Assembly (NCBI RefSeq): GCF_000834655.1
Contig: NZ_JXQQ01000048.1
Coordinates: forward strand, 1-64,000
Origin: Variovorax paradoxus
Lineage (GTDB): Bacteria; Pseudomonadota; Gammaproteobacteria; Burkholderiales; Burkholderiaceae_C
DNA length: 64,000 nt
Reading direction: 5' to 3'
Part shown: positions 1 to 64,000 of the stretch, piece after piece
How positions within the stretch are numbered: the stretch's first letter is position 1
Layout: each line of letters opens with the position of its first letter
The notes under the pieces: generated by a model
What the model was told of the DNA's origin: nothing
The model's input: the letters and a program-made list of their open reading frames with translations, nothing else
Databases searched by the model: none
Program-made: the position numbers and the translations under genes

Positions 1-1141
1 CGCGCCGCCATTGCTCGAGCACGGCCTGCGGCTTGTGCAGCATGGCGGCGAGCCACACGGCCTGCGCGGGCTCCAGCGTGCGGGCGCTGCGCTTGAAGTA
101 GCGCCGCGCGGCCGCCTCGGCGCCGCAGATGTTGCCGCCCCAGGGTGCGTTGTCGAGGTAGAGCTGCAGGATGCGGGCCTTGCCCAGTGTCTGCTCCATC
201 TCGACCGCGTAGAGCATTTCGCGCAGCTTGCGCTCGGCCGTGCGGTCGCTGCCGGTCACCAGCAGCTTGGCGAGTTGCTGGGTGAGCGTGCTGCCGCCGC
301 GCTTGGTCTGGCCTTCCTTCTGGTTGTTGTCGATCGACGCGAGGATCTCGGTGATGTCGTAGCCCGCGTGCTGGAAGAAGCGCTGGTCTTCGGCCGCGAT
401 GACCGCGCGCGCCAGCCAGCTGTCGTTGGCCAACTTGGCGGACGGGCCGCAGCTCGTGCGCGCGCCGAGCATCGCCTCGGTGCCGAGCCCCTCGACCGTG
501 AACTGGCTGATGACGGGCTGCACTGCGAAGGTGGCCTCGGGCAACACCAGCTGCCCACTCAGCGCGAGCGTGCCGCCGATGCGCGCGCGCTGCAGCTCGG
601 GCAGGGTGGGCACCAGCACCGCGTACCACCGCGCGATGGGCGCGTCCTGCACCTTGGCGCTGAGGTGAAGGCTCTTGGGCGCCAGGCGGCCTTCCCACAG
701 GCCCTGGAGCATGTCGGTTTCGGTGGTGCGGGGGGTGGCTTCGAATGTGCCTGTCAGGGTGTTGCCGTCGCGGCGCACGGTGGCGACCAGGCGTTCGACC
801 TTGATCGGCTGCGTGCCCAGCGCGGGCACCTCGACGCTGCAGGGCTCGCAGCGCAGCTCCTGCAGGCCGGTGGCGTCTTTCCAGCTGAAGCGCACGGTGC
901 CGAAACGGGTGTCGAGCGAATGGCCGTCGAGGCGCGGCGCGAACCACGGCGAAGTGGCCAGCCGCACGGCCGTCGGCACGCCGATCTCGAAATCGAGCGG
1001 ACCGGCCTTCACCGACGTGCTCCACTCGCCCGCCGCCGGTGCCAGCGCGATCTTCACTATCAAAAAGATAGCTGCAAGCGCTGTCAAAACAAGGGCCAGC
1101 AGCCCGAAAAGCACAAATCGCAAGGTCTTCTTCACAAACAC
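1..1141 (-). CDS. Family-51 peptidoglycan glycosyltransferase, 3' end cut by window edge
   Basis: Polymerises lipid II into glycan strands at the inner membrane, as a MtgA/PBP1-type GT51 enzyme. Reading the minus strand from GTG 1141 gives a short N-terminal membrane helix (about residues 9-27), a long linker of about 190 residues, then the GT51 domain with AVIAAEDQRFF (catalytic Glu) and RGGSTLTQQLAKLL. No transpeptidase domain is reached before the edge. The start is GTG 1141 or in-frame GTG 1135; 1141 sits five bases after the upstream stop. It is the last gene of the exosortase cluster. The long pre-domain is larger than in classic MtgA, so a variant transglycosylase is possible. Part of the membrane helix is encoded by a dispersed AT-rich hairpin. 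Confidence 0.85.
   Translation of the reverse strand, partial: MFVKKTLRFVLFGLLALVLTALAAIFLIVKIALAPAAGEWSTSVKAGPLDFEIGVPTAVRLATSPWFAPRLDGHSLDTRFGTVRFSWKDATGLQELRCEPCSVEVPALGTQPIKVERLVATVRRDGNTLTGTFEATPRTTETDMLQGLWEGRLAPKSLHLSAKVQDAPIARWYAVLVPTLPELQRARIGGTLALSGQLVLPEATFAVQPVISQFTVEGLGTEAMLGARTSCGPSAKLANDSWLARAVIAAEDQRFFQHAGYDITEILASIDNNQKEGQTKRGGSTLTQQLAKLLVTGSDRTAERKLREMLYAVEMEQTLGKARILQLYLDNAPWGGNICGAEAAARRYFKRSARTLEPAQAVWLAAMLHKPQAVLEQWRR
1057..1102. repeat. AT-rich CTATC/GATAG hairpin repeat inside a coding region
   Basis: CTATC-AAAAA-GATAG is a perfect 5-bp-stem hairpin (1057-1071), followed by a GCAAGCGC...AAGGGCC...CAGCAG tail up to 1102. The same general pattern (a small ATAG hairpin plus a GCGCTT/AAGGGC tail) recurs in Comamonadaceae genomes from memory. 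Here it lies in frame and encodes much of the first membrane helix of the glycosyltransferase. Related hairpins occur at 31920-31952 and, degenerate, at 36372-36390. Confidence 0.5.
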
Positions 1142-1145
1142 GCTC

Positions 1146-1715
1146 TCACATCGGTCTCGCCACGGTGACGGCTTGCCACGGTCCGGTCGATTGCCCGCTC
1201 GCTGCCGACCAGTACCAGGCTGAAGTGTCGGTGAAAGCAGTGCCCTGGGCATCCACGATGCGCTCGCAAACGCGGAACTTTTGCGCGCCGTGCCGTTGCG
1301 CAACAAAACAGCGCCACAAACGCTCCTGCGCGTCGCGTTCCAGCCGCGCCTGTTCGATGCGGTAACCGAGCGCGCGGTAGCAATCGGCGGCCGGATGGAG
1401 CATGCGCGTGGGCTGCTTCACCTCGCGCATCACGAGGGTCTGGGTGCCGTCGGTCATGCGGCCGATGGCGCCGGGAAAGCGGTCGGCAAAGCGTTGCTCG
1501 ACCTCGCTCAGCGCGAGCGGCCGCAACGGAACGCCGTCCCACTGGCGGGGCCATTCGTGCGACATGGCGGTCTCGGCGAGTGCGTCCGGCGTGCGCAGCG
1601 CCGCCGCGGTCGACCAGAGCATGCACAACAGCATCGCCAGCGCGAAGGCGGTCTTGTGGCCGATGCGGTTGATGAAATGGTTGGCGAACCAGCGCTCAAA
1701 GAACGGTGTCGACAT
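1146..1715 (-). CDS. Small membrane-anchored exosortase-partner protein
   Basis: A 189-residue protein with one N-terminal membrane segment (about residues 20-40, GHKTAFALAMLLCMLWSTAA) and a soluble, presumably periplasmic, domain containing HPAADCYRALGYRIE. It overlaps the exosortase gene by 20 bp and is translated after it, so it is almost certainly a partner of the exosortase. Many exosortase loci carry a small EpsI-like (DUF3485-type) companion. The HP..C...G pattern is compatible with that family, but I cannot confirm the assignment by eye. I infer a role in assembling or presenting the sorting substrate. The exact function is unknown. Confidence 0.7.
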   Translation of the reverse strand: MSTPFFERWFANHFINRIGHKTAFALAMLLCMLWSTAAALRTPDALAETAMSHEWPRQWDGVPLRPLALSEVEQRFADRFPGAIGRMTDGTQTLVMREVKQPTRMLHPAADCYRALGYRIEQARLERDAQERLWRCFVAQRHGAQKFRVCERIVDAQGTAFTDTSAWYWSAASGQSTGPWQAVTVARPM

Positions 1716-2625
1716 GGCGGCCTCCTTGCAGGGTGATCAGGCCCGGGATCGGGTGGTCGGCGGGTTCCGGCACGGCGCGTGCGGGCATCATCAGACGCGC
1801 GATGGCGCCGCACACGGCCGCCAGCACGACCAGCCCCAGCGCGTTGTGCGCCCATGGCGCCAATGCATGGCCCGCGCCCTCGAAGGCGATGAGCACGCTG
1901 TTGCGCACGATGTTGCCGGCCAGCACCAGCAGGCCGACCATCGGCAGGCGCCGCAGAAAGGCCTTGTCGCTGCGGCGCGCCCACAGCGCGACGGCACAGG
2001 CCGTGAAGTAGCCCAGCCACACCATCTGCACGCCGGAGCAAGGCGCGTCGACGATCACCAGGCGGCCGCCCACCATCAGGCTCGAGCCTTCTCGCGCCAC
2101 GTCGAAGCCCGGCGCGAGCAGCCAGCGGCTGGCCTCGGCGGTCGCCACGCGCAACGGATAGCCCGCGTAGAACTGCAGCGACGACAGCAGCGGCAGTGCG
2201 AGCACCGCAAGGCCCGCCACCGGCAACGCGGCCACGCGCCTCGGCAGGAAAGCCAGCAGGCCGCAGGCCAATGCCAGCACGGCCACCAACCCCGCCGCAA
2301 GCGGCGGCAGTGCGGGCACGACACCGAGCCCCGAACGCAGCAGCGTGGCGAGCACGGTGCCGACACCCGCCAGCGCCAGCCAACCCAGGCGCGGGGAAGC
2401 GCGCAGCTCGCGCCTGCATTGCCATGCCAGCGCGGCCAGGGCGACCAGCGCCACCAGGCCCAGCGGATCGTCGGAGCCGTCGCGCATGCGCTGCACCATC
2501 CACGCCCAGGTGGGCGCGAGTGCGGCGAACTGCAGTGCGAGCCAGCCGGCGGCCGGCGTGCGGTCGATGTGGATGCCCCAATCCACGATGCGCGGATGAC
2601 GGTGGGCGAGCGTTGCCAAGGACAT
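1696..2625 (-). CDS. Exosortase (PEP-CTERM sorting transpeptidase)
   Basis: A polytopic inner-membrane cysteine protease/transpeptidase that recognises PEP-CTERM tails and processes exported proteins. The 309-residue product has about eight hydrophobic segments and the three exosortase catalytic residues in order: Cys196 in DAPCSGVQMVW, Arg241 in GNIVRNSVLI and His260 in APWAHNALG. ATG 2625 is chosen over a longer frame opening at 2724 because GAGAAG precedes it and the extension would run into the upstream gene. It starts 16 bp after the VIT/VWA gene, which itself ends in a PEP-CTERM tail, so enzyme and substrate are adjacent. Exosortase subfamily not determined. Confidence 0.9.
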   Translation of the reverse strand: MSLATLAHRHPRIVDWGIHIDRTPAAGWLALQFAALAPTWAWMVQRMRDGSDDPLGLVALVALAALAWQCRRELRASPRLGWLALAGVGTVLATLLRSGLGVVPALPPLAAGLVAVLALACGLLAFLPRRVAALPVAGLAVLALPLLSSLQFYAGYPLRVATAEASRWLLAPGFDVAREGSSLMVGGRLVIVDAPCSGVQMVWLGYFTACAVALWARRSDKAFLRRLPMVGLLVLAGNIVRNSVLIAFEGAGHALAPWAHNALGLVVLAAVCGAIARLMMPARAVPEPADHPIPGLITLQGGRHVDTVL

Positions 2626-2641
2626 GTTTCTTCTCGATCGT

Positions 2642-4702
2642 TCAGGAGGTGAAGCGGCGTGCGTCGTTGCGGCGTGCCCGGCGGCGCAGCATGGCGAGCA
2701 TCGACAGCACGACGGCGATGGCACCCAGCGACTCGGGTTCGGGCGTGCTGGGCACTTCGGCGCCCAGCGCCAGGTCGCTCACGCCTTGCGGCATCGGCAG
2801 CGGCTGGTTCACGTCGACGCTGTTCTGCGGCGCGGCGTTGCGCACCACCTTGTCGACCGCGATGAAGCTCGTGTACTGCGTGAGCAGGCTGTATTTCAGG
2901 CCCAGTTCGGTGATGCGCTCCTTGAAGGCCGCGCTGCCTTCGAGCGTTTCCTGGTCGCTCAGGCTCTGGATGCGATGGCGTGCCCACAGCGTGCGCAGCG
3001 CCGCGGTGTCCAGGCGGGTGCGGTCGTCGATTCGCACTTCCTGACGGTACGGGCCGCTGGCGCTGCGGCCTTCGATGATCACGCGGCCCTTGGGTTCGCC
3101 ACGCCACTTGCCGAACACGATCACCGGTCGTTCGCCGAGCACGTCGGGCAAGGCCTGGGGTTCCACGTCGTACACGTCCAAGCCGCCGAAGGTGGCTTTC
3201 ACGCTGGTGAGCACCGGCGACTCCACCATGCGGCGAAAGCGCGCGGCCTGCTCGGGCGCCTGCACCGGGTCGGTGATGATGAACGGCTCGCCCATGCCGG
3301 CGCGTGCAATGCCTTCCATCAGGCTGCGGTTCACGGAAGAGCCGATGCCGAAGGCGAACACATTGGCCTTCGAGAGGTTGCTTCGCACCAGGTCGAAGGC
3401 TTCGCGCTCGACCGTCACGTAGCCGTCGGTCACCACGACCACGGTGCGCGACACGTTCTCTTCCTTCGGTTCGGCATAGACGCGCTTGAGCGCGGGGATC
3501 AGCTCGGTGCTGCCGCTGCCGCTGTAGTTCTTGATGGTGGCGAGCGCCTGCTCGATGTTGGCGCGCGTGGCGGGCACAGACTTCGGCGAAAGCATCTTGT
3601 TGCTGCCCGAGAACAGCAGCACGTTGAAGGTGTCGCTCGGGCGGAGGCTTCCGATCAGGCGCTCGAGCACCGTCTTGGCGGTGTCGAGAGGAAAGCCGTG
3701 CATCGAGCCCGAGATGTCGACCACGAAGATGTAGTCGCGCGGCGAGATCGCGCTGGCCGCCACGGCCTTGGGCGGCTCGACCATCGCGAGGAAGAAGTTC
3801 TCCGCATTCTCGCCCTGGCCCTTGTAGAGCATCAGGCCCGATTCGATCTTTTCGCCCGCGAGGCGGTAGTCGAGCACGAAGTCGCGGTTGTCGGCGGGGC
3901 GGCCGTCGGCCGTGAGCGTGATGTCGGCGTGCTGGTCTTCGTCGCTCTTCTTCACGTCGATCGCATGGGTGGTCGAGCGCACTTCCTTCAGGCCCATCGG
4001 CGTGTCGATGGTGGCCTTGAGCTTGAAGCCGGTGCTCGGCGCGACGCCTGCGGAGAGCGTGGGTTGCGCGACCCACTTGGCCTGCGCATTTTCCGATTTC
4101 GGGCTGTTGTAGCGCGGGCCGACCACGGTCGGGAACACGAACTCGTAGTTGCCCGATTGCGGCACCAGCAGCTCGGTGTAGCGCAGCTCCACCTTCACAT
4201 CGTCGCCGGGCAGGATGTTGGCGACGTTCATCTGGAACACGTTGGGCAGGTGCTGCTCGAGCAGCGCGGCGGTCTTGCCTTCTTTCTTGGCGGTGTCGTA
4301 CTCGATCTGCGCCTGCTGCTTCTCGCGGATCTGCGCGGTGATGAGGCGATCGGCCAACCGGACATTGAGACCGCTCACGGCAGCCTTGGTCGAACCGGGA
4401 AATACGTATTTGGCTTCGATGGCGCGCTGGCCTTCGTTGCGGTAGGTCTGCGTGACCGTGACATCGGCGATCACGCCCGAGATCTTCACGGCGACTTCCG
4501 TGCCCTTGAGCGGCAGGCGATCGACCGAGGGGTCGTCGCTCTTGACGAAGAAGTACGGGCTCTCCGTCTTCAGGCGCGGGCCGGCGGGCGCTTCCTGCGC
4601 ATGCACCGGCCGCAGGCCCATGGCGATGAAGCCCGCGGTCGCCAGGCTCACGGTGGCGAGCCAGAGCCAGCGGCCGGGACGTGGGGTGGTGATGGGGTTC
4701 AT
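2642..4702 (-). CDS. VIT and von Willebrand A domain protein with PEP-CTERM tail
   Basis: A 686-residue exported protein. It has a signal peptide (residues 1-36, ending VHAQ), a VIT domain (about 45-180), a VWA domain with the metal-binding DISGS motif at 329-333, and a C-terminal PEP-CTERM signal: PEP at 654-656, a 16-residue hydrophobic stretch, then RRRARR. VIT-VWA proteins resemble inter-alpha-trypsin inhibitor heavy chains and usually mediate protein binding at the cell surface. ATG 4702 is preceded by AAGGA; an upstream in-frame start at 4756 would spoil the signal peptide. It is the only PEP-CTERM protein I see in the window and the likely substrate of the downstream exosortase. Confidence 0.92.
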   Translation of the reverse strand: MNPITTPRPGRWLWLATVSLATAGFIAMGLRPVHAQEAPAGPRLKTESPYFFVKSDDPSVDRLPLKGTEVAVKISGVIADVTVTQTYRNEGQRAIEAKYVFPGSTKAAVSGLNVRLADRLITAQIREKQQAQIEYDTAKKEGKTAALLEQHLPNVFQMNVANILPGDDVKVELRYTELLVPQSGNYEFVFPTVVGPRYNSPKSENAQAKWVAQPTLSAGVAPSTGFKLKATIDTPMGLKEVRSTTHAIDVKKSDEDQHADITLTADGRPADNRDFVLDYRLAGEKIESGLMLYKGQGENAENFFLAMVEPPKAVAASAISPRDYIFVVDISGSMHGFPLDTAKTVLERLIGSLRPSDTFNVLLFSGSNKMLSPKSVPATRANIEQALATIKNYSGSGSTELIPALKRVYAEPKEENVSRTVVVVTDGYVTVEREAFDLVRSNLSKANVFAFGIGSSVNRSLMEGIARAGMGEPFIITDPVQAPEQAARFRRMVESPVLTSVKATFGGLDVYDVEPQALPDVLGERPVIVFGKWRGEPKGRVIIEGRSASGPYRQEVRIDDRTRLDTAALRTLWARHRIQSLSDQETLEGSAAFKERITELGLKYSLLTQYTSFIAVDKVVRNAAPQNSVDVNQPLPMPQGVSDLALGAEVPSTPEPESLGAIAVVLSMLAMLRRRARRNDARRFTS

Positions 4703-4807
4703 GGCGGCGGTCCTTGTCCGTGCGAACTTGCACGGCCGCAACTTTCGACACCGCACGAGAAGTCAGTTGGAAGGCTCCTTGAAGTCGCCGGTCACGCGCG
4801 CGGCGCT

Positions 4808-4850
4808 GTGTGAAGCCTGTGTGAAGTGACGCCGTCCGGGTGCTTCACAC
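4808..4850. promoter_or_regulatory. CreB-type tag upstream of creD
   Basis: On the minus strand TTCAC-N6-TTCAC is exact: GTGAA at 4810-4814 and 4821-4825, six bases apart. This is the published CreBC direct-repeat tag. The two GTGTGAAG units start 11 bp apart (4808 and 4819), one helical turn, and an inverted CTTCACAC follows at 4843-4850. It lies 58-100 bp before the creD start. A creB-creC pair is encoded 8 kb away, so autogenous-circuit control of creD by CreB is the natural reading. Confidence 0.8.
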
Positions 4851-4907
4851 AACCTTCGGATCGCGCGGAGAGCATCGCCGCTCCGCTACAGACGAGGAGA
4901 AAAAATC

Positions 4908-6383
4908 ATGCTTCAGTTCCTGAAGGCCCTCCAGGCTTCCGTGCTGGCCAAGGTGGCCGGCCTGTTCTTCCTGGTGCTGCTGCTTTGCATTCCGCTGGCA
5001 GAAATCGATTCGATCAATCGCCAGCGCGGCGAGAGCCAGCGCGAAGCGGCCGAGGAACTCGCCGCCACCTACGCCAGCCGCCAGACCATGGTCGGTCCGC
5101 TGTTGCTGGTTCCGTATGTCGAGCGCTGGATGGAGCCCCTGCGCGATGCGCAAGGCAAGGTGATCGGCCAGGAGCAACGCAGCAAGGAAATGGCCCACGT
5201 GGTGTTTCCCGACAAGCTGCACCTCGAAGGCTCGATGACGCCGCAGGAGCGCTATCGCGGCATCTTCAAGATTCCGTTCTACACGCTCAACGCCACGCTG
5301 AGCGGCGGTTTCGCAGCCTTCGACCCCAAGGCCTTGCCGCACAGCGAAACCGACTCGAAGATCGAGTTCAAGGCGCCGTTCATCGCCTTCAATGTGAGCG
5401 ACCTGCGCGGCCTCGACGGCTCGCCGGCGCTGGTGATGGCCGGCGAGGCATTGCGCTTCAAGCAACGCGTGCCGGGCATCGCCGACGACGCCTGGTTCGC
5501 CGATGGCATCCATGCGCCCGTCACCGGCGCAGCGCTCGCGGCATGGCAGGCCAACACGCCGCTCTCCTTCGAGATGAAGCTCGGCCTGGTCGGCCAGGAC
5601 ACCCTCGCGATCGCCCCCATTGCCGAAGAAACCACCGCGCGCCTCACCTCGCCCTGGGCGCACCCGAGTTTTGGCGGCCGCTTTCTCGCTGCGGAACGCA
5701 ACGTAACGCCGCAGGGCTTCGATGCGCAATGGCGCATTTCGTCGCTCGTGACCTCCGCGCGCGAGCAGGTGCGCGCCGGGCTTTCAGGCCGCGGCGATGC
5801 CATCGACGTCGCGGCCACCGCCGCAACGGCAAGCAGCGCCCGTGCGCAACGCAATCTCGGCCCGCTGCAGACTTTCGACGTGTCGCTCGCGCAGCCCATC
5901 AACGTCTATTCGATGAGCACGCGCGCCGGCAAGTACGGCATGCTCTTCATCGGCCTGGTGCTGATGGCGGCCTTCATGTTCGAGCTCTTTCGCAAGTTGC
6001 GCCTGCACCCGATCCAGTACGGCCTGGTGGGCCTCTCGATCGCGCTGTTCTTCCTGCTGCTGCTCGCGCTGTCCGAGAAGTTCGCGTTCTGGGTCGCCTA
6101 TGCGAGCGCGGCCACCGCGAGCGTTGCACTGCTTGCCGTGTACTTCAGTGCGGTGCTCGGCGGATGGCAGCGCGGCCTCTCGTTCGGTGCTTTCATCGCA
6201 CTCCTGTACGGCGCGCTCTACGGACTGCTTGCCTCAGAGAGCAATGCCTTGCTGCTCGGTGCATTGCTGATCTTCGGCATGCTCGCCACGTTGATGCTGG
6301 TGACGCGCAAGGTCGACTGGTACGCGCTGTCGCGGCGCGCCGAGCCCATCCCGCCCGCCCAGTCGGCTGCACAAGGCGCATGA
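4908..6383 (+). CDS. creD: Inner membrane protein CreD
   Basis: CreD is the main output of the CreBC two-component system and contributes to envelope integrity and beta-lactam or colicin tolerance. The 491-residue product has one N-terminal membrane helix (about residues 14-32), a large periplasmic domain (to about 340), and five or six C-terminal helices (MLFIGLVLMAAFMFELF onward). This is the CreD layout and length. AGGAG lies 9 bases before ATG 4908. A CreB tag precedes it, and the next gene starts within its stop codon. The biochemical role of CreD is not established. Confidence 0.95.
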   Translation: MLQFLKALQASVLAKVAGLFFLVLLLCIPLAEIDSINRQRGESQREAAEELAATYASRQTMVGPLLLVPYVERWMEPLRDAQGKVIGQEQRSKEMAHVVFPDKLHLEGSMTPQERYRGIFKIPFYTLNATLSGGFAAFDPKALPHSETDSKIEFKAPFIAFNVSDLRGLDGSPALVMAGEALRFKQRVPGIADDAWFADGIHAPVTGAALAAWQANTPLSFEMKLGLVGQDTLAIAPIAEETTARLTSPWAHPSFGGRFLAAERNVTPQGFDAQWRISSLVTSAREQVRAGLSGRGDAIDVAATAATASSARAQRNLGPLQTFDVSLAQPINVYSMSTRAGKYGMLFIGLVLMAAFMFELFRKLRLHPIQYGLVGLSIALFFLLLLALSEKFAFWVAYASAATASVALLAVYFSAVLGGWQRGLSFGAFIALLYGALYGLLASESNALLLGALLIFGMLATLMLVTRKVDWYALSRRAEPIPPAQSAAQGA

Positions 6384-7672
6384 AACTCCTGCGCTTCGCA
6401 CTCGGCGCCCTGGGCTGGCTGGCCCTGGCCGCGCTGTGGTTCTGGGCCTGGCACCTGAAGGACCCGCACCTGCGCTTCATGCGTGCGTGGGAGTTGCCGA
6501 TGTTGCTGGGCGCGCTGTGCGTGAGCGCGGCGACCGCATGGCGATGCGGCCGGCGCGCGCTGCGCCCGGTGTCGCTGGGCGTGGTGTTCGCGGCACTGCT
6601 CACGGCCCTCGGCAACGAAGCGGCGAGCGTGCGGCACCGGGCCGATGTGGCGGCTTCATCCGGGCGGGTGGCCCAGACGCTCGGCGCGCACTTCATGGTC
6701 GGCTACGACGATGCGAAGGACCTGCATGAACTCGCGCGCAAGGGCCTGATCGGCGGCGTGTTCATCACGGGCCGCAACGTGAAGGGGCGCACAGCCGCCG
6801 ATCTGCGCAGGGAGATCGACGACCTGCAGGCGCTGCGCCGCGAAGCCGGCCTGCCTGCGCTGATCGTCGCGACGGACCAGGAGGGCGGCGCGGTCTCCCG
6901 CCTCTCGCCATTGATCGAACGCCAGCCCGGTCTCTCCACGCTGCTGGACGCCGACGTGCCCGAGGCCGAACTCACGCGGCGCGCCCATGCCTACGGCGCG
7001 CAACAAGGCCGTTCGCTCGACGCGCTCGGCATCACGCTCAACTTCAGTCCCGTGGTCGACCTGCGCACCGGACGTGCACCGGGCAAGTGGGACTTCCACA
7101 CCCGCATCGACGAACGCGCCATCTCGGCCGACCCCGCACTCACCGCGCAGGTGGCGCTCGCTTACGAGCAAGGCCTCGAATCGGCTGGCGTGCGCGGCAC
7201 CCTCAAGCACTTTCCCGGTCTCGGGGGCGTAACCGAAGACACGCACCACTTCGCAGCGACGCTGCGCACGCCCGTCGCCCAACTTGCAACACATGACTGG
7301 AAGCCGTTTCAAGACGTGTCGAAAAACTCGGGCGCCGCCATCATGCTCGGCCATGTGGTCGTTCCGGAACTCGATGCGGACTATCCGGCCTCTTTCTCGC
7401 GCAAAATCGTGCACCAGCTGATTCGCGGCGAGTGGGGCTTCCAGGGCCTGCTCGTCACCGACGATCTGACGATGGGCGCGGCCTACAACCGCGGGTTGTG
7501 CAACGCCACGATCCGCGCCCTCGATGCCGGTGTGGACCTGTTGTTGATCGCCTTCGACCACGACAAGTATTTCGACGCCATGCATTGCGCGCAGCAGGCC
7601 GCGCAGCGCGGCGTACTCGACCTGCCGATGCTGGAACGCAGCGGCGCCCGCCGGCTCCAACCCCTTCGCTAG
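6380..7672 (+). CDS. Membrane-tethered family-3 glycoside hydrolase, NagZ-like
   Basis: Predicted beta-N-acetylhexosaminidase acting on muropeptides. The 430-residue product begins with three hydrophobic segments (about residues 4-25, 36-52 and 58-76), and the GH3 domain follows. It keeps VATDQEGG, KHFPG, the Asp-Thr-His equivalent of the NagZ Asp-Ser-His acid/base loop (GVTEDTHH), and the nucleophile Asp in VTDDLTMG. Typical NagZ is cytosolic and about 340 residues. The Arg-rich loop between helices 2 and 3 predicts a periplasmic catalytic domain. The ATG overlaps the creD stop (ATGA), so it is co-translated with creD, and PBP1A follows. Confidence 0.88.
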   Translation: MKLLRFALGALGWLALAALWFWAWHLKDPHLRFMRAWELPMLLGALCVSAATAWRCGRRALRPVSLGVVFAALLTALGNEAASVRHRADVAASSGRVAQTLGAHFMVGYDDAKDLHELARKGLIGGVFITGRNVKGRTAADLRREIDDLQALRREAGLPALIVATDQEGGAVSRLSPLIERQPGLSTLLDADVPEAELTRRAHAYGAQQGRSLDALGITLNFSPVVDLRTGRAPGKWDFHTRIDERAISADPALTAQVALAYEQGLESAGVRGTLKHFPGLGGVTEDTHHFAATLRTPVAQLATHDWKPFQDVSKNSGAAIMLGHVVVPELDADYPASFSRKIVHQLIRGEWGFQGLLVTDDLTMGAAYNRGLCNATIRALDAGVDLLLIAFDHDKYFDAMHCAQQAAQRGVLDLPMLERSGARRLQPLR

Positions 7673-7685
7673 CAGCCCTCTTCCT

Positions 7686-10097
7686 ATGTTCAAACGTTCA
7701 AGCTCCTCCCGACCCGAAGACGGCGCCACCCCTGAAGACGCCAACGACCGCAACGCCCGCTGGCGGCTCATCGGCAAATGGAGCGCCATCGTGGTGGGCT
7801 CCGGCGCACTGGTGGTGCTGGTCGCGTCCATCGTCACGGTGGTCGCCATCTATCCGAAACTGCCCGACATTTCCGAGCTCGCGGACTACCGGCCCAAGCT
7901 GCCGCTGCGCGTGTATTCCACCGAAGGCACGTTGATCGGCGAGTTCGGCGAAGAGCGCCGCACCCTCACGCCGTTCGCGAGCATTCCCAAGGTCATGAAA
8001 GACGCCGTGCTCGCCGTGGAGGACGCACGCTTCTACGACCATGGCGGCGTCGACTACAAGGGCTTCATGCGCGCCGCGGTGGCCAGCATGAAGGGCGGGC
8101 GCAAGCAAGGTGCCTCGACCATCACGATGCAGGTGGCACGCAACGTCTACCTGAGTTCGGAGCGCACGCTCAGCCGCAAGACCTACGAGATCATGCTGGC
8201 CTTCCGCCTGGAGCAGCAGCTCACGAAGGACCAGATCCTGGAGATCTACCTGAACCAGATCTACCTGGGCAACCGCGCCTACGGCTTCGCCGCCGCATCC
8301 GAGACGTACTTCGGCAAGCCCCTGCAGAACGTGACCGTCGCCGAGGCCGCGATGCTCGCCGGTTTGCCCAAGGCCCCCGGCGCGAACAACCCGGTGGCCA
8401 ACCCGCGCCGTGCGCGGGCGCGCCAGCTCTACGTGATCGACCGCATGCAGGAGACCGGCTTCATCACCGCCGAGCAGGCGGCCGAAGCGAAAAAAGAAGA
8501 GCTGCACCTGCGCGATGCCGCCGACCCCAACCGCCTGCATGCCGAGTACGTCGCCGAAACCGTGCGGCAGATGATGTACACGCAGTACGGCGACAGCATC
8601 TACACCAGCGGCATGAAGGTCTACACCTCGCTGGTCGCGGCCGACCAGGCGGCGGCCTACAAGTCGCTGCGCAAGGGCATCATGGATTACGAGCGGCGCC
8701 AGGTCTATCGGGGGCCCGAGAAGTTCGTGGACCTCCCGGCCGAGCAGAAGGAGGTCGACGATGCCGTGGACGATGCGCTTGCAGAACACCCGGACAACGG
8801 CGACGTGATCGCGGCGGTGGTGCTCGATGCCAACGCGAAGGAAATCAACGCCGTGCGCGCCAACGGCGAAGCGATCCAGATCACCGGCGAAGGTCTCAAG
8901 CCCGCGCAGTCGGGCCTCGCGGCCAAGGCCCCGCCCAACATCAAGATCCGCCGCGGCGCGGTGATCCGCGTGGCGAAGACCGCCAAGGGCACCTGGGAGA
9001 TCACCCAGCTGCCCGAAGTCGAAGGCGCCTTCATCGCCATGGACCCGCGCAGCGGCGCGATCAAGGCACTGGTGGGCGGTTTCGATTTCGGCAAGAACAA
9101 GTTCAACCACGTGACGCAGGCATGGCGCCAACCGGGCTCGAGCTTCAAGCCCTTCATCTATTCGGCCGCGCTCGAAAAGGGCTTCACCCCGGCCACCGTG
9201 GTGAACGATGCGCCGCTGTATTTCGATGCCAACGCCAACGGCGGCCAGCCCTGGGAGCCGAAGAATTTCGAAGGTACCTACGAAGGTCCGATGCCGCTGC
9301 GCACCGCGTTGATGAAGTCCAAGAACCTCGTCACGCTGCGCGTGCTTCAGTCGATCGGCACGCCCTATGCGCAGGACTGGGTCACCAAGTTCGGATTCGA
9401 CAAGGACAAGCAGCCCGCCAACCTGCCGATGGGCCTGGGCGCCGGTTCGGTCACGCCGATGCAGATGGCGGTGGGCTACTCGGTGTTCGCCAACGGCGGC
9501 TACCGAGTCAATCCGTACCTGGTCACGCGCGTCACCGACATGAAGGACAAGGTCATCATGGAAACCGAGCCGCCGGTGCTCGACGAAGCGCGGCGCGCCA
9601 TTCCCCAGCGCAACGCCTTCGTCATGGATTCGCTGCTGCAAAGCGTGGTGCGGGGCGGCACCGCGTTCAAGGCGCACCAGGCCTTGAAGCGCGACGACCT
9701 CTACGGCAAGACCGGCACCACCAACGATTCATTCGACACCTGGTTCGCGGGCTTCCAGCCCACGCGCGTGGGCATCGCATGGATCGGCTACGACACGCCG
9801 CGCCAGCTCGGCGTGCGCGGCGAAACCGGCGGCAGCCTGAGCCTGCCGATCTGGATCGGCTACATGCAATCGGCGCTGCAAGGCGTGCCGGTGACCCAAC
9901 CCGCCGCGCCGCCCGGCGTGGTGAACATCGACGGCGAGTGGTACTTCGACGACTTCACGCCGGGCCACAACGTGGCGAGCCTGGGCCTGGAGAACGCCGA
10001 GCAGGCGCCGCCGCCGGTGGAAGAACTCACGGGCGCACCGATCGGCGCGCCGCCGCCGCCTGAAGAGCGCAACCGCATCCTCGATTTCTTCAGATAG
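7686..10097 (+). CDS. mrcA: Penicillin-binding protein 1A (bifunctional)
   Basis: Class A PBP that polymerises and cross-links peptidoglycan in the periplasm. The 803-residue product has a cytoplasmic N-tail, one membrane helix (about 35-57), a GT51 domain with catalytic Glu112 in AVEDARFYDHGG and ASTITMQVARN, an OB-like insert, and a transpeptidase domain with SSFK at 485-488, SKN at 545-547 and KTGT at 675-678. All catalytic motifs are intact and the length is usual for PBP1A. It starts 13 bp after the GH3 gene, giving a creD-GH3-PBP1A run devoted to wall turnover and synthesis. Confidence 0.96.
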   Translation: MFKRSSSSRPEDGATPEDANDRNARWRLIGKWSAIVVGSGALVVLVASIVTVVAIYPKLPDISELADYRPKLPLRVYSTEGTLIGEFGEERRTLTPFASIPKVMKDAVLAVEDARFYDHGGVDYKGFMRAAVASMKGGRKQGASTITMQVARNVYLSSERTLSRKTYEIMLAFRLEQQLTKDQILEIYLNQIYLGNRAYGFAAASETYFGKPLQNVTVAEAAMLAGLPKAPGANNPVANPRRARARQLYVIDRMQETGFITAEQAAEAKKEELHLRDAADPNRLHAEYVAETVRQMMYTQYGDSIYTSGMKVYTSLVAADQAAAYKSLRKGIMDYERRQVYRGPEKFVDLPAEQKEVDDAVDDALAEHPDNGDVIAAVVLDANAKEINAVRANGEAIQITGEGLKPAQSGLAAKAPPNIKIRRGAVIRVAKTAKGTWEITQLPEVEGAFIAMDPRSGAIKALVGGFDFGKNKFNHVTQAWRQPGSSFKPFIYSAALEKGFTPATVVNDAPLYFDANANGGQPWEPKNFEGTYEGPMPLRTALMKSKNLVTLRVLQSIGTPYAQDWVTKFGFDKDKQPANLPMGLGAGSVTPMQMAVGYSVFANGGYRVNPYLVTRVTDMKDKVIMETEPPVLDEARRAIPQRNAFVMDSLLQSVVRGGTAFKAHQALKRDDLYGKTGTTNDSFDTWFAGFQPTRVGIAWIGYDTPRQLGVRGETGGSLSLPIWIGYMQSALQGVPVTQPAAPPGVVNIDGEWYFDDFTPGHNVASLGLENAEQAPPPVEELTGAPIGAPPPPEERNRILDFFR

Positions 10098-10122
10098 CGC
10101 CGGATAGCGCCAGGAAGAGGCG

Positions 10123-10177
10123 GCGAAAAAAGGGGAGGGTCACCGGGTCTCTACACTCGGTGCCGTCCCCTTTTCGC
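10123..10177. terminator. Long imperfect hairpin after mrcA, possible bidirectional terminator
   Basis: GCGAAAA..GGGGA..G and its near-complement (CCGTCCCCTTTTCGC) form a roughly 18-bp imperfect stem around a loop near 10150. An A-run on the left and a T-run on the right sit inside the stem, as in bidirectional intrinsic terminators. It separates mrcA from the following gene. Confidence 0.5.
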
Positions 10178-10194
10178 TTTGGCCCAACGCATTC

Positions 10195-10800
10195 ATGGAA
10201 ATCCTTACGCTGGTGGCGCTGCTCCTTGTCGGCGCCTACATCCTCAAGTCCAGAGACCAGCGCCAGCGCATCGCGCTGCTGGGAAGCCACCTGGGCAAGT
10301 ACCAGATCGAGAAGCTGATGGAGAGCCTGACCCAGGGCTACCTGCGGTGCCTGGGCGAAGACGACCCCGAACGCCGCCAGCAGATCTGGAGCCTGCTCGA
10401 CACCACCGAGCAGCAGCTCTCGGCGCAGTTCGACAGCTTTGCAGCCGAGTTCGCTCGCGTTCCCGAAACGGAAACGCGCGTGAGCAAGCTGCCCATCTCC
10501 ATTCCCTACGCGCACAAGCTCTTTCCGTCCGCGACTTTCGATCTGCGCGAAGCGTTGAAGATCCATGCGCGCGGCATTGCCGGCGTGACGAAGAATGCGT
10601 CGGGCCGCTCGGCCAAGTCCAAGGCCTTCACCATGTCGGCCGAACTGTTCCTGATGCAGCACACCTGCCACTGGTTCTGCAAGTCGAAAACGGTGGCATC
10701 GGCCCGCATGCTGGCGCGGCACCAGACCTCGTACGAGCAACTGCTCGACGCGGTGAGCCCCGAGACCCGCAACGCCTACGGCGCCCTGACGGGCCAGTGA
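10195..10800 (+). CDS. Conserved membrane-anchored protein of unknown function
   Basis: A 201-residue protein with one N-terminal membrane helix (residues 1-17, EILTLVALLLVGAYIL) followed by a mostly helical, charged cytoplasmic domain rich in Glu, Gln and Arg. I do not recognise a family or catalytic motif. It stands alone between mrcA and creC, separated from mrcA by a hairpin, and converges on creC with a 5-bp gap. Codon use matches its neighbours, so it is likely a real, resident gene. A small cell-envelope accessory role would fit the neighbourhood but is only a guess. Confidence 0.75.
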   Translation: MEILTLVALLLVGAYILKSRDQRQRIALLGSHLGKYQIEKLMESLTQGYLRCLGEDDPERRQQIWSLLDTTEQQLSAQFDSFAAEFARVPETETRVSKLPISIPYAHKLFPSATFDLREALKIHARGIAGVTKNASGRSAKSKAFTMSAELFLMQHTCHWFCKSKTVASARMLARHQTSYEQLLDAVSPETRNAYGALTGQ

Positions 10801-10805
10801 CCCGG

Positions 10806-12260
10806 TCAGTGGTGTGACGCCAGCGGCAGCGTGAGCGTGGCCACCGCGCCGCCGCGCACCGCGTTGCCCAGCTCGATGCGGCCGCGGTGCAGCGCCGCAA
10901 TCTCCTTGACGAACGCCAGCCCGAGCCCCGTGCTTTTCTTCTGGTTGTGCGGCCGCGCGAGCGAATAGAACTTCTGGAAGACCTTCTCCTGCGCGTACTC
11001 CGGGATGCCGGGTCCGTGGTCGCGCACGCTCACGCGCGCGAGCTTGGCGGTGGTCTCCAGCGTCAACAGCACTTCGCTGTCGGGCGGTGAGAAGTCGATC
11101 GCGTTGTCCAGCAGGTTGCTGATCGCGCGGCGCAGGAGGAACGGATCGCCCTCGGTGCTCGCCTCGGCGCGGATGTTCACCAGGAGGCGGATGTTGCGCT
11201 TGGCTGCCGCGGGCTGCGCGCTGATGGCGATGTCGTCGATCAGCGAAGCCAGCGGCACGGGTTCGGTTCGCTCCAGCGCCCGCCGCGTTTCGAGCGCGGT
11301 GAGCTCCATCATGCGGTCGACGATTTCCTGGATGCGCTGCGTCTCGCGTTCGATGTTCTTGAGGAACCGCTCACGCTCCGCATGCGGCATCGATGGCTCC
11401 TGCAGCAACTCGGCCGCACCGCGAATCGCGGAGAGCGGGCTCTTCACTTCGTGCGTGAAGGTCTGCACGTAGTCGGCAACGTAGTTGCGGCCCGTGAGCG
11501 CATCGCGCATTTCGCTGAAGCCGGTGCGCACCGCGTCGACCGCGCGCCGCGCCATGCGCGAGACGCTTAGGCTTCGCTGTGCGCGTACCCAGGTCCAGTA
11601 ATCGGAGATCAGCCCGAACGGCCGCACCAGCCAGACCGAGACGATCAGCGCCAGCAGCAACAACGCCAGGCCCGAACCCACGCCGACCCACAGCGTGCGG
11701 GCACGCGCGTCTTCCACGAACTGGCCGAAGCTCTGCACCGGCTTGCCGACGCTGACCATGCCGACGATCTCGTTGTTCCAGCGAACGGGCGCACCGACAT
11801 ACATCACCGAGGTGCGCGGATCGCCGTCGACATCGCGCGACGTGCGCGCACCGTACACGCCGGCGAGCGTGCGGCTCACGTCGCTCCACTGCGAATAATC
11901 GGCGCCCAGGTGCCTGCCGAGCGAATCGAACATCACGCGGCCGCTGCGGTCGGTCACGTAGACGCGCAGTTCCACCTGGCTCTTGTGCAGGTTGTAGATC
12001 TGCGCCGAGAACTCGCGCGCATAGACCGTGCGGAACAGCGGCTCCAGCCGTGCGGTGTTGATGGCGCCCGCGATCACGTCCTGCTCGACCAGGCTGGCCA
12101 TCAATTGCGAGGTCTCGACCAGCGATTCCTCGGCCGATTCGCGGTAGCGCGGATCGATGTCCGACACCACGCGGTAAAGCAGGAAGGCGATACCCGCCGT
12201 GTAGATCAGCAGGATCCCGATGAATATCCGCGTTCGCCGGGTCACGGCTTGGCGCCCCAC
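10806..12260 (-). CDS. creC: Sensor histidine kinase CreC
   Basis: Inner-membrane sensor kinase of the CreBC system. The 484-residue product has two membrane helices (about 12-30 and 197-217) flanking a periplasmic domain containing YVTDRSGRVMFDS and SSVMYVGAP-like sequence (TSVMYVGAPV) typical of CreC, then the phosphoacceptor His in FTHEVKSPLSAIRGAAELL, and N-box NLLDNAIDF and G-box GLGLAFVKEI. The start is GTG 12260; an in-frame GTG at 12245 has a purine-rich GGTGGGG in front and could be the true start. The gene follows creB, but a dispersed repeat occupies most of the gap and abuts the start. Confidence 0.93.
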   Translation of the reverse strand: MGRQAVTRRTRIFIGILLIYTAGIAFLLYRVVSDIDPRYRESAEESLVETSQLMASLVEQDVIAGAINTARLEPLFRTVYAREFSAQIYNLHKSQVELRVYVTDRSGRVMFDSLGRHLGADYSQWSDVSRTLAGVYGARTSRDVDGDPRTSVMYVGAPVRWNNEIVGMVSVGKPVQSFGQFVEDARARTLWVGVGSGLALLLLALIVSVWLVRPFGLISDYWTWVRAQRSLSVSRMARRAVDAVRTGFSEMRDALTGRNYVADYVQTFTHEVKSPLSAIRGAAELLQEPSMPHAERERFLKNIERETQRIQEIVDRMMELTALETRRALERTEPVPLASLIDDIAISAQPAAAKRNIRLLVNIRAEASTEGDPFLLRRAISNLLDNAIDFSPPDSEVLLTLETTAKLARVSVRDHGPGIPEYAQEKVFQKFYSLARPHNQKKSTGLGLAFVKEIAALHRGRIELGNAVRGGAVATLTLPLASHH

Positions 12261-12344
12261 CAGGCTTGCCCACTCCGTGTGGCCGCCAACCCCCTCGCCG
12301 GGGGCAATACCTGCGGCCCGGCAAAGCCGGTTCCGCGGTATTCC
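12261..12344 (+). repeat. Dispersed palindromic repeat, copy A
   Basis: First of three intergenic copies (also 14695-14782, and 59705-59790 inverted). Shared blocks in order are AGGCTTG/C, a CCCCCT-GC-GGGGGC hairpin, then GCGGCCCGGCAAAGCCG and TTCCGCGGT. It lies between creB and creC, ending right at the creC start codon, so it could affect how much CreC is made relative to CreB. Confidence 0.8.
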
Positions 12345-12369
12345 ACGAAAAGGCAGACCTGGGCCGATG

Positions 12370-13161
12370 TCATGCCTTGGATGGAAGTTCTTCGTTCAGC
12401 GCATAGCCGGTCCCGCGCAGCGTGCGGATCGGCTCGACGTCGGGCGCGACCGTCTTGAGCTTGGCGCGCAGCGTCTTGATGTGCGCATCGACCGTGCGGT
12501 CGAAGCTGTCGCTGGCATCGTCCCAGACGTGTTCCAGCAGTTCGTCGCGCGTGAAGACGCGGCCCGGCCGCTGAACGAGCAGCCGCAGGAGCCCGTATTC
12601 GTAGCGGGAGAGCTCAAGTAGCCGACCGTAGTACCGGATCTGCATCCGCTCGTTGTCGACCGCGAAGGGCATTGGCGGGGTCTGTGGCGCCGCTGGAGGC
12701 GCTGCGGGCGGATTTTGAGGGGGTACCCCGGTTCCGGGCGCCGCGGCCGTTCCGGGGCCTCCAGCGCTGTTTCGCGTGCTGCGCCGCAGGATGGTGCGCA
12801 CCCGGGCGACCAGTTCGCGCGGCGAAAACGGCTTGGCGATGTAGTCGTCGGCGCCCAGTTCCAGCCCCACCACGCGGTCGATTTCGTCGCTGCGGGCCGT
12901 GAGGAACAGCATCGGTATCTCTGGCCCGCCCTGCGACTGGTTCAGCGCCCGAAGGCGCTTGAAAAGCTCGAAGCCGTTGAGATCGGGAAGGCCGATGTCC
13001 AGGATAGCCAGCGCGGGCGGCTCCTGCGCGAACTGCGCGATCGCTTCTTCGGCGGTGGCGCACCAGACCGGCGTGAAGCCGTCGCTCTTGAGGACGTATT
13101 GCAGCGTGTCGGCGATGCCCGATTCGTCTTCGGCGATCAGGATCCGGGGTTTGAAGCTCAT
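12370..13161 (-). CDS. creB: Response regulator CreB
   Basis: OmpR/PhoB-type DNA-binding response regulator partnered with CreC. The 263-residue product has a receiver domain with phosphoacceptor Asp55 in LAILDIGLPD and the conserved Lys in YIAKPFS, and a C-terminal winged helix ending IRTLRGTGYAL. Between them is an unusually long linker of about 35 residues rich in Pro, Ala and Gly (about 130-166), longer than in E. coli CreB. Its expected target, a TTCAC-N6-TTCAC tag, lies in front of creD at 4808-4850. The gene is transcribed away from the AT-rich 13162-13727 gap. Confidence 0.93.
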   Translation of the reverse strand: MSFKPRILIAEDESGIADTLQYVLKSDGFTPVWCATAEEAIAQFAQEPPALAILDIGLPDLNGFELFKRLRALNQSQGGPEIPMLFLTARSDEIDRVVGLELGADDYIAKPFSPRELVARVRTILRRSTRNSAGGPGTAAAPGTGVPPQNPPAAPPAAPQTPPMPFAVDNERMQIRYYGRLLELSRYEYGLLRLLVQRPGRVFTRDELLEHVWDDASDSFDRTVDAHIKTLRAKLKTVAPDVEPIRTLRGTGYALNEELPSKA

Positions 13162-13727
13162 CCGCGAATGTTACCGAGGGGAGGGAAGACGGCGATGCCG
13201 GTTTTCGACCGAGGCGCCGGGACCGGCGCGGCCTTTCGCGGGCTTTTTTTTGGCGCGGCGCTCTTTCTGTCTTCTATTTCTTATTCTTCTTATTCAAATT
13301 AGTAGTAGTAGATAAGGGAAGCGCTCTTCTGTGGACAGGGCGCTTTTTTCGTTATGCGACAAGGACTTGTCACAGCTGCGTCACTGTGCGCAGCTGCGCT
13401 TCCGGGATGTACCCGCAAAAGGGACAACATCGGCTAACCCTCGCGGCCTGTGGATAACCCATGGCTTGTGCCAGAACTCTCCCCAGAGTTGTCCTTTGAC
13501 AGTGTCGGGGAAATCTGCGAAAGGCAGTTTTTGGTACTAATAATTCATTGCCTCATATTTGGGCAATATGTAGATTTCCCTTTTAAATCAAGCACTTGCC
13601 GCACCCCTACACAGAAGTGCCGAGGTTATCCACAGAGTTGCCCAAGTTTTGTGGGGAGAACGCCCGAGGAACCTTCGAGCCCCCGGACAACCCAACGCCG
13701 TCCTTCACATTGCGAAAAATATCGAAC
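13162..13727. other. AT-rich gap with DnaA boxes and TAG repeats; candidate replication origin
   Basis: A 566-bp gap, far richer in A+T than its surroundings. Left to right it holds a pyrimidine/AT tract (13271-13299), four TAG triplets (13300-13311), a near DnaA box TGTGGACAG (13330-13338), a perfect inverted DnaA box TGTGGATAA (13449-13457), a second AT-rich stretch (13531-13592), and a perfect TTATCCACA (13626-13634). Related motifs CCCCAGAGTTG and CCACAGAGTTG occur near 13482 and 13630. An AAGCGC...GCGCTT stem with T-run (about 13318-13348) surrounds the near box. This layout resembles the DnaA-trio plus DnaA-box plan of bacterial origins. dnaA is not in the window. The gap must also contain the creB and 13728-gene promoters. 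Confidence 0.6.
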
Positions 13728-14681
13728 ATGACACCTTCAGAAACCAAGGCCATCGTGACCCTGAGCCTGCTGGCTGCCTTTGTCGACGGCGATAAGCACG
13801 AGCGCGAACGCGCCGAGATCAAGCGCATTGCGGAGGGCCTGTCGCAGGCCGACGGGTTGAACCTGCCGACGCTTTACCAGGACGTGCTGATGAAGCGCGT
13901 TTCCCTCGCTTCGGTGGCCGGCGAACTGACCAGCAACGAATCCAGGCAGCTCGCCTACGAAATGGCGGTGTGCGTGTGCGATGCCGACGGCGCGCAATCG
14001 GAATCGGAGCGCATGTTCCTCATGGATGTGCGCACCTCGCTCGGCCTTGACGCCTCGGCGGCGCGTTTCTCCCAGCAGGCCGAGGAAATTGCCGCGGTGC
14101 CCGTGGCCGCTGCGGCAGGCACCGCCGTCGCGGCGGTTGCCACTCCCAATGCAGTCAACGCGCCCGACAGCGCCGAGCTCGACAAGTCGATCCTCAATGC
14201 CGCCATCCTCAACGGCGCGCTCGAATTGCTGCCCGAGACGCTCTCGACCATGGCAATCATTCCGCTGCAGATGAAGCTGGTCTATCGCATCGGCCAGGCG
14301 CACGGCTACCAACTCGACAGCGGGCACGTCAAGGATTTCCTGGCCACGGTCGGCGTGGGTTTGACCTCGCAGTACCTGGAGCAGGCCGGGCGCAAGCTGC
14401 TCGGCGGCTTGCTCAGCAAGGTGGGCGGCGGGCTGCTGCGCGGTCTTGGCAACCAGGCCGTGAGCTCGGGCATGAGCTTCGCCTCGACCTATGCGCTCGG
14501 CCATGTGGCCAAGCGCTACTACGCCGGCGGCCGCACGCTCTCGACGCAGATGCTCAAGGACACGTTCTCGGGCGTGGTGAAGGAAGGGCAGAGCCTGCAG
14601 ACGCAATACCTGCCGGCTATCCAAGAGAAGGCCCGCACGCTGGATGCAGGCAAGGTGCTCTCGCTCGTGCGAGGCGCCTGA
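13728..14681 (+). CDS. TerB-like and DUF697-like membrane-associated protein
   Basis: A 317-residue protein. The first 140 or so residues resemble a TerB-type helical domain (AFVDGDKHERERAEI, CVCDADGAQSESERMFL, an acidic duplicated pattern). An Ala/Val-rich stretch follows, then a C-terminal part with glycine-rich hydrophobic helices (GRKLLGGLLSKVGGGLLRGLGNQ, STYALGHVAKRYYAGG) as in DUF697/YcjF-like proteins. TerB-like domains often sit in stress or membrane-associated complexes. ATG 13728 is chosen because the upstream extension reads through the AT-rich gap. It stands alone just right of the origin-like region. Function unknown. Confidence 0.8.
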   Translation: MTPSETKAIVTLSLLAAFVDGDKHERERAEIKRIAEGLSQADGLNLPTLYQDVLMKRVSLASVAGELTSNESRQLAYEMAVCVCDADGAQSESERMFLMDVRTSLGLDASAARFSQQAEEIAAVPVAAAAGTAVAAVATPNAVNAPDSAELDKSILNAAILNGALELLPETLSTMAIIPLQMKLVYRIGQAHGYQLDSGHVKDFLATVGVGLTSQYLEQAGRKLLGGLLSKVGGGLLRGLGNQAVSSGMSFASTYALGHVAKRYYAGGRTLSTQMLKDTFSGVVKEGQSLQTQYLPAIQEKARTLDAGKVLSLVRGA

Positions 14682-14694
14682 AACAGGCTCTCCC

Positions 14695-14782
14695 CCAGGC
14701 TTCGCGCACTGCGTGTCGCTTCTCCAACCCCCTCGCCGGGGGCAACACCAGCGGCCCGGCAAAGCCGGTTCCGCGGTGTTTC
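14695..14782 (+). repeat. Dispersed palindromic repeat, copy B
   Basis: Second copy of the repeat at 12261-12344, same orientation: CCAGGCTT, then a CCCCCT-CGCC-GGGGGC hairpin, GCGGCCCGGCAAAGCCG and GTTCCGCGGTGTT. It fills the space between the TerB-like gene and the end of cueR, two convergent genes, where it could act as a transcript end. Confidence 0.8.
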
Positions 14783-14798
14783 TGGATGAGAGAGTTGG

Positions 14799-15200
14799 CT
14801 AAACCTTGCTCAGGTCGTCCAGGATCGGGCAGTCGGGGCGCGCATCGCCATGACAGCAATGCACGAGGTGCGCGAGCGTGTTGCGCATCGACTGCATGTC
14901 CGCGATGCGCTGCTCCAATTCGCCTAGGTGCTTCTGTGCAATCCGCTTGACGCTCGAACTCGCGCGCCGGCGGTTGTGCCAGAGGCCTACCAGCTCGGCG
15001 ATTTCTTCCATCGAAAAACCCAGGTCGCGTGAGCGCTTGATGAAGCGCAGCGTGTGCACGTCGGCCTCGCCGTACTGCCGGTAGCCGCTGTCTGTGCGCG
15101 CCACCGCCGGCAGGAGGCCCAGCCCCTCGTAGTGCCGGACCATGCGTGCCGACACGCCCGACAGGCGCGCGGCTTCGCCGATGGCGACCTGGCCCGTCAT
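14799..15200 (-). CDS. cueR: Copper-responsive MerR-family regulator CueR
   Basis: Cu(I)-sensing activator of copper efflux genes. The 133-residue product starts with a MerR helix-turn-helix (IGEAARLSGVSARMVRHYEGLGLL), continues through a dimerisation helix, and ends with the metal-binding loop CCHGDARPDCPIL, whose Cys pair matches CueR. It overlaps copZ by 4 bp (ATGA), so sensor and chaperone are co-transcribed. The likely target is the copA promoter at 15494-15524, which has the long 19-bp spacer expected for MerR-type activation. Confidence 0.93.
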   Translation of the reverse strand: MTGQVAIGEAARLSGVSARMVRHYEGLGLLPAVARTDSGYRQYGEADVHTLRFIKRSRDLGFSMEEIAELVGLWHNRRRASSSVKRIAQKHLGELEQRIADMQSMRNTLAHLVHCCHGDARPDCPILDDLSKV

Positions 15201-15391
15201 TGAACCGCGTAGCCCGCGTTCTCGATCGCCGCCACGATGTCCTTGCGCGGCTGCGCGCTCAGCACGTCGACATGGCCCGTCTCGAGGTCCACGGTGACCT
15301 GCGCTTCGGGATCGACCGTCTGCACCGCGTTCTGCACAGCGTTCACGCAGTGGCCGCAGCTCATGCCCGAGACCTGGAATTTCTGGCTCAT
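15197..15391 (-). CDS. copZ: Copper chaperone, heavy-metal-associated domain
   Basis: A 64-residue cytosolic HMA-fold protein with the copper-binding motif GMSCGHC near residue 10, like CopZ/Atx1. It would carry Cu(I) to CopA or present it to CueR. ATG 15391 is chosen because AAGGAG lies 9 bases upstream; a longer frame to 15454 adds an unlikely leader. It is the first gene of a copZ-cueR operon divergent from copA, with a 140-bp shared control region. Confidence 0.92.
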   Translation of the reverse strand: MSQKFQVSGMSCGHCVNAVQNAVQTVDPEAQVTVDLETGHVDVLSAQPRKDIVAAIENAGYAVQ

Positions 15392-15493
15392 CGTTCTGAC
15401 TCCTTCTTTGGTGGATGAATGAATGAAATGCGCCGCCAGTTTGAACCCTCTCACGATGTCAATGTCCAGCGAAGGGGCACTTCGGACTCGGCC

Positions 15494-15524
15494 TTGACCT
15501 TGCCATGGTGTGAGGCTTTAGTCT
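15494..15524 (+). promoter_or_regulatory. CueR-type copA promoter
   Basis: A TTGACC -35 element (15494-15499) and a TAGTCT -10 element (15519-15524) are separated by 19 bp, the overlong spacer typical of MerR-family promoters. The spacer holds ACCTTGCC...GGTGTGAGGCT, a partial dyad like the CueR box. Transcription would begin at or within a few bases of the copA ATG at 15532, with no room for a Shine-Dalgarno. Confidence 0.7.
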
Positions 15525-15531
15525 TCGGCAC

Positions 15532-17784
15532 ATGGAAACCCTGCAACCGATTCCCTCGACCGCCATTGCCACTGCCACCACGCTGGACCTCTCGGTCGGC
15601 GGCATGACCTGCGCTTCGTGTGTGATGCGCGTGGAACGCGCGTTGAAGAACGTGCCCGGCGTGCAGGACGTGAGCGTGAACCTCGCGACCGAATCGGCAC
15701 GAGTGGTCACCACCGATGCAGACGGCATGGATGCGCGACTGCGCCGCGCCGTGCGGGCCGCAGGCTACGAGCCGCGCGCGGCGAGCAGCGCGGCCGACGA
15801 AGCGGCCGCATTGTCGCCGTGGCATGGTTTCGGCCCGGTGGCCATCGGGCTGGCGCTGTCGATTCCGCTGTTGGCGCCGATGCTCGGCGATCCGTTAGGG
15901 CAAGACTGGATGCTGCCGCCCTGGCTGCAACTGCTGCTCGCTGCGCCGGTGCAGTTCTGGCTGGGCGCGCGCTTCTATCGCGCGGGCTGGCATGCGGCCA
16001 AGGCCCGCACCGGCAACATGGATCTGCTGGTGGCACTCGGCACCAGCGCGGCCTTCGGGTTGTCGCTGTGGCTGTGGTGGCGCGCAGCCACTGGCGAACA
16101 TGCGGGTCACGGCGAGATGCCGCATCTCTATTTCGAGGCTGCCGCGGTGGTGATCACGCTGGTGCTGCTCGGCAAGTGGCTCGAGGCGCGTGCCAAGCGC
16201 CAGGCGACCTCCGCGATCCGCGCGCTGCAGCAGTTGCGGCCCGAAGTGGCTCACCTGGTCGGCGCGCGCGGCGAGAGCGATGTGCCGCTCGCCGAGGTGA
16301 TGGTGGGCGACCGCCTTGCCGTGCGGCCCGGCGAGCGCGTGCCGGCCGATGCGCGGGTGATAGAAGGGCAGTCCGAGGTCGACGAATCGATGCTCACCGG
16401 CGAACCCCTGCCGGTGGCCAAGGGACCCGGCGATGCGCTCACGGGCGGTGCGGTCAACGGCGATGGCCGCATGGTCATCGAGGTGAGCGCGATCGGTGCC
16501 GAGAGCGTGCTGGCACGCATCATCCGCCTGGTCGAGGACGCACAGGCCGCCAAGGCGCCGATCCAGCGGCTGGTCGACAAGGTCGCGGCCGTTTTCGTAC
16601 CGGTGGTGCTGGTGATTGCGCTGGTCACGCTGGTCGGTTGGCTCGTCGCGGGCGCGGGCGTCGAAACCGCATTGATCCACGCGGTTGCCGTGCTGGTGAT
16701 CGCCTGTCCGTGTGCGCTCGGCCTTGCAACGCCGGTCGCGGTGATGGCGGGAACCGGCGTGGCTGCACGGCACGGCATCCTGATCAAGGACGCGCGTTCG
16801 CTGGAAATCGCGCACCGCGTCGATACCGTGGCTTTCGACAAGACCGGCACGCTGACATTGGGCCGGCCCGTGCTCACTGCGTTGCTGCCGGTTGCGGGCA
16901 TCGAGGTCACCGAAGACCAACTGCTGGCCACCGCAGCCAGCCTTCAAGGCGGCAGCGAACACCCGCTTGCACGCGCGGTGCTCGGCGCCGCGGCGCAGCG
17001 CGGCGTGCAGGCACCGCCCCTGGGTGCGATGCAGGCCATGCCGGGCCGCGGTGTTCGCGGTGAAGTGAACGGCGCCACCTGGGCCATCGCGAGCCTGCGC
17101 TGGTGCAGGGAGCTCGATGCGATGCCAGCGGAAGGCGAGATCGAAAGCCTGCAGGCGCAAGGCGCCACGGTATCGGCGCTGCTGCGTTTGGACGAAGCGG
17201 GCGCCGCGCATGTGCAGGCTTTGCTGGCCTTCGCCGACGAACCCAAGCCAGAGGCTGCCGAAGCCATTCGCACGCTGCGTGCAAGAGGCCTGCGCGTGGT
17301 GATGATCTCCGGCGACAACCTGCGCGCGGCGCAGGCGATGGCGGCGCGGCTCGGCATTGCCGTGGAGGATGTACGCGCCGATGTGCTGCCGGCCGACAAG
17401 GCCGCGCAGGTCAGCGCGTTGCGCCGCAACGGCCACGTCGTCGCGATGGTCGGCGACGGCGCCAACGACGCACCTGCGCTTGCCGCGGCCGACGTGGGCA
17501 TCGCGATGGCGCCCTCGGGCGGCGGCACCGACGTGGCGATGGAAGCCGCCGGCATCACGCTGATGCGCGGCGACCTCGCGCTGGTGGCCCAGGCGTTCGA
17601 ACTCTCGGCACGCACCGTGTCGAAGATCCGCCAGAACCTGTTCTGGGCCTTCGCCTACAACGTGGCCGGCATTCCGCTCGCCGCCTTCGGCCTGCTCAGT
17701 CCGGTGGTGGCCGGCGCGGCGATGGCGCTGTCCAGCGTGAGCGTGATGGCGAATGCATTGCTGCTGCGCCGCTGGAAGCCCTGA
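15532..17784 (+). CDS. copA: Copper-exporting P1B-type ATPase CopA
   Basis: Pumps Cu(I) out of the cytoplasm. The 750-residue product has a single N-terminal HMA domain (GMTCASC about 24-30), eight membrane helices, the ion-binding CPC at 392-394, phosphorylation motif DKTGT starting at Asp436, the SEHPLA nucleotide-binding His-Pro, and the hinge [10 protein letters not shown]. All catalytic motifs are intact. It faces copZ-cueR across the CueR-type promoter. No ribosome-binding site precedes ATG 15532, and the predicted -10 ends 7 bases before it, suggesting a leaderless transcript. Confidence 0.95.
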
Positions 17785-17790
17785 GCTGTT

Positions 17791-18273
17791 TCAGTCGAAC
17801 AGCAGCGCCATCATGTGGTCGTCGATGGCCTCCGCAGCGCCGGCGCGCCGGTAGAACTTGCGCAGCGTGCCTTCGCGCTGGAAGCCCAGCTTCTCGTAGA
17901 AGCGCAGGCCCGGTGTGTTGTCGCTTTCGACGCAGAGCTCGACGCGCTTGACGCCCGCTGCCTTCAGTTCGTCGATCGCCTGGCTCACCATCGCGAGCGC
18001 CACGCCCTGGCCATGCAACGCCGGATCGACCGCCAGCGTGCCGAGGCTGGCCACGTGCTGCACCCGGCCCGGATAACGCGTCGCGCGATAGAAGCCGGCG
18101 ATCCGCCCGTCCAGTTCGTAGACGAAGAAGCGCCGGCTGTCGACCATCTCCTGGTAGATGGGCCGGAAGTCTTCGAGCGGCATCGGGTCGTAGCCGAGAT
18201 AGGGCACGACCTTCTCGTGCATGTAGAGCGCGAAGACGGTGTCGATGTCTTCAGGTGTGGCGAGCCTGCGCAT
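17791..18273 (-). CDS. GNAT-family N-acetyltransferase
   Basis: A 160-residue single GNAT domain. The acetyl-CoA-binding A motif is LGTLAVDPALHGQGVALAMV, followed by VELCVESDNTPGLRFYEKLGF, where the RFYEKLGF segment is typical of motif B. The substrate is not predictable. It converges on copA with 6 bp between stops, so it is not part of the copper unit. ATG 18273 opens directly into the domain (MRRLATPED). Confidence 0.88.
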   Translation of the reverse strand: MRRLATPEDIDTVFALYMHEKVVPYLGYDPMPLEDFRPIYQEMVDSRRFFVYELDGRIAGFYRATRYPGRVQHVASLGTLAVDPALHGQGVALAMVSQAIDELKAAGVKRVELCVESDNTPGLRFYEKLGFQREGTLRKFYRRAGAAEAIDDHMMALLFD

Positions 18274-18321
18274 AAGTGAGAGTCCCGGAGCGATGGAAGC
18301 GCCGAGCTTACCGACTGCGCC

Positions 18322-19449
18322 TCACGCCAGCAGCGCCGCCGACAAAGCCAGCAGCACGCATTGCGCACACCATGCCCACCGCAGGCGAAGTCGCGAATCC
18401 AGCACCGCGCCGATCGCCCAGAAACCCCCGACGGCCAATGCCAGGAGTTCGAGCCCGGTGCGAACTGCGAGGTCGTCGGCGCCCCACAGGAAGGCAAGCG
18501 TCACGCCGACCCATCCGGCGAAGTGGATCGATGCCGAGGCGACCTGCATGCGGGTCAGCTCGGGGTCGTGGATGTGCATCGCCTCGTCGAGAGAAAACGG
18601 CGCTTGCGGAAAGCGCGCCTCCACGTCGGCCGGCCGCCAGCCTGGCGGCTTGAACCACACCGCGACCTTGTCGCGCCATCTGCGCGCGTGCCAGCTGTCG
18701 TGCACGAGCGGTGCATACGGCCCGAGGATCGCGCGCAGCGGATCGAAGCTCGCCAGCGCCGTGCGCGTGCCGTAGACGGCACCTTCGTTCTCTTCGGCGA
18801 AGGTGCCGAACATGCGGTCCCACACCACGAGCATGCCGCCGTAGTTGCGGTCCACGTACCCATCGTTCACCGCGTGGTGCACGCGATGGTTCGAGGGCGA
18901 CGAGAACACGCGGTCGAACCAGCCGAGCTTGCCGATGTGCTCGGTGTGGATCCAGAACTGGTAGACCAGAACGACGAGCCCCGCGATGCCGAACTGCTCG
19001 GGCGGCACGCCCACCACCGCCATCGGCAGGTAGAAAGCCCAGCCCAGGAAAGCCACCATGCTTTCCTGCCGCAATGCCGTCGAGAAGTTGAACTGCTGGC
19101 TCTGGTGATGCACCGAGTGCGCGGCCCAGAACACGGCCGACTCATGGCCTGCGCGATGCAGCCAGTAATCGCAGAAGTCGAACAGCAGCACCGCGACGAT
19201 CCAGCCGATGGCGCTGTCCCAGAAGCAGGGCCGCGTCCAGATCGCGACGGCCGGATAGACCATCGCGTAAAGCCCGATCTGGAAGAGTTGCGTGCACACA
19301 GCAAGCGCTTGGCTCAGCAGCCCCTGGCTCAGGCTGCCGAGCGTGTCGCTGAAGCGGTAGGTGTTGCGGCGCTTGAGCCAACCCCATGCGAATTCGCACG
19401 CCATGAGCAGTGCGAACACGGGCACGACGAGAACGACCAGCCGATGCAC
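18322..19449 (-). CDS. Fatty acid hydroxylase / sterol desaturase family membrane enzyme
   Basis: A 375-residue di-iron membrane oxygenase. Its His clusters are HRAGHE, HSVHHQS, HTEHIG and NHRVHHAVN, the set that binds the two irons in this superfamily, set among about six to eight membrane helices. Such enzymes hydroxylate fatty-acyl, sphingoid or other lipid chains. It is the last gene of a four-gene minus-strand cluster: hydrolase, acyl carrier protein, ketosynthase, hydroxylase. It starts 23 bp after the ketosynthase stop. I infer that it acts on an acyl chain made or carried by its neighbours. Confidence 0.88.
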   Translation of the reverse strand: MHRLVVLVVPVFALLMACEFAWGWLKRRNTYRFSDTLGSLSQGLLSQALAVCTQLFQIGLYAMVYPAVAIWTRPCFWDSAIGWIVAVLLFDFCDYWLHRAGHESAVFWAAHSVHHQSQQFNFSTALRQESMVAFLGWAFYLPMAVVGVPPEQFGIAGLVVLVYQFWIHTEHIGKLGWFDRVFSSPSNHRVHHAVNDGYVDRNYGGMLVVWDRMFGTFAEENEGAVYGTRTALASFDPLRAILGPYAPLVHDSWHARRWRDKVAVWFKPPGWRPADVEARFPQAPFSLDEAMHIHDPELTRMQVASASIHFAGWVGVTLAFLWGADDLAVRTGLELLALAVGGFWAIGAVLDSRLRLRWAWCAQCVLLALSAALLA

Positions 19450-19472
19450 CGCGTTGTTTTTTCAGCAGGCCT

Positions 19473-20762
19473 TCAGCGATCCAATGCATCCGCACGGCCG
19501 GCCACGATCACCGCGTTGGTGCCGCCGAAAGCGAAGGAGTTGGAGAGCGCGTAGCGGATGCCCTTGGCTTCGCGCGCTTCGCCGCGCACGAAGTCGAGAT
19601 CGAAGGCCGCATCGGGCGTCTGCAGGTTCGCGACGGGCGGCAGCGATTCGCGCGCCAGTGCGCGCAACGCCGCAATGAGTTCGATGGCGCCACCGCCACC
19701 GAGCACGTGGCCATGGATGGCCTTGGTGGCGCTCACGGGCGTGGCATTGCCGAACACCTCGCGGATCGATGCGGCTTCTGCTGCATCGCCGGCCGAGGTG
19801 GCGGTGCCGTGCGCATTGATGTGGCCGATGTCGGAGGCCTCGATGCCCGCATCCCGCAGGGCGGCGCGCATCGCACGCACCTGGCCGGCGCTGTCGGGGT
19901 TGGTGATGTGCGTGCCGTCGCAGTTGGTGGCGTAGCCCGCGAGCACGAACGGGGAAGCCCCCGCTCCGCGCGCCTGTGCGTGGGCTTCGGATTCGATCAC
20001 CAGCGCCGCCGCGCCTTCGCCGATGGCAAAGCCCGCGCGGTCGCCGGAGAAAGGCCGGCAGGCGGAAGAGGGCGCGCCGGCAGGTGGCGGTGCCATCACG
20101 CGCATTGCGTGCCAGCTGGCCATCACGCCGGGCGTGAGCATCGCGTCGTGTCCGCCGACGATGGCGACGTCGATCCAGCCGCCGCGGATGGCGCGCATGG
20201 CCTCGCCGATGGCCACCGCCGACGAGGCGCAGGCGCACGCATAGGCAATGGCCGAACCGCGCGCGCCGAAATGCAGCGCGAGCTCCGCCACTGCTGCGTT
20301 GGGCATCACGGTGAGCACCGTCGTCGGGCGCATGCGCTTTTGCTCGCCGTAGAGCGCGCGGGTCGTGGTGTCGAAGGCGCCCGCGCCGGCGAGGCCGCTG
20401 CCCCAGAAGATGCCCAGGCGCTCGGGGTCGACGCTGCCGGCACCGAGTCCGGCTTCGGCGGCCGCGTCCTGCGCGGCGGCCAGCGCCATCGCCGTGCCGC
20501 GGTCCAGCGGCAGGCGCGAGGTGCTGCGCACGCCGTTCGAATCGAAATCGCAGGCCGCCACGGCGAGCGACATCGGGTCCATGCCCTTGATCTCGAGCGT
20601 CTGCGCGCGCACGGCCGAGCGACCGTTGAACAGCGCATCGTCGAAGGCCTCGACGGTGCGGCCGATGGGCGTGATGAAGCCCATGCCGCTCACGCGTACG
20701 GGTGCCGATGCGGCACGCGCCGCGGAGGCGGCCAGCACGGCGTGGGCTGCTCCGCTGCTCAT
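19473..20762 (-). CDS. Beta-ketoacyl-ACP synthase, FabF-like
   Basis: A 429-residue condensing enzyme that joins malonyl-ACP to an acyl primer. It has the catalytic Cys in AYACACASSAVAIG and both active-site His residues, in NAHGTATSAGD and KAIHGHVLGGGG, so it should be active. ATG 20762 overlaps the ACP stop (ATGA), indicating coupled translation with the carrier protein. It is not next to fabD/fabG/fabH, so it is a secondary synthase for a special product. Reductase and dehydratase steps would have to come from the housekeeping pathway. Confidence 0.9.
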   Translation of the reverse strand: MSSGAAHAVLAASAARAASAPVRVSGMGFITPIGRTVEAFDDALFNGRSAVRAQTLEIKGMDPMSLAVAACDFDSNGVRSTSRLPLDRGTAMALAAAQDAAAEAGLGAGSVDPERLGIFWGSGLAGAGAFDTTTRALYGEQKRMRPTTVLTVMPNAAVAELALHFGARGSAIAYACACASSAVAIGEAMRAIRGGWIDVAIVGGHDAMLTPGVMASWHAMRVMAPPPAGAPSSACRPFSGDRAGFAIGEGAAALVIESEAHAQARGAGASPFVLAGYATNCDGTHITNPDSAGQVRAMRAALRDAGIEASDIGHINAHGTATSAGDAAEAASIREVFGNATPVSATKAIHGHVLGGGGAIELIAALRALARESLPPVANLQTPDAAFDLDFVRGEAREAKGIRYALSNSFAFGGTNAVIVAGRADALDR

Positions 20763-21040
20763 GCGTGGGCCGCTTCGCCGGCGGGTACAAGGGCGCCGCT
20801 GCTCTCGGTGTCGATCACCTCGCACAGGCGCTGCAGCGTGATGCCGGCTTCGCGCGGGTCCAGCCGGTCTTCTGGAATGCGCAGGTGAAAGGCGTCTTCC
20901 ACCGCGAAGACGAACTCCATCAGCGCGAGCGAATCGAGGCCGAGGTCGGTCAGCACGGTGGCGGGCGAGATGTCGCTGCGATCGATCTTGAAGTCGGTCT
21001 CCAGGATGGTCGCGATGCTGTTGAAGGTAGGCGAGGACAT
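20759..21040 (-). CDS. Dedicated acyl carrier protein
   Basis: A 93-residue carrier protein with the phosphopantetheine site Ser in DLGLDSLALMEFVF. It is slightly longer than AcpP owing to a C-terminal Ala/Gly tail. ATG 21040 has AAAGGAA upstream, making it preferable to a frame opening at 21124. The gene overlaps the ketosynthase by 4 bp. A carrier paired with its own ketosynthase outside the fab cluster suggests a private acyl-chain pathway feeding the downstream hydroxylase. Confidence 0.9.
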   Translation of the reverse strand: MSSPTFNSIATILETDFKIDRSDISPATVLTDLGLDSLALMEFVFAVEDAFHLRIPEDRLDPREAGITLQRLCEVIDTESSGALVPAGEAAHA

Positions 21041-21077
21041 GGGCTGTGTTCCTTTCAGTGTGTTCGCTCGGGCGAGC

Positions 21078-21938
21078 TCATGCGTACAGGGGATGCTCGG
21101 GCATCGAGCCGTGCGCGACCGCATCGGCGAACGACACTGTTTCGCGCACGACCTGCTGGCGGTCGTTGTCGATCGTGATCATGTGGTAGCTGTTGGCCAC
21201 GACCACGGTGCGGAAGGCGCGGCAGCGCAGGCCCCGCGCGAGGATGTCGAGGTTGGCCACGCTGGCCACCTCGTCCTGCTGGGCATGCAGCGCGAGCACG
21301 TTGTCGCACTGCACTGCATTCAGGTTGCGCCGCACGTGGCGGATCAGCCGGTCGTGTTCGCGCAGGTGGCTCACGCCGATCACCGAGCTGCCCGCGCGCG
21401 AGATCTTGCGATGCCGCAGCTCGCGCTCGATCCAGGCGCGTACGCGTTCGTTCTTCACGCCGTAGGGCGGACGTTCGCGGTATTGCCAGAGGCGCCCGAG
21501 CGGCGTGTAGAAGGCCAGCGGCAACAGGAACTGCGTGCGCGGAATCGCCCAGCCGTCGAAGCGCAGCGTGGTCGACATGAGCACCAGCGCATCGACGTCG
21601 CGCCCGCACCGGATGGCCGCGCCCAGCGCGAGCGAGGAGCCGGCGGAGATGCCGACCAGCATCACGCGGTCGTGCTGTGCGCGAAGCGCCTCGACCTGCG
21701 CCTGGATGGCATCGAGCCAGCGCTCGTACGGCGCGGCATGCCGCAGCGGCGCATTGGCGTCGAACGAGTAGCCTTCGATCGACAGCGGGTGTGCCGCATA
21801 CCCCCGGACGCGCAATGCCGATTGCACGGTCAGCAACTCGTCAGGCGTGCTGCATAAACCATGCAGCAGGACCACCGCGGTGCGTTGCACCTCGCGGGGC
21901 ACCATGCTCAGCTGATCAGAGGAATCGCGTGCGCTCAT
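21078..21938 (-). CDS. Alpha/beta hydrolase (esterase or thioesterase)
   Basis: A 286-residue cytosolic serine hydrolase. The nucleophile elbow is GISAGSS, the oxyanion strand VVLLHGLCSTPDEL, the acid is probably Asp in QQDEVAS, and the His is in NSYHMIT. The fold resembles carboxylesterase/monoacylglycerol lipase types. It is the first gene of the lipid cluster, 37 bp before the ACP gene, so a thioesterase or acyl-transfer role is possible. It is divergent from a response regulator gene with a 138-bp gap. Confidence 0.85.
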   Translation of the reverse strand: MSARDSSDQLSMVPREVQRTAVVLLHGLCSTPDELLTVQSALRVRGYAAHPLSIEGYSFDANAPLRHAAPYERWLDAIQAQVEALRAQHDRVMLVGISAGSSLALGAAIRCGRDVDALVLMSTTLRFDGWAIPRTQFLLPLAFYTPLGRLWQYRERPPYGVKNERVRAWIERELRHRKISRAGSSVIGVSHLREHDRLIRHVRRNLNAVQCDNVLALHAQQDEVASVANLDILARGLRCRAFRTVVVANSYHMITIDNDRQQVVRETVSFADAVAHGSMPEHPLYA

Positions 21939-22076
21939 CGCGTGGCGCCGGCCATGAAAATGGCCCCTGTTTCATGCTGCTGTCGTATGCTCATGCAACG
22001 ACTATCGTGTGGAGCTACTGACCGGCCCCTGACCCATTCATTCAGCAACTCTTCACACTTCCACCACCCCACCACC

Positions 22077-22766
22077 ATGCGAATCCTGCTTGTCGAAGAT
22101 GACGCCGTCCTGCGCGATGTGATGCTGCGCAGCCTGGCGGATGCGGGCCACCGGGTCGACGTGTCGACCAACGTCGAAGACGCCGACCACCTCTGGCGCG
22201 TGCAACCCTTCGATGCGGTGCTGCTCGACCTCAACCTGCCGGCCACCGCGAGCCCCACCAGCGGACTCGCAAGCGGCCTCACCGCGCTCAGGCAGGCGCG
22301 CGCGCGCGGCGACCGCACGCCCGTGCTCGTGCTCACCGCGCGCGGCCGCACCGAAGAGCGCATCGCGGGCCTCGATGCGGGTGCCGACGACTACCTGGGC
22401 AAGCCTTTCGATCTCGCCGAAGTCGAGGCGCGATTGCGCGCTCTGGTGCGCCGTGCGAAGGGCACCGAAGACATCGTGCTGCTCGGCCAACTCAAGCTCG
22501 ACCGCAAGGCGCGGCGCTTCTCCACCGCGGGTGGTCCGCTCGATCTGCCCGCGCGCGAGTTCGAGGTGTTGTGGGAACTGATGAGCCCGCCGGGCCGCAC
22601 CGTGAGCAAGCGTGCGCTGTCCGACAAGCTCTCCAGCTTCGACGAATCGCTGGGTGACAACGCACTCGAGGCCTTCATCTCGCGGCTGCGCAAGAAGCTG
22701 CTGGGCACGGGTGCAAGCATCCGCACGCTGCGCGGCATCGGCTACCTGCTCGAAGCCGAGGTGTGA
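22077..22766 (+). CDS. OmpR-family response regulator
   Basis: A 229-residue regulator, similar in layout to QseB/TctD. The receiver carries Asp51 in AVLLDLNLP and Lys in YLGKPF. The C-terminal winged helix ends SIRTLRGIGYLL. After Asp51 there is an extra Ala/Ser/Thr-rich loop of about ten residues (ATASPTSGLASGL) in place of the usual short PxxxG turn. It pairs with the kinase that follows, overlapping it by 4 bp. It may control the divergent lipid cluster, but the only evidence for this is the shared 138-bp intergenic region. Confidence 0.9.
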   Translation: MRILLVEDDAVLRDVMLRSLADAGHRVDVSTNVEDADHLWRVQPFDAVLLDLNLPATASPTSGLASGLTALRQARARGDRTPVLVLTARGRTEERIAGLDAGADDYLGKPFDLAEVEARLRALVRRAKGTEDIVLLGQLKLDRKARRFSTAGGPLDLPAREFEVLWELMSPPGRTVSKRALSDKLSSFDESLGDNALEAFISRLRKKLLGTGASIRTLRGIGYLLEAEV

Positions 22767-24142
22767 CGGACGGCACCGTTCCCCCGATCGCACCGTCGCT
22801 CACGCGGCGGGTCCTGCGCAACGTGCTGGTGCCGCTGGCACTCACGTGGATGCTCGGCGCGGTGATCGCGCTGGTCATCGCCAACTACTTTTCCGAACAG
22901 GCCTTCGATCGCGGCATGCTCGACGATGCCTATGCGCTGTCGGCCAACGTGCAGGCGGGCGAGCGCGGCATCGAGCTCTTGCTCACGCCGCGCGAAGTGG
23001 CCACGGTGCTCTTCGACCAGATCGACAAGGTCCATTTCTCTGTGCAGCGTCTCGACGGCTCGCTGATCTCGGGCGAGTCGGACCTGCAGGCGCCGCTGCC
23101 TGCGGGCGGCGCGCGCTACCGATTTTCCGACGTGACCTATCAAGGCAAATCCATGCGCGCGGTGACGCTCGAACACGACGCGGAACCCGGCATCGCCATG
23201 CCCTACCGCGTGGTGATCGCGCAGACCACGCTGAGCCGCACGGCGCTCGTGCGGCAACTGCTGGGCTTTGCATTGGCGCCGCAGATCCTGCTGCTGGTGC
23301 TGTTGGCGGTGTGGCTCTGGTACGGCATCCGCAGCGACCTGCGGCCGCTCGGCGACCTGCAGCGTGCGCTCGACCGCCGCGACGTGCGCGATCTTTCGCC
23401 GGTCGCGGTGGCGCAGACCTCGCGCGAGTTGCAGCGCCTCGGCAACGCGGTCAATTCGCTGTTCGAGCGGCTGGGCCACAGCGTGCAGGCGCAGCGCGAG
23501 TTCGTGGGCAACGTGGCGCACGAGTTGCGCACGCCGCTTGCCGGCATCCGCGCGTTGGCCGAATACGGCCTGGCGCAGCACGACACCACGGTGTGGCGCG
23601 AGCAGCTCGAGCGCGTGTCGGAGCGCCAGGCGCGCGCGAGCCACCTGATCGACCAGTTGCTCGCACTTGCACTGGCCGAGGAGGCGCGCACGAGCCTGGC
23701 CCGCGCGCCGGTGCACCTCGATGCATTGGCCGAGCAGACGGTGCTGCGCCACCTGGCGCGTGCGGATGCGCGCGGCGTGGACCTCGGTGCGAGGGGCCTG
23801 GACGACGGTGTGGTCGTGATGGCCAACGAAGCGCTGGTCGAAGGCATCCTGGACAACCTCATCGACAACGCGTTGCGCTACGGCGGCCGCACGATCACGG
23901 TCGAGCTCGCAGGCCGTACGCTGAGCGTGATCGACGACGGCCCCGGCATACCACTCGAAGCGCAGCGCGACCTGATGCAGCGTTGGGCGCAGGGCCCCGC
24001 GGGGCAGAAGCTGGGGCAAGGCTCGGGGCTGGGGTTGTCGATCGTGTCGCGCTATGCCGAGCTGCTGGGGGCCGAGCTGCGGCTCGAGGCGGCCGAGCCC
24101 ACGGGCCTGCGCGTGAGCGTCGCGTTCGGCGAGGTCGCCTAG
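22763..24142 (+). CDS. Sensor histidine kinase, TctE/QseC-like
   Basis: A 459-residue inner-membrane kinase starting at GTG 22763, overlapping the regulator stop (GTGA). It has two membrane helices (about residues 22-42 and 165-185) around a periplasmic sensor region, a HAMP-like segment, phosphoacceptor His253 in GNVAHELRTPLAGI, N-box NLIDNALRYG and G-box GSGLGLSIVSRY. The N-terminal sensor segment resembles the 2CSK_N type seen in tricarboxylate-sensing kinases, but the ligand is unknown. Its 3' end overlaps the convergent VOC gene by 4 bp. Confidence 0.9.
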   Translation: MTDGTVPPIAPSLTRRVLRNVLVPLALTWMLGAVIALVIANYFSEQAFDRGMLDDAYALSANVQAGERGIELLLTPREVATVLFDQIDKVHFSVQRLDGSLISGESDLQAPLPAGGARYRFSDVTYQGKSMRAVTLEHDAEPGIAMPYRVVIAQTTLSRTALVRQLLGFALAPQILLLVLLAVWLWYGIRSDLRPLGDLQRALDRRDVRDLSPVAVAQTSRELQRLGNAVNSLFERLGHSVQAQREFVGNVAHELRTPLAGIRALAEYGLAQHDTTVWREQLERVSERQARASHLIDQLLALALAEEARTSLARAPVHLDALAEQTVLRHLARADARGVDLGARGLDDGVVVMANEALVEGILDNLIDNALRYGGRTITVELAGRTLSVIDDGPGIPLEAQRDLMQRWAQGPAGQKLGQGSGLGLSIVSRYAELLGAELRLEAAEPTGLRVSVAFGEVA

Positions 24143-24900
24143 GGCTGCGTCGGCAGCGGCGTGCCTTGGTGGAACGCCATGCGCCATCTGCCGCGCCGCA
24201 GTCGCCACAACGAACTGCGAAGCGAATCGGCTGCGGGCCGCTCGGGTATTGCGGCACGGTGCGCGCGGTAGGTGACCAGCGCCACATCGGGCGCCATGCG
24301 CTGCACGCGGAAGTCCGAGATCGTTCGCTCCGAAAAAGCTTCGTCGCGCAGCGCTTCGACGATCGCGGGCCGCGTCCATTCGATCCCCGACACACCGAGT
24401 TCGCGGAAGTCGTCGTCGAGCAGTTCCTCCAGTTGCGCGGCACTGGATCGCACCTTGCGCAGATGCAGCGCGCCTTCGAGTTTCAGCAGCAGCGCATCGA
24501 GGTCTTCGCAAGGCGCGGCTTCGTAGAGTTCGAGCGGAAGGCCGTCGGGGTCGGCGAAGAAGGTGAAGCGCCGGCCCGTGTACTCGTCGATGCGCAGCGG
24601 CTCCACCGCGATGCCCTGCGCCGCGAGTTCATCGGCGGCGGCCTGCACGTCGTGCACTTCGAAGGACAGGTGCCGCAACCCCTGCGCCTCGGGCCGCGTA
24701 GGGCGCGCGGGCGCCTCGGGAAACGAGAACAGCTCGACCTGCGAACCGTCGGGCAGTGCGAGATCGAGCTTGTACGAATCGCGCGCGGCGCGGTAGTTTT
24801 CGGCGACGACGCGCAGGCCGAGCACCTGGGTGTAGAAGCGCTTCGAGCGCGCGTAGTCGGCACAGATGATCGCGACGTGGTGAATGCGGGCCAACTGCAT
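24139..24900 (-). CDS. VOC (glyoxalase-like) domain fused to a DUF4440/SnoaL-like domain
   Basis: A 253-residue two-domain protein. Residues 1-128 form a VOC domain close to the YaeR/GloA2 type, with metal-ligand-like positions in HHVAII, VELFSF, RHLSFEVHD and LELYE. Residues 135-250 look like a DUF4440/NTF2-like domain (ALLLKLEGALHL, LEELLDDDFRELG, ALVTYRAHR). The fusion is unusual, since the two are generally separate small proteins. ATG 24900 is 5 bases after the GNAT stop, making it the third gene of a RidA-GNAT-VOC operon. A detoxification role for reactive metabolites is inferred. Confidence 0.82.
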   Translation of the reverse strand: MQLARIHHVAIICADYARSKRFYTQVLGLRVVAENYRAARDSYKLDLALPDGSQVELFSFPEAPARPTRPEAQGLRHLSFEVHDVQAAADELAAQGIAVEPLRIDEYTGRRFTFFADPDGLPLELYEAAPCEDLDALLLKLEGALHLRKVRSSAAQLEELLDDDFRELGVSGIEWTRPAIVEALRDEAFSERTISDFRVQRMAPDVALVTYRAHRAAIPERPAADSLRSSLWRLRRGRWRMAFHQGTPLPTQP

Positions 24901-24905
24901 GGCGG

Positions 24906-25373
24906 TCAATTCCTCAAGGGCTTGCGCAGGAAGACGCGGGTGCGCTCCGCGAAGGCGAGGCGCTTGTATTCGACATAGCCGATGCGTTCGTAGAGCGCGC
25001 GGTTCTCGGTCATCTTCTCGTTGGTGAAGAGGTAGATGGAATCGTGGCCCTGCCGGAGCGCCTCGCGCTCGGCGAGCTCGAGAAGGGCGCGGCCGACCCC
25101 GGTGCCCTGGTGCTGGGGCCGCACCGCGATCACGTCGATCAGGAAGCCTTCGTCGGTGATGTCGAGCACCAGCGCGGCGATGGTTTCGTCCTGCTGCGTG
25201 GCGACCCAGACCTGCGCATGGGCGATCGCTGCGCGGTAGTCCTTGGTCATCGGAATCGGTGTGAGACCGAGGCGCGGAATGTAGTGTCGAAAGGCCTCGA
25301 TGGCGCATGCGGCGATGGAGGCCGCATCGCTCGCGTCGGCCCGCCGGAGAGTCCATGTCGCGTTGCCGCTCAC
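24906..25373 (-). CDS. GNAT-family N-acetyltransferase
   Basis: A 155-residue GNAT protein with the A motif LIDVIAVRPQHQGTGVGRALLELAE and motif B NRALYERIGYVEYK. GTG 25373 overlaps the RidA stop (GTGA); no ATG fits the N-terminus as well. The substrate is unknown. Its place between RidA and a VOC-DUF4440 protein suggests modification of a small metabolite rather than of a protein. Confidence 0.87.
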   Translation of the reverse strand: MSGNATWTLRRADASDAASIAACAIEAFRHYIPRLGLTPIPMTKDYRAAIAHAQVWVATQQDETIAALVLDITDEGFLIDVIAVRPQHQGTGVGRALLELAEREALRQGHDSIYLFTNEKMTENRALYERIGYVEYKRLAFAERTRVFLRKPLRN

Positions 25374-25855
25374 GCGTCGAACTCCACCTCTCCCTCGATC
25401 TCGACCGGAATGTTGAACGGCAGCTCCGCCATGCCGACGGCGCTGCGCGCGTGCGCGCCGATGTCGGGCCCGAAGAGTTCGAGGATGAGGTCCGAGAAGC
25501 CGTTGATCACCGCCGGCTGCTTGTCGAAGCCGGGTGCCGAGGCGACCATGCCGAACACGCGCGTCCAGGCAGCGATGCGGTCGAGATCGCCCAGCGCACG
25601 CTGCAGGCTGCCGAGCATCGCCAGGGCCGTGAGGCGGGCCGATGCGTAGCCTTGCTCGACCGTCACCTCGCGGCCCAGCTTGCCCAGCGGCGCGGCGATG
25701 GTGCCGTCGGCGTTGAGCGGGCCGTGGCCCGAGACGATGGCGCGGCGGCCGATGAGCCGCACGAACTGGAAGGGCAAAACGACGCCGGGCGGCGGCGTCA
25801 CGGTCGGGGGAAGAACGAGGCCGAGCGCGGCCAGTCGTTGCTCGATGCGGGCCAT
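25370..25855 (-). CDS. RidA/YjgF-family protein
   Basis: A 161-residue member of the Rid superfamily. RidA proper hydrolyses reactive enamine/imine intermediates. This one begins RIEQRLAALGLVLPP and contains RLIGRRAIVSGHGPLNADG and the C-terminal PVEIEGEVEFDA, features of the longer Rid subgroup. The usual RidA catalytic Arg region is replaced by SAVGMAELPFNIPVEIE, where Arg is absent (HARSAVGM), so enamine deaminase activity is doubtful. It heads a three-gene operon with GNAT and VOC-DUF4440. Confidence 0.88.
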   Translation of the reverse strand: MARIEQRLAALGLVLPPTVTPPPGVVLPFQFVRLIGRRAIVSGHGPLNADGTIAAPLGKLGREVTVEQGYASARLTALAMLGSLQRALGDLDRIAAWTRVFGMVASAPGFDKQPAVINGFSDLILELFGPDIGAHARSAVGMAELPFNIPVEIEGEVEFDA

Positions 25856-25915
25856 GGCATTTCTCTCCTGTGGCGGACACGAAAAGTCCGCCGCATCTTG
25901 CCATGGCCCCGGGCG

Positions 25916-27019
25916 TCAGCCGAGTGCCGGATAGTCCGTGTAGCCCTTGGCGCCGCCGCCGTACATCGTGGCCTTGTCGAGCTCGTTCAGCGGCGCGTTC
26001 TCGCGCAGGCGGCGCACCAGGTCGGGGTTCGAGATGAAGGGCTTGCCGAAGGCGATGAGGTCGTCGCCTTCCTTCACGGCTTCGTCGGCCAGCGGCTTGT
26101 CGTAGCCGTTGTTGACCATCCATGCGCCCTTGCCGCCGGCTTCGCGGTATGCGGCCTTGAGGGCTTCGTAGTCGAAGGGACGGTCCTCGATCTCGCGCGG
26201 GCCGCCGGTGGCGCCTTCGATGATGTGGATGTAGGCCAGGTTCAGTTGCGCGAGCTGCTTGACCACGTAGGTGAAGAGCGGCTGCGGGTTGCTGTCGTGC
26301 ACGTCGTTGGCGGGCGTGACGGGCGACAGGCGGATGCCGGTCTTGCCGCCGCCGACGGCATCGACGACGGCGCGCGTGGCTTCGAGCAGCAGGCGCGCGC
26401 GGTTCTCGATGGAGCCGCCGTAGTCGTCGGTGCGCTTGTTGCTGCCGTCTTTCAGGAACTGGTCGAGCAGGTAGCCGTTGGCGCCATGCACCTCGACGCC
26501 GTCGAAGCCGGCGGTTTCCACCGCGCTGCGGGCCGCGACCGCATAGGCGTGGACGATGCCCGGCAGTTCACCGGCATCGAGCGCGCGCGGCTCGGAGGTC
26601 TCCACGAAGGTGGGCACGCCGTCCTTGATGAGCACGGTCTTGGTCTTGGCGGTGATGGCCGAGGGCGCGACGGGCTTACCGCCATCGGGTTGCAGTTCGG
26701 TGTGCGAGACGCGGCCCACGTGCCACAGCTGCACGACGATCTTGCCGTCCTTGGCATGCACCGCGTCGGTCACGCGCTTCCAGGCGTCCAGCTGCTCGGT
26801 GCCGTAGAGGCCGGGCACGTCGGAATAGCCCTGGCCCTGGTGGCTGACGGCGGTGGCTTCGGTGATCAGCAGGCCCGCGGTGGCGCGCTGCGCGTAGTAG
26901 GTGACGGCCAGCTCGGGCGGCACGGCGTTGGGCGAGCGGTTGCGCGTCAGCGGCGCCATCACGATGCGGTTGGCGAGCTTCAGGTCGCCGGCCTGTACGG
27001 GGTCGAAAAGGGTGGACAT
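25916..27019 (-). CDS. nemA: Old yellow enzyme, N-ethylmaleimide reductase type
   Basis: FMN-dependent ene-reductase using NAD(P)H to reduce activated C=C bonds, nitroaromatics and maleimides. The 367-residue TIM-barrel product has LANRIVMAPLTRNR at the FMN site, the substrate-binding His-x-x-Asn pair in EVHGANGYLLDQF, YGGSIENRARLLLE and the C-terminal GKPFISNPDLVRRL. It stands alone with a 107-bp upstream gap. The nemA symbol rests on family similarity only; no nemR-like regulator lies beside it. Confidence 0.92.
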   Translation of the reverse strand: MSTLFDPVQAGDLKLANRIVMAPLTRNRSPNAVPPELAVTYYAQRATAGLLITEATAVSHQGQGYSDVPGLYGTEQLDAWKRVTDAVHAKDGKIVVQLWHVGRVSHTELQPDGGKPVAPSAITAKTKTVLIKDGVPTFVETSEPRALDAGELPGIVHAYAVAARSAVETAGFDGVEVHGANGYLLDQFLKDGSNKRTDDYGGSIENRARLLLEATRAVVDAVGGGKTGIRLSPVTPANDVHDSNPQPLFTYVVKQLAQLNLAYIHIIEGATGGPREIEDRPFDYEALKAAYREAGGKGAWMVNNGYDKPLADEAVKEGDDLIAFGKPFISNPDLVRRLRENAPLNELDKATMYGGGAKGYTDYPALG

Positions 27020-27126
27020 CGTGAAAGAAGAGGCAGAGTTGAAACAGGCGCAAGGCTAAGCGCCCGGCGTCAACCCTGCTGTCGCACGGTTGTCCCGATT
27101 GGTGTTAGTGGCGCTGTCGGCGCTTT

Positions 27127-28959
27127 TCAGGGCACGAGGGCCTGCAACGCCGCGCTCACGCGCACCGGCATCGCCAGCAGGATCTGCCCCATGCCCTTGC
27201 CCAGCGGGTCGTTGCGCAGCGACGCCATGCCGCCCCCGCCCAGCGCCTGTTCGCAGACGAAGTTGAAGGCGTCGATGCCCGGCACCTCGTAGCGCGTGAC
27301 GCGGCCCTTGACGAGGTGCGCGAGCCAATCGGCCACTCGCGCCTCGGAGAGCTGTTTGCGCAAGACGGGCAGCAGGGCGGGGTGGCGCGCGATGACGCCG
27401 ATGTTCGAGGTGTCGCCCTTGTCCCCGCTGCGGGCCCAGGCAAGGCGGATGAGGGGCACTTCGACGGTGTCGGGGGCCTCGGGTGCGGCTGGGTGCCGCG
27501 TGGCGCCGGCGGGTCGCGGAGGGGAAACTTCGGCGACCGAAGGCGCAAGGGTGCGCGGCACATCGACGGGTTGCCCATCGATGCGCACGCGGGCCTCGAC
27601 CTGCGACTTGTCGAGCAAGAAGGCGTACTGCCGGATCGACGGCGATACCGAAGCCCGCCCGCCGCCCGCTCCCGTGGTGCCCGGAGCCCACGAGGTGCCG
27701 GCCGGCGCCACTTCGCGCGCGAACAGCTCGAGCGCCTCCTTGCGCGGATGCGTCACCGCGAGCCGCAGCACCGCCTCGCGCGTCTGCAGCACCTGTGCAT
27801 TCGCATGCGGGCCGTAGCAGGACTCGGCGCCGAGCGTTTCGATGTGCGTGGCGCTGTAGGGGCCGAAGCCGGACTGCGCGAAGAGTTCGCCGGTGCGCGC
27901 GAGGATCGCCTCGCCCGTGCGCCGTGCCTTCGCGGCCGCATCGAAGCCCACGATGGTTAGCTGCGCCGCGGTCTTGAAGCCGTCGACATAGGTCGCGCTG
28001 ACCTTGTAGCTCGCGGTCGGCGCACGGCCGCGCGCGCCGTGAACGTGCACGCGGTGTTCGCCCGCCTGTTCGATGCGCACCTGCGTGAAGTCGGCCGTCA
28101 CGTCGGGCAGGAGGTAGGCGGCGGGGTCGCCGATCTCGTAGAGCATCTGCTCGCCCACCACCGCCGGCGTGAGCTTGCCGCCGGTGCCCGCGGGCTTGGT
28201 GACGACGAAACTGCCGTCCGCGCTGCACTCGACGATCGGGTAGCCGATGTGCGGCCAGTCGGGCACGGTGTCCCAGTCGGTGTGCAGGCCTCCGGTCGCC
28301 TGGCAGCCGCACTCGATAATGTGGCCCGCGAGGCTGCCGGCGGCGAGCAGGTCGTGGTCGCCGGGCTGCCACTTGAACTCGTGCATCAGCACGCCGAGCG
28401 TGACGGCCGAGTCGACGCAGCGGCCGGTGATGACAACCTGCGCGCCCGCATCGAGCGCAGCCTGGATCGGCCGCGCGCCGAGGTACGCATTGGCGGTGAG
28501 CACGCGCTCGGGCAGCGCCGCGCCGCTCTGCAGTTCGCGCACGGGCGGCTGGGCCTGGCGCAGTTGCGGCAGCAGCGCGGATACGTCGTCGCCGCTCACC
28601 ACCGCGATCTTCAGCTCGATGCCTTGCTCTTTCGCGAGCGAGGCCAGTGCATCGGCGCAGCCTTGCGGATTCACGCCGCCCGCGTTGCTCACCACGCGGA
28701 TGCCTTGTTTCACGACATCCTCGAGCACCGATTTCATCGCGACCAACACGAAGTCCGTCGCATAGCCGAGCTCGGGTTTCTTGAGCCGCGCGCCCGCGAG
28801 GATCGACATCGTGAGTTCGGCGAGGTAGTCGAACACCAGGTAGTCGATCTGCCCGCTGGCCACGAGCTGCGGCGCGCCCACGCTGCTGTCGCCCCAGAAG
28901 CCCGAGGCGCCGCCGATGCGGACGATGCGCTCGGCGGTGCCCTTGCTGTCGTTGCTCAT
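27127..28959 (-). CDS. AtuA-family protein (DUF1446 plus AtuA-like C-terminal domain)
   Basis: A 610-residue protein. The DUF1446 part (about 1-450) contains RIGGASGFWGDSS, FDYLAELTMSIL and SNAGGVNPQGC. The C-terminal AtuA-like ferredoxin-fold (about 500-605) carries ARSGDKGDTSNIGV. AtuA is needed for acyclic terpene (citronellol/geraniol) use in Pseudomonas, but its chemistry is unresolved. Many betaproteobacterial homologues occur with acyl-CoA genes outside an atu cluster, as here. ATG 28959 overlaps the enoyl-CoA hydratase stop. No atuC/atuF carboxylase is present, so another branched acyl-CoA route is more likely. Confidence 0.88.
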   Translation of the reverse strand: MSNDSKGTAERIVRIGGASGFWGDSSVGAPQLVASGQIDYLVFDYLAELTMSILAGARLKKPELGYATDFVLVAMKSVLEDVVKQGIRVVSNAGGVNPQGCADALASLAKEQGIELKIAVVSGDDVSALLPQLRQAQPPVRELQSGAALPERVLTANAYLGARPIQAALDAGAQVVITGRCVDSAVTLGVLMHEFKWQPGDHDLLAAGSLAGHIIECGCQATGGLHTDWDTVPDWPHIGYPIVECSADGSFVVTKPAGTGGKLTPAVVGEQMLYEIGDPAAYLLPDVTADFTQVRIEQAGEHRVHVHGARGRAPTASYKVSATYVDGFKTAAQLTIVGFDAAAKARRTGEAILARTGELFAQSGFGPYSATHIETLGAESCYGPHANAQVLQTREAVLRLAVTHPRKEALELFAREVAPAGTSWAPGTTGAGGGRASVSPSIRQYAFLLDKSQVEARVRIDGQPVDVPRTLAPSVAEVSPPRPAGATRHPAAPEAPDTVEVPLIRLAWARSGDKGDTSNIGVIARHPALLPVLRKQLSEARVADWLAHLVKGRVTRYEVPGIDAFNFVCEQALGGGGMASLRNDPLGKGMGQILLAMPVRVSAALQALVP

Positions 28960-29738
28960 CGGCCGCTCCATTGCGGCTTGCGCTTCTCGCGGAAGGCGAG
29001 CTGCCCTTCGGCTGCGTCCTCGGTGAGCGCGAAGAGGCCGATCTGGCTTTCGGTGAACGCCATCGATTCCTCGAAGGCCATCGCCTCGATCTTCTTCATC
29101 GTGTAGAGGCCGCGGCGGATGGCTGCGGGCGACTTGTCGAGCATGCGGCAGAGCAGCCACTCGACGCTCTCGTCCACGTCGTCGCTCACGCGGTTGATCA
29201 ATCCATGCGCGAGCGCCTGTGCGGCGGCGATGGGCTCGCCGGTGATGCACATCTCGGTGAGCACGCGGCGCGGCAGCAGGCCGTCGAGCACGCTGAGCAC
29301 CTGCGCGGGAAAGAGGCCGACCTTCACCTCGGGCAGGCCGAACACGGCACCGCTGCTCGCCACCGCCATGTCGCACATCGCCATGATCCCCATGCCGCCC
29401 GCCATGCAGGCGCCGTTGACGCGCGCGATGAGCGGCACCGTCAACTGGCGCGCCTGGCGAAAGAGGTTGGCGAAGCCCTGGTAGGGCTCGGCGTAATCGA
29501 ACTTGAACGCGGTGCCGCTTTGCAGGTCGGCGCCCGCACAGAAAGCCCGAGTGCCGGCTCCGGTGATGACGACGGCGCGCACCGCGGCATCGCCGTTGGC
29601 GCGCGCGAGGGCATCGGACAGGCGGGCGAGCACGGCGGCGTTGATCGCGTTGCGCCGCTCCTCGCGGTCGATGGTGAGCCACATGACGGGCCCGCGCATC
29701 TCTTCGCGCAGTTCGACGGTGGGAAGGGTTTCGGCCAT
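28956..29738 (-). CDS. Enoyl-CoA hydratase/isomerase family protein
   Basis: A 260-residue crotonase-fold enzyme with RNAINAAVLARLSDAL, the oxyanion-hole segments AFCAGADLQSG and GACMAGGMGIMAMCD, and the catalytic Glu region FGLPEVKVGLFPA. It likely hydrates or isomerises an unsaturated acyl-CoA. It is translationally coupled to the AtuA-like gene downstream, and together they form a two-gene catabolic unit. A methylglutaconyl/isohexenyl-glutaconyl-type substrate would fit an AtuA partner, but this is inference. Confidence 0.92.
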   Translation of the reverse strand: MAETLPTVELREEMRGPVMWLTIDREERRNAINAAVLARLSDALARANGDAAVRAVVITGAGTRAFCAGADLQSGTAFKFDYAEPYQGFANLFRQARQLTVPLIARVNGACMAGGMGIMAMCDMAVASSGAVFGLPEVKVGLFPAQVLSVLDGLLPRRVLTEMCITGEPIAAAQALAHGLINRVSDDVDESVEWLLCRMLDKSPAAIRRGLYTMKKIEAMAFEESMAFTESQIGLFALTEDAAEGQLAFREKRKPQWSGR

Positions 29739-29790
29739 GGCGCTGGGTTCCTTCGAAGTTCTTCTGGAGTTCTGGCCGTAGCGTGACGCG

Positions 29791-29813
29791 AAAAAAAAGC
29801 CGCATCGTGCGGC
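29791..29813 (-). terminator. Intrinsic terminator after the glutathione transferase gene
   Basis: On the minus strand GCCGC-ACGAT-GCGGC (29799-29813) is a 5-bp perfect stem followed by eight T residues (complement of 29791-29798). It lies 70 bp beyond the transferase stop codon and before the enoyl-CoA hydratase start. Confidence 0.85.
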
Positions 29814-29883
29814 TTGTGGCTGAAGCGGACCGGGTTTTCCCGTAGGAGGGCCCGGTCGCTTCGCTGCTTCTGTGTGCTTCGGT

Positions 29884-30492
29884 TTACTTCAGCAGGCCTT
29901 CGGCCTTCATTGCTTCCTGCACCGCCGGACGGGCCGCGACGCGCGCATGCCAGGCCTGCACGTTGGCGAAGGGCGAGAGGTCCACGCCGGTCGGCTTGGT
30001 CCAGTTGGTCACGGTGAACAGGTAGCCGTCGGCCACGCTGAAATGCTCGCCCATCAGGTACTGCTTGTCGGCGAGCTGGCCGTCGAGCCATTCGTAGCGC
30101 GACTTGAGCTTGTCCTTGAAGATGGTCTTGGCTTCCTCGGGCATGTTCGGGTTGAACAGCGGGCTGTAGCCCTTGTGGATCTCGGTGCCGATGAAGGTGA
30201 GCCACTCCTGCAGGCGATAACGCTGCATCGTGCCGTTGGCCGGCGCGAGGTTCTTGGTGGGCGCGAGATCGGCGATGTATTGCAGGATGGCCGGGCCTTC
30301 GCGCAGGCGCGCGCCGTCGTCCAGTTCGAGCATCGGCACGTAGCCCAGCGGGTTGATGCCGTAGTAGTCGGTGCCGTCCTGCAGCTTGTGGCTCTTGGTG
30401 CTGGCCATCACGGGCTCGAAGGCGAGGCCGGCCTCGTGCAGCGCGATGTGGGGCGAGAGGGAACAGGCACCGGGCGAGTAATACAACTTCAT
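29884..30492 (-). CDS. gst: Glutathione S-transferase, beta class
   Basis: A 202-residue cytosolic GST. The N-terminal thioredoxin-fold half has the beta-class Cys10 region YYSPGACSLSPHIALHEAGL, GYVPMLELDDG and EGPAILQYIAD (glutathione-binding Glu-Gly/Ser site). The C-terminal helical domain contains LMGEHFSVADGYLF. It conjugates glutathione to electrophiles and may bind them with high affinity. Transcribed alone, with its own terminator at 29791-29813. Confidence 0.95.
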   Translation of the reverse strand: MKLYYSPGACSLSPHIALHEAGLAFEPVMASTKSHKLQDGTDYYGINPLGYVPMLELDDGARLREGPAILQYIADLAPTKNLAPANGTMQRYRLQEWLTFIGTEIHKGYSPLFNPNMPEEAKTIFKDKLKSRYEWLDGQLADKQYLMGEHFSVADGYLFTVTNWTKPTGVDLSPFANVQAWHARVAARPAVQEAMKAEGLLK

Positions 30493-30685
30493 GCGAAATG
30501 ACTCCAGGGGAAATGGATGTGGATGACGAGGTGATCTTTATGTGAAACCGAGGCGGATGCTAGCGGGTTTGAGGTCGTCGCGTTTTTGTCCTACGGCGGC
30601 TTGGGGCTCGTGACTATCGGGCGGGAGCGGCCCGCTTTCTAAGCTCCTGCCCACGGTGGGCGAGGCCTGCTGCAAGGAGTTTCGG

Positions 30686-30871
30686 ATGTTGAAGTACGCA
30701 ATCATTTTTGCGGTCATCTCCCTCGTGGCGGGCCTGCTCGGCTTCGGCGGCGTGGCTGCGGGAGCGGCCGGTATCGCCAAGCTGCTGTTCGGCTTGTTCC
30801 TCGTGTTGGCCGTGCTGTTCGTTGTGCTCGCCGCGCTGGGCGTGGGCGCTGTGAAGAAGGCGCTGGACTGA
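30686..30871 (+). CDS. DUF1328 (YtjA-type) small membrane protein
   Basis: A 61-residue protein with two membrane helices ([20 protein letters not shown] and [20 protein letters not shown]) and a Gly/Ala turn, matching DUF1328. Function is unknown; homologues are widespread and often stress-induced. AAGGAG stands 8 bases before ATG 30686. Its stop overlaps the start of a possible 48-codon frame. Confidence 0.88.
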
Positions 30872-31017
30872 TGCTGCGTTTGAAGACGAAGTGGCCGCAG
30901 GCGCGGTCGCTCGACACGCTGCTGCAGAGCCCCGCGCACCGCGTGGTGCGGGTGCTGCTCGTGACGCAGACCCATTGGCAATTGCCCGAACACCGCACGC
31001 GGCGACGACAGGCCTGA
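30871..31017 (+). CDS. Possible 48-residue basic peptide
   Basis: ATG 30871 overlaps the DUF1328 stop (TGATG) and the frame runs 48 codons to 31017, ending 10 bases before the transglutaminase gene. The peptide is Arg/Leu-rich ([20 protein letters not shown] at its start) and has no recognisable domain. The tight packing argues for translation. Against it are the lack of a clear ribosome site and the unremarkable composition of its neighbours. It could equally be untranslated operon spacer. Confidence 0.35.
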   Translation: MLRLKTKWPQARSLDTLLQSPAHRVVRVLLVTQTHWQLPEHRTRRRQA

Positions 31018-31027
31018 AGAGATCCCC

Positions 31028-31915
31028 ATGCACATTTCACACATCGACGCGCAACTCGACTACGAGGTGACGGCGCCTGCGCACATGCTGCTCAACATCG
31101 AGGCCGCTCGCGCCGGCGCACAGGCGGTGGTGGAAGAGACCCTCACGATCGAGCCGCCGACCGAGATGCAGGTGTTCTGCGACGAGGGCAGCGGCAACCG
31201 CTTCATCCGCTTCGATGCCAAGCCCGGGCCGCTGAAGATCGGCTACAGGGCGACCGTGCAGCGTTCGCACGTCCACGTGCCGCTCGACTTGCGCGAGGTG
31301 CCGGTCAGCGAAGTGCCCGACGAGGTGCTGCATTACATGATGCCGACGCGCTATTGCGAATCGGACTTGATGTCCCGTTGCGCGCAGCAACTCTTCGGCG
31401 AGTTGCCGCCGGGCATCGGCCGCGTGCAGGCGATCGTCGACTGGATCCACGAGAGCATCGCCTACGAACCCGGCAGCAGCGACTCGACGACCACCGCACG
31501 CGAGGTGTTCGTGGAACGCGCGGGCGTGTGCCGTGACTTCGCGCACCTGGGCATCACCTTCTGCCGCGCGCTCAACATTCCTGCGCGGCTGGTGGTGGGT
31601 TATGTGTGGTTCGACGAGCCGCCGCAGGATTTCCATGCTGTCTTCGAAGCCTGGCTCGGTGGGCAGTGGGTGCTGTTCGATCCAACGCGCATGGCACCCG
31701 TCGACCGGCTGGTTCGTGTGGGCACGGGGCGCGACGCCAAGGACGTGGCCTTCTGCACGATCTTCGGCGCGGTGCGCATGACGGACAAGAAACTGGTGGT
31801 GCGCGAACTGCAGGACGAAAGCGTTGCACCCCCGGCCGCCCCGGCGCCGAGCGGTGCGCTGGTCGGCATCGAAAAGCCAGTGCCGGTGACACAACTCACG
31901 GAAACCGCCGCCTGA
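31028..31915 (+). CDS. Transglutaminase-like cysteine protease-fold protein
   Basis: A 295-residue protein with an N-terminal beta-rich region (to about 130) and a transglutaminase-like core. The catalytic triad is Cys in ERAGVCRDFAHLG, His in DFHAVFEAWLG and Asp in LFDPTRMAP. The usual DUF-type N-terminal domain of bacterial transglutaminase-like proteins is present (LDYEVTAPAHMLLNIEAA). The family includes peptidases and amidases; the substrate is unknown. No signal peptide, so cytosolic. Confidence 0.88.
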   Translation: MHISHIDAQLDYEVTAPAHMLLNIEAARAGAQAVVEETLTIEPPTEMQVFCDEGSGNRFIRFDAKPGPLKIGYRATVQRSHVHVPLDLREVPVSEVPDEVLHYMMPTRYCESDLMSRCAQQLFGELPPGIGRVQAIVDWIHESIAYEPGSSDSTTTAREVFVERAGVCRDFAHLGITFCRALNIPARLVVGYVWFDEPPQDFHAVFEAWLGGQWVLFDPTRMAPVDRLVRVGTGRDAKDVAFCTIFGAVRMTDKKLVVRELQDESVAPPAAPAPSGALVGIEKPVPVTQLTETAA

Positions 31916-31919
31916 CAAC

Positions 31920-31952
31920 GATAGTTTGCTATTAAATATATAGCATACTATC
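31920..31952. repeat. AT-rich palindrome (GATAGT...ACTATC)
   Basis: GATAGTTTGCTAT and its complement ATAGCATACTATC flank a TAAAT centre, giving a near-perfect inverted repeat of about 33 bp in an otherwise GC-rich region. It follows the transglutaminase stop by 5 bp and may end that transcript. It shares the GATAG/CTATC core with the hairpin at 1057-1071 and the degenerate one at 36372-36390. Confidence 0.75.
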
Positions 31953-32033
31953 CAGTCGCCACGGGCAGTGGCGGGCGGTTTGGCTTTGCCCTCTAGCTTG
32001 CCCACACAACGGGCGCAAGACGGCATCGCCGAT

Positions 32034-32039
32034 TAAAAT
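32034..32039 (+). promoter_or_regulatory. Probable -10 element for mnmG
   Basis: TAAAAT sits in the small palindrome CCGATTAAAATCGG, 53 bases before the mnmG ATG. GATTAAAATCGG is a common -10 context in Burkholderiales. No convincing -35 is visible at 17 bp. Confidence 0.5.
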
Positions 32040-32091
32040 CGGTGCCCCCTTTGCGCAGCGCACGCGTCTCAGTAGTGCGCCCCTCTTTCAA

Positions 32092-34050
32092 ATGCTGTAC
32101 CCCGAAGAATTCGATGTGATCGTCGTCGGCGGTGGCCACGCCGGCACCGAAGCCGCGCTCGCCGCTGCACGCATGGGCGCCAAGACGCTGCTGCTCTCCC
32201 ACAACATCGAGACGCTGGGGCAGATGAGCTGCAACCCGTCGATCGGCGGCATCGGCAAGGGCCATCTCGTGAAAGAGGTGGATGCGCTCGGCGGCGCGAT
32301 GGCAATTGCCACCGACGAAGCGGGCATCCAGTTCCGCATTCTCAATTCGAGCAAGGGCCCGGCCGTGCGCGCGACCCGCGCGCAGGCTGACCGCGTGCTG
32401 TACAAGGCCGCAATCCGCCATCGCCTGGAAAACCAGCCGAACCTGAGCCTGTTCCAGCAAGCGGTCGACGACCTGATGGTGGAGGGCGATCGCGTGGTGG
32501 GCGCCGTCACGCAGGTGGGCATCGCTTTCCGCGCGCGCACCGTGGTGCTGACTGCGGGCACTTTCCTCGACGGCCGCATCCACGTCGGCCTCGACAACTA
32601 CCAGGCCGGACGCGCCGGCGACCCGCCGGCAATCAGCCTGTCGGCGCGCCTGAAGGAACTGAAGCTGCCGCAAGGCCGCCTCAAGACCGGCACGCCGCCG
32701 CGGCTCGATGGCCGCAGCATCGACTTTTCGAAGTGCACCGAGCAGCCCGGCGACGGCATGCCCGGTGGGGCAGGGCCGATGCCGGTGTTCAGCTTCATGG
32801 GCCGCACCGACATGCATCCGCGCCAGATGGCCTGCTGGATCACGCACACGAATGCGCGCACGCACGACATCATCCGCTCCGGCTTCGACCGCAGCCCGAT
32901 GTTCACCGGGAAGATCGACGGTGTCGGTCCGCGCTACTGCCCGAGCGTCGAAGACAAGATCAACCGCTTTGCCGACAAGGAAAGCCACCAGATCTTTCTC
33001 GAGCCCGAAGGCCTGACGACCAACGAGTACTACCCGAACGGGATCTCGACCAGCCTGCCGTTCGACATTCAGTACCAGCTCGTGCGCTCGATGCCGGGGC
33101 TGGAGAACGCCCACATCCTGCGGCCGGGCTACGCGATCGAGTACGACTACTTCGATCCGCGCGAACTCAAGAGCAGCTTCGAAACCCGCTCGGTCAAGGG
33201 CCTGTTCTTTGCGGGGCAGATCAACGGCACGACCGGTTACGAAGAGGCGGCGGCGCAAGGCTTGTTTGCCGGCATCAACGCCGCGCTGCAATGCCGTGGC
33301 GAAGATGCCTGGCTGCCGCGCCGCGACGAAGCGTATTTGGGTGTGCTGGTCGATGACCTCATCACCAAGGGCGTGACCGAGCCGTACCGCATGTTCACCA
33401 GCCGCGCCGAGTTCCGCCTGCAACTGCGCGAGGACAACGCCGACATGCGCCTGACCGAAGCAGGGCGCAAGCTGGGCTTGGTGGACGATGCGCGCTGGGA
33501 CGCTTTCAGCCGAAAGCGCGACGCTGTTTCACGTGAAACAGAGCGCCTCAAGTCGATCTGGGTGAATCCGCGCAACCTGCCGGCGGCCGAGTCGGAGCGG
33601 GTGCTAGGCAAGGCTATCGAGCACGAATACAACCTCGCCGACCTGCTGCGCCGTCCTGATGTGAACTACGAAACGCTCATGTCCCTGGATGGCGGCAAGT
33701 ACAGTGCCGCGTCGACTTTGAGCGGAACAGAGATCGAGCAGATTGAGATCTCAGCCAAGTATTCGGGCTACATCGAGCGCCAGCACGACGAAGTGGAGCG
33801 CGCTGCCCATTTCGAAAATCTGCGCCTGCCTGCCGATTTCGACTACGGGCAGGTCAAGGCGCTGAGCTTTGAAGTGCGCCAGAAGCTGGACAAGCACCGG
33901 CCTGAAACTCTGGGCTTGGCTTCGCGTATCTCCGGCGTCACGCCCGCGGCCATTTCGCTCTTGATGATCCATCTGCGCAAGGGCGGCCACAAAGCCTTCG
34001 CCCGTGATGCCGCCACGGAAGCAGCCACCGAGCCGCAGTCCGCAGGATGA
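32092..34050 (+). CDS. mnmG: tRNA U34 modification enzyme MnmG (GidA)
   Basis: FAD-dependent subunit of the MnmEG complex that installs the carboxymethylaminomethyl group on wobble uridine of several tRNAs. The 652-residue product has the Rossmann FAD motif [22 protein letters not shown], the conserved [35 protein letters not shown] and the C-terminal helical tail. It overlaps rsmG by 4 bp (ATGA). A perfect parS site lies inside its coding sequence at 33525-33540. mnmG-rsmG-parAB is the classic origin-proximal order. Confidence 0.97.
33525..33540. other. parS: parS centromere site, perfect 16-mer
   Basis: TGTTTCACGTGAAACA is identical to the canonical ParB-binding palindrome. It lies inside mnmG, 3.4 kb from parB, so the chromosome partition system and its site are close together. 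Confidence 0.95.
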
Positions 34051-34688
34051 GCGCGCCCATCGATACGCTGCGCGAAGGCGCTGCAGCGCTCGGCGTTGCG
34101 TTGTCTGGTCGCCAAGCCGAGCAACTGTTGGCCTACGGCACGCTGATGCTGAAGTGGAACAAGGTCTACAACCTGACAGCGGTGCGCGATCCGGCCGGGG
34201 TGATGACGCACCACCTGCTCGACAGCTTGGCCGTCATTGCACCGCTGCAGCGGCAATATCCGGAGAAGGGCAAGCTTCTCGACGTGGGCTCGGGCGCCGG
34301 ACTGCCGGGTGTGATCATCGCGATCATGCGGCCGGACATCGATGTGAGCTGCCTGGATGCGGTCGCCAAGAAGGCCGCCTTTGTCCAGCAAGTGGCTGCG
34401 GAGCTCGAACTGCCCAATCTCCGTGGGCTGCATGCACGGGTCGAACTGCTGGAGGGCAGCTACAACGTGGTCAGCTCGCGCGCATTCGCTTCGTTGCCGG
34501 ATTTCTTCAATGGCTCGAAGCAACTGCTGGCACCGGATGGCGTCTGGCTCGCCATGAAGGGCAAGAATCCCAGCGACGAACTCGCGGGTCTACCTCCAGA
34601 AGTGGCTGTGTTTCACGTGGAACAACTGGTGGTTCCGGGCCTTGATGCCGAGCGCTGCATCGTCTGGGCGCGCAAAGACCCCGTCTGA
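34047..34688 (+). CDS. rsmG: 16S rRNA G527 N7-methyltransferase RsmG (GidB)
   Basis: Methylates G527 of 16S rRNA using S-adenosylmethionine; its loss gives low-level streptomycin resistance. The 213-residue product has the Rossmann-like SAM site [32 protein letters not shown] and [14 protein letters not shown]. It is translationally coupled to mnmG. A one-mismatch parS lies near its 3' end. Confidence 0.96.
34609..34624. other. parS: Second parS-like site, one mismatch
   Basis: TGTTTCACGTGGAACA differs from the canonical palindrome at one base (A to G at position 12). It is inside rsmG, 1.08 kb from the perfect site, which makes a paired ParB loading zone likely. Confidence 0.8.
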
Positions 34689-34803
34689 TTCCGTAAAAGA
34701 TGCGGCGCCGCCGGCAAAAGCCGGCGCCCGAACGGCCCTCCGCGCGCTGGCCTCGCTTAGACTCGACGCCTCCCCCTTGGCTCTCTTCTTCGAGGCAAAT
34801 TCC

Positions 34804-35418
34804 ATGTTTGGCATCGCTGACTACGGCGCGTTTGTCGCCGCCATCATCCTGTTCCTCCTGATTCCCGGTCCGGGCAATCTGGCGCTGATCACATCGACCA
34901 GCAAAGGCGGAATTCGCGGTGGATTGGCAGCGACCACAGGCGTGATCGTCGGTGACCAGTGCCTTTTATGGGCTGCGGTGGCCGGGGTGTCGGCGGTTCT
35001 GGCCGCTTACCCGACCGCGTTCAAGGCGGTGCAATGGCTGGGCGCTGCTTACCTCGCGTGGCTCGGCATCAAGATGCTGCTGGCCAAGCCCGGCTCGGCG
35101 CCGATTCTCAACATCAAGCCCGGCCATTTCTTCCGCCAGGCATTCACGATCACCTTGCTGAACCCGAAGGCTATCGTGTTCTACATGGCCTTCTTCCCGC
35201 TGTTCGTCGATCCGGCCCGTCACCAGGGGCTGGTCACTTTCGGCGCGATGGCGGTGACGATTGCGGCGCTGACCTTTCTCTACGGCCTGACCTCGACGCT
35301 GCTCACGCACTTTCTTGCCGAGCGAATCCGTGCCAATCGCCGTATTTCCGGCACGCTCGAGAAGCTTGCTGGCGTTTTCCTGATCGCCTTCGGCGTCAAG
35401 CTTGCGATCTCGCGCTGA
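34804..35418 (+). CDS. LysE/RhtB-family amino acid exporter
   Basis: A 204-residue inner-membrane exporter with five to six helices and the family motif LLIPGPGNLALITSTSKGG near the N-terminus, then LGAAYLAWLGIKMLL and ITLLNPKAIVFYMAFFPLF. Substrates of the family are amino acids or homoserine lactones; here unknown. ATG 34804 is chosen over an upstream frame at 34642, which would run through a hairpin after rsmG. It sits between rsmG and parA, a common placement in Comamonadaceae from memory. Confidence 0.92.
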   Translation: MFGIADYGAFVAAIILFLLIPGPGNLALITSTSKGGIRGGLAATTGVIVGDQCLLWAAVAGVSAVLAAYPTAFKAVQWLGAAYLAWLGIKMLLAKPGSAPILNIKPGHFFRQAFTITLLNPKAIVFYMAFFPLFVDPARHQGLVTFGAMAVTIAALTFLYGLTSTLLTHFLAERIRANRRISGTLEKLAGVFLIAFGVKLAISR

Positions 35419-35436
35419 TCGATTTCCAGAACTGAC

Positions 35437-36351
35437 ATGGCCAAGATTTTCTGCATTGCCAACCAAAAGGGCGGCGTCGGCAAGACCACCACCACCGTCA
35501 ATCTCGCCGCCGGCCTGGCCAAGGTTGGGCAGCGTGTGCTGATGATCGACCTCGATCCCCAAGGCAATGCGACCATGGGTTCGGGCATCGACAAGCGCGA
35601 GCTGGAGCTGACGGTGTACGACGTGCTGCTCGAATCGGCCTCCGTCGCCGAGGCGCGCGTCAAGTCGGACAAGCTGATCGAAGGCGGGTGCAGCTACGAC
35701 GTCCTGGGCGCCAACCGCGAACTGGCCGGCGCCGAAGTGGAAATGGTGGCGCTCGACCGCCGCGAAAAGCGCCTTCGCACCGCGCTGGCGGCGGTGGGCG
35801 CCGAGTACGACTTCGTGCTGATCGACTGCCCGCCGAGCCTGAGCCTGCTCACGCTCAATGGCCTGTGCGCCGCCCATGGCGTGATCGTGCCGATGCAGTG
35901 CGAGTACTTCGCGCTCGAAGGGCTGACCGATCTGGTCAACACCATCAAGCAGGTGCACGCCAATCTCAACAAGAACCTGCAGATCATCGGTCTCTTGCGC
36001 GTGATGTTCGATCCGCGCATCACCTTGCAGCAGCAGGTGAGCGAGCAGCTCAAGTCCCACTTCGGCGACAAGGTGTTCGATACCGTGATCCCGCGCAATG
36101 TCCGGCTGGCCGAAGCACCGAGCTATGGCTTGCCTGGCGTGGTGTTCGATCCGGCCGCTCGCGGTAGCCAGGCCTTCATCGCCTTCGCGCAGGAGCTGGT
36201 CGAGAAGCTGCCGCCTGCGAGTGCCTTTGCCTCGGGTGCCGTTGCCCCGCCGATTGCGCCGGTCGAGCGCATCGCGCCGGACCTGGCCATTCCCGAGGAC
36301 GTGCTGGCGCCCGCGCCCGCATCCGATTCCACCCCCGAAAAAAGCCTCTGA
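35437..36351 (+). CDS. parA: Chromosome-partitioning ATPase ParA (Soj)
   Basis: Walker-type ATPase that moves ParB-parS complexes. The 304-residue product begins with [24 protein letters not shown] (deviant Walker A), then VLMIDLDPQGNATMG, FVLIDCPPSLSLLTLNGL and PRNVRLAEAPSYGLP. The C-terminus carries an extra Pro/Ala-rich tail of about 40 residues beyond usual chromosomal ParA. It is separated from parB by a small hydrolase gene. parS sites lie 0.8-1.9 kb upstream. Confidence 0.97.
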   Translation: MAKIFCIANQKGGVGKTTTTVNLAAGLAKVGQRVLMIDLDPQGNATMGSGIDKRELELTVYDVLLESASVAEARVKSDKLIEGGCSYDVLGANRELAGAEVEMVALDRREKRLRTALAAVGAEYDFVLIDCPPSLSLLTLNGLCAAHGVIVPMQCEYFALEGLTDLVNTIKQVHANLNKNLQIIGLLRVMFDPRITLQQQVSEQLKSHFGDKVFDTVIPRNVRLAEAPSYGLPGVVFDPAARGSQAFIAFAQELVEKLPPASAFASGAVAPPIAPVERIAPDLAIPEDVLAPAPASDSTPEKSL

Positions 36352-36393
36352 CGCCTGCCGTCAATCGGCATGGCGCTATCAAGTTCGTAGCAA

Positions 36394-36939
36394 ATGACAG
36401 TTTCCCGCATCCTGCTGTTGCCGGGTTGGCAAAACAGCGGCCCCGGCCATTGGCAGACCATCTGGGAGTCGATCCATGGCGACCGCCGGGTCGAGCAACA
36501 TGAATGGATGCGGCCGTTGCGCGGCGACTGGTCCGCGCGGCTCGAGGAAGAAGTGCTGGCGGCACCCGGTCCTGTCGCCTTTGCCGCGCACAGCCTCGGC
36601 TGCATCCTCGTCGCCGCCTGGGCCGCGCATTCGCGCAACACGCACAAGGTGCGCGGCGCATTGCTGGTGGCCCCCGGTGATCTGGAGCGCGACGATCTTA
36701 GGCAATTGATTCCCGGCTGGGCACCGATCGTGCGGCAGCCGCTGCCGTTCCCTTCGGTGCTGATTGCCGCGAACGACGATCCGTATTGCGAGGCCTCGCG
36801 ATCGCAGCAGCTGGCCAGGGACTGGGGCGCACGCTTCGTCGACGCCGGCAAGGGCGGCCACCTGAACGCCGAATCCGGCCTGGGCGACTGGCCCGAAGGC
36901 CGGCAACTCCTGAACGATATTTCGAAAGACAAGAACTGA
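36394..36939 (+). CDS. RBBP9/YdeN-type serine hydrolase between parA and parB
   Basis: A 181-residue single-domain alpha/beta hydrolase of the RBBP9/YdeN family: LLLPGWQNSGPGHWQTIWE at the start, nucleophile Ser in FAAHSLGCILVA, Asp in ANDDPYCE and His in GKGGHLNAESG. The catalytic triad looks complete. Its stop overlaps the parB ATG by one base, so it is translated with parB. Its substrate and any link with chromosome partition are unknown. Confidence 0.9.
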   Translation: MTVSRILLLPGWQNSGPGHWQTIWESIHGDRRVEQHEWMRPLRGDWSARLEEEVLAAPGPVAFAAHSLGCILVAAWAAHSRNTHKVRGALLVAPGDLERDDLRQLIPGWAPIVRQPLPFPSVLIAANDDPYCEASRSQQLARDWGARFVDAGKGGHLNAESGLGDWPEGRQLLNDISKDKN

Positions 36940-37880
36940 TGGCGACCAAGAAACCCAAGGGCCTCGGCCGCGGACTCGAAGCGCTGCTCGGCCCAACGGC
37001 CGGGCCTGCCGCCGACCAAAGCAATGCGGGCACGGAGGAGGGCGCCGCGCCGCCGAACCCGACCACGCTGATGCTCGACCAGATGGTGGCCGGCGTCTAC
37101 CAGCCGCGTACGCGCATGGACGAGGGCGCGCTCTATGAGTTGGCCGAGAGCATCAAGGTGCAGGGCATCATGCAGCCGATCCTGGTGCGCCGGCTCGATG
37201 CCGAATCGGCTGCCGCCAAGAACGCCGAATACGAAATCATCGCGGGCGAACGGCGCTTCCGTGCCGCAAAGCTCGCGGGGCTGGACAGCGTGCCGGTGCT
37301 GGTGCGCGACGTGCCCAACGAGGCCGCCGCGGCCATGTCGCTGATCGAGAACATCCAGCGCGAAGACCTCAATCCGCTCGAAGAGGCCCAAGGCCTGCAA
37401 CGCCTGGTCGCCGAGTTTGGGCTCACTCACGAAATGGCGGCGCAGGCCGTGGGCCGCTCGCGCAGCGCGGCCAGCAACCTGTTGCGCCTCTTGAACCTGG
37501 CCGAACCCGCGCAGCTGATGCTGATGGCCGGCGACATCGACATGGGCCACGCTCGCGCGTTGCTCTCGCTGGACCGCGGCACGCAGATCACCGCGGCCAA
37601 CCAGATCGCCGCCAAGAAGATGTCGGTGCGCGAAGCCGAGGCGCTGGTCAAGAAGCTGGCGGCCGAATTCACCTTGACGCCCTCCCGCCGGGGCAACGCC
37701 GGCGAGAAGTCGCGCGACCTGCAGCGCGTGGAAGAAGAGCTGGCCGACCTGCTCACCGCCGAGGTCGAGGTGCGCATCAAGAAGCGCACGAAACGCGGCG
37801 AAAGCGGCGAGCTGGCGATCCATTTCGGCTCCATCGAAGCGCTCAACGGATTGATCGAGCGCATCCGCCGAACGGCCTAG
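36939..37880 (+). CDS. parB: Chromosome-partitioning protein ParB (Spo0J)
   Basis: CTPase and parS-binding clamp. The 313-residue product has the N-terminal ParA-stimulating KKPKGLGRGLEALLG, the CTP-binding GERRFRAAKLAGL and ENIQREDLNPLEEA, the parS-reading helix-turn-helix (MAAQAVGRSRSAASNLLRLL) and a C-terminal dimerisation domain. ATG 36939 is the natural start, since MATKKPKGLGRGL is the family N-terminus. It would load on the two parS sites at 33525 and 34609. Confidence 0.97.
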   Translation: MATKKPKGLGRGLEALLGPTAGPAADQSNAGTEEGAAPPNPTTLMLDQMVAGVYQPRTRMDEGALYELAESIKVQGIMQPILVRRLDAESAAAKNAEYEIIAGERRFRAAKLAGLDSVPVLVRDVPNEAAAAMSLIENIQREDLNPLEEAQGLQRLVAEFGLTHEMAAQAVGRSRSAASNLLRLLNLAEPAQLMLMAGDIDMGHARALLSLDRGTQITAANQIAAKKMSVREAEALVKKLAAEFTLTPSRRGNAGEKSRDLQRVEEELADLLTAEVEVRIKKRTKRGESGELAIHFGSIEALNGLIERIRRTA

Positions 37881-37992
37881 TTTTGAAATCGGGATGGGGC
37901 ATTCGTTTGATTGATTCCTGTAATCCTTTGCGCGTATCCTCGACCGCTGGTTTTTTCCAACCCCAGATCTGAAAACAGAGGGAGTCCCTGTC

Positions 37993-38886
37993 ATGACGTT
38001 CACCAAGTTCCCGCTCGCGGCCATCGCCGTCGGCGCTCTTCTCCTCACCGGCTGCGCGACCACCGACATGCAGATGGGCAGCCAGTCGGCCAAGACCATG
38101 GCCACCGGCAGCGCCGCCGGCTCGTCCACCGCCGGCGAGAGCAGCCAGCTCGAGCGCTGCGAATCGCCGCTTGGCACGGTGTCCCTCATCGAGAACGTCA
38201 ACGCCGGCTGGTACACCATCCTTACCGGCGAATACCGCCTGCCGCCTACTGCAAACCTGTTGCGTTTGCTGGTGCAGCAGTCGAACTGCTTCATCGTGGT
38301 CGAGCGCGGTGCGGCCGGCATGAACGCCATGACGCGCGAGCGCGCACTGCAGCAGTCGGGTGAAATGCGCGGCGGCAGCAACTTCGGCCGCGGCCAGATG
38401 GTCGCCTCCGACTACGGCCTGTCGCCCGAAATCGTGTTCAGCAACAGCGATGCCGGCGGCATCGGCGGCGCGCTCGGCGGCCTCGTGGGCGGCGGCCGTG
38501 GCCGCGCGCTCGCAGCCATCGGCGGCAGCATGCAGACCAAGGAAGCGAGCGCGCTCCTGACCCTCATCGACAACCGTTCGGGCGTGCAGGTGGCGGCCTC
38601 CGAAGGCAGCGCCTCCAAGACCGACTTCGGCGCGTTCGGCGGGCTGGCTGGCCGCAGCGGCGCCGGCGGCCTCGGCGGCTACACCAACACCGCACAGGGC
38701 AAGGTGATTGCTGCCGCGTTCATGGACGCCTTCAACCAGATGGTCCGTTCGCTGCGCAACTACAAGGCACAGACCGTGCGCGGCCAGGGCCTCGGCGGTG
38801 GCGGCCGGCTCGGCGTGGATGGCGGCGCTGCGCCGTCGCAGACCTATGTGCCGCCGGAGCCGGCACCGGCACGTCGCCGCAAGTAA
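37993..38886 (+). CDS. CsgG-like lipoprotein
   Basis: A 297-residue lipoprotein: signal peptide with lipobox LLTGCATT (Cys near residue 20), then a domain resembling the CsgG/HfaB fold (NCFIVVERGAAGMNAM, the IVFSNSD segment, ALAAIGGSMQTKEASALLTLIDNRSG, KVIAAAFMDAFNQMVRSLR). A glycine-rich patch (GGIGGALGGLVGGGRGR) occupies the region that in CsgG forms the pore segment. It ends in a Pro/Arg-rich tail. CsgG family members secrete curli or assemble surface structures; no csg partner is nearby. Single gene followed by a strong terminator. Confidence 0.8.
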   Translation: MTFTKFPLAAIAVGALLLTGCATTDMQMGSQSAKTMATGSAAGSSTAGESSQLERCESPLGTVSLIENVNAGWYTILTGEYRLPPTANLLRLLVQQSNCFIVVERGAAGMNAMTRERALQQSGEMRGGSNFGRGQMVASDYGLSPEIVFSNSDAGGIGGALGGLVGGGRGRALAAIGGSMQTKEASALLTLIDNRSGVQVAASEGSASKTDFGAFGGLAGRSGAGGLGGYTNTAQGKVIAAAFMDAFNQMVRSLRNYKAQTVRGQGLGGGGRLGVDGGAAPSQTYVPPEPAPARRRK

Positions 38887-38917
38887 GAATCGCCGGCCTC
38901 AGGGCCGCGTCACAATC

Positions 38918-38956
38918 AAAAAGCCCGGCGCTCTCGCGAGCCGCCGGGCTTTTTTT
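38918..38956. terminator. Bidirectional intrinsic terminator
   Basis: AGCCCGGCG (38922-38930) pairs with CGCCGGGCT (38942-38950), with an A-run to the left and a T-run to the right. It serves the CsgG-like gene (plus) and the dehydrogenase gene (minus), which converge here. Confidence 0.92.
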
Positions 38957-38974
38957 GCGTGTGAGGCGGATGGA

Positions 38975-40399
38975 TCAGAGGCTGAAGATCTTCCCGGGAT
39001 TCATGATGTTCTTCGGGTCGAGCGCGCGCTTGATCGTGCGCATCATGTCGATCGCGCCGACACCCGCTTCGGTCACCAGGAAATCCATCTTGTGCAGCCC
39101 CACGCCGTGTTCGCCGGTGCAGGTGCCTTCGAGCGCCAGCGCGCGGCTCACGAGCGCGTGGTTCAGCGCTTCGGCCTTCACACGCTCTTCGGGGATGTTG
39201 GGGTCCAGCAGATAGCCGAAGTGGAAATTGCCGTCGCCCACGTGGCCGACGAGGAAGTAGGGGATGCCGCTCGCATCCGCTTCGGCCACCGAGTCGAGCA
39301 GGCAATCGGCCAGGCGCGAGATCGGCACGCAGGTGTCGGTGGAAATCACGCGGCAGCCCGGGCGCGACTGCACGGCCGCGAAGTAGCTGTTGTGCCGCGC
39401 GGTCCAGAGCCGCGTGCGCTCTTCCGGCGTGCTGGCCCATTCGAAGGCATTGCCGCCATGGCCGCTCGCAAGTTCCTGCACCGTCTCGGCCTGCTCTTTC
39501 ACGCCGGCGGGCGAGCCGTGGAATTCCATCAGCAGCATCGGCTCTTCGCGCAGGTTCAGCTTGGCGTAGGCGTTCACCATGCGCACCGTGTTCACGTCGA
39601 TCAGTTCCACGCGCGCGATCGGCACGCCCAGCTGGATCGTCTCGATGGTGGTTCGCACCGCGGCCTCGATGCTCGGGAACGAGCAGATTGCGGCCGACAC
39701 GGCTTCTGGCAGCGGGTAGATGCGCAGCGTGACTTCGGTGACCACGCCCAGCGTGCCTTCGCTGCCGACCATGAGGCGCGTGAGGTCGTAGCCTGCCGAC
39801 GACTTCTTCGCGCGCGTGCCGGTGCGAATGACTTCGCCCGCGGCCGTCACCACTTCGAGCGCCAGCACGTTCTCGCGCATCGTGCCGTAGCGCACCGCGT
39901 TCGTGCCGCTCGCGCGCGTGGCGGTCATGCCGCCGATGGAAGCGTCCGCACCCGGGTCGATGGGGAAGAACAGGCCCGTGCTCTTGATCTCTTCGTTGAG
40001 CTGCTTGCGCGTGACGCCCGGCTGCACCGTCACCGTGAGGTCGTCGGCGTTGATCGACAGCACCTTGTTCATGCGCGACACGTCGATGCTGATGCCGCCC
40101 TGCACCGCGAGCAGGTGGCCTTCGAGCGAGGAACCCACGCCGAAGGGAATGACCGGCACGCTGTGCTCGCTCGCGAGCTTCACGGCATCGGCCACGTCCT
40201 GCGTGCTCTCGGCGAACACCACGGCCGAGGGCGGCGGTGCGTCGAACGACGACTCGTCGCGCCCGTGCTGGGTGCGCACCGCCATCGCCGTGGAACAGTT
40301 GGCGCCGAAGCGCGACTTGAGGCCTTCGATCAGGCTGGCGGGGACGTCGCGCAGATGAAGCTCCGGCATCAGGTGCGAGGTTTGGGTCGGGGCGTTCAT
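38975..40399 (-). CDS. FAD-linked D-lactate/2-hydroxyacid dehydrogenase
   Basis: A 474-residue FAD-dependent dehydrogenase of the vanillyl-alcohol-oxidase fold, close to D-lactate dehydrogenase (cytochrome) / glycolate oxidase GlcD. FAD-binding PFGVGSSLEGHLLAVQGG, GADASIGGMTATRASGTNAVRYGTM and VGSEGTLGVVTEVTLRIYP are clear. The C-terminal catalytic half has HVGDGNFHF and EHGVGLHKMDFL with the metal/substrate His residues. It probably oxidises D-lactate and passes electrons to a carrier. It stands alone. Confidence 0.92.
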   Translation of the reverse strand: MNAPTQTSHLMPELHLRDVPASLIEGLKSRFGANCSTAMAVRTQHGRDESSFDAPPPSAVVFAESTQDVADAVKLASEHSVPVIPFGVGSSLEGHLLAVQGGISIDVSRMNKVLSINADDLTVTVQPGVTRKQLNEEIKSTGLFFPIDPGADASIGGMTATRASGTNAVRYGTMRENVLALEVVTAAGEVIRTGTRAKKSSAGYDLTRLMVGSEGTLGVVTEVTLRIYPLPEAVSAAICSFPSIEAAVRTTIETIQLGVPIARVELIDVNTVRMVNAYAKLNLREEPMLLMEFHGSPAGVKEQAETVQELASGHGGNAFEWASTPEERTRLWTARHNSYFAAVQSRPGCRVISTDTCVPISRLADCLLDSVAEADASGIPYFLVGHVGDGNFHFGYLLDPNIPEERVKAEALNHALVSRALALEGTCTGEHGVGLHKMDFLVTEAGVGAIDMMRTIKRALDPKNIMNPGKIFSL

Positions 40400-40470
40400 T
40401 GGGAGTCTCCAGACGGGTGAGGGGGATCGGCCATTTTACGGAGCGAGCACCATAATGCGCTTCGGAAAAA

Positions 40471-40974
40471 ATGATGAACCCCACGACCCTCAGCGCCCTC
40501 GCGGCCTTCCCCTTGCAGCTGGAGGCCCATTACGCGGCCATTCCCGAGGCTTTCCGGCACTGGGCACCGCCCTCGTGGGAGGGCGTGCCCAGCGAGGCCT
40601 TCACCGCCATCGAACAGCTTTGCCATGTGCGCGACATCGAGATCGAGGGCTACCACGTGCGCCTGCGGCGCACGCTGCTGGAGAACCGCCCGACGCTGGC
40701 CTCGATCGACAGCGAGCCTCTCGCCATCGAGCGCAACTACGGCGCCGCCGACGCCAGGCAGGTGCTGGCCGATTTCCGCCTCGCACGCGTGCAGACGATG
40801 GAGATCGTCTCGAGCCTGACCGATGCGCAACTCGCCCGCACGGCCGTCTTCGAGGGCTACGGTCCACTCACGATGCGCAGCCTCGTCCATTACCTCTGCA
40901 GCCACGACCAGCAGCATCTGGCGGGCCTGCAATGGCTGGCCGGCAAGATCGACGCCTCGACGGTTTCCGCATAA
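40471..40974 (+). CDS. DinB/YfiT-like four-helix metal-binding protein
   Basis: A 167-residue DinB-superfamily protein with His ligands in AIEQLCHVRDIEIEGY and LVHYLCSHDQQHLAGLQWL, arranged on a four-helix bundle. Members act as thiol transferases (maleylpyruvate isomerase, bacillithiol transferase type) or are uncharacterised. ATG 40471 or the next codon is the start. It precedes the adenosyltransferase by 22 bp and likely shares its transcript. Confidence 0.88.
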   Translation: MMNPTTLSALAAFPLQLEAHYAAIPEAFRHWAPPSWEGVPSEAFTAIEQLCHVRDIEIEGYHVRLRRTLLENRPTLASIDSEPLAIERNYGAADARQVLADFRLARVQTMEIVSSLTDAQLARTAVFEGYGPLTMRSLVHYLCSHDQQHLAGLQWLAGKIDASTVSA

Positions 40975-40996
40975 ACACAAAGACAGAGGAGCACCC

Positions 40997-41593
40997 ATGG
41001 GCAACCGACTTTCCCAGATCGCCACCCGCACCGGCGACGACGGCACCACGGGCCTGGGCGACAACACCCGCGTGCCCAAGGACCACCTGCGCGTGCACGC
41101 GATGGGCGACGTGGACGAGCTCAATTCGCAGATCGGCGTGCTGCTGTGCGAGCCCATGCCCGAGGCCGTGCGCGAGTTGCTGGTGGACGTGCAGCACCAG
41201 CTCTTCAACCTCGGCGGTGAACTCTCGATGCCGGGCTTCACGCTGCTAAAGCCCGAGGCCCTGCTGCAGCTGGACAACGCGCTGGCCGACCACAACGCCG
41301 CCTTGCCGCGCCTGGCCGAATTCATCCTGCCGGCCGGCACGCGCGCCGCTTCGCTCGCGCACGTGTGCCGCACCGTGGCGCGGCGGGCCGAGCGCGCCGT
41401 GGTGGCGCTCGGTGCCACCGCGGAACTCAACGACGCATTGCGCCAGTACCTCAACCGGCTGAGCGACCTGCTCTTCGTACTCGCGCGCGTGCTCAACCGC
41501 ATGGACGGCGGCGACGACGTGTACTGGAAGAGCGAGCGCATGGCGCGCGCTGCGGCCGCCGATGCCAACGACGATGAAGGAAACCCGTCATGA
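40997..41593 (+). CDS. Cob(I)alamin adenosyltransferase, PduO type
   Basis: Transfers the adenosyl group of ATP to cob(I)alamin to give coenzyme B12. The 198-residue product has the PduO ATP-binding motif TRTGDDGTTGLGDNTRVPKD, the VDELNSQIG loop, and the C-terminal RRAERAVVAL and LNRLSDLLFVLARVLN with the active-site Arg/Asp cluster. ATG 40997 follows AGAGGAG. It serves B12-dependent enzymes elsewhere; no cob genes are beside it. It overlaps the next gene by 4 bp. Confidence 0.93.
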   Translation: MGNRLSQIATRTGDDGTTGLGDNTRVPKDHLRVHAMGDVDELNSQIGVLLCEPMPEAVRELLVDVQHQLFNLGGELSMPGFTLLKPEALLQLDNALADHNAALPRLAEFILPAGTRAASLAHVCRTVARRAERAVVALGATAELNDALRQYLNRLSDLLFVLARVLNRMDGGDDVYWKSERMARAAAADANDDEGNPS

Positions 41594-41940
41594 AGATGCC
41601 CACGCACACCTTTGCACTCGTCGCAGCGTTCCTGCTGTTGCCTGCTGCCGCCGTCCACGCGCAGAGCGCCGACAACCCGCCCAAGGCACAGCGCGCCCAC
41701 ACGCTCAAGGCGCCGCCGCGCGACAGCAAGGTGGTGAGCGGTGTGCAGCGCGGCACCAACGCAGCGGGCCGCGGCATCGACCGTGCCGACAGCGCCACGC
41801 GGCGCGGCGTGAACAACGTGTCGGCCCGTGCCAGCCGGCCGGTGCGCAACGTGGGCGAGGCCTTCGGCCGCAAGCTCTCGCCGGGCTCCAGCGGGCGTGC
41901 GGCACCGCCGTCTGTGGGACCGCAGGGCAGCGCGCCCTGA
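41590..41940 (+). CDS. Small basic secreted protein of unknown function
   Basis: A 116-residue protein with a signal peptide (residues 1-25, ending VHAQ) and a low-complexity basic mature part rich in Arg, Gly, Ala and Ser (SGVQRGTNAAGRGIDRADSA and similar degenerate repeats of about 12 residues). No enzyme motif. It starts within the stop of the adenosyltransferase (ATGA), so it is co-translated with a cytosolic B12 enzyme, an odd pairing. A structured repeat follows. It is likely real, though its amino acid composition is unusual. Confidence 0.72.
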   Translation: MKMPTHTFALVAAFLLLPAAAVHAQSADNPPKAQRAHTLKAPPRDSKVVSGVQRGTNAAGRGIDRADSATRRGVNNVSARASRPVRNVGEAFGRKLSPGSSGRAAPPSVGPQGSAP

Positions 41941-41950
41941 TCGACACGGC

Positions 41951-42214
41951 CTCTGTTCAGGGCGGCGATCGCGCCGACGGTGGGCCCTGTATCGCGAATG
42001 TCCCCCGGCTTCGCCTCCTCCATGATTTCGCGAAACAGGGCCCACCGCCAGCGTGATCTTTCAGCGCACTTGCTGATCGGCCCGCACGAGCCGAGCGCCC
42101 ATCGTGCGCAGGGCACCGGGTGCTCCCCGCAGCGAAATCAAGGAGGAGGGGCGAAGCCCCGGGGGACATTCGCGGAGGGGAGTGCCCGGTGGCCTGTGCA
42201 CGCGCCCTGAACAA
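41951..42214. repeat. Nested inverted-repeat element
   Basis: A 264-bp intergenic stretch with several nested arms. TGTTCAGGGCG (41954-41964) pairs with CGCCCTGAACA near 42202-42212. GGTGGGCCCTGT-TCGCGA (41979-41997) pairs with 42028-42046 with one mismatch in 19. A CCCCCGGCTTCGCC...CTCCTCC block (41999-42021) pairs imperfectly with 42142-42167. GCACCGGGTGCTCCCC (42113-42128) pairs with GGGGAGTGCCCGGTG (42177-42191). No gene fits inside. It looks like a non-autonomous mobile or structural repeat. Confidence 0.7.
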
Positions 42215-42233
42215 GAATTCAACGACACCCGAC

Positions 42234-42752
42234 ATGGCAAGAAACATAGAGATCAAGGCCCGCATCGACAGCGTGGAACGCGTGGCGCTCATCGCCGCAA
42301 CGCTCGCCGATTCAGGCCCCGTCGAGATCGCGCAGGACGACACGTTCTTTCGCTGCGAGAACAGCGCCGACCGCCTCAAGCTGCGCACCTTCGCGCCCGA
42401 TCGCGCGGAGCTGATCTTCTACCGCCGTGCCAACAGCAGCGGCCCGAAGGAATCGTTCTACCTGATCACGCCGAGCGCCACGCCCGATGCGCTGCGCGAA
42501 TCGCTCACGCTCGCCTGGGGCCAGGCGGGCCGCGTGCGCAAGCAGCGCAGGTTGTTCCTGGTGGGGCGCACGCGCGTGCATCTCGACCGCGTCGAAGGGC
42601 TCGGCGAATTCATGGAGCTCGAGGTGGTGCTGGCAGAGGGCGAGTCCGCCGAGGCAGGTGTGGCCGAGGCTCACGCGCTCATGGCGCAGCTGGGCATCGG
42701 TGCCGACCAGCTCGTGCAGGGCGCCTATGTCGACCTGCTGAAGGCCGCCTGA
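42234..42752 (+). CDS. CYTH-domain protein, class IV adenylate cyclase-like
   Basis: A 172-residue CYTH-fold protein (triphosphate tunnel enzyme). The N-terminal signature is NIEIKARIDSVERV. Basic tunnel residues follow in DRLKLRTF, ELIFYRRA and VRKQRRLFLVGRTRVHLDRVEGLGEFMELEVVL. Family members are class IV adenylate cyclases, thiamine triphosphatases or polyphosphatases, so the substrate is undecided. ATG 42234 is chosen because upstream sequence is the structured repeat. No partner gene; it is convergent with an esterase. Confidence 0.86.
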   Translation: MARNIEIKARIDSVERVALIAATLADSGPVEIAQDDTFFRCENSADRLKLRTFAPDRAELIFYRRANSSGPKESFYLITPSATPDALRESLTLAWGQAGRVRKQRRLFLVGRTRVHLDRVEGLGEFMELEVVLAEGESAEAGVAEAHALMAQLGIGADQLVQGAYVDLLKAA

Positions 42753-42755
42753 GCC

Positions 42756-43394
42756 TCAGCACCAGCCCGCGGCCTTGAGCTGCTCCGCGAGCAGCTGCGC
42801 GACCTTCGCATAGCCCTGTGCATTGGCGTGGATGCGGTCCGAGCGCAGCGACGCATCCGACAGCACGCTCGAATACACATTGGCGACGAGCAGCGCCTGC
42901 CCCGACTTTGCGACCTCCTCGTAGAACGGTGCATCGCTCAATGAACCGACGACCGCGCGCATCGCGTCGGGCGCGGGTGTCGCCAGCAGCGCGACATGCG
43001 GCGTGTGCTCGCGCGCCTGGCTCACGAGCGCGGCGATGTTGTCGCGCGTGGCCGAGGCCGACACGCCGCGCAGCATGTCGTTGCCGCCGATGCCGATCAG
43101 GATCGCGTCGTAGCTGCCCGCGGACAGCAGCGAGGGCAGGCGCTGCAGCGCACCGGCCGAGGTATCGCCGTTGACGCCCGCGTTCTCGATCTTCCAGCCG
43201 GTCAGCTCGCCCAGTTTCACGGGCCACGACGCATCGGGCGGCGCGCCGTAGCCGAAGGTGAGGCTGTCGCCGATGGCCAGCACATGCGCATCGGGTTTCA
43301 GTGCGGCGGCCGATGGCTTGCGCTTGCCGCAGGCGGCCAGGACGGCCGCAGCCGGCACGCCGCACATCAGTTGGAGAAGGTGTCGTCGCTTCAT
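42756..43394 (-). CDS. SGNH/GDSL esterase, TesA-like lipoprotein
   Basis: A 212-residue GDSL hydrolase with blocks I GDSLTFGYG (nucleophile Ser), II GVNGDTSAG, III IGIGGNDMLRG and V DRIHANAQGY (Asp/His). The N-terminus MKRRHLLQLMCGVPAAAVLAACG is a signal with twin-Arg-like start and a lipobox Cys, so it is probably a periplasmic lipoprotein, like TesA/arylesterase. It is convergent with the CYTH gene (3-bp gap). Confidence 0.92.
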   Translation of the reverse strand: MKRRHLLQLMCGVPAAAVLAACGKRKPSAAALKPDAHVLAIGDSLTFGYGAPPDASWPVKLGELTGWKIENAGVNGDTSAGALQRLPSLLSAGSYDAILIGIGGNDMLRGVSASATRDNIAALVSQAREHTPHVALLATPAPDAMRAVVGSLSDAPFYEEVAKSGQALLVANVYSSVLSDASLRSDRIHANAQGYAKVAQLLAEQLKAAGWC

Positions 43395-43553
43395 GGAGCG
43401 CGCAGCTTAAACGCGGGCGGCACGCCCGCCGGCATTGCCCCTTTGCTTGCTCGGAAAGCGCATAAGCCTCTCCGTTTTTGTTCGTTCCCCGCCCGAGGGC
43501 CGCGGCGAAGAATCGTTGCCCTGCACGCTCATACATCACCGGGACCCGACACC

Positions 43554-44738
43554 ATGCCGCTGCTCAATCGCCATCGCTTCCTGCGCCATGTGGTCGCACT
43601 CTCCGCCGTGCTGCTGGCCACGCCGCTCGCGGCCCTTGCCGGGCCCGCCACCGGCGAGCCGGTATGGTTCGGCGTGAGCGGGCCGCTCACCGGGCAGAAC
43701 GCGCAGTACGGCGCGCAGTGGAAGGCAGGCTTCGACCTCGCGCTCGACCACATCAACGCGCAGGGCGGCATCCACGGCCGGCCGCTGGCCTACAACTTCG
43801 AAGACAGCCAGAGCGATCCGCGCCAGTCGGTGGCCATTGCGCAGAAGCTGGTGAACGACAAGCGCGTGCTCATCGAGCTGGGCGACTTCTCGAGCCCCGC
43901 ATCGATGGCGGCCTCGCCGATCTACCAGCGCGCGGGCCTGGTGCAACTGGGCTTCACCAACTCGCATCCCGACTTCACCAAGGGCGGCGACTACATCTGG
44001 AGCCCGTCAATCAGCCAGGCCGATGCGCAGCCACTGCTGGCCGACCTCGCGGTGAAGACGCTGGGCTTCAAGCGCATCGCGGTGCTGTATCTCAACACGG
44101 ACTGGGGCCGCACCAGCAAGGACGTTCTCGTGAAGGCCGCGCAGGAGCGCGGCGCGCAGCTCGCCATCGCCGAGGGCTACCAGCCCGACGAAAAAGACTT
44201 CCGCTCGACGCTGGTGCGCGTGCGCGATGCCAACCCCGACGGGCTGGTGCTCATCTCCTACTACCCCGACGGCGCGCTCATCGCGGGCCAGGTGCGCAGC
44301 GTGGGGTTGAAGCAGCCGATCGCGGCGGTGGGCTCGGTGTATTCGCCGAAGTTCATCGAACTCGGCGGCGCGGCGGTGAACGGCATCCACACCAACACCG
44401 CCTTCTTCCCCGAGGAGCCGCGCGCCGAGGTGCAGGACTTCGTGAAGAGCTTCCGCGCCAAATACAGCAAGGAGCCCGACGCCTTCAATGCCTACGCCTA
44501 CGACGCCGTGGTGTACGCGGTCGCCGCGCTGCGCCAGGCCGGCCCGAAGGCCGACCGAAAGGCGGTGCGCGACGCGTTCTACAAGATCAAGGACGTGCCC
44601 AGCGTCATCTTCGGCAAGGCCAGCTTCGATGCGCAGACGCGCCGCGTGATCGGCGTGAAGAGCGTGAACCTGGTGGTCAAGGACGGCAAGTGGGCGCAGA
44701 TCGACGAGAAGGCAGGGGCGGTGGCGTCGGCCAAATGA
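43554..44738 (+). CDS. ABC transporter substrate-binding protein (Leu/Ile/Val-type)
   Basis: A 394-residue periplasmic binding protein of the Peripla_BP_6/LivJ class: signal peptide (1-28), [29 protein letters not shown] and [19 protein letters not shown], then the two-lobe core. Its ligand could be branched-chain amino acids, amides or related compounds. ATG 43554 follows the spacer after the esterase. It overlaps the permease gene by 4 bp (ATGA) and opens a six-gene operon: binding protein, fused permease, OsmC, LivG, LivF, VOC. Confidence 0.93.
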
Positions 44739-46564
44739 GCTTCGCCTCGTTCTTCGACTACACGGTCAATGGCCTGATCATCGGCAACATCTATGCGTTG
44801 CTGGCGGTCGGGCTCGCGCTGATCTTCGGGGTTTCGCACCTGATCAACTTCGCGCACGGGTCGGTCTACACGGTCGGCGCGTACATCGGCTGGGCGAGCA
44901 TCACCTACCTGCACACGCCGCTGCCGTTGACCATCCTGCTGGTGGTGCTCGGCTCGGGCGCACTGGGCATGCTGATCGAGCGCGTGGGGCTTCGGCCGCT
45001 GCAGGGTGCCGCGCGCATCGCGCCGCTGCTGGCCACCATCGGCATCAGCTTCGTGCTCGACATCCTCGTGCAGTTGGTCTTCAGCCCCGACCCGGGCTCG
45101 CTGCCCACGCAGCTGCCCGACTGGCGCCTGAAGATCGGCACCGGCACCATCGGCGCCCTCGACCTTCTCATCGCGGGCATCGGCATCGCGAGCGCGGCGG
45201 TGCTGTTCGTCTTTTTGCGTTTCACGAAGCTCGGCTGGGCGGTGCGCGCCACCGCGCAGGACCGAGACGCGGCGCAGCAGATGGGCGTGGACGTCGACCG
45301 GGTGAACCAGACGGTGTTCGCCATCGCCGCCGCGCTGGGCGGACTCTCGGGGCTCCTGGTGGGCATGTACTACAACAACATCAGCCCGGCGATGAGCTTC
45401 CAGGCGACGCTCAAGGGCGTGGTGGCCACGGTGGTGGGCGGCGTGGGCAACGTGCCGGGCGCCATCGTCGGCAGCCTGCTGCTGGGGTTGATCGAGAGCT
45501 ACGGCGTGGCGATCCTCGGTACGCCCTACCGCAACCTCTTTGCGTTTGCGCTGCTGCTGGTGATCCTGGTGTGGAAGCCCAATGGACTCTTCGGCCGCAA
45601 GCGCGCGCTGCCGCCCGAGCCGCTCACCGGCACCTTCATCGCGCCGAGCAAGCCGTGGCATGTGCCGCGGCGACTGCTGCTCGCGCTCTTCGTCGCGGCG
45701 ATCGCGCTGCCGTTCTTCGATCCGTCGCCGTATCTCTTGCAGACGCTCACCAATGCGTGGCTCTATGCGGCGCTCGCGCTGAGCCTCACGCTCGTCGCCG
45801 GCACCATCGGGCAGATTTCGCTCGGCCATGCGGGACTGCTGGCCATCGGCGCGTATGCGTCGTCGCTGCTGGTGCTCGACCTGCACCTGCCGGTGGGCAC
45901 GGGCATCGTGCTCGCGGGCATCCTCACTTCGCTGGTCGGCACGGCGCTGATCTTTCCGGCGTTCCGCCTGCGCGGGCACTACGTGTCGATCGCCACGCTC
46001 GGCATCGGCGAGATCGTGGCGCTCACCATCCTCAATTGGGAAAGCCTCACGCGCGGTCCGATCGGCGTCTCGGGCATTCCGCCGCTCTCGCTGTTCGGCC
46101 GCGATGCGTCGTCGAACGAAGCCATCTACTGGGCGTCGTTCGGCGCGATGGTGCTGCTTGCCTTGTTGCAGTGGCGCCTGCTGCGCTCGCACCTGGGCCG
46201 CACCTTTCGCGCGGTGCGCGAGGACGAAGTGGCCGCACGCGCCTATGGCGTGAGCCCCGACCGCTACAAGGCGCTGGCCTTCGGCTTCGGCGGCTTCGCG
46301 GCGGGCGTGAGCGGCGCCTTCACCGCGCACATGTACTCGTACATCAACCACGAGACCTTCGGCTCGCAGATTTCGATCCTCGCGCTCACGATGGTGATCT
46401 TGGGCGGGCTCGGCAACATCAGCGGCGCATTGCTCGGCGCGGTGGCGCTCGTGAGCCTGCCCGAGCTGTTCCGCGTGACTGCCGAATACCGCATGCTGAT
46501 CTACGGCATCGCATTGCTGCTGTTGATCCGTTTCCGCCCGCAAGGCCTGCTGGGCACAGTCTGA
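44735..46564 (+). CDS. Fused LivH-LivM branched-chain-type ABC permease
   Basis: A 609-residue inner-membrane permease in which LivH (about residues 1-290) and LivM (about 300-609) are one chain. The LivH half has [15 protein letters not shown] and [21 protein letters not shown]. The LivM half has [20 protein letters not shown] and [19 protein letters not shown], both halves showing the EAA-like loops. Fusion of the two usually separate permeases occurs in some proteobacterial operons. About 16 membrane helices. OsmC follows after 13 bp. Confidence 0.93.
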
Positions 46565-46577
46565 AAGAACACACACC

Positions 46578-47156
46578 ATGAGCCACCTCAACGACTACCT
46601 CGCCGAGAAGCGCGCCGCCGTGCTGGCACGCAATGCCGCCGTCGAAGCAGGCACCGCGCAGCCCGTGCAACTCAAGGCCAGCGTGAAGGCCGAGGGCCGC
46701 AGCGGCGTGCGGCGCCTGCGCATCCGCGAGCACCAAGTCATCAGCGACAGCCCGCCCGATTTCGCGGGCTACAACCTCGGGCCCAGCTCGCCGGAGCTGC
46801 AGCTGGGCGTGCTCGGCACCTGCGTCACGCACATCTTCCTGATCCAGGCGGCCGAGCGCCAGGTGCCGCTCGAAAGCCTCGAGGTGGAAGTGACCGGCCT
46901 CATCGATCCGCGCGGCGGCAAGCCGGGCCACGAGAAGACGCCGATCTGGCCGCACGAGATCGGCTACACGGTGCACATCGATTCGCCCGCGAGCCGCGAG
47001 GAGATCGACGCGCTGTTCGAGGCGGTGGAGCGCAACTGCCCGATCCTCAACCTGCTGCGCAATCCGCAGACGATCCGCGCCGAGGTGAAGCTCGTCAATT
47101 CCAAGGCGGAAGCGGCGAATGCGCCGCAGGAAGCGGGCGATGCCCTCGCTGCTTGA
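46578..47156 (+). CDS. OsmC-family thiol peroxidase-like protein
   Basis: A 192-residue OsmC/Ohr-type protein with the two conserved Cys positions, in LGVLGTCVTHIFLI and ERNCPILNLLRNP, fitting the peroxidatic and resolving pair of organic-hydroperoxide reductases. Placement inside an amino acid-type transporter operon is unusual, and it overlaps the livG start by 17 bp. Its role may be to protect against or act on a reactive product of the imported substrate. This is inference. Confidence 0.88.
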   Translation: MSHLNDYLAEKRAAVLARNAAVEAGTAQPVQLKASVKAEGRSGVRRLRIREHQVISDSPPDFAGYNLGPSSPELQLGVLGTCVTHIFLIQAAERQVPLESLEVEVTGLIDPRGGKPGHEKTPIWPHEIGYTVHIDSPASREEIDALFEAVERNCPILNLLRNPQTIRAEVKLVNSKAEAANAPQEAGDALAA

Positions 47157-47984
47157 GATCAAGGGTCTCACGCGCCGTTTCGGCGGGCTGACCGCGGTGA
47201 ACGCGGTCGACCTGCAGGTGGGCGAGGGCGAGCTCCTCAGCGTGATCGGGCCGAACGGGGCAGGGAAGACCACGCTCTTCAACCTCGTGACGGGCCTGGA
47301 CCGGCCCGATGCGGGGCAGGTGCTGTTCGAGGGGCAGGACATCACCGGCCTGCCCGCGCAGCAGCTCGCGCAACGCGGCCTCGCGCGCACCTTCCAGCAC
47401 GGCCGCGTGTTCGCGAACCTCTCGGTGCTCGACAACGTGCTGGTCGGCGCACACACGCGGCTGCGCGCCGTGAAACCGCGCGTGGGCGGCGTGCCGGGCC
47501 TGGGCGCGCTGGCCGAACTGGCGCTCGCGCTGCTGCAGCCTTCGGCCGTGCGACGCGAAGAAGAGGCGCTGCGCAAGGACGCACTCGACATCGTGGCGCT
47601 CTTCGGCGAGCGGCTCGCGCCGCGCATCGACCATCCCGCCTACAGCCTGTCGTATGCGAACCGCCGCCGCGTCGAGATCGCACGCGCGCTCGCGCTCAAG
47701 CCGCGCCTGTTGCTGCTGGACGAACCCACGGCCGGCATGAACGAGAGCGAGACCGCGGAGATGCTGGAGATCATTCGCGGCCTCAAGTCGCGCGGGCAGA
47801 CCATCCTCTTGATCGAGCACAAGCTGGACCTCGTGATGCAGCTGTCCGACCGCGTCGCCGTGCTCGACGACGGCTGCAAGATCGCCGAAGGATTGCCGGA
47901 TGAAGTGCGCAACGACCCGGCCGTGATCGAGGCCTACCTCGGCCATCGGCACGTAGGTCAAACACAGGCAGAGGCGGTTCCCGC

Positions 47985-47988
<4 letters not shown>
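47140..47988 (+). CDS. livG: ABC transporter ATPase LivG-type
   Basis: A 282-residue ATPase. Walker A is GPNGAGKTT, the Q-loop lies in the RTFQHGRVF region, the signature is SYANRRRVEIARALA (a variant of LSYGxQRRLE), Walker B is LLLLDEPTAGMNES and the H-loop EHKLDLVM. ATG 47140 has AGGAAG before it and overlaps OsmC by 17 bp. The stop overlaps the LivF start (ATGA). The symbol denotes family, not a proven leucine transporter. Confidence 0.93.
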
Positions 47989-48833
<845 letters not shown>

Positions 48834-48859
48834 ACGAACGAACACAGGGAACACACACC

Positions 48860-49750
48860 ATGGCATTGAAACTCGACCACATCGTGATCGCGGTGCACGA
48901 CCTCGAACGCACCATCGCCGACTACGGCGCGCTCGGCTTTCACGTGGTGCGCGGCGGCGACCATCCCGGCCGCGCCACGCACAACGCGCTGGTGGTGTTC
49001 GATGACGGCAGCTACTTCGAATTGATCGCCTGGCGCGAGCCCTCGCCCTCGGAGCGCTGGTGGCAACTGCTGCAGCGGCACGGCGAAGGCATCGTCGATT
49101 TCGCGCTTCTGCCGCGCGACACCGCGATCACCGTGGCCGATGCGAAGGCGCGGGGCCTCGTGCTGGACGGCCCGCTCGACGGCGGCCGCGTGCGCCCCGA
49201 CGGCGAGCGCCTGCGCTGGCAGACGGCGCGCGCGCCTTCGGCCGACCTGCCTTTCCTGTGCGGCGACCTCACGCCGCGCAACCTGCGCGTGCCCGAAGGC
49301 GAGGCGCGCGTGCACGCCAACGGGACGCTCGGCGTGGCGAGCCTCGCGGTCGCGGTACGCGACCTCGATGCCACGCTGGCGCGCTACCGCGCACTGCTGG
49401 GCACCGTGTCCGACGATGCCGCCACGCACATCGGCGAGCCGGTGGCCGTGCCCGGCAGCAACGTGCGCGTGGCGGTCGTCGCGCTGGGCGGCAGCGTGCT
49501 CGTGTTGTCGTCGCCGCGCGAGAACGCTGCCGTCGAGAAGCAGGGCGGCGATGCGCTTGCACAGCGGCTCGTGGCGCGCGGCGAAGGCCCTTACGCGGTG
49601 GTGCTGCACACCGAGGAGCCCAAGTCCACCGGCGTGCTCGACCTTGCCAGCACGCATGGCGCGTTGATCGAGCTCGACCTGCCGCCGGTCGACCTGCACG
49701 TGAAACACGGCGCGCGCAGCGACCAGGTTAACAGCGTGGTCGGGGGCTGA
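48860..49750 (+). CDS. VOC-superfamily protein, glyoxalase_3 type
   Basis: A 296-residue protein with two VOC-fold halves. The first (LDHIVIAVHDLERTIADYGALGFHVVRGGDH, SYFELIAW) fits the Glyoxalase_3 type. The second (GVASLAVAVRDLDATLARYRALLG) is a weaker copy. Metal ligands of the first half look present (His7, Glu55 region). It is the last gene of the Liv-type operon, 26 bp after livF, so it may act on the imported compound. Specific reaction unknown. Confidence 0.87.
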   Translation: MALKLDHIVIAVHDLERTIADYGALGFHVVRGGDHPGRATHNALVVFDDGSYFELIAWREPSPSERWWQLLQRHGEGIVDFALLPRDTAITVADAKARGLVLDGPLDGGRVRPDGERLRWQTARAPSADLPFLCGDLTPRNLRVPEGEARVHANGTLGVASLAVAVRDLDATLARYRALLGTVSDDAATHIGEPVAVPGSNVRVAVVALGGSVLVLSSPRENAAVEKQGGDALAQRLVARGEGPYAVVLHTEEPKSTGVLDLASTHGALIELDLPPVDLHVKHGARSDQVNSVVGG

Positions 49751-49755
49751 GCCGC

Positions 49756-50196
49756 TCAGGCCGCCGAAGCCGTGTTCGCACGGCCCAGGTGCGCCTTGCG
49801 CAGCGCCGCCTGCATCTTCTTCTGCAGCGGCGGCCCGCCTTTCTCGAGCGCCGCCGCGGGCGCACCGCTTTCCTTGGTTGCCGGCGTGTGCCTGCGCCCC
49901 CAGATGCCGATCTGCGTGACCACCGGCAGCAGGTCGATGCCCATCGGCGTGAGGCTGTAGATGGCCTTCTGCTTGTGCGTGGGGTCGTTGGTCTTGCTGA
50001 GCACGCCCTGCTCGACGAGCTTGCCCAGGCGCTCGGTCAGGATGTTCGAGGAGATGCCTTCCTCGGACTGCAGGAACTCCCTGAAATGCCGCTTGCCGGC
50101 AAACATCATGTCGCGAACGATCAAGAGGCTCCAGCGGTCGCCGAAGACTTCGAGCGCGAGGTTGATCGGGCAGAGCGACTTCTGTTGAGTGGCCAT
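49756..50196 (-). CDS. HxlR-family transcription regulator
   Basis: A 146-residue winged-helix regulator: GDRWSLLIVRDMMFAGKRHFREF, EGISSNILTERLGKLVEQGVL, YSLTPMGIDLLPVV, then a tail unlike most HxlR proteins, rich in Ala, Lys and Glu. A single Cys near residue 9 (SLCPINLAL) matches the redox/electrophile-sensing position of some HxlR members. It is divergent from the reductase gene, and an inverted repeat (50234-50267) in the 113-bp gap is its likely operator. Confidence 0.9.
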   Translation of the reverse strand: MATQQKSLCPINLALEVFGDRWSLLIVRDMMFAGKRHFREFLQSEEGISSNILTERLGKLVEQGVLSKTNDPTHKQKAIYSLTPMGIDLLPVVTQIGIWGRRHTPATKESGAPAAALEKGGPPLQKKMQAALRKAHLGRANTASAA

Positions 50197-50233
50197 CGGG
50201 ATTCCGGTGCGTTTGAAAAACTGCTTGCATTTT

Positions 50234-50267
50234 TGCATCGGTTTACGAATACTGCGAACCGATTGCA
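50234..50267. promoter_or_regulatory. Inverted-repeat operator between hxlR-type gene and reductase gene
   Basis: TGCATCGGTT (50234-50243) and AACCGATTGCA (50257-50267) are mirror arms about a 13-bp centre, differing by one inserted T. It lies midway between divergent starts at 50196 and 50310, as expected for an HxlR dimer site. Confidence 0.78.
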
Positions 50268-50309
50268 TTTCAAGAGCAGTTTCTCCATCGGACCCAAGGA
50301 GTGCCTCCA

Positions 50310-50881
50310 TGCGAAAGCTCATCCTGCAGATGCAGATGTCCGTCGATGGGTATGTCTCGCCCGCCAATGGCAGCCTCGACTGGCAGGTCTGGGGCTGGGG
50401 CGATCGCTGGGCCTGGGACGACGGGTTGAAGGCGTTTTTCAACCAGGTCTTCGAAGGCGTCGACACCATCCTGCTGAGCCGCAAGATCGTGGAGGAGGGC
50501 TACCTCGACCACTGGGGCCGCGCCGCGAAAAACCATCCGGCGAACCCGCAGTTCGCCTTCGCTCAGAAGGTGGTGCTCACCGACAAGCTGAAGGCATCGC
50601 GCTGGGAGCGCACCGCCATCGCGCGAGGTGGCTTCATCGACGAGGTGAATGCGCTCAAGAAGAAAGAGGGCAAGGACATCCTCGTCATCGGCGGCGTCGG
50701 CTTCGCGTCGTCGCTTGTCACCGAGAAGCTGGTCGACGAGTTCCAGTTCTTCGTGAACCCCACGGCCGTGGGCGGCGGGCGCTCGGTGTTTCACGACCAG
50801 CGCAAAGGACATGCGCTGCGGCTGCTGGGCTCGAAGGGCTACGAATGCGGCGTCGTCGTCAATCGCTACGCACCTGCGTGA
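50310..50881 (+). CDS. Dihydrofolate reductase / RibD-C family protein
   Basis: A 190-residue protein of the RibD C-terminal / YyaP-YwjB type: LILQMQMSVDGYVSPANGSLDWQ, DTILLSRKIVEEGYLDHW, KDILVIGGVGFASSLVTEKLVDEFQFFVNP. These proteins share the dihydrofolate reductase fold and are often induced by electrophiles under an adjacent HxlR or TetR regulator. True DHFR activity is unlikely because the active-site Asp/Glu pattern differs. AAGGAG lies 10 bases before ATG 50310. Confidence 0.9.
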
Positions 50882-51005
50882 AGGACAACGCGCCGCTGCG
50901 ATACCGGTGCTTACCTGATTTCACCTGACCATGACCTGAAGTGCTCTGAGCAGACACAACGGCGGCACACAATGGACTCGTCATCAACGCATGAAGGAGT
51001 TCCAG

Positions 51006-51458
51006 ATGATCATCAATTCAAAGAGCATGGCCGTCGCTGTTGCGGCGCTCGCGATGTGCATGGCCGCGGGAAGCGCCTTCGCGCAAGACCGCCGCTTCGA
51101 CGGACGCCCCGGTGACGGGCGCGACGACCGCAATGGACGTGTCGAGCAACGTCACGGCAACGACCGGGGCGATCGCAACTTCGATCGCCGGGGTCCGCAC
51201 CGCGACTACCGCGGCAACCAGGACTTCCGCGACGGTCGCCAGTTCGATCGCCGTGGCTTCCCGCAGCCGCATTCCGAGTGGCGCCGTGGTGGCCGCGTGC
51301 CGGCCGAGTACCGTGGCCGCAACTACGTGGTGAACGATTACCGCGCCTACCGCCTGCAGCCGCCGCCGCGCGGTTACCAGTGGGTCGGCGTGGGTGGTGA
51401 CTACGTGCTCGCCGCCATTGCGACCGGCCTGATCGCGCAGATCATCGCGGGCCAATAA
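51006..51458 (+). CDS. RcnB-like periplasmic protein
   Basis: A 150-residue exported protein: signal peptide (1-27, ending SAFAQ), a long Arg/Asp/Gly/His-rich disordered middle with many RxD repeats (about 28-95), and a C-terminal RcnB-type segment RVPAEYRGRNYVVNDYRAYRLQ and PPRGYQWVGVGGDYVLAAIATGLI. RcnB-family proteins modulate nickel/cobalt response and bind metal in the periplasm. ATG 51006 is preceded by AAGGAG at 7 bases, better than the in-frame start at 50991. A terminator follows at 51493. Confidence 0.85.
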   Translation: MIINSKSMAVAVAALAMCMAAGSAFAQDRRFDGRPGDGRDDRNGRVEQRHGNDRGDRNFDRRGPHRDYRGNQDFRDGRQFDRRGFPQPHSEWRRGGRVPAEYRGRNYVVNDYRAYRLQPPPRGYQWVGVGGDYVLAAIATGLIAQIIAGQ

Positions 51459-51492
51459 CCCGCTTCGTTCTGCCCGGCCCGGCCGGATACGA

Positions 51493-51522
51493 AACCGCCA
51501 CAGGTCACTGTGGCGGTTTTTT
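51493..51522 (+). terminator. Intrinsic terminator after the RcnB-like gene
   Basis: AACCGCCACAG pairs with CTGTGGCGGTT, 4-bp loop, then a T-run: an 11-bp stem. It is 35 bp after the stop codon. Because the A/T flanks are weaker on the other side it works mainly in the plus direction. Confidence 0.93.
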
Positions 51523-51539
51523 CTTTATCTGGACGCTTG

Positions 51540-51803
51540 TCAGGCCAGCGCGGTGGAGGCCGATTGGGCGCACACGTTGCGCCCCGTGATGGTCAGGCGC
51601 AGCCCGCCGCCGTGCCATTCGAGCCAGTTGAGGCTCACGTACGCGTCGATGTCGTTGTCGTCGATGCGGTCGGCTTGGCGGCTCTGCAGGAGCTCCACCG
51701 TGGCGGGCAGCGCTCGTTTCAACCGTTCTCGTCGCTCCGCTGCATCGGCCGCCTTCTGGGCGGCCCTAGTTTGCTGTTGCTGCTGCTGCGGGGTCGATGC
51801 CAT
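51540..51803 (-). CDS. Small hypothetical protein
   Basis: An 87-residue protein that begins with a Gln run (PQQQQQQTRAAQKAADAAERR), continues as a charged helical segment and ends with a compact NDIDAYVSLNWLEWHGGGLRL domain. I recognise no family. The central part looks like a conserved small-protein core, while the Gln/Ala-rich N-terminus is low-complexity. The next minus-strand gene upstream starts at 52884, so this gene is transcribed independently or by read-through from that gene. Confidence 0.6.
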   Translation of the reverse strand: MASTPQQQQQQTRAAQKAADAAERRERLKRALPATVELLQSRQADRIDDNDIDAYVSLNWLEWHGGGLRLTITGRNVCAQSASTALA

Positions 51804-51939
51804 TGCTGATCCGTTCCGGAAGCCAAGGAATTAACCCGAATGTACGCCCCTTGTGTGAAGGCGTACGCTTTCTTTTGAACCCCGCCGTGTTCCCAGTACC
51901 CGCCACGCAACAGCGCCCGCACCGGCCCGGGTGGCACGG

Positions 51940-52884
51940 CTAGATTTCGTAGTGGGAAGCCTTGGCCTCGTCGCCCAGCGCCTTTTCGACAATGGCCCGC
52001 GTCAGGGTCGGTGCGAACGACTCGATGAAGGCATAGACGTATTTGCGCAGGTAGTTGCCGCGGCGCACCGCGAGCTTGGTGAGGTTGATGCCGAACAGGC
52101 GCCCCGCGTCGATCGCGCGCAGCTGCGTGTCGCGCTCCGCCTCGTAGGCCACGCCGGCCACGATGCCCACGCCAAGGCCCAGGTGCACATAGGTCTTGAT
52201 CACGTCGGCATCCATCGCGGCGAGCACGATGTTGGGCGCGAGCCCGCGTTGCTCGAAGGCTTCGTCGATGCGCGAGCGGCCGGTGAAGCCCGTGTCGTAG
52301 GTGATCAGCGGATAGCGCGTGAGCGCCTCCAGCGACAGCGGCGCATCCAGCAGCGGATGGCCCGGCGGCACGATCACCGAATGCGTCCAGCGGTAGCAGG
52401 GCAGGGCGACCAGTTGCGGGTAGTCGCCCAGCGCCTCGGTGGCGATGCCCACGTCGGCCTCGCCGTCGATCAGCATCTGCGCGATCTGCTTGGGCGAGCC
52501 CTGGTGCAGGTGCAGTTTCACGTTCGGAAACTGCGCGCGGAATTCCTGCACGGCCACCGGCATCGCATAGCGCGCCTGCGAGTGCGTGGCCGCGATGGAG
52601 AGCAGCCCGCTCTGCTGCGCGACGAACTCCTGCCCCGCGTGCCGCAGGTTGCTGCTTTCCAGCAGCATCCGTTCGATGATCGGAAGCACGTGGCCGCCCG
52701 GTTCGGTAAGGCCCGTGAGCCGCTTGCCGGCGCGCACGAAAAGCTCGATGCCGAGCTCCTCCTCGAGTTCGCGGATCTGCCGGCTCACGCCGGGCTGCGA
52801 GGTGTGAAGGGTGTGAGCGACTTCGGTCAGGTTGAAGCCGCAACGAACGGCCTCGCGTACCGAGCGCAGTTGTTGGAAGTTCAT
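51940..52884 (-). CDS. LysR-type regulator of the CysB/Cbl class
   Basis: A 314-residue regulator with the N-terminal helix-turn-helix FNLTEVAHTLHTSQPGVSRQIRELEEELGIELF, very close to the CysB/Cbl consensus, and a ligand-binding domain (IAATHSQARYAMP, GLGVGIVAGVAYEAERD) with the TTHTQARY-like sulfate-sensing stretch. ATG 52884 starts MNFQQLRSV, the typical CysB N-terminus; a start at 52902 is also possible. It probably senses sulfur status (O-acetylserine/sulfate). The divergent TetR gene shares the 172-bp gap. Confidence 0.92.
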   Translation of the reverse strand: MNFQQLRSVREAVRCGFNLTEVAHTLHTSQPGVSRQIRELEEELGIELFVRAGKRLTGLTEPGGHVLPIIERMLLESSNLRHAGQEFVAQQSGLLSIAATHSQARYAMPVAVQEFRAQFPNVKLHLHQGSPKQIAQMLIDGEADVGIATEALGDYPQLVALPCYRWTHSVIVPPGHPLLDAPLSLEALTRYPLITYDTGFTGRSRIDEAFEQRGLAPNIVLAAMDADVIKTYVHLGLGVGIVAGVAYEAERDTQLRAIDAGRLFGINLTKLAVRRGNYLRKYVYAFIESFAPTLTRAIVEKALGDEAKASHYEI

Positions 52885-53029
52885 CTGGCGCCGAGGTGTC
52901 ATCAAGACCCCGGAGTGGGGCCCGACCGGCGATTCTCTGCACAAGTGCTTATGCAGGGAACGATGCGTTTGTTGGTTCCACATGAGCAAAACATCTTTAC
53001 GGTGTGACGTTCGCTTCGTGCTTGCAGTT

Positions 53030-53045
53030 TCGCACGACTGTGCTA
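53030..53045. promoter_or_regulatory. TetR operator 1
   Basis: TCGCAC-GACT-GTGCTA, a 16-bp dyad (arms TCGCAC and, with one mismatch, GTGCGA). It lies 12-27 bases before the TetR ATG, overlapping the AT-rich TAAATTTT that looks like its -10 region. The same dyad occurs at 53705-53720 upstream of the micropeptide gene. Confidence 0.8.
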
Positions 53046-53056
53046 AATTTTGCAGC

Positions 53057-53659
53057 ATGGACGCCAAGACCCAGAAAAGCGAACTCACCCGCGCCGCCAT
53101 CGTCGGCGCAGCAATGGACCTCGCCCTGGCCGAGGGCCTGGAAGCGATCTCGCTGCAGGTCATCGCGAGCCGCCTGGGGCTCTCCAAGAGCGGCGTGTTT
53201 TCCCGCGTGGGCTCGCGCGAGGCGCTGCAGAAGGCGGTCATCGAGGAATACGGCCGCGGCTTCCTGGCCGATGTGTTCGTGCCGGCCATGCAGAAGCCCA
53301 AGGGCCTCGCGCGGCTGAACGACATCGTGGCCCGCTGGATCGCACGCACCCGCGACGTCGAGGCCCAGACCGGCTGCCTCTACGTGGCCGGCGCCTTCGA
53401 GTTCGACGACCGCGAAGGCGAGCTGCGCGATGTGCTCCTCGGGGAGATCACGCGCTGGCGCGCAGCCCTGCGCCGCACCGTGACGCTCGCCATCGAGTCC
53501 GGCGAACTCAAGCCCGACACCGAACCCGCACAGCTGGTCAGCGAGATCAACGGGATCATGATGAACCAGTTGCACGACGCGCGCTTCCTGCGCGACCCCC
53601 ACACCGCCGACCGGGCTGCACAGACCTGGCAGCGGCTCCTTTCCAGCTACCTCGCCTGA
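53057..53659 (+). CDS. TetR-family transcription repressor
   Basis: A 200-residue TetR repressor: N-terminal helix-turn-helix ELTRAAIVGAAMDLALAEGLEAISLQVIASRLGLSKSGVFSRVGSREALQKAVIEEY, C-terminal ligand-binding helices to MMNQLHDARFLRDPH. ATG 53057 is correct; the long upstream frame is not. It has a dyad in its own promoter and an almost identical dyad downstream, before a small operon, so it likely represses both itself and that operon. The inducer is unknown. Confidence 0.92.
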   Translation: MDAKTQKSELTRAAIVGAAMDLALAEGLEAISLQVIASRLGLSKSGVFSRVGSREALQKAVIEEYGRGFLADVFVPAMQKPKGLARLNDIVARWIARTRDVEAQTGCLYVAGAFEFDDREGELRDVLLGEITRWRAALRRTVTLAIESGELKPDTEPAQLVSEINGIMMNQLHDARFLRDPHTADRAAQTWQRLLSSYLA

Positions 53660-53704
53660 GCTGTCGGGCACGTGGATTCGCCCCCGTCTTTCTTTGCCAG
53701 AATT

Positions 53705-53720
53705 TCGCACAGTCGTGCGA
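53705..53720. promoter_or_regulatory. TetR operator 2
   Basis: TCGCAC-AGTC-GTGCGA, a perfect 6-bp-arm dyad with a 4-bp centre, 18 bases before the micropeptide ATG. It is followed by TAAATAG, a plausible -10. Sequence and position match operator 1 (53030-53045). Confidence 0.85.
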
Positions 53721-53737
53721 TAAATAGGAGAAGCGTC

Positions 53738-53851
53738 ATGCTGATCATTGCCCTCTGCCTTGCCATCTATGCCGTCGCCATTGGCGTCGAAACCGCCCGC
53801 GACACGCTGCGCAGCCTGCCTCGCAGCAACCAGGACTGGGTCTGGTACTGA
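53738..53851 (+). CDS. 37-residue single-pass membrane peptide
   Basis: An in-frame 38-codon gene: MLIIALCLAIYAVAIGVETA begins with a hydrophobic helix (residues 2-17), and the tail is a short polar end (RDTLRSLPRS then NQDWVWY). AGGAG lies 8 bases before ATG 53738. It starts 18 bases after a TetR operator and stops 20 bases before the hydrolase gene, so it is the first gene of a TetR-controlled operon. No family assigned; it may be an accessory membrane peptide. Easily missed by gene finders. Confidence 0.75.
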   Translation: MLIIALCLAIYAVAIGVETARDTLRSLPRSNQDWVWY

Positions 53852-53871
53852 GCCGCAAGGAACCCATCGAC

Positions 53872-54780
53872 ATGACGAGCAACTCCGCCGCGCGCACTGC
53901 CCCCACGAACTACTACGGCGCCAGCCGCCTGATGCGCGCGATGCGCTTCGGCCTGGGCGCATCGCAGCGCCTCTGGCCCGCGCTCGGCGTGCGCGCGGCC
54001 TACCGCGTGTTCGGCACGCCACTGCCGCCCAAGTGGCTGTACCGCGGGCAGCACCCCGGCGCCGACTGGCGCCACGAGGCCTGGTCCTTCGAGAACGCGA
54101 GCGTGGGCATCTACCACCTGGCGGCCCAGGACTCGGCGGCCGAATCGGCGCCGGTCGTGCTGCTGGTGCACGGCTGGGGCGGCCATGCGGGCCAGATGCT
54201 GCCGATCGCACAGGCGGTGGCAGCGGCGGGCCTTCGGCCGGTGCTGCTCGAGCTCCCCGCGCACGGCCGCAGCGAGGGCACGGCCACCAACGGCGCGCAG
54301 TTCGCGCGCGCCATCGACTACGTCACCGCCCGGCTCGCTGCCGACGGCCGCGCGTTGCGCGCCGTGGTCGCGCATTCGCTGGGCGCCAATGCGCTGGCCT
54401 ATGCCGCGGGACGCGGGCTGCCGGCCGAGCGCATCGTGCTGCTCGCACCGCCTGCGTCGCCGCGCGAATACACGCGCTACTTCGCGCACGCATTCGGCCT
54501 GAGCGAGCAGACGCGCGCGGCGATGCAGCGGCTGTTCGAGGCGCGCGAAGGCGTGCTGATGCCGCGGTTCGAGCCCGCGCTCGCCGGCCCGCGCATCGCG
54601 CAGCCGACGCTGATCGTGCATGACCGCGACGACCGCGTGAACCGCTTTGCCGATGCCGAGGCGTATCGCGATGCGATCCCCCGCGCGCAGCTCGTCGCCA
54701 CGCAGGGCTGGGGGCATCGCCGCATCCTCAAGGAGGCGGACGTGCTGGAGCGGGTGACCCGCTTCGTGGCAGAGGCCTGA
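53872..54780 (+). CDS. Alpha/beta hydrolase
   Basis: A 302-residue hydrolase with the oxyanion motif VVLLVHGWGGHAGQM, nucleophile elbow AHSLGAN, acid Asp in IVHDRDDRVN and His in GWGHRRILKE: an intact catalytic triad. An N-terminal extension of about 70 residues precedes the core. The substrate is unknown; its repression by the neighbouring TetR points to an inducible xenobiotic- or lipid-linked role. It converges on the desaturase gene. Confidence 0.88.
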   Translation: MTSNSAARTAPTNYYGASRLMRAMRFGLGASQRLWPALGVRAAYRVFGTPLPPKWLYRGQHPGADWRHEAWSFENASVGIYHLAAQDSAAESAPVVLLVHGWGGHAGQMLPIAQAVAAAGLRPVLLELPAHGRSEGTATNGAQFARAIDYVTARLAADGRALRAVVAHSLGANALAYAAGRGLPAERIVLLAPPASPREYTRYFAHAFGLSEQTRAAMQRLFEAREGVLMPRFEPALAGPRIAQPTLIVHDRDDRVNRFADAEAYRDAIPRAQLVATQGWGHRRILKEADVLERVTRFVAEA

Positions 54781-54794
54781 GGGCCGTCAGTGCG

Positions 54795-55745
54795 TCACCA
54801 AGCCGGATGCACCGGCGTGAACACCGGCCTGAACAGGTGCCGCCTGACGATCTCCCCGTAGCCGCGGTAGTAGAAATTGCCGTTCGCCGCCAGCACCGCC
54901 GCGCGGTGGCGCCGGAAGTACACGGGGATCTCGTACCAGGGCATCGTCGGCGCGCGGTGGTGCACGTGGTGCAGGTTGTTGAACAGGTAGAGCAGCCCGA
55001 ACACCACGTTCGACTCGACGATGGCCACGCGCGCGTGCGGCGTGTCGGCCCACCGGTGCTCGGTGAAGGTGCGCAGCGACCCCAGCATCATTCCGGGGTA
55101 GACGAAGTACAGCAGGTACTCGCCCAGGCCCATGCCGCAGACCGCGGTGACGAAATACAGCACCGGCGCCACGCTCAGCGCATGCCAGCCCCAGGTCGGC
55201 AGCCGCGAGAAGTTGCCCGCGAACACCTGCTGCGACTCGAAGCGCACCAGCTTCCACAGCTTGAGGAACGGCCCGAGCACGACGCGGAACGCGATCGTCT
55301 GGTTCGCCATGTAGATCCAGCGCCAGACCGGCCCGTAGCCCGCCCACGTGGGCGCCGAGTGGTAGGCGCTCTCGTTGTCGCGCTCCGGGTGCGTCAGGTG
55401 GAAATTGACGTGGTGCGCGCTGTGCCCGCGGTTGTAGAACGTGTACGGCAGCCACAGGTTGAGCGGCGGCCACACCACCGCATGGCGCAGCCACCGGGGC
55501 AGGTGCCGCATCGCGTGGATGCTCTCGTGCTGCAGCGACGAATGCAGCTGCGCCAGAAAGCCGCCCAGCAGAAACAGCGCCCACCCCGGCAGCGCGGAAT
55601 GCCACCACAGCAATGCTGCCCAGGCGCCGTAGAGCGCGGCGGCAAGCACCAGCGTGGGCACCTCCCAGTGCCACCACCAATGCGCCCGGTGCGTGCCGGA
55701 CGGGGTGCGCGTCGGTGCGGTGGACGGTTTGGCGGTCGATGTCAT
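54795..55745 (-). CDS. Membrane fatty acid desaturase
   Basis: A 316-residue di-iron membrane desaturase. The three His boxes are HESIHAMRH, HSAHH (YNRGHSAHHVNFH) and HHVHH (NLHHVHHRAP), with four to five membrane helices. It introduces a double bond or a related modification in an acyl chain. ATG 55745 is chosen over the upstream TTG start. It stands alone, back to back with the rhodanese gene, and is convergent with the TetR-controlled hydrolase (14-bp gap). Confidence 0.9.
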   Translation of the reverse strand: MTSTAKPSTAPTRTPSGTHRAHWWWHWEVPTLVLAAALYGAWAALLWWHSALPGWALFLLGGFLAQLHSSLQHESIHAMRHLPRWLRHAVVWPPLNLWLPYTFYNRGHSAHHVNFHLTHPERDNESAYHSAPTWAGYGPVWRWIYMANQTIAFRVVLGPFLKLWKLVRFESQQVFAGNFSRLPTWGWHALSVAPVLYFVTAVCGMGLGEYLLYFVYPGMMLGSLRTFTEHRWADTPHARVAIVESNVVFGLLYLFNNLHHVHHRAPTMPWYEIPVYFRRHRAAVLAANGNFYYRGYGEIVRRHLFRPVFTPVHPAW

Positions 55746-55901
55746 GGGCGGACGGCTCAAAGGACTGCGATCCTAGGTATGAAGAAGCCGTCTGCATGCG
55801 CGTTTTTCGCATAAGCAAGGTCGTGAAATTTCGTTCCCGCTGCCGCCCGCCGCGGCCTACGCTTGGCGGCTTTGCTGCGCCGCCATCGCCTGCTCGTTCC
55901 C

Positions 55902-56060
55902 ATGACCGCCCCTTTTCCCCTCGTGCCGTGCCGTGGTGCACCGGCGCCTTCACCGTGGGCAAGACGCAGAGGAGTTCGGCCGCTTGATCCAGAGCAAAGC
56001 CGTCAAGTGGACACCCGTCGTGAAACGGGCGGGCATCCTGCCGGACTGACATCGACATGA
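55902..56060 (+). CDS. Possible 52-codon leader frame overlapping the rhodanese start
   Basis: ATG 55902 opens a 52-codon frame that ends with TGA at 56058-56060, overlapping the rhodanese ATG (ATGA). The peptide (MTAPFPLVPCRGAPAPSPWA then a basic Pro/Arg-rich part) is low-complexity with no recognised domain. The rest of the 311-bp gap (55746-56056) is GC-rich with several short inverted repeats, including GGTGCACC and an ATGCG...CGCAT hairpin near 55793-55812. It could be a translated leader of the rhodanese gene or coincidence. Confidence 0.3.
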   Translation: MTAPFPLVPCRGAPAPSPWARRRGVRPLDPEQSRQVDTRRETGGHPAGLTST

Positions 56061-57706
56061 GCTGGACCCCGAAGAAACCTGTCGCCCCCGCGGAGCTGCA
56101 GGCGCTGCTGCTGGCCGAGCCCGTGGCGGAACTCGCGCTGCTCGACGTGCGCGAAACCCGCTGGTTCGTGCAGCGCCATCCCAACCTCGCGCGCAACGCG
56201 CCGCTCAGCGGGCTCGAACTGCAGGTCGGCGCGCTCGTGCCGCGGCGTTCCACGTCCGTGGTGCTCTACGACGACTACAACGCGCCCGATGGCGCCGCCC
56301 AGGCGGCATCGGCGCTGCTTGGGCGCCTAGGCTACACCGACGTGCGCACGCTCGACGGCGGCCTTCAGCGCTGGGTGACGGAGGGCCTGCCCGCCATCGA
56401 CGGCTACGGCACGCTGGTCAAGGCCTTCGGCGACCGCGCCCGGCTGCACTACGGCACGCCAGCCCTGCCCATCGAAGCCTTGCGCGCACGCCAGCGCGAG
56501 GGCCTGCCGACCACGCTGGTCGATGCGCGGCCGCGCGCGGAGTTCGAATTCCTCTCGCTGCCCGGCGCGCGCAACCACGCCGGCACCGAGCTCGCGCTGC
56601 GCCGCTTCGAGGCGGGCGATGCGGAACACGTCTGGGCGATCAACTGCTTCAGCCGCACGCGCGGCATCATCGGCGCCACCACGCTGCGGCTGCTGGGCCG
56701 CGCGCCCGATGCGGTGTTCGTCGAGGACGGCGTGATGGCCTGGGGCCTGCAAGGTGCGCCGACGGTGCAGAACGCGGCGCCCGACGACGAACTGCCGCCC
56801 GAATCGCCCGAGGTCCTGCGCCGCATCGCCGACGAACTGCTCGAGCGCTTCGCCCTTCCCGTGGCAGACGCCGCGCAGCTCGCCAGCTGGCGCGCCGACA
56901 ACACGCACACCCTCTACATCTTCGATGTGCGGCCCACTGCCGACCCGGCCTTCGCGGACTCGGCGGTGCAGCAGGTGCCTGGCGGCCAGCTGTTCATGCA
57001 TTTCGAGAACCTCGTGGGCACGCGCGGCGCCCGCATCGTGCTGATCGACGATGCGGCGCATCGCCTCCGCGCAGCGGTCACGAGCTTCTGGCTCACGCAG
57101 CTCAACCAGGCCGAGGTGTATGTCTACGACGGCACGCTGGCGCCCGAACAGGCGCCCCCCGCGCCGGCCGTGGACGCGACGGACGCGCCCGCGCCGCTGG
57201 ACCCCGAAGCGCTCGCCCAACTTCGCAGGAACGGCGCGGTGACGGTGATCGACGTGGGTGCCAGCCTCGACTACGAACGCGGCCACCTGCCCGGCGCGCT
57301 CTACATGCTGCCGGCATCGCTGGGCCCGTTGGCCTCGCACGCCGTGGCCGGCCGCACGCTGGTCTTCACCTCACCCGATGGCGCGGCTGCGCGCCGTGTC
57401 GCGCGCGATGCGCAACGGCGCTGGCCGGGATCGGGGGCGGTGTTCACCTGGCTCCAGGGCGGGACCGAGGCGTGGAAGGCGTCAGGGCGGCCGCTGTCGA
57501 CCGCGTTCGTGCCGGCCCAGCTGCTGACCCCCTTCGACGACGACTGGGGCTCGGTCATGCGCGTGTTCGGCCCGCGCCGCGATGCGGCCTGGGCCGATTA
57601 CCTCGCCTGGGAGCGGGCGCTGGCCGCGCGGGTACTTCAAGACCCGTCGGTGCGCTTTCGCTTCTTTCCTACCGGGCAGGGGCCGGATCGGGCAGCTCGA
57701 TCTTGA
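56057..57706 (+). CDS. Tandem four-domain rhodanese sulfurtransferase
   Basis: A 549-residue protein with four rhodanese-like repeats (about 1-125, 135-260, 270-370 and 385-500). Only the second keeps a catalytic Cys loop ([10 protein letters not shown]). The first has YDDYNAPDG, the third DDAAHRL and the fourth TSPDGAAA in that place, so three domains are probably structural or regulatory. Thiosulfate or persulfide transfer is the likely chemistry. It overlaps minE at its 3' end by 38 bp on the opposite strand. Confidence 0.9.
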
Positions 57707-57941
57707 TGTCGAGCACTTCGAGGTTGTCCTGGGTTTCCAGGTGCACCTTGATGTCGTCGGGATTGATCGACACATACTTGGAAATCACCGCCACCAGCTC
57801 ACGCTGGAGTTCGGGCAGGTAGTCGGGGCGCTTCTTGCCGCTGAGGCTGGAGCGCTCGTGCGCGAGGATGATCTGCAGGCGCTCTTTCGCGACGCTTGCA
57901 GTCTTCTTCTTCTCGCCAAGCAGGAACGAGAGAAACGACAT
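57669..57941 (-). CDS. minE: Cell division topological specificity factor MinE
   Basis: A 90-residue MinE. The N-terminal amphipathic membrane-targeting segment is [12 protein letters not shown]; the MinD-stimulating helix contains [14 protein letters not shown]; the C-terminal beta domain is [14 protein letters not shown]. MinE displaces MinD from the membrane and drives pole-to-pole oscillation. Order minC-minD-minE on the minus strand with tight spacing (2 bp after minD). Confidence 0.97.
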
Positions 57942-57943
57942 GC

Positions 57944-58759
57944 CTACTTGCTCCCGAAAATCCGCTTGAAGAAGCCCGGCTTCTCGGCGTCGACGAAGCG
58001 CATGGGCTTCTCTTCACCGAGAAACCGCGCCACCACGTCGCTGTAGGCCTGCGCCACGTCGGTGTCCTTGTCGTGGATCGCCGGCACGCCCTGGTTGGAG
58101 GCATGCAGCACGCTTTCCGACTCGGGGATCACACCGATCAGCTTGATGCGCAGGATGTCCTGGATGTCTTCCAGCGAGAGCATCTGGCCGCCCGCCACCC
58201 GGTTCGGGTTGTAGCGGGTGATCAGGAGGTGCTCCTTGATCGGGTCGCCGCCGTCCTTGGCGCGCTTGGTCTTGCTGCTGAGCATGCCCAGGATGCGGTC
58301 CGAGTCGCGCACCGAGGAGACCTCGGGGTTGGTCACCACCAGCGCCTCGTCGGCGAAGTGCATCGCCATCATCGCGCCGGTCTCGATGCCTGCAGGCGAG
58401 TCGCAGACGATGTATTCGAAGTCCATCGCGGCCAGGTCGTTCAGGATCTTCTCGACGCCTTCCTGCGTGAGCGCTTCCTTGTCGCGCGTCTGCGAGGCGG
58501 CCAGCACGAAGAGGTTCTCGCACTGCTTGTCCTTGATGAGCGCCTGGCTCAGGTTGGCCTCGCCTTGAATGACGTTGATGAGGTCGTACACCACGCGGCG
58601 TTCGCAACCCATGATCAGGTCGAGGTTGCGCAGGCCCACGTCGAAGTCGATCACGGCCGTCTTCTTGCCCGCGAGCGCGAGGCCGGATGCGAAGCTGGCG
58701 CTCGTGGTCGTCTTGCCGACGCCACCCTTGCCCGAGGTCACCACCACAATTTTGGCCAT
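57944..58759 (-). CDS. minD: Septum-site-determining ATPase MinD
   Basis: A 271-residue deviant-Walker ATPase: [21 protein letters not shown], the [18 protein letters not shown] membrane/MinC-binding face, the [23 protein letters not shown] switch, and a C-terminal membrane-targeting helix ending [13 protein letters not shown] 58759 is preferred over 58765 because the AAGGA lies at the proper distance only for 58759. With MinC it blocks polar septa. Confidence 0.97.
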
Positions 58760-58811
58760 GGCCATTCCTTCTTGTTTCGATTCTGTTGTTGGTTTCAGAG
58801 CGCCGCGTCCG

Positions 58812-59579
58812 TCAGGGGATCGCGTCGATCACTAGCTTTTTACCGTCCAGCCGCACCTGCGCCGACTTGCCTAGCACCGGATCCGGCAGCGGCACTTCGT
58901 TGGTGCGGTAGATGCCGGCGATGGCCACGAGCTGCGCTTCCATGCAGGTCGAGAAGATGCGCGCCTCGGTGTTGCCGCGAGCGCCCGCGATCGCCTTGCC
59001 GCGCAGCGGCGCGTACACATGCACGTTGCCGTCGGCGATGACCTCGGCGCCGAAGCTCACCACGGCCGTGACCACCACGTCGCCGCCCCGGGCGTAGACC
59101 TGCTGGCCCGAGCGCAGCGGCTTGTCGATCAGCAGGGTGCCGTTGGCCGGCACCGGCACTTCGCGCACGATCTGCGGGGCTTCGGCCGGCGCCTCGGCGG
59201 GCGGGGCCGGCGGCCGGGGCGCGGGGGCCGAGGGCATGGCCGCCACCGAAAGCCCGGCGGCGCGCGCCGCGGCATTGTGGGCGTCGTTGCCGCCGCGCAC
59301 CGCGATCGGCTGGGTCTGGTGGCGGGCCAGCAGGCTGCGCAGGGCCGCGAAGTCGAGCTCGGCGGCGGCTTCGCCTTCTTCGTTCTGCTCGGGCAGCTGC
59401 GAGAGGTCGATCACCACCGGCTCCTGCTCGAAGAAATCGGGCGAGTCGGCCAACTGGGCGTCGAGCGCCTCGGCCAGCACGTCCAGGTCGGACGTCTTGA
59501 GGATCACTGCAATCAGCGGCAGCGTGGCGCTCTTGAATTCGAAAACCGCCTTGGTGCGCGCGGCGGAGACATCGGCCAT
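58812..59579 (-). CDS. minC: Septum-site-determining protein MinC
   Basis: A 255-residue FtsZ inhibitor. The N-terminal domain (FEFKSATLPLIAVILKTSDLDVL) is followed by a Pro/Ala-rich linker (about 125-150) and the C-terminal beta-helix (GQQVYARGGDVVVTAVVSFGAEVIADGNVHVYAPLRGKAIAGARGN). ATG 59579 is the family start (MADVSAARTKAVFEFK). It is first in the min operon. A dispersed repeat lies upstream at 59705-59790. Confidence 0.96.
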   Translation of the reverse strand: MADVSAARTKAVFEFKSATLPLIAVILKTSDLDVLAEALDAQLADSPDFFEQEPVVIDLSQLPEQNEEGEAAAELDFAALRSLLARHQTQPIAVRGGNDAHNAAARAAGLSVAAMPSAPAPRPPAPPAEAPAEAPQIVREVPVPANGTLLIDKPLRSGQQVYARGGDVVVTAVVSFGAEVIADGNVHVYAPLRGKAIAGARGNTEARIFSTCMEAQLVAIAGIYRTNEVPLPDPVLGKSAQVRLDGKKLVIDAIP

Positions 59580-59704
59580 TGGGAAAACGTCGGTGCGAAA
59601 GCGTTGGAGTCTAACGGGCGCGGGCTTCCGGGCGGTGACCGGGCCCGCCTTCAACCGCCCGGGACAACACTTCTTGCACGACGTTTCATCTTTGTACTTT
59701 TCCG

Positions 59705-59790
59705 GGTATACCGCGGAATCGGCTTTGCCGGGCCGCCGGCATCGCCCCCTGCAAGGGGGTAGGAGGCCACACGAAGTGGGCAAGCCTGGA
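59705..59790 (-). repeat. Dispersed palindromic repeat, copy C (inverted)
   Basis: Reverse complement of the family at 12261-12344 and 14695-14782. It keeps CCAGGCTTGCCCACT, CGTGTGGCC, the CCCCCT-GC-GGGGGC hairpin (one unit changed), GCGGCCCGGCAAAGCCG and TTCCGCGGT. Located between the minC start and the end of the permease gene. Confidence 0.8.
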
Positions 59791-59792
59791 GG

Positions 59793-61076
59793 TCAGTTTT
59801 TTGTTTTGCCGAGCAATGCGTAGAGGATGATCGCCCCGAAAGTCGCGGTACCGATGCCGCCCAGCGCGAAGTCGCCGAACTTCAGCGTGAAGTCGCCCGT
59901 GCCGATGATCAGCGTGATCGCCGCCACGATCAGGTTCTTGTTCTGCGAGAAGTCGACCTTGTTGTCGACCCAGATCTTGGCGCCCGCGATGGCGATCAGC
60001 CCGAACACCACGATGCTCACGCCGCCCATCACCGGCAGCGGAATCGCCTGGATCAGCGCGCCGAACTTGGGGCTGAAGCCCAGGACGAGCGCGATGACCG
60101 CCGCCACCACGAACACCGCCGTCGAGTAGATGCGGGTGGCCGCCATCACGCCGATGTTCTCGGCATAGGTGGTTACGCCCGTGCCGCCGGCGGCGCCGCT
60201 CACCACCGTGGCGATCCCGTCGCCGATGAAGGCGCGGCCCATGTAGGGGTCGAGGTTGCGGCCGGTCATGGCCGTCACCGCCTTCAGGTGGCCGAGGTTT
60301 TCCGCCACGAGGATGATCGCCACCGGCGCGATCAGCAGCATCGCGTTGGCCGTGAACACCGGCGTGGTGAAGGTCGGCAGGCCGAACCAGGCCGCGTTGG
60401 CGATGCCGCTCAGGTCCACCGGCTTGCCCATGCCCAGGATGTTGGTGAGCACCGCATAGACGACGGTGGCCAGGATCAGTCCGACCAGGATCAAAAGGCG
60501 CTGCAGCATGCCCCGCGCGAACACCGCCACCAGGCCCACGCACAGGAAGGTCACGGCCTGCATCCACGAATCGAAGTTGCTGGCCGCCATGTTCTTGATC
60601 GGCACGGCCGCCAGGTTCAGGCCGATCACCGCCACCACCGCGCCGGTGACCACGGGCGGCATGAAGCGCTCGATCCAGCCCGTGCCGATGGCCTGCACCA
60701 GCGCCCCGATCAGGATGTAGACCACCCCGCAGGCCACGATGCCGCCTAGCGCCACCGCGATGTTGGCATTCGGCCCCTTGCCAGCATAGCCGCTGGCCGC
60801 GATGACCACGCCGATGAAGGCGAAGCTCGAGCCCAGGTAGCTGGGTACCTTGCCGCCGGTGACGAAATAGAAGATCAGCGTGCCGATGCCGCTCATCAGG
60901 ATCGCGATGTTGGGGCTGAAGCCCATGAGGATCGGCGCCAGCACCGTGGCGCCGAACATCGCGATCACGTGCTGGATGCCCATCGCGCCGGTCTGCAGCC
61001 AGGGCAGCCGCTCGTCGGGGCCGATGACGGCGCCGTTGGCCAGCGCGGACGCCGGTCGTTCAGTCCAGTTGAACAT
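59793..61076 (-). CDS. NCS2 nucleobase permease, UraA/RutG-like
   Basis: A 427-residue, about 14-helix inner-membrane symporter. NCS2 signatures are GIQHVIAMFGATVLAPILMGF near the N-terminus, GGIVACGVVYILIGALV, and the substrate-site GGTGVTTYAENIGVMAATRIYST, whose Glu matches the uracil-binding Glu of UraA. Thus uracil/pyrimidine uptake with a proton is likely. It is a single gene with a 257-bp upstream gap (61077-61333), in which I see no other gene. Confidence 0.93.
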   Translation of the reverse strand: MFNWTERPASALANGAVIGPDERLPWLQTGAMGIQHVIAMFGATVLAPILMGFSPNIAILMSGIGTLIFYFVTGGKVPSYLGSSFAFIGVVIAASGYAGKGPNANIAVALGGIVACGVVYILIGALVQAIGTGWIERFMPPVVTGAVVAVIGLNLAAVPIKNMAASNFDSWMQAVTFLCVGLVAVFARGMLQRLLILVGLILATVVYAVLTNILGMGKPVDLSGIANAAWFGLPTFTTPVFTANAMLLIAPVAIILVAENLGHLKAVTAMTGRNLDPYMGRAFIGDGIATVVSGAAGGTGVTTYAENIGVMAATRIYSTAVFVVAAVIALVLGFSPKFGALIQAIPLPVMGGVSIVVFGLIAIAGAKIWVDNKVDFSQNKNLIVAAITLIIGTGDFTLKFGDFALGGIGTATFGAIILYALLGKTKN

Positions 61077-61333
61077 TGCTTATCTCCTCTTGTTGGTTGT
61101 GGCGGTGCGCCCGTGCGCGCTCCGGGGCGTGATTGTGGGCGATGAACCCCGCCCTGAACACACCCGCAAGAGAAGAAGATGGCAGGGCCGCCCGGCCCGT
61201 CGTGCCCGGCTCAGAAGGGGTGAATAAACCGTAGCGAGCGGTTCGAGCTTGCGCCTAGGACCGGAGCCCTACTTTGTACGGTGAGGACCGCGGGTGCGAG
61301 AGCGGACCGCGCAGCAGGTTTGTTCGCGCCTTC

Positions 61334-61756
61334 TCAGCGCGGCTGCAGCACCGCCATCGTGATTCGCGACACGCAGGTCAGTTCGCCCGCCTCGTTCGTC
61401 AGGTCGATCTGCCAGACCTGCGTGGTGCGCCCCCGGTGCACCGGCCGCGCGGTGCCGATGACCCAGCCGCTGGTGACCGACCGGATGTGGTTCGCGTTGA
61501 TGTCCAAGCCTACGGCGCGGTCGCCCTCAGGGGCCGAGTAATGCGCGCCGCAGGAGCCCAGCGTCTCGGCCAGCACCACCGACACGCCGCCGTGCAGGAT
61601 GCCGTAGGGCTGGCGGGTGCGTTCGTCTACGGGCACGCGGGCGCGGATGAAGTCGTCGCCCACCTCCAGGAACTCCATGCCCAGCGTGGACACGGCCGTG
61701 CCGACGTGGTTGCGGGTCAGTTCTTCGACGGAGATCTCTTTCTTCCAGATACGCAT
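61334..61756 (-). CDS. Hotdog-fold acyl-CoA thioesterase, PaaI/MenI-like
   Basis: A 140-residue single hotdog domain with the signature YGILHGGVSVVLAETLGS (catalytic Glu in AETLGS and His-Gly-Gly loop) and VGLDINANHIRSV. This fits the YdiI/EntH/PaaI group that hydrolyses 1,4-dihydroxy-2-naphthoyl-CoA or phenylacetyl-type CoA esters. The substrate cannot be decided. Single gene, ATG 61756. Confidence 0.92.
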   Translation of the reverse strand: MRIWKKEISVEELTRNHVGTAVSTLGMEFLEVGDDFIRARVPVDERTRQPYGILHGGVSVVLAETLGSCGAHYSAPEGDRAVGLDINANHIRSVTSGWVIGTARPVHRGRTTQVWQIDLTNEAGELTCVSRITMAVLQPR

Positions 61757-61849
61757 TCGGTTCTTTCGGGTTCTTTCGGGGGCAGGTTCCAGAAACTATA
61801 GCGATGGCGGCTGACAACCGCAGTCGCCTTTGCGTGCTAACTTGGGACG

Positions 61850-63181
61850 ATGAAGCATCCCCTGCGCCGCTGGCTCATCGGCATCGCCGCCGTCCTGCTG
61901 CTCGGCATCGGCGCGCTGGTGTGGTTCGTGAGCTCGCGGCTGCCCAGCGACGAGGAGGTGGCCGCCCGCATTTCGGAGGGTTTCGAGCAGCGCTTCGGCG
62001 TCGGCCTGAAGGTGGGCAGCGCCCACTGGGCCCTGCTGCCGACGCCGGTGCTGGTGCTCTCGGACATCGCCACCGACCAGCCTCGCCCCATCACCCTGCG
62101 CCGCGTGGCGGCTCAGCTCAAGCTCTCTGACCTACTGCACCGCGTCATCGCCGTGGACGAGCTGCAGATCGAAAGCCTCGTGCTGCCGCGCGAGTCGGTG
62201 CGCGCCTTTCGCGGCAAGGGCCCCAAGCCGCACGAGGGCGGCAACGTCATCGCGCTGCCCGCGCCCTGGACGCTCGCGCCGGTTCCACTGGAGCAGGTGC
62301 GCTGGCGCGACGTGGTCTGGATTGACCGGCGCGACATCGCGCTCGCCTACGACGGCGAGATCGCCTTCGACACCCACTGGCGCCCGCGCCAGGCCCGCGT
62401 GGAGCGCGCAGGCGCGACGCCGCCCGCGCGGCTGCGCCTGGACCGCGAAGCCGGGCAGGACCGCTGGCGCACTCGCATCGACGTGGGCGGCGGCACGTGG
62501 AACGGCGTCGCGCTGTTCGAGACGCCGGCCGAGGGCAAGCTGCGCATCTCGGCCGAGCTCGATCCGCGCGATGTGGACATCCAGGGGCTGGTGCAGGCCT
62601 TCGACCGCCGCGCATCGGTGGCCGGCAAGGTCTCGGGCCACACCACGCTCAAGGTCGAGGCCGACGAGGTCGGCGACTTCATGCGTGCGCTGCACACCCG
62701 CACCACCTTCACGGTCAAGCCGGCCACGCTCACCAAGCTGGACATCGCCAAGGCCGTGACCACCGCCGGCATCAGCCGTGGCGGCACCACGTCGCTGGAC
62801 GAACTCTACGGCACGCTCGACACCCAGGGCACCGAGGACGGCATCGTGATGCGCTACACCAACCTCAAGGCGCGCTCGGGCGTGCTCACCGCGAGCGGCA
62901 ACCTGCGGCTCTTCAATCGCAAGATGGAGGGCGACATCGCGGTGGACCTGGTCGACGGCGTGGTCGGCGTGCCGCTGAAGATCGGCGGCACCGTGAGCGA
63001 CCCCGAGGTGTCGCTGACCGGCGGCGCCCTCGCAGGCGCGGCGGTCGGCAGCGCGGTGCTGCCGGGCGTGGGCACGGCCATCGGCGCGCGCATCGGCCAG
63101 CAGGTGGAAAAATTGTTCGGCGGCGGCGAGCCCGAGAAACCGGCGCCCAAGTTGCGCAAGCCGCCGGCGTCGCAGCGCTGA
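61850..63181 (+). CDS. AsmA-like membrane protein
   Basis: A 443-residue protein with one N-terminal membrane helix (about 8-28), a domain typical of AsmA/DUF748 proteins (SDEEVAARISEGFEQRFGVGLKVGSAHWALLPTPVLVLSDIA), and a C-terminal AsmA-like region ending KIGGTVSDPEVSLTGGALAGAAVGS and a glycine-rich tail. AsmA family proteins are envelope proteins that may shuttle phospholipid or affect outer membrane biogenesis. ATG 61850. It is divergent from the thioesterase gene and convergent with the ABC gene. Confidence 0.85.
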   Translation: MKHPLRRWLIGIAAVLLLGIGALVWFVSSRLPSDEEVAARISEGFEQRFGVGLKVGSAHWALLPTPVLVLSDIATDQPRPITLRRVAAQLKLSDLLHRVIAVDELQIESLVLPRESVRAFRGKGPKPHEGGNVIALPAPWTLAPVPLEQVRWRDVVWIDRRDIALAYDGEIAFDTHWRPRQARVERAGATPPARLRLDREAGQDRWRTRIDVGGGTWNGVALFETPAEGKLRISAELDPRDVDIQGLVQAFDRRASVAGKVSGHTTLKVEADEVGDFMRALHTRTTFTVKPATLTKLDIAKAVTTAGISRGGTTSLDELYGTLDTQGTEDGIVMRYTNLKARSGVLTASGNLRLFNRKMEGDIAVDLVDGVVGVPLKIGGTVSDPEVSLTGGALAGAAVGSAVLPGVGTAIGARIGQQVEKLFGGGEPEKPAPKLRKPPASQR

Positions 63182-63191
63182 CGGGTTACTG

Positions 63192-64000
63192 TCAGGCGGG
63201 CTCGGCCTCGCCCGGTGGTTCTGCAATGACGACGGGCTCGACATCTGGCACGCGCGGCACCGGCCGCTCGCCGATCTGCTGGCGCCACATCGCGTAGTAC
63301 AGCCCCTTGCCTTCGAGCAGCGCGGCATGCGTGCCGCTCTCGACGATTCGGCCTTTCTCCAGCACGTGGATCGTGCCCGCATGCATGATCGTCGAGAGCC
63401 GGTGCGCGATGAGGATGGTGATCTGCGTGCTGCGCGCCGAGATCTCGCGCACGGTGGTGGTGATCTGTTCTTCCGTGAGCGAGTCGAGCGCGGAGGTGGC
63501 CTCGTCGAAGATCAGGAGCCGCGGCTCCCGCACCAGCGCCCGCGCGATCGACAGCCGCTGCTTCTCGCCGCCCGAGAGCTTCATGCCGCGCTCGCCGATG
63601 GGCGTGTCCAGCCCCTCGGGCGAATTCTCGGCCAGGTACGCGCACGAGGCTTGCCGCATGGCTTCGAGGATCTCCTCGTCGGTGGCGTCGGGCTTCACCA
63701 GCTGCAGGTTCTCGCGGATCGTGCCGGCGAAGAGATGCGTCTCCTGCGTCACGAAGCCGATCTGCCGGCGCGCCTGGTTGTAGCGCAGGTCGCGCGTGGA
63801 GATGTCGTTGTAGAACACCTCGCCGCTCGCGGGCGTGTACAGGCCCACGAGCAGCTTCACCAGCGTCGACTTGCCCGAACCCGAGGGCCCGACGAAGGCG
63901 ATGGTGTCGCCCAGGCCCGCCTCGAAAGACACGTCGTCGAGCGCGTTGTCCGTCGCGCCCTTGTGGCGAAAGCTCACGTTGGCAAAGCGCAGGTGCGTGA
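63192..64000 (-). CDS. ABC exporter ATPase domain, 5' end cut by window edge
   Basis: C-terminal ATPase portion of an MsbA/multidrug-type exporter; the frame runs off the right edge, so the membrane domain lies outside. Present are FANVSFRHKGATDNALDDVSF, Walker A GPSGSGKST, Q-loop GFVTQETHLFAGTIRENL, signature LSGGEKQRLSIARALV, Walker B LLIFDEATSALDS and H-loop AHRLSTIM. A Pro/Glu-rich tail ends the protein. Probably exports a lipid or drug; partial data do not allow more. Confidence 0.92.
   Translation of the reverse strand, partial: THLRFANVSFRHKGATDNALDDVSFEAGLGDTIAFVGPSGSGKSTLVKLLVGLYTPASGEVFYNDISTRDLRYNQARRQIGFVTQETHLFAGTIRENLQLVKPDATDEEILEAMRQASCAYLAENSPEGLDTPIGERGMKLSGGEKQRLSIARALVREPRLLIFDEATSALDSLTEEQITTTVREISARSTQITILIAHRLSTIMHAGTIHVLEKGRIVESGTHAALLEGKGLYYAMWRQQIGERPVPRVPDVEPVVIAEPPGEAEPA

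Follow-up and report, generated by a model that had tools for sequence, protein, structure and literature searches.

In Escherichia coli, oriC lies tens of kilobases away from dnaA, holds an IHF site and is adjacent to mnmG. Bacterial chromosomes typically have one origin (PMC4403523), and both putative double origins in bacteria (PMC4403523) and fused Vibrio cholerae chromosomes with two origins (PMC6284228) have been described. Among the Burkholderiales, the predicted origin of Cupriavidus metallidurans CHR1 corresponds to a GC-skew transition about 90 kb from dnaA, preceded by three perfect DnaA boxes in 213 nt (PMC2864759), and hemE adjoins one of the two origins predicted for Ralstonia pickettii 12D (PMC4403523). 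The published search rule for origins with a basal unwinding system (BUS) limits the spacer between DnaA-trios and DnaA box to 16 nt (PMC8287927). Origin movement has so far been hard to study, and a literature search covering few subscription journals or preprints found no paper on the origin of Variovorax or the Comamonadaceae.

The locus considered here is a 566-bp non-coding gap in a 64-kb stretch of DNA (64,000 nucleotides, hereafter the window) from a 6.9-Mb draft genome of 138 contigs (G000), assigned to Variovorax by its named relatives. The gap extends between the start of a response-regulator gene (13161) and the ATG of a gene for a TerB-domain protein (13728), and has a GC content of 52.7%, compared with 67.3% for the whole window. 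From left to right it contains an AT/pyrimidine tract, four TAG trios, an 18-nt spacer, box I, box II, a second AT-rich tract, an IHF-consensus site and box III. The features of the gap and its surroundings are the following:

12370..13161, minus strand: response regulator (receiver and Trans_reg_C domain matches), left neighbour
13262..13503, plus strand: core element of 240 bp, with AT tract, DnaA-trios, box I, box II and the AACTcTCCCCAGAGTTGTCC block (blastn and pattern searches in relatives, 55-copy consensus, tblastn of neighbours, tree)
13262..13299, plus strand: AT/pyrimidine-rich tract adjoining the trios, candidate DNA-unwinding element (composition, aligned copies)
13300..13311, plus strand: four DnaA-trios, TAG TAG TAG TAG, invariant in 30 gap copies and nearly so over 41 aligned copies
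13330..13338, minus strand: DnaA box I, a near box with 2 mismatches, 18 nt from the trios; forward TGTGGACAG, minus-strand reading CTGTCCACA
13449..13457, minus strand: DnaA box II, perfect; forward TGTGGATAA, minus-strand reading TTATCCACA (motif, 30 gap copies)
13526..13592, no strand: second AT-rich tract, 70% AT (composition)
13586..13598, plus strand: IHF-consensus site AATCAAGCACTTG; sole match in the window
13626..13634, plus strand: DnaA box III, perfect, TTATCCACA (motif, gap copies)
13728..14681, plus strand: TerB-domain protein (domain matches), right neighbour
32092..34050, plus strand: mnmG (gidA)
33525..33540, plus strand: parS site inside mnmG, perfect TGTTTCACGTGAAACA
34047..34688, plus strand: rsmG (gidB)
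34609..34624, plus strand: parS site with 1 mismatch, inside rsmG
35437..36351, plus strand: ParA-type ATPase gene

A first-pass annotation of the window had reported two perfect boxes, a near box, four TAG triplets and AT-rich stretches in a non-coding gap of this size, and all of them were recovered at the positions listed above. The DnaA boxes and the TAG run of the gap are beyond chance: among 3000 first-order Markov sequences generated from the gap, none contained two perfect boxes and none contained four consecutive TAGs. This run is the only one of its kind within the 64 kb, and the 60-bp stretches with at least 72% AT start only at 13261-13262 and 13528-13529, both inside the gap. Nine perfect DnaA boxes are present in the genome, two of them here, and the gap is the top DnaA-box cluster in three scanned regions of about 400 kb. 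The only other pair of perfect boxes less than 1 kb apart genome-wide (C2:19913/20126) was rejected as a chromosomal origin, the region being repeat-rich and plasmid-like when judged by eye; C2:19463-20560 shows repeats around AATCGCGGACG together with the two boxes, by eye a plasmid- or chromid-type origin.

Three further motifs were observed. An inverted repeat, GACAAG-GA-CTTGTC, lies between box I and box II (window 13358-13371), followed by GTCACTGTGCGCAG at 13380, and is largely kept in the 55-copy consensus. A perfect DnaA box is found directly 5' of a reading frame recognised by eye as DnaK-like (C52:112375). Finally, TAGTAGTAGATGAGGC (C127:20437-20452), a two-mismatch relative of the trio motif that appears once in many genomes of the genus, is probably unrelated.

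With regard to features commonly used to recognise oriC, the gap shows a DnaA-box cluster above chance, an AT-rich element beside the boxes and homology to the origin region of relatives, and lacks a local switch in KOPS polarity. An origin of the BUS type should have three or more trios close to a DnaA box that departs from the consensus at no more than two positions, and the gap has four TAGs and CTGTCCACA, with two mismatches; the spacer from the last TAG to box I measures 18 nt, above the limit of 16 bp and, as already pointed out in the first-pass annotation, larger than in the model system. When GAT AAG are counted as further NAN trios the spacer is reduced to 13, though they stand in another frame.

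The dnaA gene is encoded on a different contig (C117), which synteny with the relative G033 places next to the window contig, with ~6 kb missing between them. An rRNA operon was considered for this contig break and discarded, as the corresponding 7 kb of G033 gave no Rfam match. This arrangement puts some 37 kb between dnaA and the gap, which lies downstream. The parS sites and the mnmG-rsmG-parA genes are ~20 kb from the gap. In the window and in G041, G053, G085 and G033, parS is found 12-21 kb beyond the element; the distance from the element to mnmG-rsmG-parA is 18-23 kb.

The element was detected by blastn in 88 of 91 genomes of the genus, G000 included, and gap DNA was found in none of the 59 other genomes of the same search, the listed ones being members of different families within the order. 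Weaker matches, forming a second class, fell 1.5 kb past the start of dnaA, on the opposite strand, which corresponds to the dnaA-dnaN spacer. The position relative to dnaA could be assigned for 73 of the 88 genomes; in the remaining 15, dnaA was on another contig or was not found, or the element was only upstream (G056). Altogether, 24 of the 73 carry the element at dnaA-dnaN, 20 of them without a copy within 80 kb downstream and four with another copy 31-32 kb downstream, and 49 have it downstream (5.7-77 kb) and none at dnaA-dnaN. In G075, one of the four genomes with both copies, the downstream one is near a relative (82%, 100 residues) of the response regulator of the window.

A sequence-only model of the trio/box block extends these data to the family. 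At a threshold of E <= 0.01 per genome, for which two or three chance matches are expected over 250 genomes, matches were obtained in 181 of the 250 genomes and 113 of the 141 genera. According to tblastn of the neighbouring genes, 21 of the best 27 loci outside Variovorax adjoin dnaA (20 with dnaN on the far side and one at a contig end), and another of these 27, in a different genus, is beside a TerB gene as in the window. The best 102 family matches are distributed over 90 genomes, of which 36 have the element at dnaA-dnaN, all in the same orientation (36/36); in 26, including two Variovorax, a match lies 9-117 kb downstream of dnaA, and in four 154-263 kb upstream. One genome falls into both the dnaA-dnaN and the downstream class, 17 matches are on a contig other than that of dnaA, and 12 are in genomes without dnaA in the list used. 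These placements indicate that the dnaA-dnaN spacer is the commonest place of the element and that displacement is frequent in the family. It is well supported by these comparisons that the core of the gap is a homologue of the element that related genera, and some Variovorax, have between dnaA and dnaN, and equally that the gap is an origin homologue; we assume dnaA-dnaN to be the working origin in those genera. The possible origin away from dnaA proposed in the first-pass annotation gains support from this homology.

The gap copies preserve both the elements and their spacing. Counting from the trios, box II is intact at +149 in 30 of 30 gap copies (that of G000 included), box III in 28 (at +326 in 27 and at +325 in one), and the IHF consensus appears at +285/286 in 24 of the 30. 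Mean agreement with the window is 0.90 for the block of AT tract, trios and box I and 0.99-1.00 for boxes II and III, with values of 0.86 for the flanking coding starts and 0.74-0.84 for the remainder of the spacer. A gap between two divergent genes could be simply the promoter region of the response-regulator and TerB genes, with transcription regulated by DnaA. Nevertheless, this is very unlikely, because the core is kept at unrelated sites with other neighbours, dnaA-dnaN included, and its conservation is slightly above that of the coding starts on either side (0.90 versus 0.86).

The dnaA-dnaN spacer itself was compared between genomes. In five genomes that carry the element elsewhere, this spacer has shrunk to 89 bp (G000), 88 bp (G033), 89 bp (G041), 69 bp (G053) and 69 bp (G085), and no box or trios were seen by eye in any of the five. 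The spacer measures 264-286 bp in G026, G039, G005, G023 and G075, where it holds the element. The core is present in G000 as a single copy, in the gap, and a 400-kb region surrounding dnaA in G041 yielded no homologue other than the gap copy. A tree was built from 56 cores (L219, L269 and L270 left out), and its midpoint root separates the other genera; four dnaA-dnaN copies of Variovorax fall outside the group formed by the gap copies, the copies termed type 2 and other displaced copies (support 96/88). Taken together, the short empty spacers and the tree suggest that the old dnaA-dnaN copy was lost after a duplication. That the move went through duplication is suggested by the four genomes with the element in both places and by others with tandem or distant extra copies.

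Extra copies are widespread, since 32 of the 88 genomes show more than one blastn match, some of these being fragments. Tandem arrays of five matches within 3 kb, 45-60 kb downstream of dnaA, exist in G085 (C1:321374-324275, in L167) and G001 (C36:129624-132449), and G086 has four matches spread over the chromosome. The type-2 copies examined (L220-L229, L236-L238) carry GGGTAAACCC behind the trios, which are kept together with a box I, and are present at several chromosomal sites, three of them in G086; four are located at one gene (pyruvate-dehydrogenase E1-alpha type, named by eye) and others beside unrelated genes. They form one group in the tree (100/100), whose position among the gap copies is weakly supported (80/84). 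In G000, the type-2 element is absent from the start of the E1-alpha gene, 300 kb upstream of dnaA. Copies on the same contig as dnaA are found in G047, G066, G038, G075, G086 and G089.

This multiplicity is also what would be expected if the gap held a silent or auxiliary paralogue of oriC, a duplicated core acting as a site for DnaA titration or reactivation of the datA/DARS kind, with replication starting elsewhere, at least 60 kb upstream of dnaA. We regard such a paralogue as the chief rival of an origin, though unlikely; the DnaA-binding reservoir of the first-pass annotation is likewise conceivable. The trios and the AT tract are kept in 41 aligned copies, and titration by boxes alone would presumably need neither. 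In addition, genomes with only the gap copy would be left without a recognised origin. The observations in favour of a paralogue, apart from the 32 genomes with several matches, come from strand polarity.

The first-pass annotation had described KOPS-like (FtsK-orienting) motifs pointing mostly the same way on both sides of the gap, and this holds, with 10 on the plus and 2 on the minus strand in the window and 4 of 4 pointing towards the gap in the 66 kb upstream of dnaA. No local polarity switch was found at the gap in G000, G033 or G041. In G033, GGGCAGGG occurs 10 times towards and twice away between -200 kb and the gap, with no switch within 200 kb. This word is strongly enriched in G041 (464 versus 65 for the reversed word), where it is confined to the minus strand up to 104 kb (0 plus/7 minus) and predominates on the plus strand beyond 118 kb (17/2). 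The switch of this gap-only genome, at 104-119 kb, precedes dnaA by 60-74 kb, on the upstream side, and is separated from the gap copy by 90-105 kb. In G053 and G085 the motifs are mixed, the nearest divergent switch is likewise upstream of dnaA (by eye), and a block of wrong-way motifs follows beyond parS. These positions agree with a paralogue, as does G047, in which GGGCAGGG is 3/10 to the left and 11/5 to the right of about 2.84 Mb; a second copy (2.873 Mb) lies within about 40 kb of this local switch and the gap copy a further 386 kb beyond, the count reaching up to 3.07 Mb on the side of the gap. However, the switch region of G041, searched from 104 to 124 kb, contains no element, only weak box clusters, the best being two boxes at 112.0-112.3 kb.

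At the scale of whole chromosomes the picture is more favourable to the gap in one genome than in another. The 41 sites of the KOPS 10-mer in G033 divide the chromosome cleanly into two arms that end in a terminus at 3.18-3.36 Mb. On this basis the origin falls within -488 to +48 kb of dnaA, an interval that includes the gap (+33 kb); the point opposite the terminus (-93 to +85 kb of dnaA) also contains it. The corresponding point in G076, from -69 to +1 kb, misses the gap by about 33 kb. In G026, which has a single copy, at dnaA-dnaN (1175 kb), the left side has GGGCAGGG twice on the plus and five times on the minus strand and the right side four times, always on the plus strand; the wider motif GGGNAGGG is mixed (5 plus/5 minus and 5/3, respectively). 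The polarity of GGGCAGGG lends weak support to the origin interpretation. FtsK works near the terminus, so that KOPS near the origin may be under little constraint, and an origin that has moved recently may leave a KOPS mismatch behind.

The same data bear on the spacer between hemE and priA, which could be the main origin, the gap being secondary. In G000 this spacer (C78:113040-113415, L007; gene names assigned by eye) combines an AT-rich tract with one perfect and one near box, and one minus-strand KOPS site of G033 adjoins hemE (847 kb). It was rejected, and we consider it extremely improbable, on account of its variable position with respect to dnaA (+840 kb in G033, -627 kb in G026 and about -1.46 Mb in G041) and because G033 shows no polarity switch there, the KOPS 10-mer being 21 plus/2 minus from 48 kb to 3.18 Mb, a range that spans hemE.

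GC skew was of little help. Raw cumulative minima are located 27-137 kb upstream of dnaA in five genomes, including G026 with its element at dnaA-dnaN, and after correction for coding strand no usable replication signal was left within about 200 kb in 5 genomes, for which reason skew has been set aside as evidence either way. A minimum clearly beside dnaA, which the first-pass annotation had named among the results that would refute an origin in the gap, did not appear; the skew it relied on proved uninformative, and KOPS polarity is not centred on the gap.

The gap is the best candidate for oriC, as its core is homologous to the dnaA-dnaN element and this lineage has no copy left between those two genes. 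We think it likely that it represents the chromosomal origin of this Variovorax lineage, relocated from dnaA-dnaN, and it is probably active as an origin today. In the proposed sequence of events, the dnaA-dnaN element would have been copied into the spacer between the response-regulator and TerB genes, which most gap-type genomes that could be placed have ~29-43 kb downstream of dnaA, and the dnaA-dnaN copy would then have been lost. At the relocated origin, boxes II, III and I would serve as loading sites for DnaA, with IHF bending the DNA between boxes II and III; the DnaA filament would extend over the single-stranded TAG trios, and the adjacent AT-rich tract would melt and allow helicase entry. 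A bolder proposal, tentative and in our view rather doubtful, is that Variovorax passes through states with at least two complete DnaA-type cores (dnaA-dnaN plus gap, gap plus distant type 2, or tandem arrays) and that two or more of these cores fire. The origin would then shift by duplication and loss, and the KOPS mismatch seen where the gap copy is the only one would record that the active origin changed recently.

One genus apparently displays the states before, between and after a move, with the core at dnaA-dnaN, in both places or only in the new place, plus extra copies. With these states side by side, direct tests become possible of how an origin relocates and of whether a single natural chromosome uses two homologous origins. 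In practical terms, the habit of starting circular genome records at dnaA may put the origin in the wrong place for a considerable share of the family.

Compared with the BUS-type oriC of B. subtilis and other bacteria (PMC8287927), the gap shares the AT-rich tract, the TAG trios and the DnaA box in the same order, as well as a box cluster. It differs in its distance of about 37 kb from dnaA and its 18-nt trio-box spacing, and the second AT tract, the IHF-consensus site and box III lie outside the core common to the dnaA-dnaN copies. With oriC of E. coli it has in common a position tens of kilobases from dnaA, an IHF site and mnmG in the wider neighbourhood, whereas the gap would be a relocated dnaA-dnaN copy and mnmG is 18 kb off rather than adjacent. 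The predicted origin of C. metallidurans CHR1, also on a Burkholderiales chromosome and also far from dnaA, was placed by GC skew (PMC2864759). The putative double origins (PMC4403523) and the fused V. cholerae chromosomes (PMC6284228) likewise involve more than one origin or origin-like element per chromosome. In Variovorax, by contrast, the copies are homologous cores of the DnaA type that have multiplied inside a single genus, where genomes with one site occur beside genomes with two.
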